A stretch of DNA of 48,777 bases from Silvibacterium sp. (lineage in GTDB: Bacteria; Acidobacteriota; Terriglobia; Terriglobales; Acidobacteriaceae). The notes beneath the pieces were generated by a model. The model did no database searches. It saw nothing but the letters and a program-made list of their open reading frames with translations, and was not told the DNA's origin. Every line of letters begins with the position of its first letter. Positions within the stretch are counted from its first letter, which is position 1. Positions 1 through 48,777 of the stretch are shown piece by piece. The DNA is taken from NCBI GenBank assembly GCA_019234945.1, contig JAFAKX010000032.1:1-48777 (forward strand). The letters run 5' to 3'. A program made the translations under genes and the position numbers.

Positions 1-938
1 AAGGTCGCCTCGCGGAAGCCAAATCGGCGCGTGTCTTCGTCTACGACCCTGCCCAGCTCATTCAGGCGTACCCGAACGTGATAAAGCTCGGGATGCTGGA
101 CGTCCCAGAGGCGAATTGCGCCGAGATTGCTCAGTGTGACTGTCTGCGTCGCAGGCTGGCCCGGTGTAGGCGCCTGAGCGGTGACTTTCTGGGAGGCCTT
201 GCTGATGACGCGATCGCCATCGAGCAGTTCGACCTCCAGCGTGCGCGGTCTGTTCCATTCCGATGCGGGGCCATCGAGATAGCAGCGAACCTCGAGGGTG
301 CGCTGGTCGCTGAGGACGTCCTTCGGCATCGCGAAGATGTTCTCAATATAGGTGGAGGGTACGACGCGCAGCCAGACTTCGCGGTAAATGCCACCAAACG
401 TAAGATAGTCGACCTCGAACCCGAAGGGAGGAATGTCGGGTCGCTCGGTCGAATCAACATCAACGGCGAGCAGATTGTTTCCGTCCCAGTTGATGTGCGG
501 GGTAAGCTCGAATGAGAACGGCGTGTACCCACCCTTGTACTCGCCGAGTTTCTGGCCATTGATCCAGACCGTCGAAGCCGTCATAACGCCTTCGAAGTCG
601 ACAAAGACGCGCTGGCCTTTTGCTTCCGCCGGTAATTTGAACGGACGGCGATAGAGTGAGATGAACTCGTAGGATTTGTCATCGAAGCTGTGCCAGGGTA
701 GCCTGCGGTTGGTGTGTGGGATCACCACCCGATCGAAGCTGGAGTCGTCGAACTCGATGGCATGGCCGCCATCGACCACTTTTGGGCTGAAACGCCAGTT
801 CCGATTGATGGGCAACATCGAACGCGCCTGTCGCGTGGCATCTAACTGAGTGCTGCGTGTCATTGCCAGCGATCCGGGCGCCAGCGCAGCGCCTGCGAGT
901 AGACTTCCGGATTGCAACAAAAAGTCCCGTCGATCCAT
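1..938 (-). CDS. Glycoside hydrolase family 2 protein, N-terminal part (beta-galactosidase/glucuronidase-like)
   Basis: Read leftward from an ATG at 938; the gene runs off the window start, so only about 312 residues are visible. The N-terminus MDRRDFLLQSGSLLAGAALA has a twin-arginine-type RR motif followed by a hydrophobic stretch, so Tat export is likely. Residues about 40-190 look like the GH2 sugar-binding jelly-roll domain (for example RRPFKLP, WINGQKLGEYKGGYTPF and the later FGGIYREVWL), followed by the immunoglobulin-like middle domain ending in RRFGFREAT. The catalytic TIM barrel lies outside the window, so substrate cannot be judged. Family assignment is confident; the exact activity is inferred only. 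It is divergent from the P1 peptidase gene. Confidence 0.85.
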   Translation of the reverse strand, partial: MDRRDFLLQSGSLLAGAALAPGSLAMTRSTQLDATRQARSMLPINRNWRFSPKVVDGGHAIEFDDSSFDRVVIPHTNRRLPWHSFDDKSYEFISLYRRPFKLPAEAKGQRVFVDFEGVMTASTVWINGQKLGEYKGGYTPFSFELTPHINWDGNNLLAVDVDSTERPDIPPFGFEVDYLTFGGIYREVWLRVVPSTYIENIFAMPKDVLSDQRTLEVRCYLDGPASEWNRPRTLEVELLDGDRVISKASQKVTAQAPTPGQPATQTVTLSNLGAIRLWDVQHPELYHVRVRLNELGRVVDEDTRRFGFREAT

Positions 939-1106
939 TTCTTGCCTCAGAGATTTCCTTGTGTTGAGAAATCGCGTGGCAGCCCTCGTCAGCGGGCTTG
1001 CGCGAAAGTAACCGATTACACTCCGCTATTGACCTTATTTGTGCGCACGATTCGCTGTCAATCATCCCCCTATCCTTGTTGGTGTTTCTCAGGTAATTTG
1101 CGATGC

Positions 1107-2279
1107 ATGCAAGTTCTCACCACACAAATCCTGCTTTTTGTTGCAGCGATCGTCCCTGCCGCTTCGACTTTCTCGCAGCCGGCGCAACGGGCACGCGGTC
1201 TCGGAGTCCCTTTCGACGGCACCCCCGGACTTCTCGACGCGATCACAGACGTCCCCGGCGTCGAAGTCGGCCAGACCACGCTGATCTCAGGCGACGGCCC
1301 ATTAAAGGTCGGTGAAGGGCCGGTAAGGACTGGAGTCACGGTGATCTTTCCCCGCGGCAAGGAAAACCACGATCCCGTCTATGCAGGATGGTTCGCGCAA
1401 AACGGCAACGGCGAGATGACGGGAACCACCTGGGTCGAGGAGTCGGGATTCCTCGAGAGTCCAATCGGCATCACGAACACACACAGCGTAGGCGTGGCGC
1501 GCGATGCGATCATCGCCTGGAGCGTGAAACATAGCGCGATGAAGCAGGACTGGTCGCTACCCGTTGTCGCCGAGACGTGGGATGGGTATCTGAACGACAT
1601 TAACGGCTTTCATGTAAAGCCCGAGCATGTGTTCTCTGCCCTTGAGGGCGCGCGCGGCGGCCCGGTGGAAGAGGGTGCGGTCGGGGGTGGGACGGGAATG
1701 GTTTGCTATGGCTTCAAAGGCGGCATCGGAACAGCGTCGCGCGTGCTCACGAAGGAGCAGGGCGGATACACAGTGGGGGTGCTCGTCCAGTGCAATTGCG
1801 GGCGTCGGCCTCAGCTGACGATTGCAGGCGCGCCAGTTGGCAAGCTGATTCCACAGAGCGTCCCTTACTCGATGTTCAAGGATGGCAAGGGCGGCGAGAC
1901 GGAGGGCGATAAGGGTTCGATCATCATTGTTGTTGCAACCGATGCGCCGCTGCTGCCGCATCAATTGAAGCGCATCGCGCGGCGTGCAACCATGGGCCTT
2001 GCTCGTACGGGTTCAACTTCCGGCAATGGCTCTGGCGATATTTTCATCGCATTCTCAACCGCCAATCCGCATGCGGATGCTGAGCCCGGTCCGAATACCG
2101 TGCTTGCTGTTTCAAATGAGCGCATCAATCCACTGTTTGACGCGACAGTCGAAGCCACTGAGGAGGCGATCGTGAATGCCTTGGTGGCCGCAAACACGAT
2201 GACCGGTATCGATGGCCACGCCGTCATCGGTCTGCCACATGATGAGCTCCAGAAAGCGCTGAAACAATACAACCGGTGA
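1107..2279 (+). CDS. P1 family peptidase (DmpA-like aminopeptidase), secreted
   Basis: The 390-residue protein belongs to the DmpA/BapA family of self-processing N-terminal nucleophile aminopeptidases (L-aminopeptidase/D-Ala-esterase type). The family cleaves its own chain at a Gly-Ser bond and uses the new N-terminal serine as nucleophile. Here the expected site is Gly270-Ser271 in GDKGSIIIVVATDAPL, which matches the family well. Other family features are DVPGVEVGQTT near residue 48, NTHSVG near 124 and GGGTGMVCYGFKGG near 193. I chose the ATG at 1107 because it gives a clean signal peptide (MQVLTTQILLFVAAIVPAAS); the longer open frame from 912 overlaps the divergent GH2 gene and begins with non-signal sequence. 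No strong ribosome-binding site is visible. Confidence 0.9.
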   Translation: MQVLTTQILLFVAAIVPAASTFSQPAQRARGLGVPFDGTPGLLDAITDVPGVEVGQTTLISGDGPLKVGEGPVRTGVTVIFPRGKENHDPVYAGWFAQNGNGEMTGTTWVEESGFLESPIGITNTHSVGVARDAIIAWSVKHSAMKQDWSLPVVAETWDGYLNDINGFHVKPEHVFSALEGARGGPVEEGAVGGGTGMVCYGFKGGIGTASRVLTKEQGGYTVGVLVQCNCGRRPQLTIAGAPVGKLIPQSVPYSMFKDGKGGETEGDKGSIIIVVATDAPLLPHQLKRIARRATMGLARTGSTSGNGSGDIFIAFSTANPHADAEPGPNTVLAVSNERINPLFDATVEATEEAIVNALVAANTMTGIDGHAVIGLPHDELQKALKQYNR

Positions 2280-2331
2280 GCTTCAGTTCCCACTCCAGTA
2301 AAATAAGGACATTCATCTTCGGGAAACACTG

Positions 2332-3264
2332 ATGCCGACGCAATTCCAAAACGCTCTAACTGCCATGCTGGAGACCGCTGCCTGGAAGGCAGGACTTATC
2401 GTGATTTCGGCTGAGGCCGGGACGGATTTCAACCGGCACGCCACTGCTCGATTTCGGCTTGGACTGGCTCCGGGTGCGACTTCCGAGAGAACGCTGCAAC
2501 TCGAATTGAGTGAGGCCTTCGATTTTCAAAAGCCCGAACTGCTGCCAGGGATGACGACTCATTTGCGCGACGCCGCAAAGCGGCTGCGGAATCCAAGGCC
2601 TGATGCCTATGTGACGCTTGCCGGGCTGCCAGTAAGCTTTTCCGGCTTTCAATGGCCGTTCCACCGGTCAACATCGGGCGCCGACACCTACATTGTTCAC
2701 GGCGAAGTGCATCTCGAGGACGGCCAGGGATCGCCGCTCCACGCCAAAACTTCGGCCAGTATGACCGTGACTTTCGCCGAAGTCGTTGCAGCACCGGAAC
2801 AGCCGTATGCGGAGGGCTTTATCTACAATGCAATTCGCAAAACGCTTGATCAGGGCCAACTCGAATTGCTCAAAAGCGGCAATCGGCAGCCCGTTCCGGT
2901 GACGACCCGGTATTACTCGCGCTGGCAGAAAAAATTCTTCTTCTCTGACACCACAGATGAGAGCCGTATGGATTTCCTGGCTGTCAAGGTATACTGGCTC
3001 TCGGGAGTGCTTGGCGGGAACCAGCCCGTGTGGATCGACGATCCGAGGGACGCGCAGTATCTGAATACCACTCCAGAGGAACTGGCCCGAATGGCTGCCG
3101 ATCTTTCCAGGCAAGGGCTGCTCAGCCTGGGCGGCGACCTGGCATCCGCAACCCCTATGCTTCTAGGACGTGCCGAGGAGTACCAGGCCAGGCTCGGTAG
3201 GGCGTTGGCCGCGACCAAGCCGGAATTTAACGAAGAGATGCGGCACGGGCATACGAATATGTAA
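2332..3264 (+). CDS. Hypothetical protein, 310 aa, soluble
   Basis: I do not recognise a family. The protein has no signal peptide or membrane segment and mixed alpha/beta composition. Its most distinctive stretch is aromatic and basic (TRYYSRWQKKFFF, about residues 192-204), and the C-terminal 70 residues look helical (EELARMAADLSRQG and EEYQARLGRALAA). It follows the P1 peptidase by 52 bases on the same strand and could be co-transcribed. The long open frame with coding-like composition and no overlap with neighbours supports a real gene. Function unknown. Confidence 0.7.
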   Translation: MPTQFQNALTAMLETAAWKAGLIVISAEAGTDFNRHATARFRLGLAPGATSERTLQLELSEAFDFQKPELLPGMTTHLRDAAKRLRNPRPDAYVTLAGLPVSFSGFQWPFHRSTSGADTYIVHGEVHLEDGQGSPLHAKTSASMTVTFAEVVAAPEQPYAEGFIYNAIRKTLDQGQLELLKSGNRQPVPVTTRYYSRWQKKFFFSDTTDESRMDFLAVKVYWLSGVLGGNQPVWIDDPRDAQYLNTTPEELARMAADLSRQGLLSLGGDLASATPMLLGRAEEYQARLGRALAATKPEFNEEMRHGHTNM

Positions 3265-3347
3265 GAGTCGTTCTTGCCGGCTTGCATGATCTGGGCGAGC
3301 GAAGCGTCAGCGGTGGCTGAACACAGCCGGAGGCTAACGGCAAGAAG

Positions 3348-3782
3348 CTAAGAGCTAGCTATCTTCGTTCCGCAGCGGCCGCAGAAGTTCGCGCTCGCGG
3401 GGACTGGGGCACCGCAATTCGGGCAACTCTGGGCAGCGGTAACAATACCGGGGGCCACAGGCGCTGCGGGTGCAGGTGCCGGCGAAATCTGGGAGGCAAA
3501 GTAAGTAGCCAACGCCAGATTGTATTGGCGGACTCGGCCGGGCATAAAGAAGCACTCCACGATGCTGATGATGGTAGGTATCCCCGTCCAGCAGAAGATG
3601 ATGTACAGGATGCCCAGACCATTCTTCCGCAGATAGAAATGGTGAGCTCCAAAAGTTCCCAGGAACAGGGCAAGAAGAACCCCTACAACCTCGTCTTTCT
3701 GCCAGGCAGACATTTGCGCCTGGAAGTATGCGCGCTGCTGGTCGGTCCAGCCGGCGGTCATTGTGGGGCTTGCGACGGTCAT
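3348..3782 (-). CDS. TM2 domain protein with C-terminal zinc ribbon
   Basis: The 144-residue protein has a TM2 domain at about residues 30-85: two hydrophobic helices around the characteristic GTFGAHHFYL and GLGILYIIFCWTGIP motifs. An Ala/Pro-rich linker follows (PAPAPAAPVAPG). The C-terminus carries a zinc ribbon with two CxxC pairs, CPNC and CGRC, near residues 115-140. The start at 3782 has a good ribosome-binding site (AAAGGAGACAA just upstream). TM2 proteins are small inner-membrane proteins of uncertain role, and the ribbon suggests a cytoplasmic metal-binding tail. It stands alone, convergent with the hypothetical gene to its left and divergent from the AI-2E-type transporter gene. Confidence 0.85.
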   Translation of the reverse strand: MTVASPTMTAGWTDQQRAYFQAQMSAWQKDEVVGVLLALFLGTFGAHHFYLRKNGLGILYIIFCWTGIPTIISIVECFFMPGRVRQYNLALATYFASQISPAPAPAAPVAPGIVTAAQSCPNCGAPVPASANFCGRCGTKIASS

Positions 3783-3949
3783 TTGTCTCCTTTGAGCCTG
3801 TTCGGCGGGCCTTGGTGGCCCGGAACGGGCGCAAACGAAAGAATACGTAAATTGTGCATAGTCTGTTCATCTTTCTGGCCAATTGTTTTGGGATCGCGCT
3901 ATGGTGGTTCGTTCGAGAACTGCATCTACAAATAATGAACTGACGACCC

Positions 3950-5842
3950 ATGAACTCCGCTTCCACAACCAGATCGCGCCGGGGCCTGCTGACCAGTGAG
4001 CCGGTGATCCTGCTTGCCCTGGTGCTGCTGGGGCTTTATTACGCCCGGGAGGTTCTCATCCCGCTGGCTATGGCGCTGACGCTCAACTTCCTGCTGACGC
4101 CAGCGGTGATGTTTTTCGAGCGTCTTCGTCTGAGGAGGATCTCGTCCGTAGTTCTGGTTGTCTTCATGGCTTCAGCAGTTGCGGGCGCGGTCGGCTTTAT
4201 CGTTGCCCGGCAATTGATCGGGGTGGTCAACGATCTTCCGAATTACCGGGAGAACATCAGCCACAAGCTGTCGGCACTGAACATGCCGACTACCGGTCCC
4301 TTCAGCAAGACTGTTACCAGCATCCGCGAAATCGAGAAGACCATCGTGAAAAACGATGCTGTCACACAGCAGGCTGAGACCGCGGCATCTGCAGCTGGAA
4401 GACGGGCTCGCGAAGTGGGGCAGCTGAGGACGGATGTGAATCCCGAGCCAGTTGTGATCGTGCCTCCTTCGGAATCAACGGGGCATTATTTGAGCGAATT
4501 GCTCAAACCAGTGCTAAGGCCTCTGGCCACTTTGGGCATGGTAGTCATATTCACCATTTACATGCTGCTGAAGCGCGAAGATATGCGGAACCGGTTGCTT
4601 TTGCTTGCCGGAGTGGGGCGGCTGAATCTCATGACCCAGGCGCTCAACGATGCGGCGGATCGCATCAGCAAGTACCTGGTGATGAATGCGCTGGTGAATG
4701 CAAGCTATGGTGTGATCTTCGCGATCGGACTCTTCCTGCTACATGTGCCGAACGCAACATTGTGGGGAGCTCTGCTTGCGCTGCTAAGAATGGTTCCCTA
4801 CGCCGGAACGATGATCGCCGGTTTTGCGACAATCGGCTACACCCTGGCGGTCTTCGACGGGTGGTCCCATGCTCTTTGGGTGTTCCTGCTGTTTGCAGTG
4901 CTCGAGGTAGCGGTAAGCAATTTCATCGAGCCGCACCTATATGGAAGCCACACCGGCATTTCAGCACTCGCCCTGGTCACGATGGCTATTGTATGGACGC
5001 TGCTTTGGGGATGGGCGGGGCTGGTTGTATCAACTCCTCTGACGGTCTGCTTGATCGTCTTTGGGCGCTACGTACCCCAGATGTCCTTCCTGCATATCCT
5101 GCTCGGCGAGGAGGCCGAGCTTGCTCCTGAAGCGCATTTTTACGAGCGGTTGCTGGCTACCGATCAGACGGAAGCTCATAATATTGCGGACCGGTTTCTG
5201 GAAAGCCACACGTTGGTGGATCTCTATGATGACGTCGTCATGCGCGCGCTCATCATGACGGAACAGGACCGGCACAAGGGCGTTCTGGACGATGTGCGCA
5301 GCTCGTATCTTTTCCAGAGTGCGACGGAGCTGATCGCGGAACTCACGGATTACAAATCGCCACTAACACTGGAGCCGCCATGCGATCCGGAGGTGACCCC
5401 GAGCCGTACCTATCCGGTGGTGTGCGTGCCAGCCAGCGACCAGGCTGATGAAATAGCAGCGACCATGCTGGCGCAACTCCTCGAGCGGTGCGGACACAAG
5501 ACGCTTCTGCTGCCGGGATCGGCGCTGTCTTCGGAAATTTTGTCTCGTCTGGGCGAAGAGGCGGGAACGATTCTGTGCGTATCGGCGGTCCCCCCGTTTG
5601 CCTTTGCCCATGCACGGACGCTCGCGATACGACTCCGCCAGAGCCTGCCGGGAAACCGTCTCCTGATCGGTTTGTGGAACACGGCGGGCGACAAGGAGGT
5701 CCTTCGCGAGCGCTTTGGACAGGCTCGTCCGGACTTTGTGGTCGCATCGCTGCAGGAAGCCATGGCGCGGATCAGAGAGTGGGAACAACTGGGTGAAGGA
5801 AGTCCCTGGGTCCAGCCGGCGATGGAAGCCGAAACTCGCTGA
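3950..5842 (+). CDS. AI-2E family transporter (PerM-like) with long C-terminal extension
   Basis: Residues about 15-375 match the AI-2E/UPF0118 family: hydrophobic helices near 15-85, a soluble loop with helical heptads near 85-180, and a cluster of membrane helices near 185-375. Typical family signatures include LLKREDMRNRLL, VPNATLWGALLALLRMVPYAG, EPHLYGSHTGI and GLVVSTPLTVCLIV. Most family members end near residue 360-380. This one continues for about 250 residues, apparently cytoplasmic: a helical part (about 384-470) and then an alpha/beta domain from about 487 (YPVVCVPASDQADEIAATML) that recalls a flavodoxin/B12-binding fold without the B12 ligand motif. Substrate is unknown; members have been linked to signal export or Na+/H+ antiport. 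Confidence 0.85.
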   Translation: MNSASTTRSRRGLLTSEPVILLALVLLGLYYAREVLIPLAMALTLNFLLTPAVMFFERLRLRRISSVVLVVFMASAVAGAVGFIVARQLIGVVNDLPNYRENISHKLSALNMPTTGPFSKTVTSIREIEKTIVKNDAVTQQAETAASAAGRRAREVGQLRTDVNPEPVVIVPPSESTGHYLSELLKPVLRPLATLGMVVIFTIYMLLKREDMRNRLLLLAGVGRLNLMTQALNDAADRISKYLVMNALVNASYGVIFAIGLFLLHVPNATLWGALLALLRMVPYAGTMIAGFATIGYTLAVFDGWSHALWVFLLFAVLEVAVSNFIEPHLYGSHTGISALALVTMAIVWTLLWGWAGLVVSTPLTVCLIVFGRYVPQMSFLHILLGEEAELAPEAHFYERLLATDQTEAHNIADRFLESHTLVDLYDDVVMRALIMTEQDRHKGVLDDVRSSYLFQSATELIAELTDYKSPLTLEPPCDPEVTPSRTYPVVCVPASDQADEIAATMLAQLLERCGHKTLLLPGSALSSEILSRLGEEAGTILCVSAVPPFAFAHARTLAIRLRQSLPGNRLLIGLWNTAGDKEVLRERFGQARPDFVVASLQEAMARIREWEQLGEGSPWVQPAMEAETR

Positions 5843-5991
5843 GCCCGAATCTTGCTTTTTTTCTGTCCACTGAATCAGGAAGAGGTCGGCCCATAAGTGG
5901 CATCCAACTTAGGCATAAATGGCATGTTCAGCAGCACGCCGGGGGGCTACCTTGCCCTTGTCGCTGGAAATGCCGGCTACAGGAGGTAAAG

Positions 5992-6258
5992 GTGCAGGTT
6001 CTGTGCGTACCCACCGAAGAGTGCGGCCAAATTGTGTGTGCGGTTTGCGGAACGCAGTACAAGTTGTATTTTGAAAGGCCATCGCGGGAAGACCGCGAAG
6101 AGGCCATTGCACTGGTTCTACAGGCGCTCGCTAGGCACCATGAAGCGGACGAAGGGGCCGCGGCTCATCCGCAAAGGCCCTTCAATGTACCGGAGTGGTC
6201 GGGAAGGCCGGAATTGTCAGCTGCCGCGTTACTGGGCGGCGCGCCGCTGCGTTTTTGA
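5992..6258 (+). CDS. Small hypothetical protein with CxxC motif, 88 aa
   Basis: The gene begins at a GTG preceded by a near-perfect ribosome-binding site (AGGAGGT at 5981-5987, four bases before the start), which is the main argument that it is real. The N-terminal 25 residues hold four cysteines, C5, C11, C16 and the CAVCGTQY motif (C16-x-x-C19), which could bind a metal. A helical acidic stretch follows (SREDREEAIALVLQALARHHE). The C-terminal 30 residues are low in recognisable structure. It lies 149 bases after the transporter gene and converges on frr. Function unknown. Confidence 0.6.
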   Translation: MQVLCVPTEECGQIVCAVCGTQYKLYFERPSREDREEAIALVLQALARHHEADEGAAAHPQRPFNVPEWSGRPELSAAALLGGAPLRF

Positions 6259-6292
6259 AAACGGACATGAGCTGAGAGGCGGTTCCGGCCTC

Positions 6293-6880
6293 TCAGACGT
6301 GCATAACCTCGGCTTCCTTCCGCTGGCTCATCTCTTCCATGCGCCGGATTTCGTCGTCGGTCAGCTTCTGCATCTCTTCAAGAGCGCGCTTTTCCTCATC
6401 GCCGGAGATTTTCTTTTCCTTGGCGGCTTTTTTGATGGCCTCGTTGCCGTCGCGGCGGATGTTGCGTATTGCCGTGCGGTGCTCTTCGAGCACGCGGTTC
6501 AGATGTTTTACGACGTCGCGCCGTCGTTCCTCGGTCATCGGAGGCACAGGCACACGAACGACCTTGCCGTCGTTCTGCGGATTGAAGCCGAGATCGGACG
6601 TGCGGATCGCCTTTTCGATTTCGCCGATAATGCTGGCATCCCACGGCTGGATGACGATCATGTTGGCGTCAGGCGTGGAGAGCTGGCCGACCTGGCTCAG
6701 TGGGGTGGGCGTGCCGTAGTAGTCAACTTTGATCTGATCGAGCATCTGGATGGACGCGCGGCCGGTACGGGTGGAAGCGAGATTGGCCTGGAAATCGTGC
6801 ACTGCTTTCTCCATGCGCGATTTGAGCTGCTGGAAGTTTTCTTTCAGCGCGGGAATGCCCGCCATTACCGAAATTGCCAT
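6293..6880 (-). CDS. frr: Ribosome recycling factor
   Basis: The 195-residue product matches ribosome recycling factor, which with EF-G splits post-termination ribosomes in the cytoplasm. Recognisable blocks are LASTRTGRASIQMLDQIKVDYYG near residues 35-57 (quoted in part: TGRAS, VDYYG), TPLSQVGQLS, ANMIVIQPWDASII, and the C-terminal helix motifs VRVPVPPMTEERRRD and HRTAIRNIRRDGNE. Length is slightly above the usual 185. The start at 6880 has AGAAGGACG upstream. In many bacteria frr follows pyrH and tsf; here the upstream gene on the same strand is lipA, 59 bases away. Confidence 0.97.
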   Translation of the reverse strand: MAISVMAGIPALKENFQQLKSRMEKAVHDFQANLASTRTGRASIQMLDQIKVDYYGTPTPLSQVGQLSTPDANMIVIQPWDASIIGEIEKAIRTSDLGFNPQNDGKVVRVPVPPMTEERRRDVVKHLNRVLEEHRTAIRNIRRDGNEAIKKAAKEKKISGDEEKRALEEMQKLTDDEIRRMEEMSQRKEAEVMHV

Positions 6881-6939
6881 GGCTTTATCGTCCTTCTGCT
6901 GCGTTGTTCAAGCTTTGTATTGTAATGGGCGAGCCAGTC

Positions 6940-7857
6940 CTAAACCAACATTCGCACACCGCCGGCAGCGTCGGCCTGCTCGTGCGCGTGATACGAGGAA
7001 CGGACGAGCGGTCCGGACTCGACATGGCGGAAGCCCATCTTCAGGGCTTCGTGCTTCATGAAGGCAAACTCATCGGGAGTGTAGTAGCGGGCCATCGGCA
7101 GATGGTCGCGTGAGGGCCGCAGGTATTGACCGATCGTTAGTACGTCGACACCGACGTTAGCGAGGTCACGATAGACGTCGAGGAGCTCATGCATCTCTTC
7201 GCCAAGGCCAACCATGACTCCAGACTTCGTCACCACACTCGAATCGAGCTGCTTGGAAAATTCAAGCAGACGCAACGTTCGTTCGTAGCGCGCTCCGGAG
7301 CGCACCGCGCGGTAAAGGCGCGGCACCGATTCAGTGTTGTGATTAAGAATTTCAGGGTGCGCAGCGACGACAATGCGGATGGCGTCCTCATTGCCCTGGA
7401 AGTCGGGGATGAGGACTTCGACCTGGCACCCGGGGGCTTGACGCCTGATCTCGTCGATGACCATGGCGAAGGCGCGGGCACCGCCAACGATGTCGTCGTC
7501 GCGGTTGACGCTGGTGATGACGGCAAACTTGAGGCCGAGCGCAGCGACGGCTTCGGCAACCCGGCGCGGCTCGTCGAAATCGATGGCATCGGGGCGGCCC
7601 TTTGGCACGGCGCAGAATCCGCAGCGGCGCGTGCAGGTGTTGCCGAGCATCATGAAGGTCGCAGTGTGGTGGTTCCAGCACTCTCCGATGTTGGGGCAGT
7701 GGGCCGATTCGCACACGGTATGCAGGTTCAGGTCGCGGGCGAGTTTCTTAAGGTTGTGGTAATTCTCGCCAACGGGAGCGCGGGCCTTTAGCCATTCGGG
7801 CTTCGAAACGGGGCGCTTTGGAGAGAGGTCGATCTGGATGAGTCCGGCAGCAGCCAT
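6940..7857 (-). CDS. lipA: Lipoyl synthase (radical SAM)
   Basis: LipA inserts two sulfur atoms into protein-bound octanoyl groups using two iron-sulfur clusters. The auxiliary cluster ligands are C49, C54 and C60 (CESAHCPNIGEC) with the C-terminal serine in RSSYHA near residue 287. The radical SAM cluster ligands are C75, C79 and C82 (CTRRCGFC). Length (305 aa) is normal. The loop that is usually RDDLPDGGA reads RDDDIVGGA here. No lipB is adjacent, so octanoyl transfer must be encoded elsewhere. It sits upstream of frr on the same strand, possibly co-transcribed. Confidence 0.97.
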   Translation of the reverse strand: MAAAGLIQIDLSPKRPVSKPEWLKARAPVGENYHNLKKLARDLNLHTVCESAHCPNIGECWNHHTATFMMLGNTCTRRCGFCAVPKGRPDAIDFDEPRRVAEAVAALGLKFAVITSVNRDDDIVGGARAFAMVIDEIRRQAPGCQVEVLIPDFQGNEDAIRIVVAAHPEILNHNTESVPRLYRAVRSGARYERTLRLLEFSKQLDSSVVTKSGVMVGLGEEMHELLDVYRDLANVGVDVLTIGQYLRPSRDHLPMARYYTPDEFAFMKHEALKMGFRHVESGPLVRSSYHAHEQADAAGGVRMLV

Positions 7858-7967
7858 GAAGCTTCAATTGTAAATGGCATGGGTGAACAATCCGACTCGG
7901 TCAGAATGGCGCCGTTTGTGCCGGCGTTAGACACCCAATTTGGGGCCCCGATGACTTGGTCCAGCAA

Positions 7968-8306
7968 TCATTTTGCGAACAGATCGACAAGGTTGGTGAG
8001 TTTCAGCAACTCGGTCACGCGGGGCGACAGGTTGATGAGTTCGAGCTTAACCAATCCCTTGTTGAGGGCCGATACCTTGAGGCCGACCAATGCACCCAAT
8101 CCCGAGCTGTCGAGGTGTTCCATATCCTTGCAGTCGATGACAATCTTTCGGCCTCCGGCTTCGATGAGGGGCTTGACCAGTTTCTTGATTTCTTCTGTGT
8201 TACCGCTCACCAGCCGACCGTGGCACCTGATGGTTACCATCGGCAAATCAGCAAATTGACCTTTCGACTCCTCAACATCAAAACGAATTCCCGGCCCTGC
8301 AGCCAT
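7968..8306 (-). CDS. STAS domain protein (anti-sigma factor antagonist-like)
   Basis: The 112-residue protein is a stand-alone STAS domain. The conserved phosphorylatable serine loop is visible as EHLDSSGLGALVGL, preceded by the KIVIDCKDM strand. Such proteins (SpoIIAA/RsbV type) bind anti-sigma kinases and are switched by serine phosphorylation. The open frame extends upstream to 8414, but I chose the ATG at 8306 because AAAAGGAGA lies at the right distance and the domain begins there. No anti-sigma kinase or phosphatase gene is adjacent, so the partner is unknown. Confidence 0.88.
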   Translation of the reverse strand: MAAGPGIRFDVEESKGQFADLPMVTIRCHGRLVSGNTEEIKKLVKPLIEAGGRKIVIDCKDMEHLDSSGLGALVGLKVSALNKGLVKLELINLSPRVTELLKLTNLVDLFAK

Positions 8307-8640
8307 AGTTGTGGAATCTCCTTTTGATTCAGCGGGACAAGAGTACTCCCAATTACAAAACGATGAATGAATTTTCCGTGAATGGCTTGAAGAGGTTAAC
8401 CCAACCATTCGCACGCCCTTGACTTCACCGGCAGCGTTAAAGTGTCAACCCCCTGATTCCCGGCCTTCGCCGCAACGCACTCATTCCAAAGGTGAAATCC
8501 CCTCCGCCCTTTGGCGGACTATTTCCAGCAACTCGATAAAATAAAACTAGGCAGTTTCTCTGGCCTGCCGGCCCGCGCCCCCGCCTTCACTAGTTTGAGG
8601 TCCGGTAAAAACCAATATAGAGAATGACTTAGATTGCAAA
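8307..8640. other. Intergenic region upstream of the STAS gene
   Basis: Non-coding as far as I can see. It must carry the promoter of the leftward STAS gene, but I cannot place it firmly; a TTGACA hexamer exists on the minus strand (8451-8446) without a clear -10 partner. A short inverted repeat CCGCC-CTTT-GGCGG lies near 8506-8518. The repeat module begins at 8641. Confidence 0.5.
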
Positions 8641-8891
8641 CCAATGGAATGAATGGATTACAGCCGAAGCCTCCCTCCATCGCCATAACCGCTGGCTGAA
8701 GAATGGGTTACAGCTTCTTCCAATGGAATGAATGGATTACAGCCGAAGCCTTCTTCTGTCGCCATAACCCTGCCTAAAGAATGGGTTACAGCTTTCATCC
8801 AATGGAATCAATGGATTACAATCCACAGCCGGCAACAGCCATGGATTGAATGGATTACAAACCATACGGAAACCCGGGGGAGGGGACCCCC
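8641..8891 (+). repeat. Intergenic repeat module, copy 1 (AATGGATTACA array with G-rich tail)
   Basis: Six copies of AATGG(A/G)TTACA start at 8652, 8702, 8731, 8780, 8810 and 8849; the 8702 and 8780 copies have G at the variable base. Spacings are 50, 29, 49, 30 and 39 bases. The first part is also a 79-base tandem repeat (8643-8721 and 8722-8800). The array ends in GGAAACCC followed by GGGGG-AGGGGA-CCCCC at 8876-8891, able to form a hairpin. An inverted relative with the same spacing and tail lies at 26093-26290. It is not a CRISPR: repeats are 11 bases and the intervals are unequal and partly similar to each other. Confidence 0.85.
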
Positions 8892-8937
8892 ATTCACAGT
8901 TACGCCCAGAATCGCAAAACCTGAGCCCACCGGCATT

Positions 8938-9312
8938 TCACTTCACCCGCTCCAGCACTTCCGGTCGCGCCAGGTAGAGGAAGATCACTAGGTTGACCAT
9001 CACCATCACGACCAATGGCAGTTGGTGGAAGCGGAAGAGCACATAAACGCCGTAGCACATGGAGAGGAACGCGGCGGCGAGCGTAAGCGCCCATCCCCAG
9101 CGGCGCAGCTTGAGCAGGCCATTCGCGGCGATGGCATAGAAGGCGCACAGGATCATCACCGACGGCGGCAGGTTGTGCGTAATGACTCCGATGAGACCGA
9201 TGCCGCAGAGGAGCAGGTTCCAGATGCAGACGGCAGCCATGCCGGGAAGAAGGCCGGTGGACTTCGCCTCCGGGGCGCCAGACTTCGGGTTGGTGTCTTG
9301 GGGGTTGGTCAT
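8938..9312 (-). CDS. Small integral membrane protein, 124 aa
   Basis: The protein has four predicted membrane helices, about residues 24-46 (MAAVCIWNLLLCGIGLIGVI), 49-66, 72-92 (ALTLAAAFLSMCYGVYVLF) and 96-116, after a polar, proline-rich N-terminus. No family is recognised. Its ATG overlaps the stop codon of the upstream cytochrome c gene (ATGA at 9309-9312), implying translational coupling and a shared function in or on the inner membrane. The 3' end lies 46 bases from the G-rich tail of the repeat module. Confidence 0.75.
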   Translation of the reverse strand: MTNPQDTNPKSGAPEAKSTGLLPGMAAVCIWNLLLCGIGLIGVITHNLPPSVMILCAFYAIAANGLLKLRRWGWALTLAAAFLSMCYGVYVLFRFHQLPLVVMVMVNLVIFLYLARPEVLERVK

Positions 9313-9665
9313 AGCGTATGCAGATAAGCAAGCAGATCCTCAAGCTGCTGGTCACTAAGAGAATTGCCGAAGCTGGGCATCATGTTTCGCCCGCGCAGGA
9401 TGACGGAGGAGATGCGCTCGTCATTTGCGGGGGCGCCGCTTGGCAGATATTTCTCCTTATAGAGAGCCTGGAGACCCGGGCCGTGCAGGGAGCGGTCACT
9501 GTTCGCGTAATGGCAACGAGCGCAATGCGCAACGTAGACCTGGTGTCCCGAGGCTTCCTGTGGAGTGAGTTCGTTCAGCGGCTTTGAGGGCGGCAGCGGA
9601 GGACCGCATGCTGTGAGCGCCGGTATGGTCAAAACAGCGAGAACCAGTTTGCGAATGTGCCTCAA
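9309..9665 (-). CDS. Lipoprotein cytochrome c (class I type)
   Basis: The 118-residue protein starts with a lipoprotein signal ending in the lipobox LTAC20, so it should be anchored on the periplasmic face or outer membrane. A single heme c site is C48-A-R-C51-H52, and the distal ligand is probably the methionine in RNMMPSFG near residue 95. The fold around it (GLQALYKEKYLPSGAP, LSDQQLEDLLAYL) is typical of mono-heme c-type cytochromes. It overlaps the downstream membrane protein by four bases. The electron donor or acceptor is not evident from the context. Confidence 0.88.
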   Translation of the reverse strand: MRHIRKLVLAVLTIPALTACGPPLPPSKPLNELTPQEASGHQVYVAHCARCHYANSDRSLHGPGLQALYKEKYLPSGAPANDERISSVILRGRNMMPSFGNSLSDQQLEDLLAYLHTL

Positions 9666-9726
9666 AGATCGATGATATCGGATCGACTCTAGAGCCCCAT
9701 TTCACAGATGTCCGGTAGGCGAAGCC

Positions 9727-10146
9727 TTGGCAGAATTACTTCCGGATTGCCAACAACACATCCGCTACGCAGGCAATGAGCGCATCGAATTCTCCGGAAT
9801 CATTGAAGCGAAAACCTGCTTCTTTAGCGTGGTGTACGGCTATTCCCTGCTAGATTTCCTGCTGTGGAAATCACTCTTGATCCTCATCATACTTGGAGAG
9901 GGATCGCTCCTGAGGCGGTTGGTCGGTTCATCTCAAATGCCAACAAAGAACAGCTCGGCGGAGTACCACCTGATTGAAGCGAACAGCATGGAGGAAGTCG
10001 CCAAGATCGCGAGGTACTCTGACACTAATCTCGCGGGAGGACATTCGGAAAAGTCGTTACCGCGCATGCGTTTGTTTGACGGCCAAAACAGGTTGTCACA
10101 ATTGCAGAAGAGGGAGCGATGTATCGATACAAAGACGGAAGACTAA
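9727..10146 (+). pseudogene. Possible YCII-like gene remnant
   Basis: An open frame from a TTG gives 139 residues of mixed quality. Residues about 78-120 (AEYHLIEANSMEEVAKIARY, then GGHSEKSLPRMRLFDGQN) resemble the C-terminal half of YCII-related domains, which read like xxxIEAxSxxEAxxIA...GGxxEVRP. The first 75 residues do not fit the family and there is no ribosome-binding site. The frame overlaps the start of the SDR gene by 28 bases. I read it as a decayed or truncated gene, with low confidence. Confidence 0.3.
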
Positions 10147-10892
10147 AAAACAAATGTGCTCTTGTGATGGGGGCGACGAGCGGAATCGGCCAAACTTGCG
10201 CCGAGATGTTTGCACAGCAGGGTGCCCGCGTCATAGTGACAGGTCGTCGAGTGGTTGAAGGTGAAGCTGTGGCACGGAACATAGTTGCCGCGGGAGGGGA
10301 TGCGGCTTTCCAGCAATGCGATGTGACCAAGCCAGAGTCGGTTGCAGAAACCGTCCGGCTGGCTGTCGACCGTCTGGGAAGGCTCGATATCCTGCTTAAT
10401 AACGCTGGAGGCTCGAGCAGCGCCGACGGCCTCGTGACAACCGGCTCTCTGGACGAATTCTGGGAAAAAATGCGTGTTGATTGCTTCGGCACATTTCTCA
10501 CCCTTCGCTTCGCTATTCCCGAGATGGTCAAGTCGGGAGGAGGATCTGTCATCAACATGGTTTCGATAGCGGGTTTCGGGAATTTGACCGGCGGACGATC
10601 TGCGTACGCTTCCTCGAAGGCGGCCGTTATGAATTTGACGCGAAGCACAGCGCACGCTTTTGCAAAAGATCGAGTTCGGGTCAACGCCATCGCGCCTGCT
10701 GGCGTTGGTACCGAGCGAATCAGGAAGATGTTGATGGATCGACCGGAGGCCAAAGCTGCAATTGCGGCTCAGCAGTTCGGTCTGATCGAACCCGAGGATA
10801 TTGCGCACGCAGCAGTCTTCCTGGCATCGGAGGAGTCTCGCATGATAACCGGCCACGTACTTCCCGTGGATGCGGGGGCATTCGCTGACTGA
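10119..10892 (+). CDS. SDR family NAD(P)-dependent oxidoreductase
   Basis: A classical short-chain dehydrogenase/reductase of 257 residues. The cofactor motif is G18-ATSGI-G24, the structural NNAG motif is at 94-97, and the catalytic triad is Ser149 (VSIAG) with Tyr163 and Lys167 in YASSK. The C-terminal block ASEESRMITGHVLPVDAG is typical of the FabG-like branch. The arginine pair after the second strand (TGRR) favours NADP. The ATG at 10119 has AGGGAGCG upstream. Substrate is unknown; neighbouring remnants and a downstream acyl-CoA ligase suggest a former catabolic or secondary-metabolite locus. Confidence 0.92.
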   Translation: MYRYKDGRLKNKCALVMGATSGIGQTCAEMFAQQGARVIVTGRRVVEGEAVARNIVAAGGDAAFQQCDVTKPESVAETVRLAVDRLGRLDILLNNAGGSSSADGLVTTGSLDEFWEKMRVDCFGTFLTLRFAIPEMVKSGGGSVINMVSIAGFGNLTGGRSAYASSKAAVMNLTRSTAHAFAKDRVRVNAIAPAGVGTERIRKMLMDRPEAKAAIAAQQFGLIEPEDIAHAAVFLASEESRMITGHVLPVDAGAFAD

Positions 10893-10969
10893 TCAGAACG
10901 GCGCTGGCGAGTTTGTTCACCGCGGAAATGACCATGCTGCAATCGACATGTGTTCCGGCGGTGAGGCGT

Positions 10970-11398
10970 CTAGACTACAACTCCACTCACAATGGTGATA
11001 GGCCACGACTGAAAGAACTGCCCTGCATCTTCAAGGAAGCCTAGTTCCTGAAGCCATGTGTCAACCTCTTCCTGCGTCACCTTCTCCCGCTCGATGGCTG
11101 AACGCAGAGCGCCACTGCTCACATGCAAACAAAACTCGTATGGAGTAGACAGAGCACAGAGAGAAACCGTGACATCTTTCAGTCCCGCAGATGTCAACAA
11201 ATGCGGCAGCTCACGGCCCGATGCTGGGTGAACGCACTCATCCGCAATGAGGCCCGTCACCGAAAGATCGGACCGGCGATTCTGTCTCAGGAATCGATCC
11301 CGATACGTCTCGCTCGTCCAGTCGGCAGCTATCGTCTTAGGAAGCTCATACCCATGATGAGCCGCATGACAATGTCGTGGAATAAAAATGGCTGCCAA
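10970..11398 (-). pseudogene. C-terminal fragment of a SAM-dependent methyltransferase
   Basis: The frame encodes about 142 residues whose last 95 resemble the C-terminal third of UbiE-type class I methyltransferases: SGRELPHLLTSAGLKDVTV, then a helical region (LRSAIEREKVTQEEVDTWLQ) and the closing strand GQFFQSWPITIVSG. The Rossmann half with the SAM-binding GxGxG is absent, and I find nothing matching it in any frame up to 11614. I therefore read it as a 5'-truncated pseudogene. It is convergent with the SDR gene and divergent from the ligase gene. Confidence 0.5.
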
Positions 11399-11614
11399 TT
11401 GTTGTGTTACTGGAGCCGATTAGAAGGCAAGAAATCCGTCTTGGTCGTTCCAACGAATGAGCCTTTGCTGCAACAGTTCGAAGATTGGAATTCAGATGTT
11501 GTATTCGAGTTGGGAGACGGGCCTGACGTTCGGCTCTGGATGCAGATAGTTTCCGGCGGAAATGTGTGATCGTTTTCAAACTGTGTAAACGCAATTGATG
11601 TCGAAAGGGTAAGC

Positions 11615-13135
11615 ATGGCGTCTCTGGAAATCCAACCCGTAAACCTGGGCGGCCTGCTGCGTCGTTCAGCCACAAGAAGTCCGCGAAAGCCTGCGCTGAT
11701 CTGCAATAAAGAGGTAGTTTCGTACGACGACCTGGATCGATCAACCGATGCTCTGGCACGCTGGTTGATTCGGGAGGGTCTGCAGCCCGGCGACCGCGTA
11801 GCGATTCACTGGTGCAATTCCATCGAGATAGTGAGCCTCTACTTCGCGTGTTTCAAGGCCGGCCTCATCGCTGTGCCGGTGAACAACCGTATGAAGGCTC
11901 CCGAGATCGCCTACGTCCTGGCACATTCCGGAGCGAAGCTGTGTTTCAGCCAACCGGAGCTAGCGCCCCTTTGTTCGGGAGTGAGGGTGGGTTGCCCAAA
12001 TCTTCAGCGCATCTACACAGCCCTTCCATTGATTGACAATGAACAATTGACTAACGTCACGTTGCCCGACGTCACTCCTGATCGTGCAGCCGCGATCCTT
12101 TATACGTCAGGCACCACGGCACGGCCCAAGGGAGTTGTGCATACCCACATATCGCTCACAGCTGCCAGTGGGTTGATGTCCTCTCTGGGGCTGGATGAGA
12201 CCCACGTTATGTTGGGGGCAACACAGTTGGTTCACATCGCGGCGTTGAGCTGCGTACTCCTGCCGGGAATATTCAACGGCGCAACTGTGGTTCTGATCCC
12301 TGCGTTCGACGCGGGTCAGTTTCTGGATCTGATTGAACACTGGCGGTGCTCATACATTGTGTTGCTGCCGGTCATGCTGCGGTTCGTGGTCGAAGAACAG
12401 GGTCGCTGGCCGCGCGACGTAAGCTCTATGCGCCTTTGCATCGCGGGTGGGGACACCGTGCCTGTTGCTTTGCAGGAGCGCTTTTGCTCGCTCTTTGGAA
12501 CTGCGGTTCGCGAGATGTTTGCAATGACAGAAACCCTTCCCATTGCCTGCATTCGCGATGCCGCCCTCCGGAACGGCTCGATAGGCCCCGCTTTGGAGAT
12601 TGTCGATACTCGAGTAGCTGACATGACAGGCAAGGTCGTAGCCGACGGCATGATCGGCGAACTGCAGGTTCAGAGCCCTGCAAACTGCGTGGGATATTGG
12701 GATGACCCAGGAGCTATCGCCGCTACCTTTGACGACGGCTGGCTGCGTACCGGCGACCTGGTGAGGCGCGATGCCAACGGTTTCTTCTGGTTCGAAGGAC
12801 GCGCGAAGCAGATCATCATCCGCGGCGGCTCCAACATCGCGCCTCAAGAGGTAGAAGACGCCTTGTATCACCATCCTGCTGTCCTAGAGGCGGGTGTGAT
12901 CGGCATGCCCGACCCGGTACATGGCGAAAAGGTGATCGCATTCGTGGCCCTGCGGGACGAATTTACAGCCACCGAACAGGAGCTACGGAACTTTGTTCGC
13001 AGCCGCATTGCCGACTACAAAATTCCGGAACATATTGCGTTCCTGCCAGTGCTTCCCAAAGGGCTGACCGGAAAAGTACATCGCGCCGCTTTGAAGGATC
13101 TTGCCCTGGCTACTTCGGAGATGAACGGAAGGTAA
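11615..13135 (+). CDS. Acyl-CoA synthetase (AMP-dependent ligase)
   Basis: A 506-residue member of the adenylate-forming (ANL) superfamily that would activate a carboxylic acid to acyl-AMP and then acyl-CoA. Visible motifs are the P-loop TSGTTARPKG (164-173), the A5 motif MTET near 305, the hinge motif WLRTGDL near 376 with GRAKQIIIRGGSNIAPQEVE after it, and the catalytic lysine in KGLTGKVHR near 485. Length and motif order are normal. Substrate cannot be read from the sequence. The start at 11615 has AAAGGGT upstream. Neighbours are gene remnants and an SDR. Confidence 0.93.
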   Translation: MASLEIQPVNLGGLLRRSATRSPRKPALICNKEVVSYDDLDRSTDALARWLIREGLQPGDRVAIHWCNSIEIVSLYFACFKAGLIAVPVNNRMKAPEIAYVLAHSGAKLCFSQPELAPLCSGVRVGCPNLQRIYTALPLIDNEQLTNVTLPDVTPDRAAAILYTSGTTARPKGVVHTHISLTAASGLMSSLGLDETHVMLGATQLVHIAALSCVLLPGIFNGATVVLIPAFDAGQFLDLIEHWRCSYIVLLPVMLRFVVEEQGRWPRDVSSMRLCIAGGDTVPVALQERFCSLFGTAVREMFAMTETLPIACIRDAALRNGSIGPALEIVDTRVADMTGKVVADGMIGELQVQSPANCVGYWDDPGAIAATFDDGWLRTGDLVRRDANGFFWFEGRAKQIIIRGGSNIAPQEVEDALYHHPAVLEAGVIGMPDPVHGEKVIAFVALRDEFTATEQELRNFVRSRIADYKIPEHIAFLPVLPKGLTGKVHRAALKDLALATSEMNGR

Positions 13136-13138
13136 GGC

Positions 13139-13333
13139 ATGCGATTCGAGAATTCCTACAGCAAGAATGATCCTGCTGCACGTGTCCCAGATTGGTATGA
13201 CTACAGCCACCTCGCAGGCGGCACTGTACACCAGCACGACGAAGAACCCAATGCAGCACAGTTTGACCGAATGCTCACAGATTATGACATCGTGCTGCTC
13301 CGATTCGGCATGCACATCTTATGCCAGGACTAG
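13139..13333 (+). CDS. Possible small protein or N-terminal remnant, 64 aa
   Basis: An open frame starts three bases after the ligase stop, with AAGG near the start. The product (MRFENSYSKNDPAARVPDWY and on, ending FDRMLTDYDIVLLRFGMHIL) has protein-like composition but no recognised family. The position suggests a coupled small gene or the beginning of a gene cut short. Low confidence; downstream to 13490 I see nothing coding. Confidence 0.25.
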   Translation: MRFENSYSKNDPAARVPDWYDYSHLAGGTVHQHDEEPNAAQFDRMLTDYDIVLLRFGMHILCQD

Positions 13334-13490
13334 GCGATTCGGCCGGCGCCGTTTTTGATTTTGGCGAATCACAATCCGATGAGTAATGAGATGTCGCTCG
13401 TCGGAAGTGATGTACTGGACGCATTACCGGCAACACGGAAATTATCTGCGCCGCGTGCAAACCGGCTTGAGCGCATTTATGAGAGGTGTT

Positions 13491-15056
13491 CTAATCAGCC
13501 GCGGCGATCGCAGCGACGATTTTGTCCAGAGCCACACGGGCGGCATCGCCTGATGGGTTGTGGTCATTGCAGAGGATGGAGAACACCAGGGTCCGGCCGC
13601 TTGCGGAGACGAGGTATCCGCTGAGGGCGCTGACTTCCGCAAGCGTGCCGGTCTTCGCGAAGACCCTGCCCTTGTGGGCTGGATCAGAGAAGCGCCCGGA
13701 GAGCGTGCCGTCGATTCCGCCGATGGGAAGACTCGCGCGCCAGGTGGCTCCCCAGGGTTGGTGGTTGGCGTAGGTGAGCAGGCGAGTCATGGCGCGCGGT
13801 GTCACCATGTCCTGGGCTGAAAGCCCTGACCCGTCGTAGAGCACGATGTCGCCGGGATCGACTCCTGCTCCGATCAGGAACTGGCGAACGACCCGAACTC
13901 CCTGGGCGAGCGAGCCGTCACCACCTTCGAGCCGACCGAGCAGGCGAAGGAAGAGCTCGGCGTGGAGGTTCTGGCTGACTTTGTTGGTGACGGCGATGTC
14001 CTGCTCGAAGGGCGGCGAGACGTGCGTGGCGAGAGTGCGGAATCCCGCCGTGGGCGGCTGGAAGGTGCTCAGCGCGAGTGGATGGATCGCGACAGGCTGC
14101 TCGACCTCGAGGCGAAAATCCTGGGCATCGGTCGACAGCCGGTGTTGTACGCGAGCTGTGCCTTTCACGGGGATGCCTTTGGCCAGGAGCATCTGACGGA
14201 GGGCAACGGCAGCATATTCGGCCGGGTCTTCGATGGCAAGCGCGACATGCAGCCCGTTCTGATTCGTCGTGCCGTAAACGCGGACGTTTTTCGAGCCGAA
14301 GGCGCGGTCGATGCCGGGGCTGGGCGGCTGATTTCCGGGCAGTACAGTCAGCGAGCTTTCCAGTGTGTAGTAGGGCGTGTCGGGGTTCCAGGGCGAAGGC
14401 TGGCCGTTTGGGGGAAGGTTGAGGTAAACGACATTGTCATTGATGGTGAGCGCTGAGGCGGGTGCGCCGTAACCCCACTCGAGGTCGTCCCAAACCCAAC
14501 CCGATCCGTAGCGTTCCCATGAGAACCAGGTGTCATCACCGACGATGTCTCCGTCGATGGACTTGATGCCTGTCGCGGCGATCTGGTCGGCGATGCTTTG
14601 CAGAGCCATCAGGGGCGGGTTGGGGCGCTCGGTTTTTTGCTGGAATGGGTAGCTGCGGCCGGACATGGTGGGATCGCCCGAGCCCAGCAGGACTATGTTG
14701 CCGTGAAGCTGTCCTGCGGAATCAACAGTGCCGTTCGTGACGGCGTTCGTTGTCCATGTCGCGTTCGGTGGCAGCAGCGCGAACGCGGCGGCTGTGGTGA
14801 GCAGCTTGGCATTGGATGCCGGTTGGAAGAATTGGGCGTCGTTGAGGGCGTAAAGGGGCGATCCGTCGAGATCGACGACAGAGATGCCCCAATGGGCGCG
14901 GGAGACTGCTGGGTCCGCCAGGATTGCGTTGATTGCGGCAGCAAGCGATGCGGGTTTTGCTTTGTGCTTTGCGGGCGGCCGATGCTGCGCGGCAGCGGTT
15001 ATGGCTGCAAGCAAGAAAACGGAAACGAGCGGAGCGTGCCGTGGCTGAACTTTCAT
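13491..15056 (-). CDS. dacB: D-alanyl-D-alanine carboxypeptidase/endopeptidase (PBP4 type, S13)
   Basis: A periplasmic low-molecular-weight penicillin-binding protein that trims or cleaves peptidoglycan peptide bridges. It has a signal peptide (residues 1-23), and the three active-site motifs of the S13 family: S81-N-A-K84 (SxxK), S361-Q-N363 (SxN, in KVSQNLHAE) and K468-T-G470. The conserved [14 protein letters not shown] block is at 407-420. The roughly 200-residue insertion between the first two motifs is typical of PBP4. ATG at 15056 has AAGGGG upstream. It is divergent from folP with only 31 bases between the two start codons. Confidence 0.95.
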
Positions 15057-15087
15057 CCCCTTGCGCGGAGTTTAGCATTGAAGGGCA

Positions 15088-15981
15088 ATGGCTTTTCGAC
15101 GTCGCGATGAGTTTGTCTGGCGCCTTCGCACACGCAGCCTGCAGCTTGGCAGTCGCACACTGGTGATGGGCGTATTGAATGTGACTCCCGATTCGTTTTC
15201 GGACGGTGACCTGTATCTCGATCCCGAAGCTGCGAAAGCTCGGACGTTGGGAATGTTCGACGAGGGCGCGGATATCGTGGACATTGGGGGAGAATCGACG
15301 CGGCCTGGCCGATATGAGGCGGTGAGTGCTGAAGAAGAGCGACGGCGGGTGCTCCCGGTAATAAAAGCGGTCCTGAAGGCAAAGCCGGATGGAGTGTTGT
15401 CGATCGACACGTACAAGGCGTCCACCGCCGAGGCCGCAGTCGATGCCGGTGCGGAGATCGTGAACGACATCAGCGCACTTAAGTGGGACCCGGAGATGGC
15501 CCGGAGATGCAGGCGGTTGAAATGCGGCGTAGCGCTAATGCATACACGGGGCAAACCGGCGGAATGGCGGACGCTCCCACGGCTTGCGCCGGATGAGGTG
15601 GTTCCCCTGGTAAAGCAGGCGCTCGCGGAGAGTCTGCGGATTGCAGATGAGGCCGGGATTGAGCGCGACCGGGTGGTCCTGGATCCGGGTTATGGATTCG
15701 GGAAGTCGTTCGACGAGAACTATCCTCTGCTGGCGCGCCAGGAAGAACTGCGCGAACTGGGCAGGCCGATTCTGGCGGGCGTCTCACGGAAGTCTTTTCT
15801 TGGACGAAGGCTGGCCGAGTTTTACGACGGAAAGGACGCGCCGATTACGCAGCGCGGCAATGCAACGATCGCAGCGACAGTGGCAGCGATTCTGGCAGGC
15901 GCGCATATCGTGCGGGTTCACGATGTGCGTCAAGCGGCAGAAGCGGCACGCATCGCGGATGCGATTCTCGGAGCTGTCTGA
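15088..15981 (+). CDS. folP: Dihydropteroate synthase
   Basis: FolP condenses p-aminobenzoate with 6-hydroxymethyl-dihydropterin diphosphate in folate synthesis. Motifs in order: LNVTPDSFSDG (30-40), DIVDIGGESTRPG (63-75), DTYKAS (about 112), NDISAL (about 130), DPGYGFGKS (about 199), GVSRKSFLGR (about 230, the sulfonamide-site lysine region) and RVHDV near 277. Length 297 is normal. The start has GAAGGG upstream. No other folate genes are beside it. Confidence 0.96.
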   Translation: MAFRRRDEFVWRLRTRSLQLGSRTLVMGVLNVTPDSFSDGDLYLDPEAAKARTLGMFDEGADIVDIGGESTRPGRYEAVSAEEERRRVLPVIKAVLKAKPDGVLSIDTYKASTAEAAVDAGAEIVNDISALKWDPEMARRCRRLKCGVALMHTRGKPAEWRTLPRLAPDEVVPLVKQALAESLRIADEAGIERDRVVLDPGYGFGKSFDENYPLLARQEELRELGRPILAGVSRKSFLGRRLAEFYDGKDAPITQRGNATIAATVAAILAGAHIVRVHDVRQAAEAARIADAILGAV

Positions 15982-16047
15982 TTGGGGCTATCTGATTGGG
16001 CGACTTGATTGGCCGGCGAATCTGGTGTCCCGTATGATGGCGGCACC

Positions 16048-17103
16048 ATGAGAAAGAGTGCTCTTGCTCTGCTTGCTACCTTCTTGTTTGCCGGAATTCT
16101 AACTAATCCGAAAAATTCCGCTCTGTCCGCACAGGAAAGAAGACATACGACCACCCAAAGCGGGGGAGTCTATCCGATTCAGGAAGGCTATGTCGATGCG
16201 CACGGCGTACTCATCTATTACACGACCTTTGGGCGGGGAGAGCCGCTGGTCATTGTGCATGGAGGGCCGGGCGCGTCGCACGACTATTTCCTGCCCTACC
16301 TGTTGCCGCTGGCGCGCACGAACAAGCTGGTGTTTATCGATGAGCGCGGATCAGGACGGTCGGAAAAACTCGCGGACGTAAAGCAGTACACAGTCGAGAA
16401 CATGGCTGCTGATGTCGAGGCCGTGCGCGTGGCGCTTGGTCTTGGAAAGATCAGCCTGCTTGGACATTCCTATGGCGGCGTGCTGGCGCAGGCGTATGCA
16501 CTTAAATATCAGGAGCACCTCTCGCACCTGGTACTGGCGAGTACATTCGCGAGCACGAAGGAGATGAACCAGGTGCTGCAGCGGATCAAGAACCAGATGC
16601 CTAAAGATAAGCTGGCTTTGACGAATGCTTTTGAAAAGGCCGGGCTGTTTGATAAGGGCGCCATCTGGGAGCATGGGCGGTATCCCTCGCAGTATGCAAC
16701 GCTCGCGTGGGGCGATGGCTATTTTCCCAAGCTGTACGGAGCGCGGCCCGATCCGAATTATGATCCGCAGGCGCAGAACACATCGACGGCGTGGGATCTC
16801 TATCGCGAGATGTGGGGATCGCATGGAGAGTTTGTCATCGACGGCAATCTTTCGAACGTGGAATACGTGAACAGGCTCCCGGAGATCAAGGTTGCAACAC
16901 TGATTCTTGTGGGTGACCACGATGAGTGCGATCCATCGCTCTCTAAAGAGATCAATGCCAAGATCAAGGGATCGAAGCTGGTGATTCTCCCAAACAGCGG
17001 GCACATGGCCTTTGTGGATCAGCCAGTTATGTGGAACAAGAGCGTGGCGGAGTTTGTGAATGGGATCTCAGCAGCTGCCGTTGAAGGCGTGAGACGGAGA
17101 TAA
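16048..17103 (+). CDS. Secreted alpha/beta hydrolase (proline iminopeptidase-like)
   Basis: A 351-residue alpha/beta hydrolase with a signal peptide (MRKSALALLATFLFAGILT...). The oxyanion region is HGGPGASHDY, the strand before the nucleophile carries DERGSGRS, and the nucleophile elbow is GHSYGG with the serine near residue 140. The acid is probably Asp in GDHDECDP and the base is His in NSGHMAF. HGGPG with DxRGxGxS is characteristic of the S33 prolyl aminopeptidase branch. I chose the ATG at 16048; the 13 codons before it would spoil the signal peptide. It lies 66 bases after folP. Confidence 0.88.
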   Translation: MRKSALALLATFLFAGILTNPKNSALSAQERRHTTTQSGGVYPIQEGYVDAHGVLIYYTTFGRGEPLVIVHGGPGASHDYFLPYLLPLARTNKLVFIDERGSGRSEKLADVKQYTVENMAADVEAVRVALGLGKISLLGHSYGGVLAQAYALKYQEHLSHLVLASTFASTKEMNQVLQRIKNQMPKDKLALTNAFEKAGLFDKGAIWEHGRYPSQYATLAWGDGYFPKLYGARPDPNYDPQAQNTSTAWDLYREMWGSHGEFVIDGNLSNVEYVNRLPEIKVATLILVGDHDECDPSLSKEINAKIKGSKLVILPNSGHMAFVDQPVMWNKSVAEFVNGISAAAVEGVRRR

Positions 17104-17162
17104 GCTCAGGGCTGTGCGCCGTCCGGTTTCACCGATCCGCAGTGGTGCGGTACTGAAACAGA

Positions 17163-17185
17163 AAGGCGCGATTTGCTCGCGCCTT
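17163..17185. terminator. Hairpin terminator between alpha/beta hydrolase and rplT
   Basis: A 9-bp perfect stem, AAGGCGCGA (17163-17171) and TCGCGCCTT (17177-17185), with loop TTTGC. Read leftward it ends rplT transcripts with TTTCTGTTTC after the stem; it may also act on rightward transcripts from the hydrolase. Confidence 0.7.
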
Positions 17186-17206
17186 CGTTACAGATTTGGG
17201 ATCGGG

Positions 17207-17581
17207 CTAGGATACGGCAGTGTTGTTCGCCAGAGCAGCCTTGGCCTGTTCGACGAGGCGCGTGAAACCCGGCGCGTCGTTCACGGCGATGTCGGCGAGA
17301 ATCTTGCGGTCAAGTTCCACACCAGCAGCCTTGAGGCCGTGGATGAGCTGCGAATAGCTGATGTTGTTGAGCTTAGCGGCGGCGTTGATGCGCACGATCC
17401 ACAGGGAGCGGAACTGCCGCTTCTTCTGCTTGCGGCCGACGTAGGCGAACTTGAGTCCGCGCTCGACGGCTTCCTGAGCTGCCTGGTAGAGCTTCGATTT
17501 TGTGAGGAAGTATCCACTCGCGCGCTTCAGAATTTTTTTGCGGCGGTCAGATCGTTTTGTTCCGCGTTTTACACGGGGCAT
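17207..17581 (-). CDS. rplT: 50S ribosomal protein L20
   Basis: Matches bL20, which binds 23S rRNA early in large-subunit assembly. Signatures are [19 protein letters not shown], the [19 protein letters not shown] helix, the RDRKQKKR-like block (here [18 protein letters not shown]) and [20 protein letters not shown]. Length 124 is slightly above the usual 117. Strong ribosome-binding site AAAGGAG before the start. It follows rpmI by 123 bases in one operon. Confidence 0.98.
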
Positions 17582-17685
17582 GGCTGTTTCTCCTTTGGTG
17601 TTTCGTTATGCGGCTGGAGGCAGGATGCGCTTGTTGCGCTGACCTCTTCACTCGCTTGCTTCCTGATCGCTCGGCTTATATGCCG

Positions 17686-17700
17686 GGGGCCTTTGCGGCC
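17686..17700. other. Stem-loop between rpmI and rplT
   Basis: GGGCC-TTTGC-GGCCC immediately after the rpmI stop codon. In the mRNA (minus strand) no T-run follows the stem, so it is more likely an mRNA structure (processing or L20 autoregulation site) than a terminator. Role inferred only. Confidence 0.35.
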
Positions 17701-17704
17701 CTTT

Positions 17705-17902
17705 TCAGGCGTAGGGAATCATGCGCGCAACCTTCGCGTGGTCGGCGTCGGAGACCAGAGCGCTATGAGCCAGCTTGCGCTTGGTCTTCGTCTCCTTCGA
17801 CGTGAGGATATGGCGCATCTTGGACTGGCCGCGCAATATTTTGCCCGTGCCGGTCTTCTTGAAGCGCTTGGCTGCGCCCTTGTGTGTCTTGAGTTTGGGC
17901 AT
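17705..17902 (-). CDS. rpmI: 50S ribosomal protein L35
   Basis: The 65-residue protein [20 protein letters not shown]... is bL35, with the basic [22 protein letters not shown]-terminal half (quoted loosely). The open frame extends upstream to 17998, but the ATG at 17902 gives the standard start and has AGGAAA upstream. The usual upstream partner infC is not here; the next gene upstream is the divergent lysozyme. Confidence 0.98.
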
Positions 17903-17942
17903 GGTTTTCCTGCTTGGAATCTGCGTCTTTACAGCATCTCTA

Positions 17943-17948
17943 AGTATA
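17943..17948 (-). promoter_or_regulatory. Candidate -10 box of the rpmI-rplT operon
   Basis: TATACT on the minus strand, about 41 bases upstream of the rpmI start. No convincing -35 hexamer is visible at 17 bases, so the assignment is tentative. Confidence 0.3.
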
Positions 17949-18132
17949 CGGCAATCCGCAGGCCTTGGCCAGAATGAAGTCCCAACTCCGGCTCCCAATC
18001 GTTGCGGCGGCGATTCTGACGTGAGTAACGGAGACTAAAAAAAATAGCTCCGCCGCTTTATGGCTTCGCGTGCTATGCTGGCCACCGCGGATAGACCCGC
18101 TAAGTAACGCAATTGAAAGGGGGATCGGGCTC

Positions 18133-18609
18133 ATGGGCGTGAATAACCTCACTTACAGCAAGAGCGGTTTGGCACTCACCGAGCTTTTTGAAGGAGACGT
18201 CCTCACCGCTTATCAAGACCAGAAGGGCGTGTGGACCATCGGATACGGCCATACGGCGGGGGTGCAGCCCGGTCAAAAAATCACCCAGTTGCAAGCCGAG
18301 ACATTTCTGCTGGGCGATGTCGGTACTGCGGTGAACTGCGTCAACGAGGCGGTCGAGGTCACTTTGACGCAGGCTCAGTTCGACGCCCTCGTTGACTTCA
18401 CCTTTAACCTGGGAGCGGGGAATTTCGAGGGTTCCACGCTTTTGAAGGACATCAATGCCGGAGACTTTCCTGCCGCCATTGCCCAGTTCAAACTGTGGGA
18501 TCATTGCGGCGGGGTGGTGAATGCCGGGCTTCTGAGACGCAGGAATGCCGAGGCGGCTGAGTTCGCCGGAAGCACATCCTCTTCTTCCACTCCAGCCAAC
18601 AAATCGTAA
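18133..18609 (+). CDS. Phage-type lysozyme (GH24, endolysin-like)
   Basis: A 158-residue T4-lysozyme-family enzyme that would cleave the MurNAc-GlcNAc bond of peptidoglycan. The catalytic residues Glu20, Asp29 and Thr35 (FEG, YQD and WTIGYGHT) keep exactly the spacing of E11/D20/T26 in T4 lysozyme. There is no signal peptide, so, like an endolysin, it needs help to reach the wall. The start at 18133 has AAGGGGGAT upstream; the longer frame from 18070 adds non-conserved sequence. Its stop codon directly abuts the next gene's ATG. No other phage genes surround it. Confidence 0.9.
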   Translation: MGVNNLTYSKSGLALTELFEGDVLTAYQDQKGVWTIGYGHTAGVQPGQKITQLQAETFLLGDVGTAVNCVNEAVEVTLTQAQFDALVDFTFNLGAGNFEGSTLLKDINAGDFPAAIAQFKLWDHCGGVVNAGLLRRRNAEAAEFAGSTSSSSTPANKS

Positions 18610-19089
18610 ATGGCCACTTCGATCGACGCGAGCGCACCGGGGGGACCTGAGGGCATTATCCTCGCACGCCTCGACGACCAGGCCCGATGGTACGGACGCA
18701 AAAGCAAGAGAGCGCAGCGGCTTTACAAGACAATCAAGGTCGTTGAAATCGTGGCGGCGGCGCTGATCCCCTTTCTCACCGGGCGCGCGTTCGACCATAA
18801 AGACGCGGTCATCGGCGGGCTAGGCGTGGTGATCACCGTGCTCGAAGGCATTCTGCAGCTGAACCAATATCAGCAGATCTGGACGACTTACCGGGCGACC
18901 TCCGAAGCCCTTACGCACGAGAAGTATCTCTTCCTGGCTTTGGCGGGCCCGTATGCCACAGCGGGAATAGATCCGCCGGTACTGTTGGCTGAGCGGATCG
19001 AGGCCATCATGTCGCAGGAAAACACGAAGTGGGTCTCGCTGCAGGAACAGCGCGAAAAGAAGCAGGCACCGGATTCGAAGGGCGCTTAA
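18610..19089 (+). CDS. DUF4231 (SLATT-like) two-TM protein
   Basis: The 159-residue protein matches DUF4231: an amphipathic helix (LDDQARWYGRKSKRAQRLYK), two membrane helices at about residues 46-60 and 68-86, then YRATSEALTHEKYLFLALAG and a C-terminal helix with ERIEAIMSQENTKW. DUF4231 is grouped with SLATT two-TM proteins, which are proposed pore-forming effectors in prokaryotic conflict systems. Its ATG follows the lysozyme stop with no gap and no ribosome-binding site of its own, so translation is probably coupled. Together they resemble an endolysin-holin pair; that is inference. It overlaps the TIR gene's 3' end by four bases. Confidence 0.85.
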   Translation: MATSIDASAPGGPEGIILARLDDQARWYGRKSKRAQRLYKTIKVVEIVAAALIPFLTGRAFDHKDAVIGGLGVVITVLEGILQLNQYQQIWTTYRATSEALTHEKYLFLALAGPYATAGIDPPVLLAERIEAIMSQENTKWVSLQEQREKKQAPDSKGA

Positions 19090-20144
19090 GGCTGTTGGCG
19101 CTCGAAAGTGTACTGGAAGTCGCTGGTCCTGGGGCTCGAATTTGGGTCCGGCGAAAAAGTATTGCGAACGGTGACGCGCAGATTTTCGCCCGCCGGTTCG
19201 ATCGTAATATCCACGACTCTGTTCTCGTTTGTGTCGCGAGGAGTGAAACGCGGCTTCCACTGGCTGGTGCCACGGCCGTCCTGCAGAACCAAGGGGTGCG
19301 TTGCCCAGGGACACTGGCCCTGAGGGCATTGACCGACCGGCTGGACATTATAAGTGGGGCCGGAGCCGCTGATGCGCAGCATAATGAGCGAGTCTGCGTT
19401 GCCGACCGGTGAGGTATTGCGCCAGGCGCCCTCCAGGATAATGGTCTGCCCTGTGCCGGATGCGCCGGAAGAGCTGGTTGCCACTCGGCCCGGTTCAGGC
19501 TTGCGGCCCGCAATGAAGTAGGCGATGACCCCGAGGAACAGGACGACGGCGATCCCTGCCACGATGAGCGTCGTGCGTGATTTCGCCGCCGAAGGAGCAG
19601 AGGATGGATCAGTCGAAACTGGCGGCGGAAGCTGAACCGGCACCGCCGCGTGGACCGGCTGGGTTTCGGTCGCCGGGCTGGTGGTGACGTATTGCTTCAG
19701 CGCATCGACCAGCAGATTCACATCGGAGTCCCAGCGGGCATGGGATATCTCGACGCTGTTGCGATAGGCGAGGTCCTTGATGTTGTCGGGCAGCTGGTCG
19801 GGATGCGGCATCCGCGCTTCATGGACCAGCACCGGAATAACGGCGATGTTGCGCGCCAGCGCTGAGGCAACTTCGAGGCGGACAAAGTCAACGGGATCGT
19901 CGAGCCGGCGCTTGCCATCAGAGCCGGTGATATTGGCCCATTGGGGCCCCAACAGCGCAAGGAAGACGCCGCAGCCGGCAACGTTGTCGTCGATGGCTTT
20001 GCGGAAATCGAGGCCCGGTGCGATTCCGGCGACGTCCATAAAAACCGCATTTTTGCCGTAGACGCGAACGAGGTCGTCGTAGAGCCTTCCTGCTTCGCCT
20101 TCAGAGTCGTCACGCCGGTAGCTGATGAAGATAGAGTGCCGCAC
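19086..20144 (-). CDS. TIR domain protein with one TM helix and C-terminal beta domain
   Basis: Residues about 3-150 form a TIR domain: FISYRRDDSEGEAGRLYDDL, VFMDVAGIAPGLDF, FLALLGPQW and FVRLEVASALARNIAVIPVL, where the glutamate in VRLEV is the likely NADase-type catalytic position. A Pro/Ala-rich linker leads to a membrane helix near 192-215 (LIVAGIAVVLFLGVIAYFIA). The last 110 residues look beta-rich (LEGAWRNTSPVG, VVDITIEPAGENLRVTVRN) and would be periplasmic if the TIR is cytoplasmic. I chose the GTG at 20144, with GGAGGA 11 bases upstream, over a TTG at 20234 that has none. It is convergent with the lysozyme-DUF4231 pair. Confidence 0.85.
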   Translation of the reverse strand: MRHSIFISYRRDDSEGEAGRLYDDLVRVYGKNAVFMDVAGIAPGLDFRKAIDDNVAGCGVFLALLGPQWANITGSDGKRRLDDPVDFVRLEVASALARNIAVIPVLVHEARMPHPDQLPDNIKDLAYRNSVEISHARWDSDVNLLVDALKQYVTTSPATETQPVHAAVPVQLPPPVSTDPSSAPSAAKSRTTLIVAGIAVVLFLGVIAYFIAGRKPEPGRVATSSSGASGTGQTIILEGAWRNTSPVGNADSLIMLRISGSGPTYNVQPVGQCPQGQCPWATHPLVLQDGRGTSQWKPRFTPRDTNENRVVDITIEPAGENLRVTVRNTFSPDPNSSPRTSDFQYTFERQQP

Positions 20145-20336
20145 CCGAGTTGTTTCCTCCAGCGCTGCAGAAGCAAATGAACGTGTTGATCTTGCAGCCG
20201 TCGTCAGGATAGGCGGAGACGCGCGGTTCGGCAATGCTTAACGAGTGACTCGATTCTCAAGTCTGAAAAGACCGGGAAGCGAGGCCACAATTCACCGCAG
20301 TTCATCATGAGCGGCGCACTCACAACTGAGCATCGC

Positions 20337-20422
20337 GTTTTTCACCACGAAGGACACAGAAGGCACAGCAGCAGAAGCAATTGCTTCACCGCCAAGACGC
20401 AAAGGGACGCCAAGAGACGCAA
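20337..20422. repeat. Dispersed repeat of the GACGCAAAG/GACACAGAG type, copy 1
   Basis: The non-coding stretch between the TIR gene and rpoD (20145-20524) holds CACCACGAAGGACACAG, then CCGCCAAGACGCAAAGG and GACGCCAAGAGACGCAAGG. A related stretch occurs at 45636-45750. Sequences like these are scattered in many bacterial genomes (from memory); no coding frame spans it. Confidence 0.55.
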
Positions 20423-20479
20423 GGAACCAACTGTCCGAGAATCCGGACGTGGGCACCCAGCAGATTCGCCACAAAAGGG

Positions 20480-20507
20480 AAAGAGGCTGCCTAGCGGCAG
20501 CCTCTTT
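20480..20507 (-). terminator. rpoD: Rho-independent terminator of rpoD
   Basis: A perfect 12-bp stem, AAAGAGGCTGCC (20480-20491) and GGCAGCCTCTTT (20496-20507), with a four-base loop, 18 bases after the rpoD stop. Read leftward the stem ends in TTT and continues CCCTTTTG. Confidence 0.85.
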
Positions 20508-20524
20508 CATTGGAGGAATCGAGC

Positions 20525-22213
20525 TTACTCGGTTACGGTGTCCACAAACGCCTTCAGCTTGCGTGAGCGCGAGGGATGGCGTAGCTTTCGTAGCGCTTTC
20601 GCCTCGATTTGGCGGATGCGCTCGCGGGTGACCTGGAAGCTCTGGCCAACCTCTTCGAGCGTGTGCTCGGAGCCGTCTTCGAGGCCGAAGCGCATCTTGA
20701 TGACGCGCTCTTCGCGGGGCGTAAGCGTGCGCAGCACCTGCGAAGTGTACTCCTTCAGGTTCACGCTGATCACGGCGTCGGAAGGCGAGACCGCCTGGCG
20801 GTCTTCGATGAAGTCGCCGAGGTGCGAATCTTCCTCTTCGCCGATCGGAGTCTCAAGAGAGATGGGCTCCTGTGCGATCTTAAGGACCTTGCGGACCTTC
20901 GCGACGGGGATATCCATGCGGCGCGCGATCTCCTCCGAGGTAGGCTCACGGCCGAGCTCCTGCACCAGTTGGCGCGAGGTGCGGATGAGCTTGTTGATGG
21001 TCTCGATCATGTGCACCGGGATACGGATTGTTCTTGCCTGGTCGGCAATAGCGCGCGTAATCGCCTGACGGATCCACCAGGTGGCGTAGGTCGAGAATTT
21101 GTAACCGCGGCGGTATTCAAATTTGTCGACCGCCTTCATGAGGCCGATGTTGCCTTCCTGAATCAGGTCGAGGAACTGCAGGCCGCGATTCGTGTATTTT
21201 TTCGCGATTGAGACCACGAGGCGCAGGTTGGCTTCGATGAGCTCACGCTTCGCGTGCTCGGCGTCCATGTCGCCCTGGATCATCTCGCGCTGCGTGCGCT
21301 TGAGGTCGGCGATCGAAACACCGGCATCCTGCTCGAGCTTTTCGAGGTCGATCCGGCAATTCTTCTGCTGGCGGCGGTACTCCTTCTTCAGCTCTTCGCT
21401 CTTCGACTGGTCGTACTTCTGGTCGAGGGTGCGGATCTGTCGCTCGAGTGTTCGCATTACGTCGACGGTCTTGTTGACCTTGTCGAGGAGCCGCTTGCGC
21501 TCCTGATTGGTGTATTTGAGCTCGCGCACGATGCGCGATACCAGCACCTTTTCCCGGGCGATGGCCCAACGCGTCTTGCGGTATTCGCGCGCCTTTGCCT
21601 TGGGGTTGATGGTCGCCAGCTTTTCCTCGAGCGCCGCAGCCTTTTTCTGGTGCTTCACAAGCGCGTCGACCCGGGCGACAGTCTGGCGCACGCGCGCCTG
21701 CAGTACCTCTTCGGTGATCTCTTCTTCGTCGAAGATGACCACTTCCTTGATGTTGCGCACGCCGCGCTTCAGGTCTTCGCCGAGCGCAATGATTTCGCGG
21801 ATCACGATGGAGGAGCGCGAAATCGCCTTCATCACGCGCATCTGGCCGCGCTCGATGCGCTTGGCGATTTCAACCTCGCCCTCGCGAGTCAGCAGCGGCA
21901 CAGTTCCCATCTCGCGCAGGTACATGCGGACGGGGTCGTTGGTTTTTTCGAGGGTACCCGGCGTCAGGTCGAGTTCTACGTCCTCGCCCTCTTCGCCCTC
22001 GGTCTCAAAGGCATCTCCGCCCAGCTTGGGGCCACCCTCGAGCAGGTCAATTCCCTGGGTACCGATGGTGGTGATAAGATCATCGAGATCGTCGGGCGAC
22101 TGCATGTCACCTGGGAGCAGGTCGTTGATCTCACCGTAGGTCAGGTAACCCTTTTCCTTGCCCGTATCGATCAGTTTCTGAATGTCGTCTTCGTATTTAT
22201 CTTCAATAGCCAA
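20525..22213 (-). CDS. rpoD: RNA polymerase primary sigma factor (sigma-70)
   Basis: A 562-residue housekeeping sigma factor. Region 1.1 is residues about 1-60 ([20 protein letters not shown]), region 1.2 near 90-125 ([20 protein letters not shown]), then a long coiled non-conserved region. Regions 2.1-2.4 are near 325-400 ([37 protein letters not shown]), region 3 near 405-480 and region 4 near 490-555 with the helix-turn-helix [20 protein letters not shown]. The start is TTG (22213); upstream in frame there is no ATG, GTG or TTG before a stop, so TTG appears genuine. It ends the cysS-dnaG-rpoD block. Confidence 0.97.
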
Positions 22214-22501
22214 GCGCGTCTCGTCTCCCGCGTCGAATGTGTTCGGATCTGTCTGTCTGCCTGGGTTGGACGAAGTGCGGTCGGGGCCATTGAGGCATTA
22301 TCCCAAAGCGAAGCTATGTCGCTGGGCGAAAGGCGCACGTCCACCGAAGACTTACAGAATATCACGCCGGGGCGCCAAGCTCATCAATAAATCAGCGCTC
22401 CCGAGCCGGATTTTCAGTTGATTTCTGGCCAGATCCTCAATCACTTAGATGGGGCACGTGGCCGTTTCGTTTCAGATTCTCCAAGTTCAGCGGCTGCTTG
22501 C

Positions 22502-22675
22502 CTATTGGTGGGATATCGCAAAAACCAGGAACCCGATCACACCAAAGACCACCATAAGCACGCCGAGCAAAAGCCCCCCGATAATCAGGTTGGCCATCCG
22601 TTGCTGTTCGGGGCGGGGATGTGTGATGCCAAACGTGGCTATGAAGGTCTCGGTGAGCCAGGAGAGAATTTTCAA
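22502..22675 (-). CDS. Small single-TM protein, 57 aa, TTG start
   Basis: A short frame between dnaG and rpoD begins KILSWLTETFIATFGITHPR after a TTG start at 22675 and ends with a clear membrane helix (LIIGGLLLGVLMVVFGVIGF, about residues 33-53) and SHQ. An in-frame stop lies four codons before the TTG, so the start window is narrow; an internal ATG would leave only about 30 residues. The amphipathic-then-hydrophobic order is convincing, but no family is recognised and the ribosome-binding site is weak (AGG). Possibly an unannotated small membrane protein of the operon. Confidence 0.5.
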   Translation of the reverse strand: MKILSWLTETFIATFGITHPRPEQQRMANLIIGGLLLGVLMVVFGVIGFLVFAISHQ

Positions 22676-22752
22676 GGGAGTTTCTGCCTAAGATCAGAAT
22701 ACGTCATCTACACCGAGCTCGTAATTTGCTTTGAACCAATAAGTTGGGCCAG

Positions 22753-24525
22753 TTAATCGAGTTCACGGAGTCGGCGGGCCGTCTCCTGTATCTGCCGAGT
22801 CAGCGTCAGGACCCCTTCTGTATCTCCATTGCGCTCGGCGGTTTGCAGTTCGGCGCGAAGCTGCCATTGCTGCTGCTCGAGTGAGCTTCGCCGGATGGTC
22901 GAGATGGCCTCATCCACATTCGAAGGGTCTGGATCAGCGCCGTGGACCGAGACAAAGACGCCGGCGAGGAGCTGGCGATAGGCGGGATCGGCGAGCGATT
23001 GCAGAGGGTCGGAGCCATCTGGACGCGTGTGGAGCTGTTTAAGGATTTCTTGCACATCGGCGCGCATTCTGGCGAAGTCGGACTCATGTTCACGGTAAGC
23101 GGCTTCGGCCACGCGGAAAACCTCACTGTTTTGAGGCGACGAAAACGCCTGCAGCAGGATTTGTTCGGCGCGGGTGAGCGAGGAGGATTGGGCGGAGATC
23201 GAATCGCGGCGTTTGGTCGCTGCTTCTCTCAGTTCCTGGCGGAGGAGCACTGAGTCGATGCCGAGCTTCTGGGCGGCATCCGAGGCGAACTCGTCGCGGG
23301 CGATGCGGCTGGGCATCCGCCGGATGTGCGGCAGCAGAAAGTTGAGTGCCTTGATCTTGGCTTCCGGTGTGTGGGGCGGAAAGAGCTGGCGGGCGCGGTC
23401 GAGGAGGTAGTCCTGGTGGCGGCGGGCTCCGCGCAGGGCGGCGGCGTATTCCTTTGAGCCGCGCTCGCGGATGTAGCGGTCAGGGTCGAGGCCACCTTCG
23501 AGAGCGACCACCTTTACCTCGAATCCCTCTTCGGTGAGTAGGGCGATGGATTTCTCGGCAGCGTTGGCTCCGGCGGTGTCAGGGTCGAAGTTGACGATGG
23601 TGCGAGTGGTGTAGCGGCTCAGCAGACGAACCTGGGCTTCGGTGAAGGCAGTTCCGCTGGTGGCAAGCACGTTGGTAAATCCGGCGAGAGAAGCCGAGAT
23701 GCAGTCCATCTGGCCTTCGACGAGGATCGCGAAATTGGCTTCGCGGATGGGCTGGCGCGCTTTGTCGAGGTTGAAGAGGACGTTGCCCTTGGTGTAGAGC
23801 GGCGTTTCGGGCGAGTTGAGGTACTTCGGGCCGGCCTTTTCGCCGCTTTCGAGGGCCCGGGCGGTGAAGGCAATGATTCGGCCAGACTCGTTAGCGATCG
23901 GGAAGGTGATGCGCTTTCGGAAGCGTGAGTAGAGCGGCCCGGGCGAGCCATCCTCCTGCGGTTTGAAGGAGAAGAGCCCGGAGGCGCGCAGCGTCTCGAT
24001 GTCGGCAACGGATTGGAGGCGATCGCGCAGGGCGTGGAAGGACTCGGGCGCATAGCCGATGCGGAATTTGGCGATGCCCTCGTCGGTCAGGCCGCGGCCG
24101 GTGAGGTATTCGCGGGCCAGCGCGCCTTCGGGCGACCGAAGCTGCTGCTCGAACCACGCGGTAGCGATCTCGTGCAGTTCGATCAGCTTGCCGCGCTGGC
24201 GACCTTCGGCGGCTTCTTCGGGAGACGAGAACTCCCGCTTCGGCAGTGGGATGCCGCACTTGATGGCGACGGTTTTGACCGCTTCGGGAAAGCTGACGTT
24301 CTCGATCTTCTTGATGAAGGAAAAGACGTCTCCGGTCTCGTGACAGCCGAAGCAGTAGTAGAACTGCCGACTGACGTTGACTGAGAACGACGGAGTTTTT
24401 TCCGAGTGGAACGGACAAAGTCCGGTGTAGTTCTGCGCTCCGGCCTTCTTGAGGCGGACGTATTCGCCGACGATTTTGAGGATGTCCGCCTGTTGTTTTA
24501 CGGTCTGGGCGAAGTTGTCAGGCAT
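22753..24525 (-). CDS. dnaG: DNA primase
   Basis: DnaG makes RNA primers at the replication fork. The N-terminal zinc site is C37-x2-H40 and C58-x2-C61 (CPFH ... CFGC). The catalytic TOPRIM core has the EGQMD motif near 265 and FDPDTAGANAAEKS near 315, with the acidic metal ligands present. The C-terminal 150 residues form the helicase-binding helical region (SLTRAEQILLQAF). Length 590 is normal. The start has AGGAACG upstream and lies 24 bases after the cysS stop. Confidence 0.97.
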   Translation of the reverse strand: MPDNFAQTVKQQADILKIVGEYVRLKKAGAQNYTGLCPFHSEKTPSFSVNVSRQFYYCFGCHETGDVFSFIKKIENVSFPEAVKTVAIKCGIPLPKREFSSPEEAAEGRQRGKLIELHEIATAWFEQQLRSPEGALAREYLTGRGLTDEGIAKFRIGYAPESFHALRDRLQSVADIETLRASGLFSFKPQEDGSPGPLYSRFRKRITFPIANESGRIIAFTARALESGEKAGPKYLNSPETPLYTKGNVLFNLDKARQPIREANFAILVEGQMDCISASLAGFTNVLATSGTAFTEAQVRLLSRYTTRTIVNFDPDTAGANAAEKSIALLTEEGFEVKVVALEGGLDPDRYIRERGSKEYAAALRGARRHQDYLLDRARQLFPPHTPEAKIKALNFLLPHIRRMPSRIARDEFASDAAQKLGIDSVLLRQELREAATKRRDSISAQSSSLTRAEQILLQAFSSPQNSEVFRVAEAAYREHESDFARMRADVQEILKQLHTRPDGSDPLQSLADPAYRQLLAGVFVSVHGADPDPSNVDEAISTIRRSSLEQQQWQLRAELQTAERNGDTEGVLTLTRQIQETARRLRELD

Positions 24526-24549
24526 GCCTAGCGTTCCTGATCCCGGACG

Positions 24550-26028
24550 CTATTTCCGCTTCCAGCGAACGCCGTCCTTGGAGTCCTCGATGACGATGCC
24601 CTTCTCTGCCAGTTCGTTGCGGATCTGGTCGGCGAGGGCGAAGTTGCGGGCGCGCTTGGCCTGGGTTCGTTTGTCGACCAGAGCCTGAATCTTTTCGTCG
24701 CTGAGGTCGCGCTGGGCGAGGAGTTCAGGGGCGGCCTGGTCGAGGCGACCTTCGCGCTCGGCCCAGTCGAGGGCGAAACGGGTCCACTCGGCATCGTGAT
24801 CTTCAAGGACGGCAAAAACCTTATCGAACCGGCTGAGAACTTCAAGAATTTGCGGGACGTTCTCTGCGCCGAGGGTGCCGGCATCCATGGCGGCGTTGGC
24901 GGCGCGGACGAGGTCGAAGATGGCGGCCCGGGCCTCGGCGGTGTTGAGGTCGTTCGCGAGGGCTTCGCAGAAGGCATGGCCGGCGCGGACAGTCTCGGCG
25001 GCGAGGTCGGCGTTCGGCGCGGACACGGTGGGGGCGGTGCGAACCCGCTGGTGGAAGGTGCGCAGGCGGTCGATGGCGCCAGTCTCGGCAGCGAGTCCCT
25101 CGAAGGTGAAGTTGAGCTGCTGGCGGTAGGGGACGGAGATAAGCAGCATCCGGATGGCCGAGGCCTTATATCCCTTGAGCAGCAGGTCGCGGAGGGTGTA
25201 GAAGTTGCCCTCGGACTTCGACATCTTCCGACCTTCGACGAGCAGGAAGCGGACGTGGAACCAGTGGCGAGCGAACGTGGTGTGCGAGGCTGACTCGGAC
25301 TGGGCGATTTCGTTTTCATGGTGGGGGAACATCAGGTCCTCTCCCCCGGCGTGGAGGTCGAACTCGTCCCCGAGGTATTCGGTGGCCATGGCGGAGCACT
25401 CGATGTGCCAGCCGGGTCGGCCGGGGCCCAGCTCGGTCTGCCAGTGGTACTCACCATCCTTGGGGGACTTCCAGAGGGCGAAGTCGCGGGCGGAGTCCTT
25501 GTCGTACTCGTCGACGTCGACGCGGGCGCCGTCGGTGATGCCGGTGAAGTCCTTCCTAGAGAGCTTCCCGTAGCCCGGGAAGGCGGCGATGCGGAAGTAC
25601 CACGAACCATCGTCGGTGCGATAGGCACAGTTCTGCTCGGCCAGCTTCTCGATAAGGGCGACCATCGACGGAATGTGCTCGGTGGCGCGGGCGATGATCT
25701 CGGGCTTCTCGACCTGGAGAGCATCGAGGTCTTCAAAGAAGGCCTTCTCGTAGCGGGGGGTGTATACGCCGATGGGGACCCCGGCTGCGGCGGCGTTGCG
25801 GATGATCTTGTCGTCGACGTCGGTGATGTTCATGACGTGGCGGGTGGCCATGCCCTGGAGGCGGAGGAAGCGACGGAGAACGTCGACCTGGAGGAAGGTG
25901 CGAAAGTTCCCGATGTGGCCGTAGTCGTAAACGGTGGGCCCGCAGGCGTACATGCGGACGGCCCGGCCGTCGACGGGGGCGAGTTCTTCGACGCGTCCGG
26001 AGAGGGTATTGAAGAGTCGGATGGTCAT
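24550..26028 (-). CDS. cysS: Cysteinyl-tRNA synthetase
   Basis: A class I synthetase of 492 residues. The HIGH-type motif is GHIGN in ACGPTVYDYGHIGNFRTF, and the zinc ligands include the cysteine of ACGPT, the cysteine of WHIECSAM and the HAGGED histidine. The KMSKS loop is present as RKMSKSEGNF. The C-terminal DALR-like helical domain follows. The upstream neighbour is repeat module copy 2, whose G-rich end lies 65-90 bases from the start codon; the promoter must lie within or next to it. Confidence 0.97.
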   Translation of the reverse strand: MTIRLFNTLSGRVEELAPVDGRAVRMYACGPTVYDYGHIGNFRTFLQVDVLRRFLRLQGMATRHVMNITDVDDKIIRNAAAAGVPIGVYTPRYEKAFFEDLDALQVEKPEIIARATEHIPSMVALIEKLAEQNCAYRTDDGSWYFRIAAFPGYGKLSRKDFTGITDGARVDVDEYDKDSARDFALWKSPKDGEYHWQTELGPGRPGWHIECSAMATEYLGDEFDLHAGGEDLMFPHHENEIAQSESASHTTFARHWFHVRFLLVEGRKMSKSEGNFYTLRDLLLKGYKASAIRMLLISVPYRQQLNFTFEGLAAETGAIDRLRTFHQRVRTAPTVSAPNADLAAETVRAGHAFCEALANDLNTAEARAAIFDLVRAANAAMDAGTLGAENVPQILEVLSRFDKVFAVLEDHDAEWTRFALDWAEREGRLDQAAPELLAQRDLSDEKIQALVDKRTQAKRARNFALADQIRNELAEKGIVIEDSKDGVRWKRK

Positions 26029-26092
26029 TCTTGCAGCTATTTCCCTGCCGATTCTATCCGGTTCCCGTTTGGGGCGTCACGGAGAATGGCCG

Positions 26093-26290
26093 GCGCCCCC
26101 TCCCCCTCCCCCAGTTTCGAGGCTCATTTTGTAATCCATTCATTGTGATGGGTTTGCCGGGCTGCCGTTGTAATCCATTCATTCTATTAGCAGGAGTTGT
26201 AAGCCATTCTCGGGACGAGAGTTATTTCTAGAAGAGTGACGCTGTGTTGTAAGCCATTCATTTCATTGGTGCAGTGTGTAATCCATTGTT
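26093..26290 (-). repeat. Intergenic repeat module, copy 2 (inverted)
   Basis: On the minus strand the elements AATGG(A/C)TTACA appear at 26287, 26259, 26209, 26179 and 26140 (first base on minus), spaced 28, 50, 30 and 39 bases, nearly the same as the last five elements of copy 1 (29, 49, 30, 39). The array then runs into GAAACTGGGGG and further G5 tracts (GGGGGAGGGGGAGGGGG), as copy 1 runs into GGAAACCCGGGGGAGGGG. Two elements have C at the variable base. The right end overlaps the last ten codons of the small gene at 26258-26626. Confidence 0.85.
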
Positions 26291-26626
26291 GGCGTTGGGT
26301 TTAGTGGGAGGGGCGAAGTCGAGATGGGGGGGCGCCTCCATTACGAGTATTTGATCAAGCCTATGGAGCGCCGCTTCGAAGATGGCGTACGCGTGGAGGG
26401 GTGGCATGTACTTGCCGCGAAGCTCAAAGACTGTGTTGTAGAGGGTGAGGGCGACCTCGAAGAGGTTCATGCGCGGGACCATACCGACGATCTGGCAGGA
26501 GGCGGCGGTCAGTGCGCGCCGATTCTGGTCAGCGTGGTTTCGGCAGAAGGGTTTTCCCCGGAGGGCAAACTGGGTGCATTGCGAGCCGGTGGGAAGGATC
26601 TGGGCGCAAAGGCGGACTTTCGACAT
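26258..26626 (-). CDS. Small protein with CCCH zinc-finger-like motif, 122 aa
   Basis: The N-terminal 35 residues hold C-x9-C-x10-C-x2-H (CAQILPTGSQC, then ALRGKPFCRNH), a pattern seen in small zinc-knuckle proteins of phages and acidobacteria. The rest is helical (LFEVALTLYNTVFELRG, FEAALHRLDQIL). I chose the ATG at 26626, which has AAAAGGAGCC upstream, over the longer frame to 26884 that crosses a terminator. The C-terminus (NNGLHTAPMK) is encoded by the edge of the repeat module, so the original stop may have been replaced. Function unknown. Confidence 0.65.
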   Translation of the reverse strand: MSKVRLCAQILPTGSQCTQFALRGKPFCRNHADQNRRALTAASCQIVGMVPRMNLFEVALTLYNTVFELRGKYMPPLHAYAIFEAALHRLDQILVMEAPPHLDFAPPTKPNANNGLHTAPMK

Positions 26627-26680
26627 AAGGGACGGCTCCTTTTGGAAGTAGGGCAAATAAAAGTCGGAAGACGCACAAAT

Positions 26681-26701
26681 AAAAAGCCCGCCGAAGCGGG
26701 C
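26681..26701 (-). terminator. Terminator/attenuator in the leader of the CCCH gene
   Basis: GCCCGC-TTCG-GCGGGC followed by TTTTTATTTG on the minus strand, 55 bases before the start codon of the gene at 26626. A UUCG loop closed by C-G is unusually stable. No leftward gene lies between it and 27858, so it probably sits in the gene's own leader, or marks the end of a short leftward transcript. Confidence 0.7.
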
Positions 26702-26919
26702 CAGAGGAGGTTCTAGTTCTATTTTATCGGGTTGAGGGAAATGTTCGGCCAAGTCGACGGGAGTCGATTTGCTCTTTGGAATGAGGGAGTTGCCGCGCGG
26801 CAAGTTTGGAATGGGTCTTGACAACGAAGATGGTCTGGGTAGTGCGTGGCGCGAGAAGTCGAATATAAATATCAATTCGGACAACTCGGTGTTGCATTTG
26901 TCGCAGTATTATTTCCACC

Positions 26920-27858
26920 TTGCGACGATTTGCGTCAAATCCCGGCCATCTGGCTCTCGCCTGCCTGGCATTTGCTGTTTCAGGGCTACCGGGGCCAGCG
27001 TTCGCTCAGTTCACTGACCCTCGCAATTACGAGAACTCTCCGGTGGGAGTGAACCAACTTGAACTGACTTATGCTTATGTGCGCTCCAACGCGTCGATTG
27101 ATCCGTCGATTGTGATTGCTGGCGCAGAACTTAACCTGAACCAGGGAACCGTCGGCTACACACGCTACTTCGGTCTTTTCCATCGAATGGCCTGGATCAA
27201 GCCGAGCGTTCCGATTGCCACACTTAACGGCTCGATTTCTGGCACAAAGGTCAACGGATCGACTGCTGGCGCAGGCGACTCCAGTTACGAAGTGGCCATG
27301 TTGCTCAAGGGAGGTCCCGCCCTTAGTGTCGAGGAGTTTACGAATTACAAGCCAACAACAACGCTGGGCGTGAGCCTTGGCGTAACCGCACCAACAGGCC
27401 TTTACAGCGCTGACAAGATTCTGAATCTTGGCTCGGATCGATGGTCGTTCAAGCCTGAAATCGCAGTTTCGTATCCATTTGGACCGGAGCAGAAGTGGGC
27501 ACTTGATGCCTATGCGAACGCGTACTTCTACACAGACAATAATTCGTATCGCCGCGCGGGAATCCTACGACAAGAGGCGCTGCCCGGGTTCGAAGAACAC
27601 ATCAGCTATTCATTCCGCGACAATCTTGTAGGCTCTCTGGATGCGCGCTACTCTTTTCGCGGCGATACATATGTCAACAGTATTGATCAGAACAATGCTC
27701 AAAAGAATTTCATTCTGGGCGGCGAGTTAATCCTCTCTCTAAATGAGAGGAACTCGCTTAGTGTGATATTCGCTAAAGCACTCGTTCACCAAAATGGTCC
27801 CTCCGTCACGGGCGTCAGTGTGAAGTACGACTACGTCTGGGGTGGGGGCTACAGGTGA
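26920..27858 (+). CDS. Outer-membrane beta-barrel-like transporter protein (paralogue A)
   Basis: The 312-residue protein has a signal peptide (ALACLAFAVSGLPGPAFAQ, cleaved near residue 29) and alternating hydrophobic strands typical of an outer-membrane barrel. It resembles the family often annotated as phenol meta-pathway transporters (MetA-like). Shared blocks with the protein encoded at 27902-28825 are LLKGGPA, APTGLYS and RWSFKPE. The start codon appears to be TTG at 26920 without a clear ribosome-binding site; a different start cannot be excluded. Substrate unknown. Confidence 0.75.
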   Translation: MRRFASNPGHLALACLAFAVSGLPGPAFAQFTDPRNYENSPVGVNQLELTYAYVRSNASIDPSIVIAGAELNLNQGTVGYTRYFGLFHRMAWIKPSVPIATLNGSISGTKVNGSTAGAGDSSYEVAMLLKGGPALSVEEFTNYKPTTTLGVSLGVTAPTGLYSADKILNLGSDRWSFKPEIAVSYPFGPEQKWALDAYANAYFYTDNNSYRRAGILRQEALPGFEEHISYSFRDNLVGSLDARYSFRGDTYVNSIDQNNAQKNFILGGELILSLNERNSLSVIFAKALVHQNGPSVTGVSVKYDYVWGGGYR

Positions 27859-27901
27859 GTGTGGGGGAAGTCTCTCTCCGTCAGGCATGCAGGCGTTTTT
27901 G

Positions 27902-28825
27902 TTATGGCTTACCTATCCATGAGTACTGCCAGGCGAGGGCAACGTTCTGGTAATTACCACCGAATCGCACGTATGTGCCACCGCTGTAACTGATCTTCAG
28001 TGACTGGTGCTTCGAAAGGCGGAAAGCCGCTGTTCCCCCGAGGCGCGAACTGGTCTGACGGGTGTCAGGATTCCGTATGCCGTTTACGGTGGTAACGCCG
28101 CCCCACCAGAAATTTCCGTCCAGCGAGGCCCACGTGCCGCGGCCGAAATCGCGACTCAGATGTCCTTCGAACGAGCCGATCGGTTCCTCGGTCTGCGGTG
28201 CCGGACCCGGAATGTGAAAGTCCGCCGAGTTTGTTGTGTAGAACCATGCACCGCCATAACCGTCGACGATCCAGGTTCCCCAAGATCTGGAGTAGCCGAA
28301 TTCGGGCTTGAAAGCCCACCTGTTAATGCCCCAGTTAATCAACTGAGTGGGACTGTATTGCCCAGTCGGAGCGATCACTCTCAGGCTTGCGCCTAAGATG
28401 GTCTTTTGCTTCCACTTCAAGAATTGATCCACCGGCATGGCCGGGCCGCCCTTCAGGTTCACAGAGAAGCGCACACCAAGATCGACCAGGCCCGAGCGGT
28501 ATGCTGAACCGCCTTTTCCAAGAGCTGCCGCGTTAAAGGTTCCTACTCCATACGGCAGCGAGGCGGTGATGTTAGCCGAGCGCCCTAAGACGCTGAGGGA
28601 ATGGTAATAGCTGACAATCGGGACGTTGTACGTGCCAGTCGCGGTTAAGGGAATGGTACCGGTGAAGTTAAGCCCCCCATCATAAAAGGACCACACCAGG
28701 GTAACCGCGTTGCTGCGTAGGGGAGTGATGAGATAGGCGCGCGGCGCCAGATCCTGCGCTGAAACGAAATGGGAGAGGGCGATGGCTAATATCGCCAGCC
28801 ATCGCGATCTTCTGAGAAGGAGCAC
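27902..28825 (-). CDS. Outer-membrane beta-barrel-like transporter protein (paralogue B)
   Basis: A 307-residue protein with signal peptide (LAILAIALSHFVSA) and the same barrel pattern as the convergent neighbour. Shared blocks are LKGGPAMPVDQF, APTGQYSPTQLI and RWAFKPEFGYSRS, and it ends in an aromatic YSWIGKP, in line with barrel assembly. The start is GTG at 28825. It lies 38 bases after the polytopic membrane protein gene and is probably in the same transcript. Substrate unknown. Confidence 0.75.
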   Translation of the reverse strand: MLLLRRSRWLAILAIALSHFVSAQDLAPRAYLITPLRSNAVTLVWSFYDGGLNFTGTIPLTATGTYNVPIVSYYHSLSVLGRSANITASLPYGVGTFNAAALGKGGSAYRSGLVDLGVRFSVNLKGGPAMPVDQFLKWKQKTILGASLRVIAPTGQYSPTQLINWGINRWAFKPEFGYSRSWGTWIVDGYGGAWFYTTNSADFHIPGPAPQTEEPIGSFEGHLSRDFGRGTWASLDGNFWWGGVTTVNGIRNPDTRQTSSRLGGTAAFRLSKHQSLKISYSGGTYVRFGGNYQNVALAWQYSWIGKP

Positions 28826-28863
28826 GACGGATGATTGTTTTGCAGCAGTCCCACACTGGATGC

Positions 28864-30051
28864 TCAGAACACGACCTTGATGATGCGCAGGATAAGCTCT
28901 TCAAAGGAGAAAATCGTTAGCAGGAGAGGCACAAGGGGGGCTGCGGTGGCCGCGGCCAATCGTGAGATGTCATCAAGGCCGAAGGGGACAGAACGCATTT
29001 CGCGCACCATCGCATAGCTGTTGCCGAGATCGGCAAGCGACTGGATATCGGCGGCTCCTAGAAGTTCCTCGAAAGGGCCAGGATTATCGACTATCCATTT
29101 TTGCTCAAAGCTATCGACGTAACGCTGGGCGAGCAGTCCGTAGTCGGCCAATCCCTTTCTTTTCGCGCGAGCCATCTGGGGAGTAAACATCAAGAGCGGC
29201 GCGAGAATGGCGAAGACGAAGACGACAACAAAGCCTCCGGCCTGTAGCTTGAATGACACCAACTTTTCACCGTGATAAAGGACTCGACTGGCCAGCACAC
29301 CGGCGAGCATTACACCCTGAGCGAAAAGGATAGGACTGAAAGCGTAGGCGCTCTTGCCAAGGAAGGCGAGACCGGCGGAGCGATCAGGGTGAGTGGGAAC
29401 GAGGTGAAGTTCGATTCTGGAGACCTGCCAGAGAAAGCGGAACCAAATGAAGAGCCTCAGGTACCAGCGGAGAAGTATGAACTGCACAAGGGGGATGCTC
29501 ACGAACACATACCAGAAGCCGGCGGGAGTCAGGTGCCAGCGTCCGCCGGGCATGGCATACCAGGTCGCAGTGTTAATCTCCACCCGGGTGTGCCAAACCC
29601 AGAGGCCGACGACATACACAAAGAGCAATAGCCCGCACTCCACGGGGATGGAATCACGTACCCGCTTGGCTGAGTCGAGTGCGATGTCAAACCTGGGGAG
29701 GCTTTTGGGTGGAACGATCTGGCGCCGGATGAAACCGCGCACAACGGGACGCAGACGGAGATGAACAACCAGCTCAGCTGCGATGAGGATTGGGAGCGCA
29801 ATGAGGAGTCGCACCTGCACTTCGACGTCATGCAGGAAGGAAAGCCTAGCAACGTTCCCGGCCAGGGACCCGATACTGGCGAGAAGCAACAAGGGCAGCC
29901 ACGCGAAGAGCGTGATGACGATCATTCTTCGCCTCAGGTGTTCCAGGTGATCTCCCTCGAGATGCGCTTTCCGGAGCATCTGGAAGAGCGGGCCGCCGAG
30001 CACTAACGAGAAATCATGTCCTTCCTCGACTGAAGCGAGTTCTGTCACCAT
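28864..30051 (-). CDS. Polytopic membrane protein, 395 aa, unknown family
   Basis: About seven hydrophobic segments are visible: near residues 43-67 (ITLFAWLPLLLLASIGSLA), 80-97, 135-152, 178-195, 230-252, 265-290 and a final one near 370-390. Between them are long cytoplasmic parts with basic residues (LRRWY-like, RAKRKGLADYGLLAQRYVD). The N-terminal SLVLGGPLFQMLRKAHL block and SVPFGLDDISRLAAATAAP near the end may be family signatures, but I do not recognise the family. It precedes the outer-membrane-like paralogue B in one likely operon, which suggests an envelope transport role; this is inference. Confidence 0.75.
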   Translation of the reverse strand: MVTELASVEEGHDFSLVLGGPLFQMLRKAHLEGDHLEHLRRRMIVITLFAWLPLLLLASIGSLAGNVARLSFLHDVEVQVRLLIALPILIAAELVVHLRLRPVVRGFIRRQIVPPKSLPRFDIALDSAKRVRDSIPVECGLLLFVYVVGLWVWHTRVEINTATWYAMPGGRWHLTPAGFWYVFVSIPLVQFILLRWYLRLFIWFRFLWQVSRIELHLVPTHPDRSAGLAFLGKSAYAFSPILFAQGVMLAGVLASRVLYHGEKLVSFKLQAGGFVVVFVFAILAPLLMFTPQMARAKRKGLADYGLLAQRYVDSFEQKWIVDNPGPFEELLGAADIQSLADLGNSYAMVREMRSVPFGLDDISRLAAATAAPLVPLLLTIFSFEELILRIIKVVF

Positions 30052-30426
30052 ATAAACCTACCTAGCGGACGCCGGTGACCGCCCGGGGGGACGAGAGGGA
30101 CACGTTGTCCGCCGTAAAGCTTACGGCGGTGCGCCCTGCGCTCATTGGCCGCTCGCGAAGGAACCCTAATAAAACGTGGACTTAAGTTAAAGCTCTGGCA
30201 CGGTTCTTGTCGGCTGTCAGAATTGACAGTCTCCCAATCCGGGCTCTTGCGCTAAGGTGATGCTGCACGAGCGCTACAATATCACCGGATTCCATAAAGC
30301 CCTGGCGATTCGCCATGCGATGCCCGGCTGGCATCACCGACCACGTTTGCTGGATGGAGCAAATCGCGGCGAATGCAGCGGTCATTCCCTAGAAGCGCGG
30401 CCCTTACACCAGCGAAGGAATATGAG
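30052..30426. other. Divergent intergenic region with inverted repeats
   Basis: Separates the leftward membrane gene (start 30051) from the rightward small gene (start 30427). It holds a perfect 9-bp inverted repeat CCGCCGTAA-AGC-TTACGGCGG (30109-30129), a sigma-54-like sequence at 30196-30210 and a palindrome CTGTCA-GAAT-TGACAG (30214-30229). No coding frame convinces me. Confidence 0.6.
30196..30210 (+). promoter_or_regulatory. Candidate sigma-54 promoter
   Basis: TGGCACG-GTTC-TTGT matches the -24/-12 consensus TGGCACG-N4-TTGC except for the last base. It points toward the gene at 30427, about 215 bases downstream. The mismatch falls in the important -12 position, so this is tentative. Confidence 0.35.
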
Positions 30427-30708
30427 ATGGACACGAATGCAGCGAGAAATGAAGTAAAAGTGATGGTTGTGATGGACCTAGCCGCAATCTGCAAGAAGCT
30501 GGCTGAGAATTCGATTGTTCCGGACGATATGCGTGCCGAGGCGCGTGAATTTGTCGCGGAATTCGACTCACTTCTGCCAGTGCGTGGCAAAGCCAATCCG
30601 TCTGAGAAAGCGCAGGCCGAGGCGCTGTTGATTAAGATGGCGCGATTTTTAACGCGAGTGGTCGAAATTCAGTCGTGGCCCGCAGACTCGCGGAGCCTGC
30701 GAGCATAG
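30427..30708 (+). CDS. Small hypothetical protein, 93 aa
   Basis: A mostly helical, acidic protein (DLAAICKKLAENSIVPDDMR, EAREFVAEFDSLLP, KAQAEALLIKMARFLTRVVE) with no membrane segment. The ATG at 30427 has GAAGGAA upstream, which is why I prefer it over the longer frame from 30373. Family not recognised; helices of this kind could form a four-helix bundle. Confidence 0.65.
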   Translation: MDTNAARNEVKVMVVMDLAAICKKLAENSIVPDDMRAEAREFVAEFDSLLPVRGKANPSEKAQAEALLIKMARFLTRVVEIQSWPADSRSLRA

Positions 30709-30898
30709 TGTTATGGAGGCACCATCCAGAATTGATCATCTTCCGCCCCTCAGAGCTCTAACGCTGAGGTGAAGCAGCACCAGTGTTGCGCTCATTCGAG
30801 GATCGGGATGACAGAGAGCAAATCCCCTCGATGAGATTCGCATTCTGATCGGGGCGCTTCCAGCTTTGAAAGAAGCTCAAGCGGGCTGAGAGGTTAGG

Positions 30899-31549
30899 AT
30901 GGGCAAGCAGGAATCCCTGGTTCGCGAGGAACTGAGGACACCGCGATCTGCCGCTATTGCTGGGATGATTTTTGGCGTGTTGCTGATCACCAGTCAGTCG
31001 CTGGTGTGGATTTCCATTCCCGTCAATTCCGCAGCAAAGGATGTGATCAGTCACTCAAGGGCCGTCTCACTAGCTGTGAACTTGCTGCCCTTTGCGGGTA
31101 TCGCTTTTCTCTGGTTCATTGCCGTGGTGCGTAATCGCCTGGGAGCACTAGAGGATCGCTTTTTCGCCACGATTTTCATCGGAAGCGGGTTGATATATAT
31201 CGCGATGATCTTTACAGCGGCTGCATTGGCAGGTGGCCTTATCCGGGTTTTGCTTAATGCACCAGAAACTCTCATGCGGACCGGAGCGTATGCAGTCGGG
31301 CGCGCCGAAGTCTACCAAACGATGAACGTATACGGAAGCAAGATGGCTGGCGTCTTCATGTTCTCTACCTCTACGATCTTGCTGCGAACCTTAATCGCTC
31401 CGCGCTGGATCGCCTTCGTCGGTTACGCTTTGGGAACGATACTCCTGCTGAGTATTGGAATCACTTTATGGGTTTCACTCGTCTTTCCACTGTGGGTATT
31501 TCTGGTGAGTGCTGCCATACTGCTTGAAGACCCATCCAGAGCAAAGTGA
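30899..31549 (+). CDS. Integral membrane protein, 216 aa
   Basis: Six hydrophobic segments: residues about 20-40 (IAGMIFGVLLITSQSLVWI), 56-76 (AVSLAVNLLPFAGIAFLWFI), 88-115, 145-160, 168-188 and 190-206. The arrangement recalls DUF4386-like small polytopic proteins, but I am not sure of the family. The start has GAGAGG upstream. It follows the 93-aa gene by 190 bases and may be transcribed with it. Confidence 0.7.
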   Translation: MGKQESLVREELRTPRSAAIAGMIFGVLLITSQSLVWISIPVNSAAKDVISHSRAVSLAVNLLPFAGIAFLWFIAVVRNRLGALEDRFFATIFIGSGLIYIAMIFTAAALAGGLIRVLLNAPETLMRTGAYAVGRAEVYQTMNVYGSKMAGVFMFSTSTILLRTLIAPRWIAFVGYALGTILLLSIGITLWVSLVFPLWVFLVSAAILLEDPSRAK

Positions 31550-31721
31550 CTGTTCACATCCCATGTCCGCCTGAAGATCTCGATGGTAATAGCAGGGCTT
31601 AGCATGTCCCCAGCATGATAGGTTCTGAAATTACGCCAAGGCGACTTTGCGGCAACCCAGGCTTTCGCGCACTTATTCGTGCACTTATTCCCGCACTTTG
31701 GGGGCGCGAAGAAGTGTGGAA

Positions 31722-33440
31722 TTACGTGACCGTATCGGGATGATTTGCTTCTTCCGCTGCCGTAGGCAGTGTGAAGTGGAATGTCGCGCCGTGTCCCCCG
31801 TTCACTGTTGCCCATATACGGCCGCCGTGCGCCTCAACAATCGACTTGCTGATCGACAGGCCCATGCCGCTGCCTTGCGGTTTCGTTGTAAAGAAAGCTT
31901 CAAATAATTGGTTGGCCGTTCCGGGCGGCAGCCCGGGGCCTGTGTCGTTTATAGAGATTTGAATCTTGCCGTGTGCGCTTAATTGCGATTCGACCGTAAG
32001 CACGCCACCTGTGTCGCTCATCGCTTCGATGCCATTCAACATCAGGTTCATGAGCACCTGCTGAAGTTGAACTCGATCTGCCACCGTCATTGGAAGGTCG
32101 TCCTTGAGATCGGTGCGGATCGATACTCCGTGTCTTCTGGCTTCGCTTCGCAGCATCCCGGTCATTTCATCGACGACCTCATTCATCGCGACTAACTCTC
32201 GTTTGGGAGGCGCCTTCTTGTACAACGATCGCAGACGCTCGATGATTTCCGACGCAAGAGTGGCCGCTTCGATGATTTTTTCTGTCCGCTCGCGAACTTT
32301 CGTCAGATCGGGCGGGTCGTGCTGAAGCCATCTCAAAGATGCCTGGGCATTCAGGGCTGAGGCCGTGATGGGCTGTAGAAGTTCGTGCGAGATGGAGGCA
32401 ACCAGTTCTCCCATCGAGTTGACCCGGTTAATATGGGTAAGATTTGCCTGGAGCTGTTGCGCTCGGTGGCGGTCTTCAATATCCGTCGCAGCGCCACACC
32501 ATTTCAAGATCTTCCCACGCTTGTCCCGCAGTGGCACGGCGCGTATCAGGAACCAGCGATATGCTCCGTCCGCGACGCGACGAACGCGTAACTCGTGCTC
32601 GAGAGGTTCTCCCGAAACCAGCGACGCACGCCACTTTTCAACAACTCGAGTGAGATCGTCGGGATGAACTGCAGCCTGCCAACCTGATCCCGACGTCTGT
32701 TCTACAGTCAATCCCGTAAATTCAACCCAACCCCTGTTCGCGAACGTGCAATAGCCGTCGGACCGAGCGACTAATGCCATCGCCGGCATAGTTTCGATCG
32801 CTTCCCGAAACCTCTGTTCCTCGCTCGCTAACCGCACCATTCGGTAGCGGAAAAAGGCTGCAACGATCGCTGCCGATGCCAGCATAGCCGTGAGCAGAAA
32901 CCACCGCGTCTGCCAGAACACTAGTCTGCCCTTCACCACCGCGACCGCAGCTACGCCGTGACCCGTGGACGGGAGAACGTCAGTGCTCGCCGGAGGCTGG
33001 TAATTCGCATCCACGAGGAGCGCGGCGTATTCTATCCCGAAATGCGTCAAGTTCCGCCACTTTGAATCGGGTTGGATAGCAGTGAAAGGCTGATCAGCGA
33101 GCGGCTGCACCCACCAGGGTCCCCAGTGTGCAAATAACACAATGCGTTGTCCCGGACGGCCGCGAATCACCCGGCCCTCGATTATGTCTGTTCGATCGGG
33201 ACCGCCCAGGCTTGCGAGTGGAACTCTCGTGAACTCGATGGCCGGTCCGGACCGGTCCTGATTTTTGCGACACGCAAGCGTCGTGCAGAACAGCACGACA
33301 AGGCTGACCACCCACCCAACTCGCCATATCTGTCGTGACGGGACACAATTCCTGGGTCGCCGCAAAGCGGTCGAAGTGCTGAGTTCATCGCCCGGGATCG
33401 CAAAATTTGTTGCCACCTGGAATTCCTGAAACCCGAACAA
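31722..33440 (-). CDS. PAS sensor histidine kinase with extracytoplasmic domain
   Basis: A 572-residue membrane kinase. Residues 40-57 are hydrophobic and end in a lipobox-like LACRK. An extracytoplasmic domain (about 65-175, with GQRIVLFAHWGPWWVQPLAD and THFGIEYAALLVD) is followed by a membrane helix near 178-198 and a PAS fold near 205-325 (NRGWVEFTGL, HPDDLTRVVEKW). The phosphoacceptor is His352 in ASISHELLQPITA. The ATPase domain has the N-box LMNLMLNGIEAM and glycine boxes DTGPGLPPG and GSGMGLSISK. No response regulator is adjacent, so it is an orphan kinase in this window. Confidence 0.92.
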   Translation of the reverse strand: MFGFQEFQVATNFAIPGDELSTSTALRRPRNCVPSRQIWRVGWVVSLVVLFCTTLACRKNQDRSGPAIEFTRVPLASLGGPDRTDIIEGRVIRGRPGQRIVLFAHWGPWWVQPLADQPFTAIQPDSKWRNLTHFGIEYAALLVDANYQPPASTDVLPSTGHGVAAVAVVKGRLVFWQTRWFLLTAMLASAAIVAAFFRYRMVRLASEEQRFREAIETMPAMALVARSDGYCTFANRGWVEFTGLTVEQTSGSGWQAAVHPDDLTRVVEKWRASLVSGEPLEHELRVRRVADGAYRWFLIRAVPLRDKRGKILKWCGAATDIEDRHRAQQLQANLTHINRVNSMGELVASISHELLQPITASALNAQASLRWLQHDPPDLTKVRERTEKIIEAATLASEIIERLRSLYKKAPPKRELVAMNEVVDEMTGMLRSEARRHGVSIRTDLKDDLPMTVADRVQLQQVLMNLMLNGIEAMSDTGGVLTVESQLSAHGKIQISINDTGPGLPPGTANQLFEAFFTTKPQGSGMGLSISKSIVEAHGGRIWATVNGGHGATFHFTLPTAAEEANHPDTVT

Positions 33441-33775
33441 ATTGGTCGCTTTCGAAAATAGCAGACACCTTTACCGGTTGACACCGACAGTCGGCGGGCG
33501 CCATTCTTCGGCCGTTCCACACAGACGCTGGGCGGACGCTGGGCAGACACTGGCCAGCAGCCTGGCCGGCGCAGACACTGCCGGCTTCAATCCGCTACAT
33601 CATATGGGGGGGCCGACGCTCGACTCAGCTTGCAGCGTAGCTCGAATTCTAGAAGCTAATAAGTTGGCGTGGCTAGGCATACCAGTCTGACTTAGTCGGA
33701 TCGGATCGAATCTTCATACCAAAACACGGGTCGTGAATGGGCTCCGGGCGGATGTGATGCGTGGTTCCCGAGATG
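33441..33775. other. Intergenic region between kinase and ADOP permease
   Basis: The right part is GC-rich and holds short direct repeats: AGACGCTGGGC, GGACGCTGGGC and AGACACTGGCC in a row near 33523-33556, then a partial copy near 33580. The kinase promoter should lie at its left end, but no clear hexamers were found. No gene seen. Confidence 0.45.
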
Positions 33776-36241
33776 CTATTCGGCTCGCAGCGCCTCTATG
33801 GGATCGACTGTGGCGGCGCGGCGCGCGGGGAGCAGGCAGGCGATGGCTCCGACGGCCAGAAGCACGCAAACCGCAGCGCTGACGATGACGGGATTGTACG
33901 TGCTGACCTGGAATAAGAGGCTTCCCACGATGCGCGCGCTTGCAGCAACAACTCCGATCCCGACAAATGCACCGATGAGGACAGGCGCGAGCCCCTCGCG
34001 CAGCACAAGGCTACAGATGTTTGCCCTTTGCGCGCCGAGTGCGAGGCGAACACCGATCTCGCGCTGGCGCTGGACGACAGAATAAGTGACGACGCCGTAG
34101 ACGCCCAGTCCGGCGAGCAGCAGCGCACTGCCGGCGAAGAGCAGCAGCAGATCCATCTCGAAACGGCGGCCCGCGACCGAGTCCGCAATGATGCCGCCGA
34201 GAGCGCGCACTGTCGGCACGGATACATCAGCGTCTACGCTCCAGATTGTCTTGCGAATCGCATCCGCGACGGTTGCCGGGTCCTGCCGGGTGCGCACGAC
34301 AAGCCCGCCGGTCATGTCGGTGCGATACCAGTAGGGCATGTAGACCATCATCGGATCGGGCCTCGCCAGCGAGATTGTCCGCGCATCGCGGACCACGCCG
34401 ATGACTGTGAACGGCGCCTCGTCGGTTAATCCGGCGCGGCGGAATTGGAGGCCGATCGGGTTCATGCCCGGCCAGAGGGTGCGAGCGGTCAGGTCCGAAA
34501 CGAGAGCGTAGTGTTTGCCTTCGTCGCTTGCGGACAGGAAACGCCCAGCCAACAATGGCAGATGGATGGCTTCAAGGTAGCCGGGGCTGATCCAGCGGAA
34601 GTGCTCGGTGGGAATCTGCATGACGGGCCGCGCATCGCCGGTAACGCGGATCGAGTCGATCCACGTGTCGCCCGCCAGGGGCAATTGGCTCACCACGCCG
34701 GCGGACTCGATTCCGGGAAGCTGATGCAGGCGGGCGAGAAGCTCTCGATAGAACGGCGTGCGCGACTTGTTGTCGGGGTAGGACTTTGTGGGCAGGTTGA
34801 TGACGGCGGTTATCGCATGGTCCGTCTGGAAGCCGCGGTCGGTATGCATGAGCCGAACGAGACTCGCTGTCAGCAGACCGGTCATGAGCACCAGGGCGAC
34901 ACTGACGGCGACCTCGACTGCGACCATAATTCTGCGGAATCGTTTGCTGCTGCGCGATTCGCTCGCAAGTCTCGACTCGCTGTGCAGCACTTCGTGGGGC
35001 TGTGTGGCGGAAGTGATCCAGGCCGGAACTGCGCCGGCCAGCAGCGCTGCCGCGACGGCGAGCAGGGGTGCACACACGGCACCTGCCCAATCGAGATGCA
35101 GCGACCCGCGGAAATCGAGCTGCGGCGGAAGGTAGTGCTGCATCAGCGGCACAAGGAAAGCGGCGAGCAAAACGCCAAGGATGCCTCCCGCAACTGCGAG
35201 CAGGGTGGTCTCGCGCATGGACATGCGCAGCATTTCGCGGCGGGGCGCTCCAAGCGCCGCGGCTATGGCCATCTGCTGCCTGCGGCCCACGGCCCGCGCC
35301 AGCAGCAGATTCGCAATGTTGATGCAGCCCACCAGGAGCAGTCCTGCTACGGCCGCGAGCAGGATAAGGAGAGGCATACGGTTATTGCCGACCAGCACCT
35401 GCTGGAATGGGGTGAGCACGGCAGAGAGCGTGCCTTTTTCTTCTGCGGAAAGACCTGCTGAAATCGTGTGCTGCAGGGCGTTTATTTCTGCATCTGCCTG
35501 TGAAACTGAAACTCCGGGCTTGAGCCGGGCGAGTCCGAAATAATCAAAATCTCCCATTGCCTCCTCGAGCCGGTCTTTCGAAAGGGCCAGAGGAACGATG
35601 GCTTCGACTGGTTTGCCGCGGTCTTTGTCGGGTCCGGCGATGGTTTCGACTACGGGCAGATGAAAAGACTGCGGCATGACGCCGATCACGGTGTAGGGGA
35701 ATCCGTTGAGCGAGATGGTTCTGCCGAGAATGCCGGGATCGCTCTGAAACTGCTGTCGCCAGAGCTGATTTGTCAGCAGGACGACGTGCTCGTGGCCCGT
35801 TTGAGCCTCCTGTTCGGTGAAGGCGCGGCCGAGCTGCGGACCGATGTTCAGCACAGCGAAGATGCCGGGCGTTGCGCTCAGCACGTCGGTCTGCAAGGGA
35901 CGGCCGCCTATGCCGAGAGGCATGGAGGCTTCTTCCATGAGGGCCATCGACTGCATGCTGTGGCTGTTCTGCTGCCAATTGAAGAAGTGGTTCGCATTCA
36001 TCGGCAGGCGGGGATAAATATCACGAAACTCCGCAACCTGCTCTTCCAAGACGATCAGTTGATCGGGGTGGGCATAGGGCAGCGGCCGGAGCAGAACGTC
36101 ATAGACAAGGGTGAAGATCGCCGTAGTTGCGCCGATGCCCAGGGTGAGCGTCAGGATTGCGGTAACGGCGAAGCCGGGGACCTTTCGCAACTGGCGGAAG
36201 GCATGGCGGACATCCTGAAGCAACACGTGAAGAAGATCCAT
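33776..36241 (-). CDS. ADOP-type ABC permease (MacB/FtsX), no prefix domain
   Basis: The 821-residue protein has the duplicated permease layout of acidobacterial orphan permeases: a membrane helix near 20-42 (GFAVTAILTLTLGIGATTAI), a periplasmic core domain, three helices near 290-410 (FtsX, LLVGCINIANLLLARAVGRR), then a second helix near 440-465, core and three helices near 695-815 (GVYGVVTYSVVQRQREIGVR), ending ATVDPIEALRAE. It starts at MDLLHVLLQDVRHAFRQLRK and so lacks the N-terminal prefix domain of the two rightward copies. No ATPase gene is adjacent. Divergent from a PadR gene across 200 bases. Confidence 0.93.
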   Translation of the reverse strand: MDLLHVLLQDVRHAFRQLRKVPGFAVTAILTLTLGIGATTAIFTLVYDVLLRPLPYAHPDQLIVLEEQVAEFRDIYPRLPMNANHFFNWQQNSHSMQSMALMEEASMPLGIGGRPLQTDVLSATPGIFAVLNIGPQLGRAFTEQEAQTGHEHVVLLTNQLWRQQFQSDPGILGRTISLNGFPYTVIGVMPQSFHLPVVETIAGPDKDRGKPVEAIVPLALSKDRLEEAMGDFDYFGLARLKPGVSVSQADAEINALQHTISAGLSAEEKGTLSAVLTPFQQVLVGNNRMPLLILLAAVAGLLLVGCINIANLLLARAVGRRQQMAIAAALGAPRREMLRMSMRETTLLAVAGGILGVLLAAFLVPLMQHYLPPQLDFRGSLHLDWAGAVCAPLLAVAAALLAGAVPAWITSATQPHEVLHSESRLASESRSSKRFRRIMVAVEVAVSVALVLMTGLLTASLVRLMHTDRGFQTDHAITAVINLPTKSYPDNKSRTPFYRELLARLHQLPGIESAGVVSQLPLAGDTWIDSIRVTGDARPVMQIPTEHFRWISPGYLEAIHLPLLAGRFLSASDEGKHYALVSDLTARTLWPGMNPIGLQFRRAGLTDEAPFTVIGVVRDARTISLARPDPMMVYMPYWYRTDMTGGLVVRTRQDPATVADAIRKTIWSVDADVSVPTVRALGGIIADSVAGRRFEMDLLLLFAGSALLLAGLGVYGVVTYSVVQRQREIGVRLALGAQRANICSLVLREGLAPVLIGAFVGIGVVAASARIVGSLLFQVSTYNPVIVSAAVCVLLAVGAIACLLPARRAATVDPIEALRAE

Positions 36242-36383
36242 AGACGAGACCTCGATCCGCTCGCAGCGCGCAGAGGTTCGGAAGACAAATGAACTGTATT
36301 CTCCATACGCATACTCGCCTGAAGCGGTTCCCTGCGGATTTTCGGCCTGGAAATTATTACAACGGCGCTCAACAGCCTCTTCC

Positions 36384-36433
36384 CATAGGCATTCGAGTGG
36401 AGTACTATGCTTCGCATAGACATTCGAGGGGAG
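36384..36433. promoter_or_regulatory. Candidate operator in the ADOP/PadR divergent region
   Basis: Two near-identical 19-mers, CATAGGCATTCGAGTGGAG (36384) and CATAGACATTCGAGGGGAG (36415), are 31 bases apart, that is three helix turns. Between them is the palindrome CTATGC-TTC-GCATAG (36405-36419). The site ends 10 bases before the PadR start codon, so it is a natural place for autoregulation. Role inferred. Confidence 0.5.
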
Positions 36434-36443
36434 CGCGCGGACT

Positions 36444-36794
36444 GTGGTTGCGAAAAGGGTTCCGGAAGCGGGAGATGTTCTTCAGGGCACGCTGGACATG
36501 CTGATCCTGCGAACGCTGGTGATGGGACCGGCGCATGGGCACACGATTGCGCACGCCATCGAGAGTACGTCGGAAAACGCCCTGGAAATCGAGCAGGGAT
36601 CGCTCTATCCCGCGCTGCATCGGCTCGAGGATCGTGGTCTCGTTTCCTCGGAGTGGGGCGTGAGCGAGAACAATCGCAAGGCGAAGTTTTACCAGCTTAC
36701 CGGCAAGGGGCGGAAGGAACTGAACGCAGCTACGGGGCGCTGGCGGCGGATGACCCGTGCCATCTCTCTCATTCTTGGAGAATCGTTCGACTAA
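36444..36794 (+). CDS. PadR family transcriptional regulator (acidobacterial type)
   Basis: A 116-residue winged-helix regulator: LQGTLDMLILRTLVMGPAHG, then EIEQGSLYPALHRLEDRGLV (recognition region) and SENNRKAKFYQLTGKGRKEL (wing), with a short C-terminal helix. This is the PadR subfamily found beside acidobacterial orphan permeases. The start is GTG at 36444 with GAGGGG upstream. The next gene, an ADOP permease, starts 18 bases after its stop, so they form an operon. Confidence 0.93.
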   Translation: MVAKRVPEAGDVLQGTLDMLILRTLVMGPAHGHTIAHAIESTSENALEIEQGSLYPALHRLEDRGLVSSEWGVSENNRKAKFYQLTGKGRKELNAATGRWRRMTRAISLILGESFD

Positions 36795-36812
36795 CGGCAG
36801 GAGGGTACGCAG

Positions 36813-39476
36813 ATGAACTTGCGGCGCTTCAGGGATCGCGGCAGGAAAGATGAAGACCTGGCGGAGGAGATCGCATCCCACCTTGCCCACGAAGAGGATG
36901 ACAATGCTGCGCGCGGCCTTACTCCGGAAGAAGCGCGCCGGCAGGCCCGCGTGAGCTTTGGAAATCCGCGTGTCGTGCGCGAGCGGGTGTGGCGCTATCG
37001 TTCGCTCCCATGGATTGAAGATGCGTGGCGCGATCTGCGCTTCGCGCTGCGTGGACTTCGTAAGACGCCGGGTTTCACGATCATTGCCATTCTGGTGATT
37101 GCAGTCGGGATCGGTGTAAACACGGCCGTGTTTTCGGTGATCAATACGGTGCTGCTCAAACCGCTTACGTATCCTGATCCGCAGGCGCTGGTCGAGCTGA
37201 GGAATACCAGCGCGCAAGGGTCATTCCCCGGTGCGAACATACCGAAGTTCAACATCTGGCATCAGCAGACCGGCATTTTTCAGCAGGTCGCGGCGTATGA
37301 CTCGGGCGGCGCGGGGATGAATATCACAGGCGGCGATCATCCCGAGCAGGTGCAGGGCATGCATGTATCTGCGGATTACTTTGCGATGTTCGGAGCCCCG
37401 GTCGTTACGGGGCGCACCTTCAGCGCAGAGGAAGACAGTCCGCATGGCGGCCGCGTTACGGTTCTGAGCTATGGGCTGTGGAAGAGCCGCTTTGGGGCGA
37501 ATCCGAATGTGGTGGGATCAACGATTCAGCTCGATGGCGAGCCGTATCTGATTGTTGGCGTAATCGGCCGCAATTTTGTAACCGATGTCCCGGTGGATCT
37601 GTGGGTGCCGTTCCAGTTTGATCTGAACTCACAGGATATGGCGCATTACTTCACCGTGGCTGCCCGGCTGCGGCCTGATGTCACGCTGCCACAGGTGAAT
37701 GCGCAACTCCGGCTTGCGGCGGACCAGTACCGCCGGGCCTATGGCCAAAACTCACTTCCGCCGGGTGGCGGATTTGGCGTCGTCTCGCTCCAGGAGTCGA
37801 CGATTGGCGATACGCGGTTTCCCCTTCTGGTGCTGCTGGGAGCGGTGGGGTTTGTGCTGCTGATTGCCTGTGCCAATGTTGCCAACCTGCTGTTGGCAAG
37901 AGCGTCGGCGAGAAAACGTGAGTTCGCTACGCGGGCCGCACTGGGCGCGGGACGTGGGCAGATCATCCGCCAACTTTTGATCGAGAGCCTCACGCTGTCG
38001 CTCTCCGGTGGAGTGCTTGGGCTCATTGTGGGATTTCTCGGGGTTCGCGTATTGCTGAGCGTCAATCCGGGCAATATTCCACGCATCGGCGAGGACGGCT
38101 CGGCCGTTTCGCTCGACCTGAATGTGCTGCTCTTTACGCTTGGCGTCTCGATTCTGACCGGCATTCTTTTCGGACTTGTGCCAGCGATCAGCGCGTCCCG
38201 GCCCAATCTGATTGCGACGCTGAATGAGAACGGAAGCCGTGCGGGCCTTGGCTTTCGCAGCGGCAAGTTCCGCTCTGCTCTGGTCGTTGGTGAAATAGGA
38301 AGCGCCCTCGTGCTCGTCATTGGCGCAGCCCTGCTTATTCGCACGTTCATGAAGTTGCAGGCCGTCGATCTGGGGTTCGCGACGCACAACGTAATCAGCA
38401 TGGCGATGTCGGTCAGTGGCGATCGATTCCAGAAGACAGCGCCGGTGACCCAAGTGATCCACGACGGCACGGAGCGTGTGCTGGCGGTTCCGGGAGTGCT
38501 TGGGGTCGGCGTAACGAATTGTTTGCCGATGGCGGGCGGCTTTGGCATGGTGTTCGATGTGGTCGGGCGCGCCAAAGGCAATTCGCCATTTACCGGCGGT
38601 GCAGGCTTTTATTCCATCTCCTGGCGCTACTTCGACGCTCTCAAGATTCCACTGCTGCGAGGGCGTGAATTCACCGAACAGGACGATGCGGCTGCGCCCG
38701 AAGTGGTCATTATCAATGAGGCCATGGCGCGGCGGTTCTGGCCGAAAGGTGATCCGCTGAAGGATCGGATTCAGATCGGGCCCGGTGCGGGTCCGGCATT
38801 TGCCGAAGGGCCGCGGCAGGTTATGGGCATCGTCGGGGATACGCACGATGGGGGGCCTAACCGCGATCCGATTCCGATCATGTACATCCCTCTGCCGCAG
38901 ATGCCGGACCTGGAGACGGCGCTGAACTCCGGGGTCGCACCGCTGTGGTGGATCGTCCGCAGCCAGGTGGATCCACGGACGCTGGTTACGCCGATCACGG
39001 CCGCGCTGCGCGATGCCAGCGGAGGCCTGCCGGTCGCGCATATTCGCACCATGGATGAAATAGAAGCGCGGAACACTGCGCGGCAGCGGTTCAACATGCT
39101 GCTCCTGACTGTCTTCGGATCTGCCGGCTTGCTGATGGCAGCGATCGGGATCTACGGTGTGATGTCGTATTCCGTGCAGCAACGCACTCAGGAACTAGGC
39201 GTTCGCATGGCGCTTGGGGCGCAGGCGTCGAATCTTCGAAATATGGTGATCCGTCAGGGAATGGTATTCACGCTCATCGGTGTGGGGGTAGGGGTCGGCG
39301 GCGCTTTCTGGCTCACGCGCTTCCTGGCCGGCTTTCTCTTCGGCGTGAAGACTTGGGATCCAATCGCTTTTGTGGCGACGCCTCTGCTGTTGAGCGTGGT
39401 CGCGTTATGCGCTATCTGGATTCCTGCGAAGAAGGCGACGCGCGTCGATCCAATGGCGGCGCTTCGGCTTGAGTAG
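36813..39476 (+). CDS. ADOP-type ABC permease with N-terminal prefix domain
   Basis: An 887-residue duplicated permease. Residues 1-75 form a prefix domain (EDLAEEIASHLAHEEDDNAA, LTPEEARRQARVSFGNP), followed by the first membrane helix near 90-112 (FTIIAILVIAVGIGVNTAVF), periplasmic core, FtsX helices near 340-470, the second core and the last three helices near 765-880 (GIYGVMSYSVQQRTQELGVR). It ends ATRVDPMAALRLE. Ribosome-binding site GGAGGG. Likely exports or handles an envelope substrate with an ATPase encoded elsewhere. Confidence 0.94.
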   Translation: MNLRRFRDRGRKDEDLAEEIASHLAHEEDDNAARGLTPEEARRQARVSFGNPRVVRERVWRYRSLPWIEDAWRDLRFALRGLRKTPGFTIIAILVIAVGIGVNTAVFSVINTVLLKPLTYPDPQALVELRNTSAQGSFPGANIPKFNIWHQQTGIFQQVAAYDSGGAGMNITGGDHPEQVQGMHVSADYFAMFGAPVVTGRTFSAEEDSPHGGRVTVLSYGLWKSRFGANPNVVGSTIQLDGEPYLIVGVIGRNFVTDVPVDLWVPFQFDLNSQDMAHYFTVAARLRPDVTLPQVNAQLRLAADQYRRAYGQNSLPPGGGFGVVSLQESTIGDTRFPLLVLLGAVGFVLLIACANVANLLLARASARKREFATRAALGAGRGQIIRQLLIESLTLSLSGGVLGLIVGFLGVRVLLSVNPGNIPRIGEDGSAVSLDLNVLLFTLGVSILTGILFGLVPAISASRPNLIATLNENGSRAGLGFRSGKFRSALVVGEIGSALVLVIGAALLIRTFMKLQAVDLGFATHNVISMAMSVSGDRFQKTAPVTQVIHDGTERVLAVPGVLGVGVTNCLPMAGGFGMVFDVVGRAKGNSPFTGGAGFYSISWRYFDALKIPLLRGREFTEQDDAAAPEVVIINEAMARRFWPKGDPLKDRIQIGPGAGPAFAEGPRQVMGIVGDTHDGGPNRDPIPIMYIPLPQMPDLETALNSGVAPLWWIVRSQVDPRTLVTPITAALRDASGGLPVAHIRTMDEIEARNTARQRFNMLLLTVFGSAGLLMAAIGIYGVMSYSVQQRTQELGVRMALGAQASNLRNMVIRQGMVFTLIGVGVGVGGAFWLTRFLAGFLFGVKTWDPIAFVATPLLLSVVALCAIWIPAKKATRVDPMAALRLE

Positions 39477-39485
39477 TTGCTCCCC

Positions 39486-39515
39486 TTGACAATCGACAAG
39501 AGGAAAAACTATTGT
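39486..39515 (+). promoter_or_regulatory. Promoter of the second PadR-ADOP operon
   Basis: TTGACA at 39486-39491 and TATTGT at 39510-39515, separated by 18 bases, 25 bases before the start codon at 39540. The best sigma-70-like promoter I see in the window. Confidence 0.6.
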
Positions 39516-39539
39516 TTTGTCGGACGTCGAGGGGAAACG

Positions 39540-39869
39540 ATGCCGCAGCCTGCTGATCTGCTCCAGGGCACACTCGACATGCTGATTCTGAAAGCCGTTG
39601 CGAATGAGCCGCAGCACGGCTGGGCTATTGCGCAGCGCATTCAACAGGTCTCGGACAACGTGCTGCAGATTGGGCAAGGCTCGCTTTATCCGGCACTGCA
39701 CCGGCTGGAATACAAGGGCTGGATTCGCGCGCAGTGGGGATCATCAGAGAACAACCGCAAGGCGCGCTTCTATTCACTGACGGCCGCCGGCCGCAGGCAG
39801 CTCAACGCCGAACTCGAAAACTGGAGCCGGCTCAGCGGCGCGGTGAACCTGGTCTTGCAGGAAATCTAG
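39540..39869 (+). CDS. PadR family transcriptional regulator (second copy)
   Basis: A 109-residue paralogue of the PadR at 36444 with the same blocks: LLQGTLDMLILKAVANEPQH, IGQGSLYPALHRLEYKGWI and SENNRKARFYSLTAAGRRQL. I chose the ATG at 39540 because GAGGGG precedes it and it aligns with the other PadR; the open frame extends back to 39477. The downstream permease starts 9 bases after its stop. Confidence 0.93.
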   Translation: MPQPADLLQGTLDMLILKAVANEPQHGWAIAQRIQQVSDNVLQIGQGSLYPALHRLEYKGWIRAQWGSSENNRKARFYSLTAAGRRQLNAELENWSRLSGAVNLVLQEI

Positions 39870-39878
39870 GAGAACAGA

Positions 39879-42617
39879 ATGTGGAGCGACCGGCTTTCGC
39901 GGATGCGGTTTCTGTTTGGAGGCAGATCGCGTGCCGAGGTGGACGAAGAGCTTGAGTTTCACATCGACCGCCAGATCGACGCGAACGTTGCCGCGGGGAT
40001 GACGGAAGTTGAGGCGCGCCGCCAGGCAGCGATCGAGTTTGGCGGCCGCGAACGGGTGCGTGAGCAATGCCGGGAACAGCGGCCGTCATGGTCCTTGGAA
40101 CTGCTGCTGCGCGACCTGCGATTCGCTTTGCGCGGGCTGCTGCGTAATCCGGGGCTAGCGAGCGCGGCTGTCCTCACGCTGGCTGTGGCCATTTGCGCGA
40201 ACAGCACTATCTTCAGCCTGTTGAGCCAGGCTCTGCTGCGCGCACTTCCGGTCGATGATCCGTCGCGATTGGTTGTGCTGAATTTTGCCGGGTCGCATCC
40301 GGGACACCGGCATTCGGAAGGCGGCAGCAGCGAGGGCCACACGTACGAGTTTTCGTATCCGATGTATCGCGACCTGCGCGAAAAGAACTTGGTGCTCAGC
40401 GGGCTTGTAGCATCGGCTCCAGTAACGGCAGGCGTGACGTGGAACAACCGCTCCGAAGCCGTTTCGGTAGAGATGGTCAGCGGCGATTATTTTCAGACAC
40501 TTGGTGTGCGGCCCGCTGTGGGGCGCCTGTTTGCTGCGAGCGACGAAACGGCGCCGGGCGCGAATCCAGTGGCGGTGCTGAATTTCGATTATTGGAGGAC
40601 GCATCTGGCGGAAGCGCCGGTTGTCGGCAAGAATCTGCTGATCAACGGCACGCCGTTCGCGATTGCGGGTGTAGCTGCGCCCGGCTTTCAGAGTGTAGTG
40701 TGGGGGCGCATGCCGCAGGTTTACGTGCCTATCACGATGCAGCGCACGGTCGAGCCGGAATGGGATTATCTCAATGATCGGAAGTCTTACTGGATCACGA
40801 TTGCGGGGCGGCTGCGGCCAGAGGTGACGCTCGCCCAGGCGGCGGCTTCTCTTAACACGCTTTTTCTTTCGGTGCGCGCGGCGGAATTCACGGCGCTCGC
40901 CGATCAGTCGGCGAAGACGCGGCAGGAGTTCATTGATCATGCGCACCTGAACGTTGAGGCGGGCGCGAGAGGATTCTCGCCGCTGCGAGACGATGTGCAG
41001 GCCCCGTTGATCATCATCATGGGCATGGTTCTGATGGTGGTTGCGATTGCCATCGTGAATGTGGCGAGCTTACTGCTGGTGCGGGCGGCGAATCGCGTGC
41101 GCGAATTCAGCGTGCGTTATGCGCTCGGCGCGACGAGCGGGCAGATCGTGCGGCAGCTTCTATGCGAAGGCCTGCTGCTCGGCGTGCTTGGGGCCGGCCT
41201 GGGGCTGGCTCTGGCGCCAGCAACGTTGTCTCTGTTGATTGGCTGGATGGCACAGGATTCTCCCAATCCGCAGGCGTTTACGGCAATGCTCGATTGGCGA
41301 GTCTTTGCTTTCACGGCGGTCGCAGTGATTGTGGGAAGTCTAGTGTTCAGCCTCGCGCCTGCGGTTCAGTTCTGGAATCCACGCCTCGCCGAAGCATTGA
41401 AGCAGCAGGCGGGAACGGCGATGGGCGGTTCTCTCAGATTCAGGAAGACCTGCGTGGCTCTGCAGATCGGCTTCAGTCTGCTGTTGATTGTCGGCGCGGG
41501 CATGTTCGTGTGCACGATCCGGAATCTGCGCAGCGTCAATCCGGGGTTCGAGACTGAGCACCTTTTGTCATTCGAGCTGGCGCCGGCGATGGCGGGGTAT
41601 CCGGCGGCTGGCGTTGCTCCGGTGGAGCAGCACGTACTAGAAAGGCTCGGAGCTCTGCCGGGCATTCGCTCCGTGGGGGCGACCAACGATGAGGATCTGA
41701 GCGGCAACAATCGTGCAGGCGACGTTGACGTGAGCGGCTACAAACCTAAGCGCGACGAGGAGTTCGACGTGGAACTGCCCTGGGTCAGCACCGGATACCT
41801 TGAGACACTCGGCATTCCGCTCATCGCCGGTCGTACCTTCAATGCCTCGGATACGGCGACTTCGCAGAAGGTCTCGGTGGTGAATGAGAGCTTCGCGAAG
41901 CACTACTTTGCCAGTCCCCAGGCTGCGTTGGGTCGCCATGTGGGCCGCTCGGGCAACGCCAACCGTGCCGCACTCGACACCGTGATTGTGGGCGTTGTCC
42001 GCGATGTGAAACACACCACCGTACACGACCCGGCAAACCCGACCTGCTATATGTTGTACTTGCAAATGGGCAAGCCCATTGGGCTCGCATATTACGTGCG
42101 CACCTGGCAGGCGCCGCAGTCGGCGGAAAACAGCATTCGTGCTGCCGTGGCGAACATCGATTCGAAGCTCATTGTGAGCGATGTGAAGACGATGACGCAG
42201 GCGATCGACGACAGCATCACATCGCAGCGTACGATGGCTCTGCTGGCGGCAATCTTCGGCGGAATCGCAGCGCTGCTGGCGGGGATTGGACTGTATGGCA
42301 TCCTGGCGTACTCGACGGCGCAGCGCACGAGGGAGATCGGCATTCGCATGGCTCTAGGCGCGCACCGCGCCACGGTCGTGGGCCTGATTCTTCGCGAGAC
42401 GCTGATCCTTACGGGATGGGCTGTTGCCGTCACGCTGCCAGTTGCTTTGTTTGCTGCGCGTGCCGTGCGAAGCGAGCTTTTCGGGGTGTCTTTTGTCCAT
42501 CCCAGTGTTTATGTAATCGGCATTGTGACAATTGGGCTGGTCGCAGCGCTGGCGGGGTTTGTGCCCGCGCGGCGTGCCGCGAGTGTTGATCCGGCGCGAG
42601 CGCTGCGAACGGAGTGA
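39879..42617 (+). CDS. ADOP-type ABC permease with N-terminal prefix domain (second)
   Basis: A 912-residue duplicated permease. The prefix domain (residues about 20-60: DEELEFHIDRQIDANVAAGM, EVEARRQAAIEFGG) is followed by a helix near 90-115, periplasmic core, FtsX helices near 380-500, the second core and final helices near 785-905 (GLYGILAYSTAQRTREIGIR), ending ASVDPARALRTE. AGGAGAAC overlaps the stop of the PadR gene, so the two are translationally linked. No ATPase gene nearby. Confidence 0.94.
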   Translation: MWSDRLSRMRFLFGGRSRAEVDEELEFHIDRQIDANVAAGMTEVEARRQAAIEFGGRERVREQCREQRPSWSLELLLRDLRFALRGLLRNPGLASAAVLTLAVAICANSTIFSLLSQALLRALPVDDPSRLVVLNFAGSHPGHRHSEGGSSEGHTYEFSYPMYRDLREKNLVLSGLVASAPVTAGVTWNNRSEAVSVEMVSGDYFQTLGVRPAVGRLFAASDETAPGANPVAVLNFDYWRTHLAEAPVVGKNLLINGTPFAIAGVAAPGFQSVVWGRMPQVYVPITMQRTVEPEWDYLNDRKSYWITIAGRLRPEVTLAQAAASLNTLFLSVRAAEFTALADQSAKTRQEFIDHAHLNVEAGARGFSPLRDDVQAPLIIIMGMVLMVVAIAIVNVASLLLVRAANRVREFSVRYALGATSGQIVRQLLCEGLLLGVLGAGLGLALAPATLSLLIGWMAQDSPNPQAFTAMLDWRVFAFTAVAVIVGSLVFSLAPAVQFWNPRLAEALKQQAGTAMGGSLRFRKTCVALQIGFSLLLIVGAGMFVCTIRNLRSVNPGFETEHLLSFELAPAMAGYPAAGVAPVEQHVLERLGALPGIRSVGATNDEDLSGNNRAGDVDVSGYKPKRDEEFDVELPWVSTGYLETLGIPLIAGRTFNASDTATSQKVSVVNESFAKHYFASPQAALGRHVGRSGNANRAALDTVIVGVVRDVKHTTVHDPANPTCYMLYLQMGKPIGLAYYVRTWQAPQSAENSIRAAVANIDSKLIVSDVKTMTQAIDDSITSQRTMALLAAIFGGIAALLAGIGLYGILAYSTAQRTREIGIRMALGAHRATVVGLILRETLILTGWAVAVTLPVALFAARAVRSELFGVSFVHPSVYVIGIVTIGLVAALAGFVPARRAASVDPARALRTE

Positions 42618-42883
42618 GCCAAAGATCGCAGAGCGTCTCAGTGTCGTGGCTGCCGGTTTTCCCGACTGACCGACGTGATTTGCACATCGCTGTCGCGAGC
42701 GACCGTCATTTCCAACCCGAGAGCGGTATAGAGTCCACTGAAACCATCACCGAGAATTCGCTGAAGCTGATCGCTCCCGCCGTTGGATATGCGAATGCGA
42801 CAGCACTCACGCGAGTCTTCATGCAAAAGCTGGGAGTGTCGCCCTCCGAGTGGCTTGCCCGGGCTCAGGAACAGAGGAGCTGA
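42614..42883 (+). pseudogene. AraC-type regulator C-terminal remnant
   Basis: The frame that overlaps the permease stop encodes 89 residues whose last 45 (SLKLIAPAVGYANATALTRV, FMQKLGVSPSEWLARAQ) match the second helix-turn-helix of AraC-type regulators. The first HTH and any ligand domain are missing, so it is a fragment left by deletion or fusion rather than a working regulator. Confidence 0.5.
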
Positions 42884-42892
42884 ACGCATATC

Positions 42893-43981
42893 TCAGCGGC
42901 GCTGTTTTCTTAGATAGGATTCGATCTTCCGTTTGTTCGCGTGATGAGCCCAGTCAGCGGGAATGGCTTCCCAGAGCAGATCTTTGATGTCGAGGTTTGC
43001 TCCGCGTTCGACGAGGAGTTGCACGACGCTGAGGCGTCCCGCGAGTGCGGCCTGATGAAGAGGTGTCGAATGGCTGTGGGCTCCGGGTGGGTTGTAGCGA
43101 TTTGGGTCTTCTCCACGATCGAGCAGGGCGCGCAGTGCGTCGGCATTACCGTATTGAGCGGCCAGGGCCATCGCCAGATGACGTTGGCTGGCGCTGGATG
43201 CGGGAAGAAGCGCGAGGAATTCGTCTGTCCTTCCCAGCGCCGCAAGTACGGGCAGATCAGGAGTGGCACCGAGGCGGATGAGTGCGTGAGCGGCGTCCAG
43301 TTCGCCGTGCAGAATGGCCGGCTGAAGCGCAGCGTTGGGATCGGCGCCGTAGATGCAGAGGGTCTCGATCAGGGGTATCTGAACCTTGCATTCGCGAGGC
43401 ACGCGGCCGGTTCCGACCAGTTGCAGCGCAGAGTCTCGGGCTGATTGTTCGGGGCCTGCGTTGAGGATGATTGTCGCTACCTCCACGACGTTGGCTGGAA
43501 GAACGCCGCGGCGAACAGGGTTTTCTGCGATGAATTCAAGCAGAGTGGGGTTGCGGAAGTAGTTCTCTCCTTCGAAGAGAACCCGCTGGCGGATGAGGCT
43601 GGGGTTTTTCTTGAGCAGGAGCGACAGGCCCGAAGTATCGCCGGAATCGATCAGATCGACGGCGTGGCGGAAGAGCGGGTCTTCGATTCTCTGGTGGTGC
43701 GGATGGGCGAGGGCGTCGCGGGAATCGGGTTTTTCGATGTGGCGCTTGAGGCGCGTCCAGCTTGCGAAGCCGTATTCGCGCGCGATGGCTAGCTGTGCAT
43801 CGCTGAGGCTGAGGCGAGTCGCGAAGATCTGCTTGTCGGTTGCGTCGCGGAAGTCGGGATGGAATTCGCGAATGCGTTGTGCGGTAGCAAGGTCTCTTTG
43901 GGAGTGCCGGGTGAGGAGGTCTTTGGCCTGATGCTTGAGGTGGTCGAGACTCGGGTTTTCAGGGAGGCGTTTTGTCGGCAT
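42893..43981 (-). CDS. Ankyrin repeat protein
   Basis: A 362-residue soluble protein. The N-terminal 80 residues are basic and helical (LDHLKHQAKDLLTRHSQRDL, LAIAREYGFASWTRLKRHIE), a header often seen on acidobacterial and proteobacterial ankyrin proteins. Ankyrin-type repeats follow, clearest at STPLHQAALAGRLSVVQLLV and GNADALRALLDRGEDPNRYN near the C-terminus and more degenerate in the middle. No signal peptide. The partner is unknown; ankyrin repeats mediate protein binding. Confidence 0.85.
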   Translation of the reverse strand: MPTKRLPENPSLDHLKHQAKDLLTRHSQRDLATAQRIREFHPDFRDATDKQIFATRLSLSDAQLAIAREYGFASWTRLKRHIEKPDSRDALAHPHHQRIEDPLFRHAVDLIDSGDTSGLSLLLKKNPSLIRQRVLFEGENYFRNPTLLEFIAENPVRRGVLPANVVEVATIILNAGPEQSARDSALQLVGTGRVPRECKVQIPLIETLCIYGADPNAALQPAILHGELDAAHALIRLGATPDLPVLAALGRTDEFLALLPASSASQRHLAMALAAQYGNADALRALLDRGEDPNRYNPPGAHSHSTPLHQAALAGRLSVVQLLVERGANLDIKDLLWEAIPADWAHHANKRKIESYLRKQRR

Positions 43982-44285
43982 GCAGAACTTCCTTTCGTGT
44001 GCCCGAGGTCCGCGTGAAACGGGCTGAAAGTCAGTTCGGTTCAGGTTGAGGTTCTAACTGGGTGGACTTCTGTCCTTTCCGCGGACCGGAGGCGTCCCAC
44101 GAGCCGTGGACAGAGTACCGGGAAGCAGTAAACCTGATCAAGACTTCGTCCGCGGTCCCCTGGAAACCCCGGAATTGATAAAGCTGCCATTTCTGCTCAG
44201 CGTGTGCGCAGGCGAGGTGGGGCCTGGCGGGGGACGTGTGGGCAATCGGCCGATGATAGCAGCCGGAGGATGGGGCTCCCGATGG
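43982..44285. other. Intergenic region upstream of the ankyrin gene
   Basis: Should hold the leftward promoter of the ankyrin gene. AGGAAGTT near 43990 (minus strand) is its ribosome-binding region. I see no RNA gene or repeat in it. Rightward open frames here look like chance. Confidence 0.4.
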
Positions 44286-44501
44286 CTATGTGGTGTCAGC
44301 CAGCGCACCGGAGCGGCTAGAGGCCGGGTCGAGCATCACGCCAGACCGGGCGGCCTCGTGGTGCTGCTTGAGGCGTTGATCGGCCATTTCGAGCACGTAA
44401 GAGAGCGGCATGCCGCATGCCCAGTGATGAGTGGCGGTGAGGTCAAGGGTCGGGTGCTGTTCGCGGTTGCTGCCCTCGGGTTGTGACGCGGCGGTGCTCA
44501 T
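44286..44501 (-). CDS. Small hypothetical protein, 71 aa
   Basis: A short leftward frame with AAAAAGGACGG upstream of the ATG at 44501, which is a good ribosome-binding site. The product (LTATHHWACGMPLSYVLEMA, DQRLKQHHEAARSGVMLDPA) is soluble with a central helix and no recognised family. It is divergent from the WYL regulator, 113 bases between starts, and could be its target. Confidence 0.5.
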   Translation of the reverse strand: MSTAASQPEGSNREQHPTLDLTATHHWACGMPLSYVLEMADQRLKQHHEAARSGVMLDPASSRSGALADTT

Positions 44502-44614
44502 CGCGAAACCGTCCTTTTTGTGACAGCGGGGCAGCGCTGGCTGGATCGACTACAGGAGAATGATCCCACAGGTTGCGGACAGCCCCGGTCCGCGAATTGT
44601 GGCAGACTTGAGCC

Positions 44615-45598
44615 ATGCTCGAAACCTCGGCCAGGCTGCTTCGGTTACTGTCGCTATTTCAGGCGCGACGGTACTGGACCGGTGCGGAGCTGGTGGAAAG
44701 GTTGGAGGTGACGTCGCGGACACTGCGGCGTGATGTGGACCGGTTGCGGCACCTGGGGTATCCGGTTCACTCGACGTCGGGGACATCGGGCGGGTATCAG
44801 CTGGGCGCGGGGGCGACGCTGCCTCCGCTGCTGCTGGATGACGATGAGGCCGTTGCGGTCGCTGTGGGGCTGAGGACCGCGGCCAGCGGCGGGGTGGCCG
44901 GCATCGAGGAATCGTCGGTGCGGGCGCTGGCGAAGTTGGAACAAGTGCTTCCGTCGCGCCTGCGGCGCAGGATTTCGGCGCTGCACTCGATCATTGTCCC
45001 GGTGACGAATGGCGGGCCGAAGGTCGATGCGTCCGTGTTGTCGCTGATTGCCGGGGCATGCCGCGACTGCGATGGACTGAAGTTCGGGTACCGCGGGAAG
45101 GATGGAGCAGCGAGCACGCGCCAGGTTGAGCCCCACCGGCTGGTGAACTTCGGGCGACGCTGGTATCTGGTGGCGTGGGATGCGGGCAGGGAGGACTGGC
45201 GGACATTCAGGGTGGATCGGATCGAGAAGCCGGCGCTGTCGGGGCGGCGGTTTCTGCCGCGCAAGCTGCCGGCCGAGGACATTGCGGCCTATGTGACCCG
45301 CGGAATCGCGTATGAGCAGTATCCTTGCCGGGCGAGCGTGGTGCTGCATGCGTCGGTGGAGCGGATGGCGGAGCTGGTTCCGTGCTCGATGGGAACGCTG
45401 GAGGCGATCGACGAGAGCCGCTGCATGGTGCACATTGGCGCGCACTCGATGGAGATGCTGGCGGCGTATATCGGCATGTTCGGCGTGGATTTTGAGGTGA
45501 CGGATCCTCCGGAGCTGGTGGAGCAGGTGAGACGGCTGGCGGAGCGGTTTGAGCGGGGGGCGAAAGCCGGAGAGCGGGAATTAGTGATTAGCCATTAG
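44615..45598 (+). CDS. WYL domain transcriptional regulator (YafY-like)
   Basis: A 327-residue DeoR/YafY-type regulator. The winged HTH occupies residues about 1-60 (LSLFQARRYWTGAELVERLE, SRTLRRDVDRLRHLGYPV). The WYL domain is near 140-215 (LKFGYRGKDGAASTRQVEPH, RRWYLVAWDAGREDWRTFRV) and the WCX C-terminal extension ends the protein. WYL domains sense nucleic acids or nucleotide-like ligands and often regulate defence or stress genes; the target here is not identified. The downstream non-coding stretch holds a dispersed repeat. Confidence 0.92.
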   Translation: MLETSARLLRLLSLFQARRYWTGAELVERLEVTSRTLRRDVDRLRHLGYPVHSTSGTSGGYQLGAGATLPPLLLDDDEAVAVAVGLRTAASGGVAGIEESSVRALAKLEQVLPSRLRRRISALHSIIVPVTNGGPKVDASVLSLIAGACRDCDGLKFGYRGKDGAASTRQVEPHRLVNFGRRWYLVAWDAGREDWRTFRVDRIEKPALSGRRFLPRKLPAEDIAAYVTRGIAYEQYPCRASVVLHASVERMAELVPCSMGTLEAIDESRCMVHIGAHSMEMLAAYIGMFGVDFEVTDPPELVEQVRRLAERFERGAKAGERELVISH

Positions 45599-45635
45599 CG
45601 ATGAGGAAACAATCACTGCAAAGACGCCGCTTTTT

Positions 45636-45750
45636 GGCCGCGAAGACGCAAAGCACGCCAAGTCTCACGTCCAAAGGCACAAACCGGCCCTTAGGTGAGT
45701 GCAGCGCCAGGGGAAAGTAATTCACCACTAACGACACAAAGAGCACAGAG
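45636..45750. repeat. Dispersed repeat of the GACGCAAAG/GACACAAAG type, copy 2
   Basis: GGCCGCGAAGACGCAAAGC, ACGCCAAG and, 60 bases on, TTCACCACTAACGACACAAAG resemble the stretch at 20337-20422. It fills the gap between the WYL regulator and the ADOP stop. Confidence 0.5.
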
Positions 45751-45787
45751 TGTTTTCGGCGCGAAGGCGGGGCACCCCGATTTGCCC

Positions 45788-48214
45788 CTATTCGTTTCGA
45801 AGAGCCTGAACCGGTGCGATAGAAGCTGCGCGGAGCGCGGGCAGAAAGGCTGCAAAGAGTCCGACGAGCAGGAGCGAAACGACCGAGAGGGCAAGGGACT
45901 CGATTGCTCCCGAGCCGAACGCGGCGAAGGACTGGCGCAGCAGGCGATTGGCGACGAGCGAGAGCACGGCTCCGATCGCGAGCCCGGTGAAGACCCACAG
46001 GAAGGCGCTCCGGAGCACGAGGAGGACGACGTCGGAGCGCTTTGCGCCGACGGCCATGCGAACCCCGACTTCGACGGTGCGCTGGGTGGTGACGTAGCTG
46101 ATGAGTCCGTAGATGCCGACAACGGCGAGCAGCAGCGCGAGCCCGGCGAAGGCGGCAAGCATATCCACGATGAGACGGCGTCCGGCGAGCGAGTCGGAGA
46201 CGAGGGAGTCTAGTGGCTGAGTCTCGAACACTGTTTGTGTGCTGTCGGCGGCATTCACGGCGCGGCGCATGGCAGGAGCGAGAGCGCTGGGATCACCGTC
46301 AGTGCGGACGAGGAAATCGGTCCGATTATCGGGGGTTTGCGCATAGGCGTAATAGCGCATGCCATCGCTCGTGTCCTGTTCGAGGGAATTGTTGCGCACG
46401 GTCGCGACCACGCCGATGATGACCTCGGGTTTGGGTCCTCCGCCAGTAATGTGCTGGCCAAGGGGGCTCTGGTTGGGCCAGAACTTGTGGGCGAGGCGGC
46501 TGTCGATGACGACAACAGGTTCCGTGTCGGCACGATCTTGGGAGGAGATCCAGCGGCCGGCTAGGAGGGGAATCTGCATCACTTTCAGGTAATCGGGTGT
46601 TGCGTTGCTGATATTGCTGTGCGGCCCTGGATCGTTGGGCGCGGTTGGACGTCCGACGATACCGAACGAGGTTGATCCTCCGTTCGTTGGATCGAATGGG
46701 AGCGGGTCGATGGCTGCAGCGGCGCGAACGCCGGGCTGTGCGGAGAGGTTGTCGATTACGGACTGGATGAATGCGGCCTGTCGGGGCTGGTCCTTCTTGA
46801 AGTCGTTGCCGGAGTAAAAGACGGACGCGTCCAGGACGCCGTGCGGGTTGAATCCGGGGTCGATCTGCTGGAGCGCACGGAGGCTGAACAGGAAAAGCCC
46901 GGTGCCGGTGAGCAGAAGGCATGCGAGCGCGACTTCTCCGACGACGAAGACGCTGCGGAGACGCTGCTTGTCAACTGAGGCGGTGGTGTGGCGCCCGCCT
47001 TCGTGCAGATCGAGTGACTTGTGCTGCCGGAGGAGGCGCAGCGAAGGGCCGATCCCCGCAATGAGCGAGGTGAGCAGTCCGGCGCAGGCGGTGAAGGCTA
47101 GGACCGAGGGCTCCATGTGGACCTCGTAGCCCTCAGCGAGGCTGTGAGGAATGAGCCAGAGCAGAATGCGGCCGAAGATGGGGCCAGCGGCGATGCCGAT
47201 GAGCGTGGCGGCTCCGGCGAGCAGTATGGTTTCCGTAAGGAGCTGGCCGACGATTGCGGAGGCGTTGGCGCCAAGTGCAGTGCGGATGGCGAACTCACGG
47301 GTGCGAGCAGCTGTGCGGGCGAGAAAGAGTCCGGCGACGTTAGCCGAAGCGATGAGCAGGACTAGAGCGACGACTCCGAATAGGACGTACAGCGGTTTCC
47401 GCAGCGGGCCGGCGGCGTACTGCGTAAGCTCCGAAGCGTAGAAGGACCAGTCGGAACTCTTTCCAAAGGATCGTTCGCCTTCGCTGCGAATCTGCTCTCG
47501 AACTTTGCCGGCAATTCCGGCGTTCACCTGCGCGATGGTTGTGCCGGGACGGAGGCGGATGAAGGTCTGATAGCTCTCGTTGTAACGCTGGTCTGGCGCG
47601 TAGTCCTTTGGTCCGAGAGCGATCGGTACCCATACTTCGTTGCGGCGCGGCCAGTCGAAGTCGCTGCGCATTACGCCGATGACCTGGTACGGCTTCTGGT
47701 CAAGAAGAAGGGTCTGTCCCACGACGTCACGTCGCCCTCCGAAGACGCGCTGCCACAGACCATAGCTGATTACGGCAACTGGGCCGGCGTTGGGTTGGTC
47801 TTCCTCGGGAACAAACGTGCGTCCGAGGATGGGGCGTGCGCCAAAGACCTGGAACCATTGCCAGCCGACCTGGGCTCCCGAGACATGCTCCACCGTCGCG
47901 TCGTGAACAGTGTTGAACCCGACGGCTTTCTCCATGGCTGCTGCTTCGACAACATTCTTGAGGGATGCGGTGTCGGCGTAATCGGGAACCGAGATGAAGG
48001 GAACATCCAACGCCAGCTGTTTGTAGAAAACATTCATCACAGCGACACGCTCGGGGTGATCGACTCCAGCAGGGTGCCGGAGGACGGCGTTCACGACACT
48101 GAAGATGGCGGTGTTGGCTCCGATGCCGAGTGCGAGAGTGATGATCGCGGTCAGGGTGAAGCCCGGCAAGCGGACCAGCTGGCGGAAGGCATGGCGCAGG
48201 TTGTAGAGGATCAT
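45788..48214 (-). CDS. ADOP-type ABC permease, no prefix domain (fourth)
   Basis: An 808-residue duplicated permease starting [20 protein letters not shown], so like the copy at 33776 it has no prefix domain and no PadR gene beside it. First helix near 20-42 ([20 protein letters not shown]), core, FtsX helices near 280-400 ([20 protein letters not shown]), second core, last helices near 685-800 ([20 protein letters not shown]), ending [17 protein letters not shown] lies before the start. Confidence 0.93.
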
Positions 48215-48220
48215 CGGCGG

Positions 48221-48256
48221 GGCACTCCCATAGACTATCTACGCATATGGAGTGCC
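48221..48256. promoter_or_regulatory. Inverted repeat upstream of the fourth ADOP gene
   Basis: GGCACTCC (48221-48228) and GGAGTGCC (48249-48256), extended inward by CATA and TATG with one bulged base, only 7 bases upstream of the ADOP start codon. The inner CATAGAC is shared with the candidate operator at 36415. Operator role inferred. Confidence 0.45.
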
Positions 48257-48373
48257 AGGTTGTTCCCCGCGTATGTGATTGAGGGGAAACGAGTGGCTGC
48301 TGACGGGGTTGACGGGCGGCTGTCCGATTACGGACTCTGCCGCCCGGTGATGGTCAGGGTTTCCGGTCCATTT

Positions 48374-48777
48374 TCATGCAGGCTGGAGTGAAGAGTGTGC
48401 GTTGGCGGGCTGGTATTTTCCAGGTTCCATTCGTGCCGAAATGGCGAGGCGGTTCCAGGCGTTGATGGTCGCGACGGCGAAGGTCAGATCGGCAAGTTCC
48501 TTGTCCGTGAAGTGAGGGCGGACGGATTCGTAGAGACTGTCCGGGACGTGGCCTTCGGTGATACGCATGACGGCTTCGGTCCATTCGAGGGCCGCGCATT
48601 CGCGATCGGTGTACAAGGGGTATTCGCGCCAGGCGTCGAGAGCGTAGAGGCGCTGCTCGGTTTCGCCGATGGCGCGGAGGTCCTTCCAATGCATGTCGAT
48701 GCAGAATGCGCAGCCGTTGATCTGCGAGGCGCGCAGTTTGATGAGGTGGAGCAGTGACTCTTCGAGACCGGACTGTT
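48374..48777 (-). CDS. Carboxymuconolactone decarboxylase family protein (AhpD-like), partial
   Basis: The gene enters from the right edge, so its N-terminus is missing. The visible part has the AhpD-type motif INGCAFCIDMHWKDLR (two cysteines in CxxC followed by H), then YALDAWREYPLYTDRE and LTFAVATINAWNRLAI, which is the usual ending. Family members act as alkylhydroperoxidases or decarboxylases; which is not decidable here. Confidence 0.85.
   Translation of the reverse strand, partial: QSGLEESLLHLIKLRASQINGCAFCIDMHWKDLRAIGETEQRLYALDAWREYPLYTDRECAALEWTEAVMRITEGHVPDSLYESVRPHFTDKELADLTFAVATINAWNRLAISARMEPGKYQPANAHSSLQPA

What the first reader, a model, noticed from the sequence alone, without database searches (positions are those of the whole stretch)
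26093..26290. Second, inverted copy of the module with matching spacing and tail
On the minus strand five elements are spaced 28, 50, 30 and 39 bases, against 29, 49, 30 and 39 in the copy at 8.7 kb. Both continue into GAAAC and then GGGGGAGGGG. The sequence between the elements differs much more than the elements and their distances. Unequal but conserved spacing in two distant, oppositely oriented loci argues for selection or recent dispersal of one unit.
Basis: seen in the sequence. Interest (0 to 1): 0.78.

Follow-up and report, generated by a model that had tools for sequence, protein, structure and literature searches.

The report
Dispersed phased-repeat element with zinc-protein gene
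The two repeat arrays belong to a family of small dispersed bacterial elements, with a promoter-like head, a row of matching DNA words at fixed spacing and a G-rich tail, often seated against the ends of genes; one copy here also carries a small gene whose protein may read the words.

Summary
In detail: five AATGGMTTACA words at 29-50-29-39 on the minus strand (26130-26287), in the order seen at 8.7 kb, both running into GAAAC and a G-rich tail. They are the 3' part of a larger element: promoter-like head (TTGGCCGA..TAAAATAGAAnTAG), GC hairpin, ribosome site, sometimes a gene of about 110-155 codons with conserved Cys/His, the array, then G5AG5. The 26.1 kb copy has the gene (122 aa, 26626-26258); the 8.7 kb copy has none. 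The genome holds 31 heads (E below 1e-3); sister species of the genus up to 69 (E up to 0.1). Words are 89% alike among eight copies here, spacers 53% (29% shuffled), and the lattice recurs in two sister species with other words. The tail faces a convergent gene in 58 of 86 cases, within 45 bases of its stop codon in 40. No inverted ends, target duplication or known transposase were seen. Best reading: a genus-restricted, MITE-like element family whose word lattice is read as DNA by a protein that changes between species, possibly the element's own. Anatomy, lattice, dispersal and word differences are shown; binding, reader and means of movement are inferred. A stricter rerun weakened the protein-array link.

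The parts
26818..26823 (-). TGTCAA motif upstream of the head; by eye present in 7 of the 8 own lattice copies, about 37 nt from an inverted word-like site. Whether it belongs to the element is open
   Evidence: read; other copies read
26777..26793 (-). inverted word-like site GCAACTCCCTCATTCCA upstream of the head
   Evidence: compared by eye with other copies
26676..26752 (-). head: TTGGCCGA..ATTTCC..TAAAATAGAACTAG (promoter-like) and hairpin; model R1 79.7 bits (this copy is one of the 20 the model was built from)
26685..26702 (-). GC hairpin followed by a T run (intrinsic-terminator-like); in other copies pairing is kept by two-sided changes at 4 of 8 pairs
26636..26643 (-). ribosome-binding-site-like AAAAGGAG
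   Evidence: similar strings in gene-less C231, C143, C167
26258..26626 (-). gene for a 122 aa protein (P0001) with C7, C17, C28, H31; its 3' end overlaps the first two array words
26277..26287 (-). array word 1 (AATGGATTACA)
26248..26258 (-). array word 2 (AATGGCTTACA; long form)
26198..26208 (-). array word 3 (AATGGCTTACA; short form)
26169..26179 (-). array word 4 (AATGGATTACA; long form)
26130..26140 (-). array word 5 (AATGGATTACA)
26096..26112 (-). G-rich tail GGGGGAGGGGGAGGGGG; 3' end of the element
8443..8448 (+). TGTCAA motif of the copy at 8.7 kb
8480..8488 (+). inverted word-like site CTCATTCCA of the copy at 8.7 kb
8511..8588 (+). head of the copy at 8.7 kb (48.2 bits; hairpin degenerate; no gene found)
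8623..8859 (+). array of the copy at 8.7 kb: degenerate word 8623, words 8652, 8702, 8731, 8780, 8810, 8849; includes a 79-bp tandem duplication
8876..8885 (+). tail GGGGGAGGGG of the copy at 8.7 kb, about 50 nt from the end of a convergent open frame at 8938

Best explanation
The arrays are the site-bearing part of a genus-restricted family of small dispersed elements. A full element is head (promoter-like box plus early hairpin terminator), ribosome site, a small zinc-knuckle-like protein gene, a row of word sites in a fixed lattice (two 29-base dyads 50 apart, then 39, then about 25 to the tail), and a G5AG5 tail. Most copies held lack the gene, some plainly by internal deletion, but keep head, words and tail. 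Proposed working: a protein binds the phased words as DNA, in trans on gene-less copies too, and forms a regular nucleoprotein row that controls the element (its promoter/terminator and, over longer times, its copying). The most economical candidate reader is the element's own protein. Many elements sit just after stop codons of convergent genes, where their hairpin may serve as terminator. Shown here: anatomy, copy number, lattice kept across changed words, word likeness within a species, gene under purifying selection, dispersal to unrelated flanks. Inferred: that the element's protein reads the words, that binding is to DNA, and that the element moves by an unknown enzyme.
For: Own genome: 41 words vs 1 control; 31 heads with E below 1e-3. 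Lattice in 8 own copies (spacings 29-30, 49-52, 28-30, 38-39), in G008 L061/L134/L137 and at the G005 dipeptidase locus. 7-mers recur in 88 arrays at 29 bases (23 arrays vs 0.68 expected), 39 (15 vs 0.76), 50 (7 vs 0.98), 79 and 80 (7 and 8 vs 0.54). Words 89% vs spacers 53% vs shuffled 29%. Word identity 0.89-0.90 within species, 0.60-0.75 between. dN/dS 0.17-0.61 in 11 ORF pairs; C7, C17, H31 invariant in 13. Element-limited homology from TTGGCCGA to the tail between unrelated flanks; gene-less L134/L135/L137 look like internal deletions of an L061-like element. RNA folding of arrays hardly better than shuffles (mean z -0.31). ispG 3' end: element at the stop codon in G000 and G008, ordinary terminator-like hairpins in G007, G001, G003 (hairpins read by eye).
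Against: No binding data. Link between protein and array: a first run gave r 0.43 (8 of 2000 permutations), but its arrays included 70 nt of coding sequence; with arrays strictly after the stop codon r is 0.27 (91 of 2000), less than protein-to-head likeness (0.36, 34 of 2000), so common descent explains it as well. No target duplication (mean shared word 3.94 vs 4.00 in shuffled pairs), no inverted ends seen, no transposase recognised, no clean empty site. In one search, which leaves out the 8 nt before each word and aligns with gaps, spacers are 0.52-0.62 (0.75 within G008) against 0.54 shuffled; so in G008 the word-spacer contrast is weak. Seven arrays of 88 fold with z below -2. Model of the protein is poor (pLDDT 54). 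Own copies were first found by the word itself, which biases word likeness upward. The species comparison rests on 8, 3 and 1 arrays. dS is about 1 or more, so ratios are rough. Gene positions came from a longest-open-frame heuristic with no random-site control.
Confidence: 0.45

Rival explanations
1. The words are sites of a host-encoded DNA-binding protein unrelated to the element's gene, kept because the elements act as transcription boundaries between convergent genes (terminator plus protein roadblock). The small gene is a passenger.
For: Tail next to a convergent stop codon in 58 of 86 elements with a called gene, 40 of the 58 within 45 nt; element in place of ordinary terminator-like hairpins at ispG; another small ORF occupies the same slot in L181 and L211; only 14 of 121 loci have the zinc-knuckle ORF, and protein-array likeness is no stronger than protein-head likeness.
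Against: Gene-bearing L061, L062 and the window copy carry different words that are like those of gene-less copies of the same species; several word types coexist within one genome, which fits several readers better than one host factor.
Confidence: 0.25
2. Gene-less copies are old MITE-like relics; words are alike only because active lineages need them to be copied, and settled copies do nothing.
For: Internal deletion derivatives; dispersed copies with unrelated flanks; a seat at gene ends is what purifying selection would leave behind.
Against: In G000 words stay at 0.89 while spacers are 0.62 against 0.54 shuffled; at the dipeptidase 3' end G000 and G005 both keep the lattice although the words differ, though independent insertion there is not excluded.
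Confidence: 0.18
3. The array works in RNA, as a 3' untranslated element of the gene it abuts or of the element's own transcript.
For: Position soon after stop codons; of 101 hairpins found, 53 have a T run after, 53 an A run before and 28 both, so some could terminate from both sides; 7 of 88 arrays fold with z below -2.
Against: Mean folding z is -0.31 over 88 arrays; no Rfam family in the window at gathering score or in 5 loci above it; spacings differ by 10-11, as DNA helical phasing would give.
Confidence: 0.09
4. Plain recent duplication of one segment.
For: Same order and tail in both window copies.
Against: Spacers half different (52/102) while words are 52/55; many copies.
Confidence: 0.02

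Closest known systems
[quoted passage not shown]
   Same: Small, dispersed, gene-less forms that look like internal deletions of a gene-bearing form
   Different: No terminal inverted repeats or target duplication seen, gene product is not a recognised transposase, body is a phased site array whose words differ between species. Defining features from passages of PMC10969869
BOX elements of pneumococcus (boxA-boxBn-boxC)
   Same: Modular head, variable number of internal repeats, tail; intergenic; many copies
   Different: BOX has TIR and TSD and a predicted RNA structure (passages of PMC3049150); here the array shows little folding signal and a protein gene can sit inside
SPRITE terminator-like repeats of pneumococcus
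   Same: Terminator-like hairpin and seat close to gene 3' ends (passages of PMC3049150)
   Different: The passages describe no site array, G tail or gene for SPRITE
Tn7-like transposon ends (recalled, no call)
   Same: Several same-direction protein sites at one end; an inverted word-like site near the other end in the present subtype
   Different: No transposase match in the element gene, no TGT/ACA at the mapped boundaries, no duplication seen
Zinc-knuckle families DUF5763 / HGGxSTG / zf-C3Hc3H
   Same: Weak matches at the N-terminus (C-x9-C-x10-C-x2-H)
   Different: P0001 scores far below the PF13891 cut-off; the others are weak hits of 3 and 2 of 13 members

Membership tests
MITE | terminal inverted repeats | tested here: not met
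   ends mapped by element-limited homology are TTGGCCGA..ATTTCC and G5AG5; by eye not inverted copies of each other
MITE | target-site duplication | tested here: not met
   87 elements, mean longest shared flank word 3.94 vs 4.00 (sd 0.09) in shuffled pairs; old duplications could have decayed
MITE | deletion derivative of a gene-bearing form, dispersed in trans | tested here: met
   L134/L135/L137 vs L061; unrelated flanks. That they moved in trans is inferred
MITE | parent encodes a transposase | tested here: inconclusive
   13 proteins: only weak hits, best E 0.001-0.003, none to a transposase; no PDB match
BOX element | predicted RNA secondary structure of the repeat | tested here: not met
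   88 arrays (last 200 nt or less), mean z -0.31, 7 below -2; the head hairpin alone is structured
REPIN/RAYT (recalled) | REP palindrome with a Y1-type transposase in the genome | not tested
   no search for such a gene was run
Tn7-like element (recalled) | TnsB-type transposase and TGT/ACA ends | tested here: inconclusive
   ends differ and the element gene has no transposase match; the genome was not searched for TnsB
Known structured RNA family | match to an Rfam model | tested here: not met
   0 gathering-score matches in the window; in 5 loci one match below gathering score, E 0.38
zf-C3Hc3H / DUF5763 / HGGxSTG | score above the curated cut-off | tested here: not met
   P0001 matches PF13891 at 14.3 bits against a cut-off of 27; DUF5763 and HGG_STG reach best E 0.0023 and 0.0027 in 3 and 2 of 13 members (cut-offs not printed for these)

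The most novel reading that the evidence does not exclude
A new kind of mobile regulatory element: a non-transposase zinc protein and a phased DNA word lattice that evolve together like key and lock, so that species of one genus have rewritten the words of their gene-less copies to match their own protein, while the geometry (29-50-29-39-tail) and the seat at gene 3' ends, in place of terminators, stay fixed.
Probability: 0.27. Interest if true: 0.82.

Novelty: new variant of a known kind. Interest (0 to 1): 0.6.

Why it matters
If true, it gives a natural experiment in which a protein and many dispersed binding sites change together within one genus while spacing is frozen, which makes the evolution of DNA-binding specificity testable with a 122-residue protein. 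It would also add a class of dispersed bacterial element that lacks the usual marks (inverted ends, target duplication, transposase) by which such elements are searched for, and that appears to take over the terminator position of some genes.

Tried and rejected
Plain duplication: rejected by the word/spacer contrast. RNA-structured array: little folding signal, no Rfam match at gathering score. Wide distribution of the exact word pair: 0 of 60 relatives; 5 stretches in genome contigs, by their titles from Lachnospiraceae, Pseudobutyrivibrio, Anaerostipes, Anaerovorax and a Cylindrospermum plasmid, each with only the two words, no G5AG4 tail and no head above 13 bits, so taken as chance. Phage or plasmid origin: no match of the protein in phages or plasmids or viral contigs; array of the 8.7 kb copy not in plasmids. 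Target duplications: none. Clean empty site: at cysS none of 8 sister genomes has a full-scoring head in the fetched locus (other matches at most 19.5 bits), but the upstream gene differs; the 8.7 kb locus in G008 holds another stretch of sequence between the same genes, and no head was found in the 7 of 12 fetched loci that were scanned. Structure: the single-sequence model was too poor, so no fold search was run. Homologues from sister genomes were not given to structure prediction, since its rule does not list loci of the genome search. Papers (search listings only, longest lists seen in part): searches showed no description of this element; passages of PMC3049150, PMC10969869 and PMC4692102 were read. 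Nothing beyond the held open-access library was searched. Outputs seen in part: one search was cut in the middle; one search printed only its last 6000 characters. Script failures: (stopped at the G006 row; finished in 89; stopped at its last part; finished in 107). One search was a translation in the wrong phase. One search was this report in a wrong format.

Full report
Observation. The minus-strand words start at 26287, 26258, 26208, 26179 and 26140, spaced 29, 50, 29, 39; the plus-strand copy has words at 8652 to 8849 whose last five are spaced 29, 49, 30, 39. Eleven matches with at most one mismatch stand against 0.64 expected in the window; 0 of 100 shuffles reach that. Both copies run into GAAAC and a G-rich tail.

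Genome-wide. The window is contig C49 of an unnamed, 72% complete, 3.5 Mb assembly in 256 contigs. AATGGMTTACA occurs 41 times there against once for the reversed pattern, mostly in clusters with the same spacings (at least one hit, in L040, stands alone). Eight clusters have the full five-word lattice: the two window copies and those on C115, C117, C143, C167, C179 and C231. Their words are 89% identical on average, their spacers 53%, shuffled spacers 29%, allowing one gap per spacer. The two window copies: words 52/55, spacers 52/102, shuffled 30.5. A caution: these copies were first picked by the word itself, and the spacers include the 5' part of the long words.

The whole element. Sequence upstream of the arrays shares a head, TTGGCCGA..ATTTCC..GATAAAATAGAAnTAG, then a GC hairpin and T run. 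In 20 aligned heads eight hairpin pairs are predicted, four with two-sided changes that keep the pair. In the 26.1 kb copy the hairpin is followed by AAAAGGAG and a 122-codon gene that ends inside the array. A covariance model of the head finds 31 matches in the own genome at E below 1e-3 (three lie close together on C129). In 60 relatives, with E up to 0.1, it finds 69 matches in G008, 37 in G005, 37 in G004, 26 in G007, 14 in G006 and 8 in G003; 17 and 16 in G001 and G002, all weak (best 0.004 and 1e-4); in other genera the best is 7e-7 in G013. So the strong copies are confined to part of one genus in this sample.

Other words, same frame. I held 121 head-centred loci of own and sister genomes (a few overlap). 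Fourteen of them have an ORF with the C-x9-C-x10-C/W-x2-H motif (some loci were fetched through the protein, so the share is not unbiased). Subfamilies have their own words (seen in part). In 88 arrays with a tail, 7-mers recur at 28-30, 39, 41-42, 50, 69, 79-80, 109 and 118 bases, 7 to 34 times more often than in two-base-block shuffles. The lattice recurs in G008 with AAACGGTTACA (L061, L134, L137: 29, 50-51, 29-30, 39) and in G005 with AAACGATTGCA/G (29, 51, 29, 39) at the 3' end of a dipeptidase gene, where this genome has its own lattice with GGMTTACA words. Word identity is 0.89 within G000 (28 pairs) and 0.90 within G008 (3 pairs), 0.73 between them (24 pairs), and 0.60 and 0.75 against the single G005 array. 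Spacer identity, aligned with gaps and without the 8 nt before each word, is 0.62 within G000, 0.75 within G008, and 0.60, 0.62 and 0.52 between species, against 0.54 (sd 0.03) for shuffled spacers. In G000, copying or gene conversion alone would carry spacers along with words; a reading protein that differs between species explains it better. In G008 the copies are more alike throughout and the contrast is small.

Ends and dispersal. Among G008 copies with unrelated flanks, homology starts at or within a few bases of TTGGCCGA and ends at the tail, about 330 bp at 70-82%; L175 and L177 are 86% identical but share 215 bp upstream as well. Gene-less L134, L135 and L137 lack nearly all of the gene of L061 but keep its start region and last codons; own gene-less C231, C143 and C167 keep RBS-like strings. 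A strict tail (G5AG4 or longer) follows the head in 65 of 114 copies, against 1 of 114 on the other strand and 1 of 105 upstream. No target duplication was found in 87 elements. By eye, 7 of the 8 own lattice copies have TGTCAA and an inverted word-like site before the head; whether that belongs to the element is open.

Seat. By a longest-open-frame heuristic the gene beyond the tail is convergent in 58 of 86 cases, and in 40 of the 58 its stop codon lies within 45 nt of the tail; no random control was run. ispG was found in 9 of 9 genus genomes, in G004 and G005 cut at its 3' end. At its stop codon G000 and G008 have an element (different words; heads confirmed); G007, G001 and G003 have a hairpin and T run, G002 none that I saw, G006 two word-like sites only (read by eye). 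The dipeptidase gene was found in 5 of 9 genomes: G000 and G005 have an element at the stop codon, G008, G001 and G006 have no head. Of 13 pairs of own and sister copies examined, most share one flanking gene, L082-L174, L089-L172, L095-L141 and L084-L201 in the opposite orientation; L090 and L157 are homologous through element and flanks (seen in part). This suggests repeated use of the same seats.

The protein. Thirteen homologues share invariant C7, C17 and H31; C28 is W in one (L070). dN/dS is 0.17-0.61 in 11 pairs, with dS about 1 or more. Family searches give weak hits only, no solved structure, no phage or plasmid match. A profile of the 13 finds 14 strong matches (E below 1e-25; most are the input sequences) in 7 of 9 genus genomes, and weak matches in 14 other genomes of 297 drawn from the phylum, all in the same taxonomic family; in the loci inspected no tail follows their stop codon within 500 nt. 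The likeness of protein and array over 10 elements is r 0.27 (91 of 2000 permutations) when arrays start after the stop codon, against r 0.36 for protein and head (34 of 2000); an earlier figure of r 0.43 was inflated by coding sequence in the arrays. So the protein's role as reader is a candidate, not a result.

How it may work. Spacings that differ by 10-11 bp, little RNA folding signal (mean z -0.31 over 88 arrays, 7 below -2), and words that differ between species while geometry stays fixed point to a protein that binds DNA on a regular face. The most economical candidate is the element's own protein, acting in trans on gene-less copies; a host protein is the chief rival. What moves the element is unknown.

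Novelty. Seven searches of the held open-access library (listings only, partly cut) showed no such element. It resembles MITEs and BOX elements in plan but fails their inverted-end, duplication or RNA-structure features (features from passages).

Noticed in passing
L181 (G008) and L211 (G006): The same kind of head stands before a different small ORF (MSNIFQKLGIGIADFGKWF.. and a relative); L181 then has a three-word array and tail, in L211 none was found.
   Followed up: partly
upstream of heads, e.g. L088, L089, L092, L100, L135; inside L083: Heptamer-like strings CCCTGATCCCTGTTCCCTG / CTAATCGCTAATCCC near several heads; G-rich heptamers are described in Xanthomonas and Nostoc (passages of PMC4692102).
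   Followed up: no
L175 and L177 (G008 C25, C38): These two copies share 215 bp upstream of the head as well (86% over 511 bp), so a longer unit can be duplicated.
   Followed up: no
L101-L103 (own contig C129): Three head matches lie within about 1.2 kb, as if elements were nested or tandem.
   Followed up: no
L280 (G006), 3' of ispG: Two word-like sites (AATCAATGACATG, AATCAATGATTTAG) without head or tail where G000 and G008 have whole elements.
   Followed up: no
L265-L267, L269, L270, L272, L273, L242, L247, L252-L261: Larger proteins with a similar C..C..C..H start occur elsewhere in the taxonomic family, with no tail within 500 nt of the stop: a possible host source of the element gene.
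   Followed up: partly
window 31664-31698 and 33522-33557: Short 12-bp and 11-bp tandem repeats.
   Followed up: no
G000 contigs C24, C167, C219 (L031, L037, L041): A shorter sister subtype with the same word at 41-base spacing and a similar tail.
   Followed up: partly
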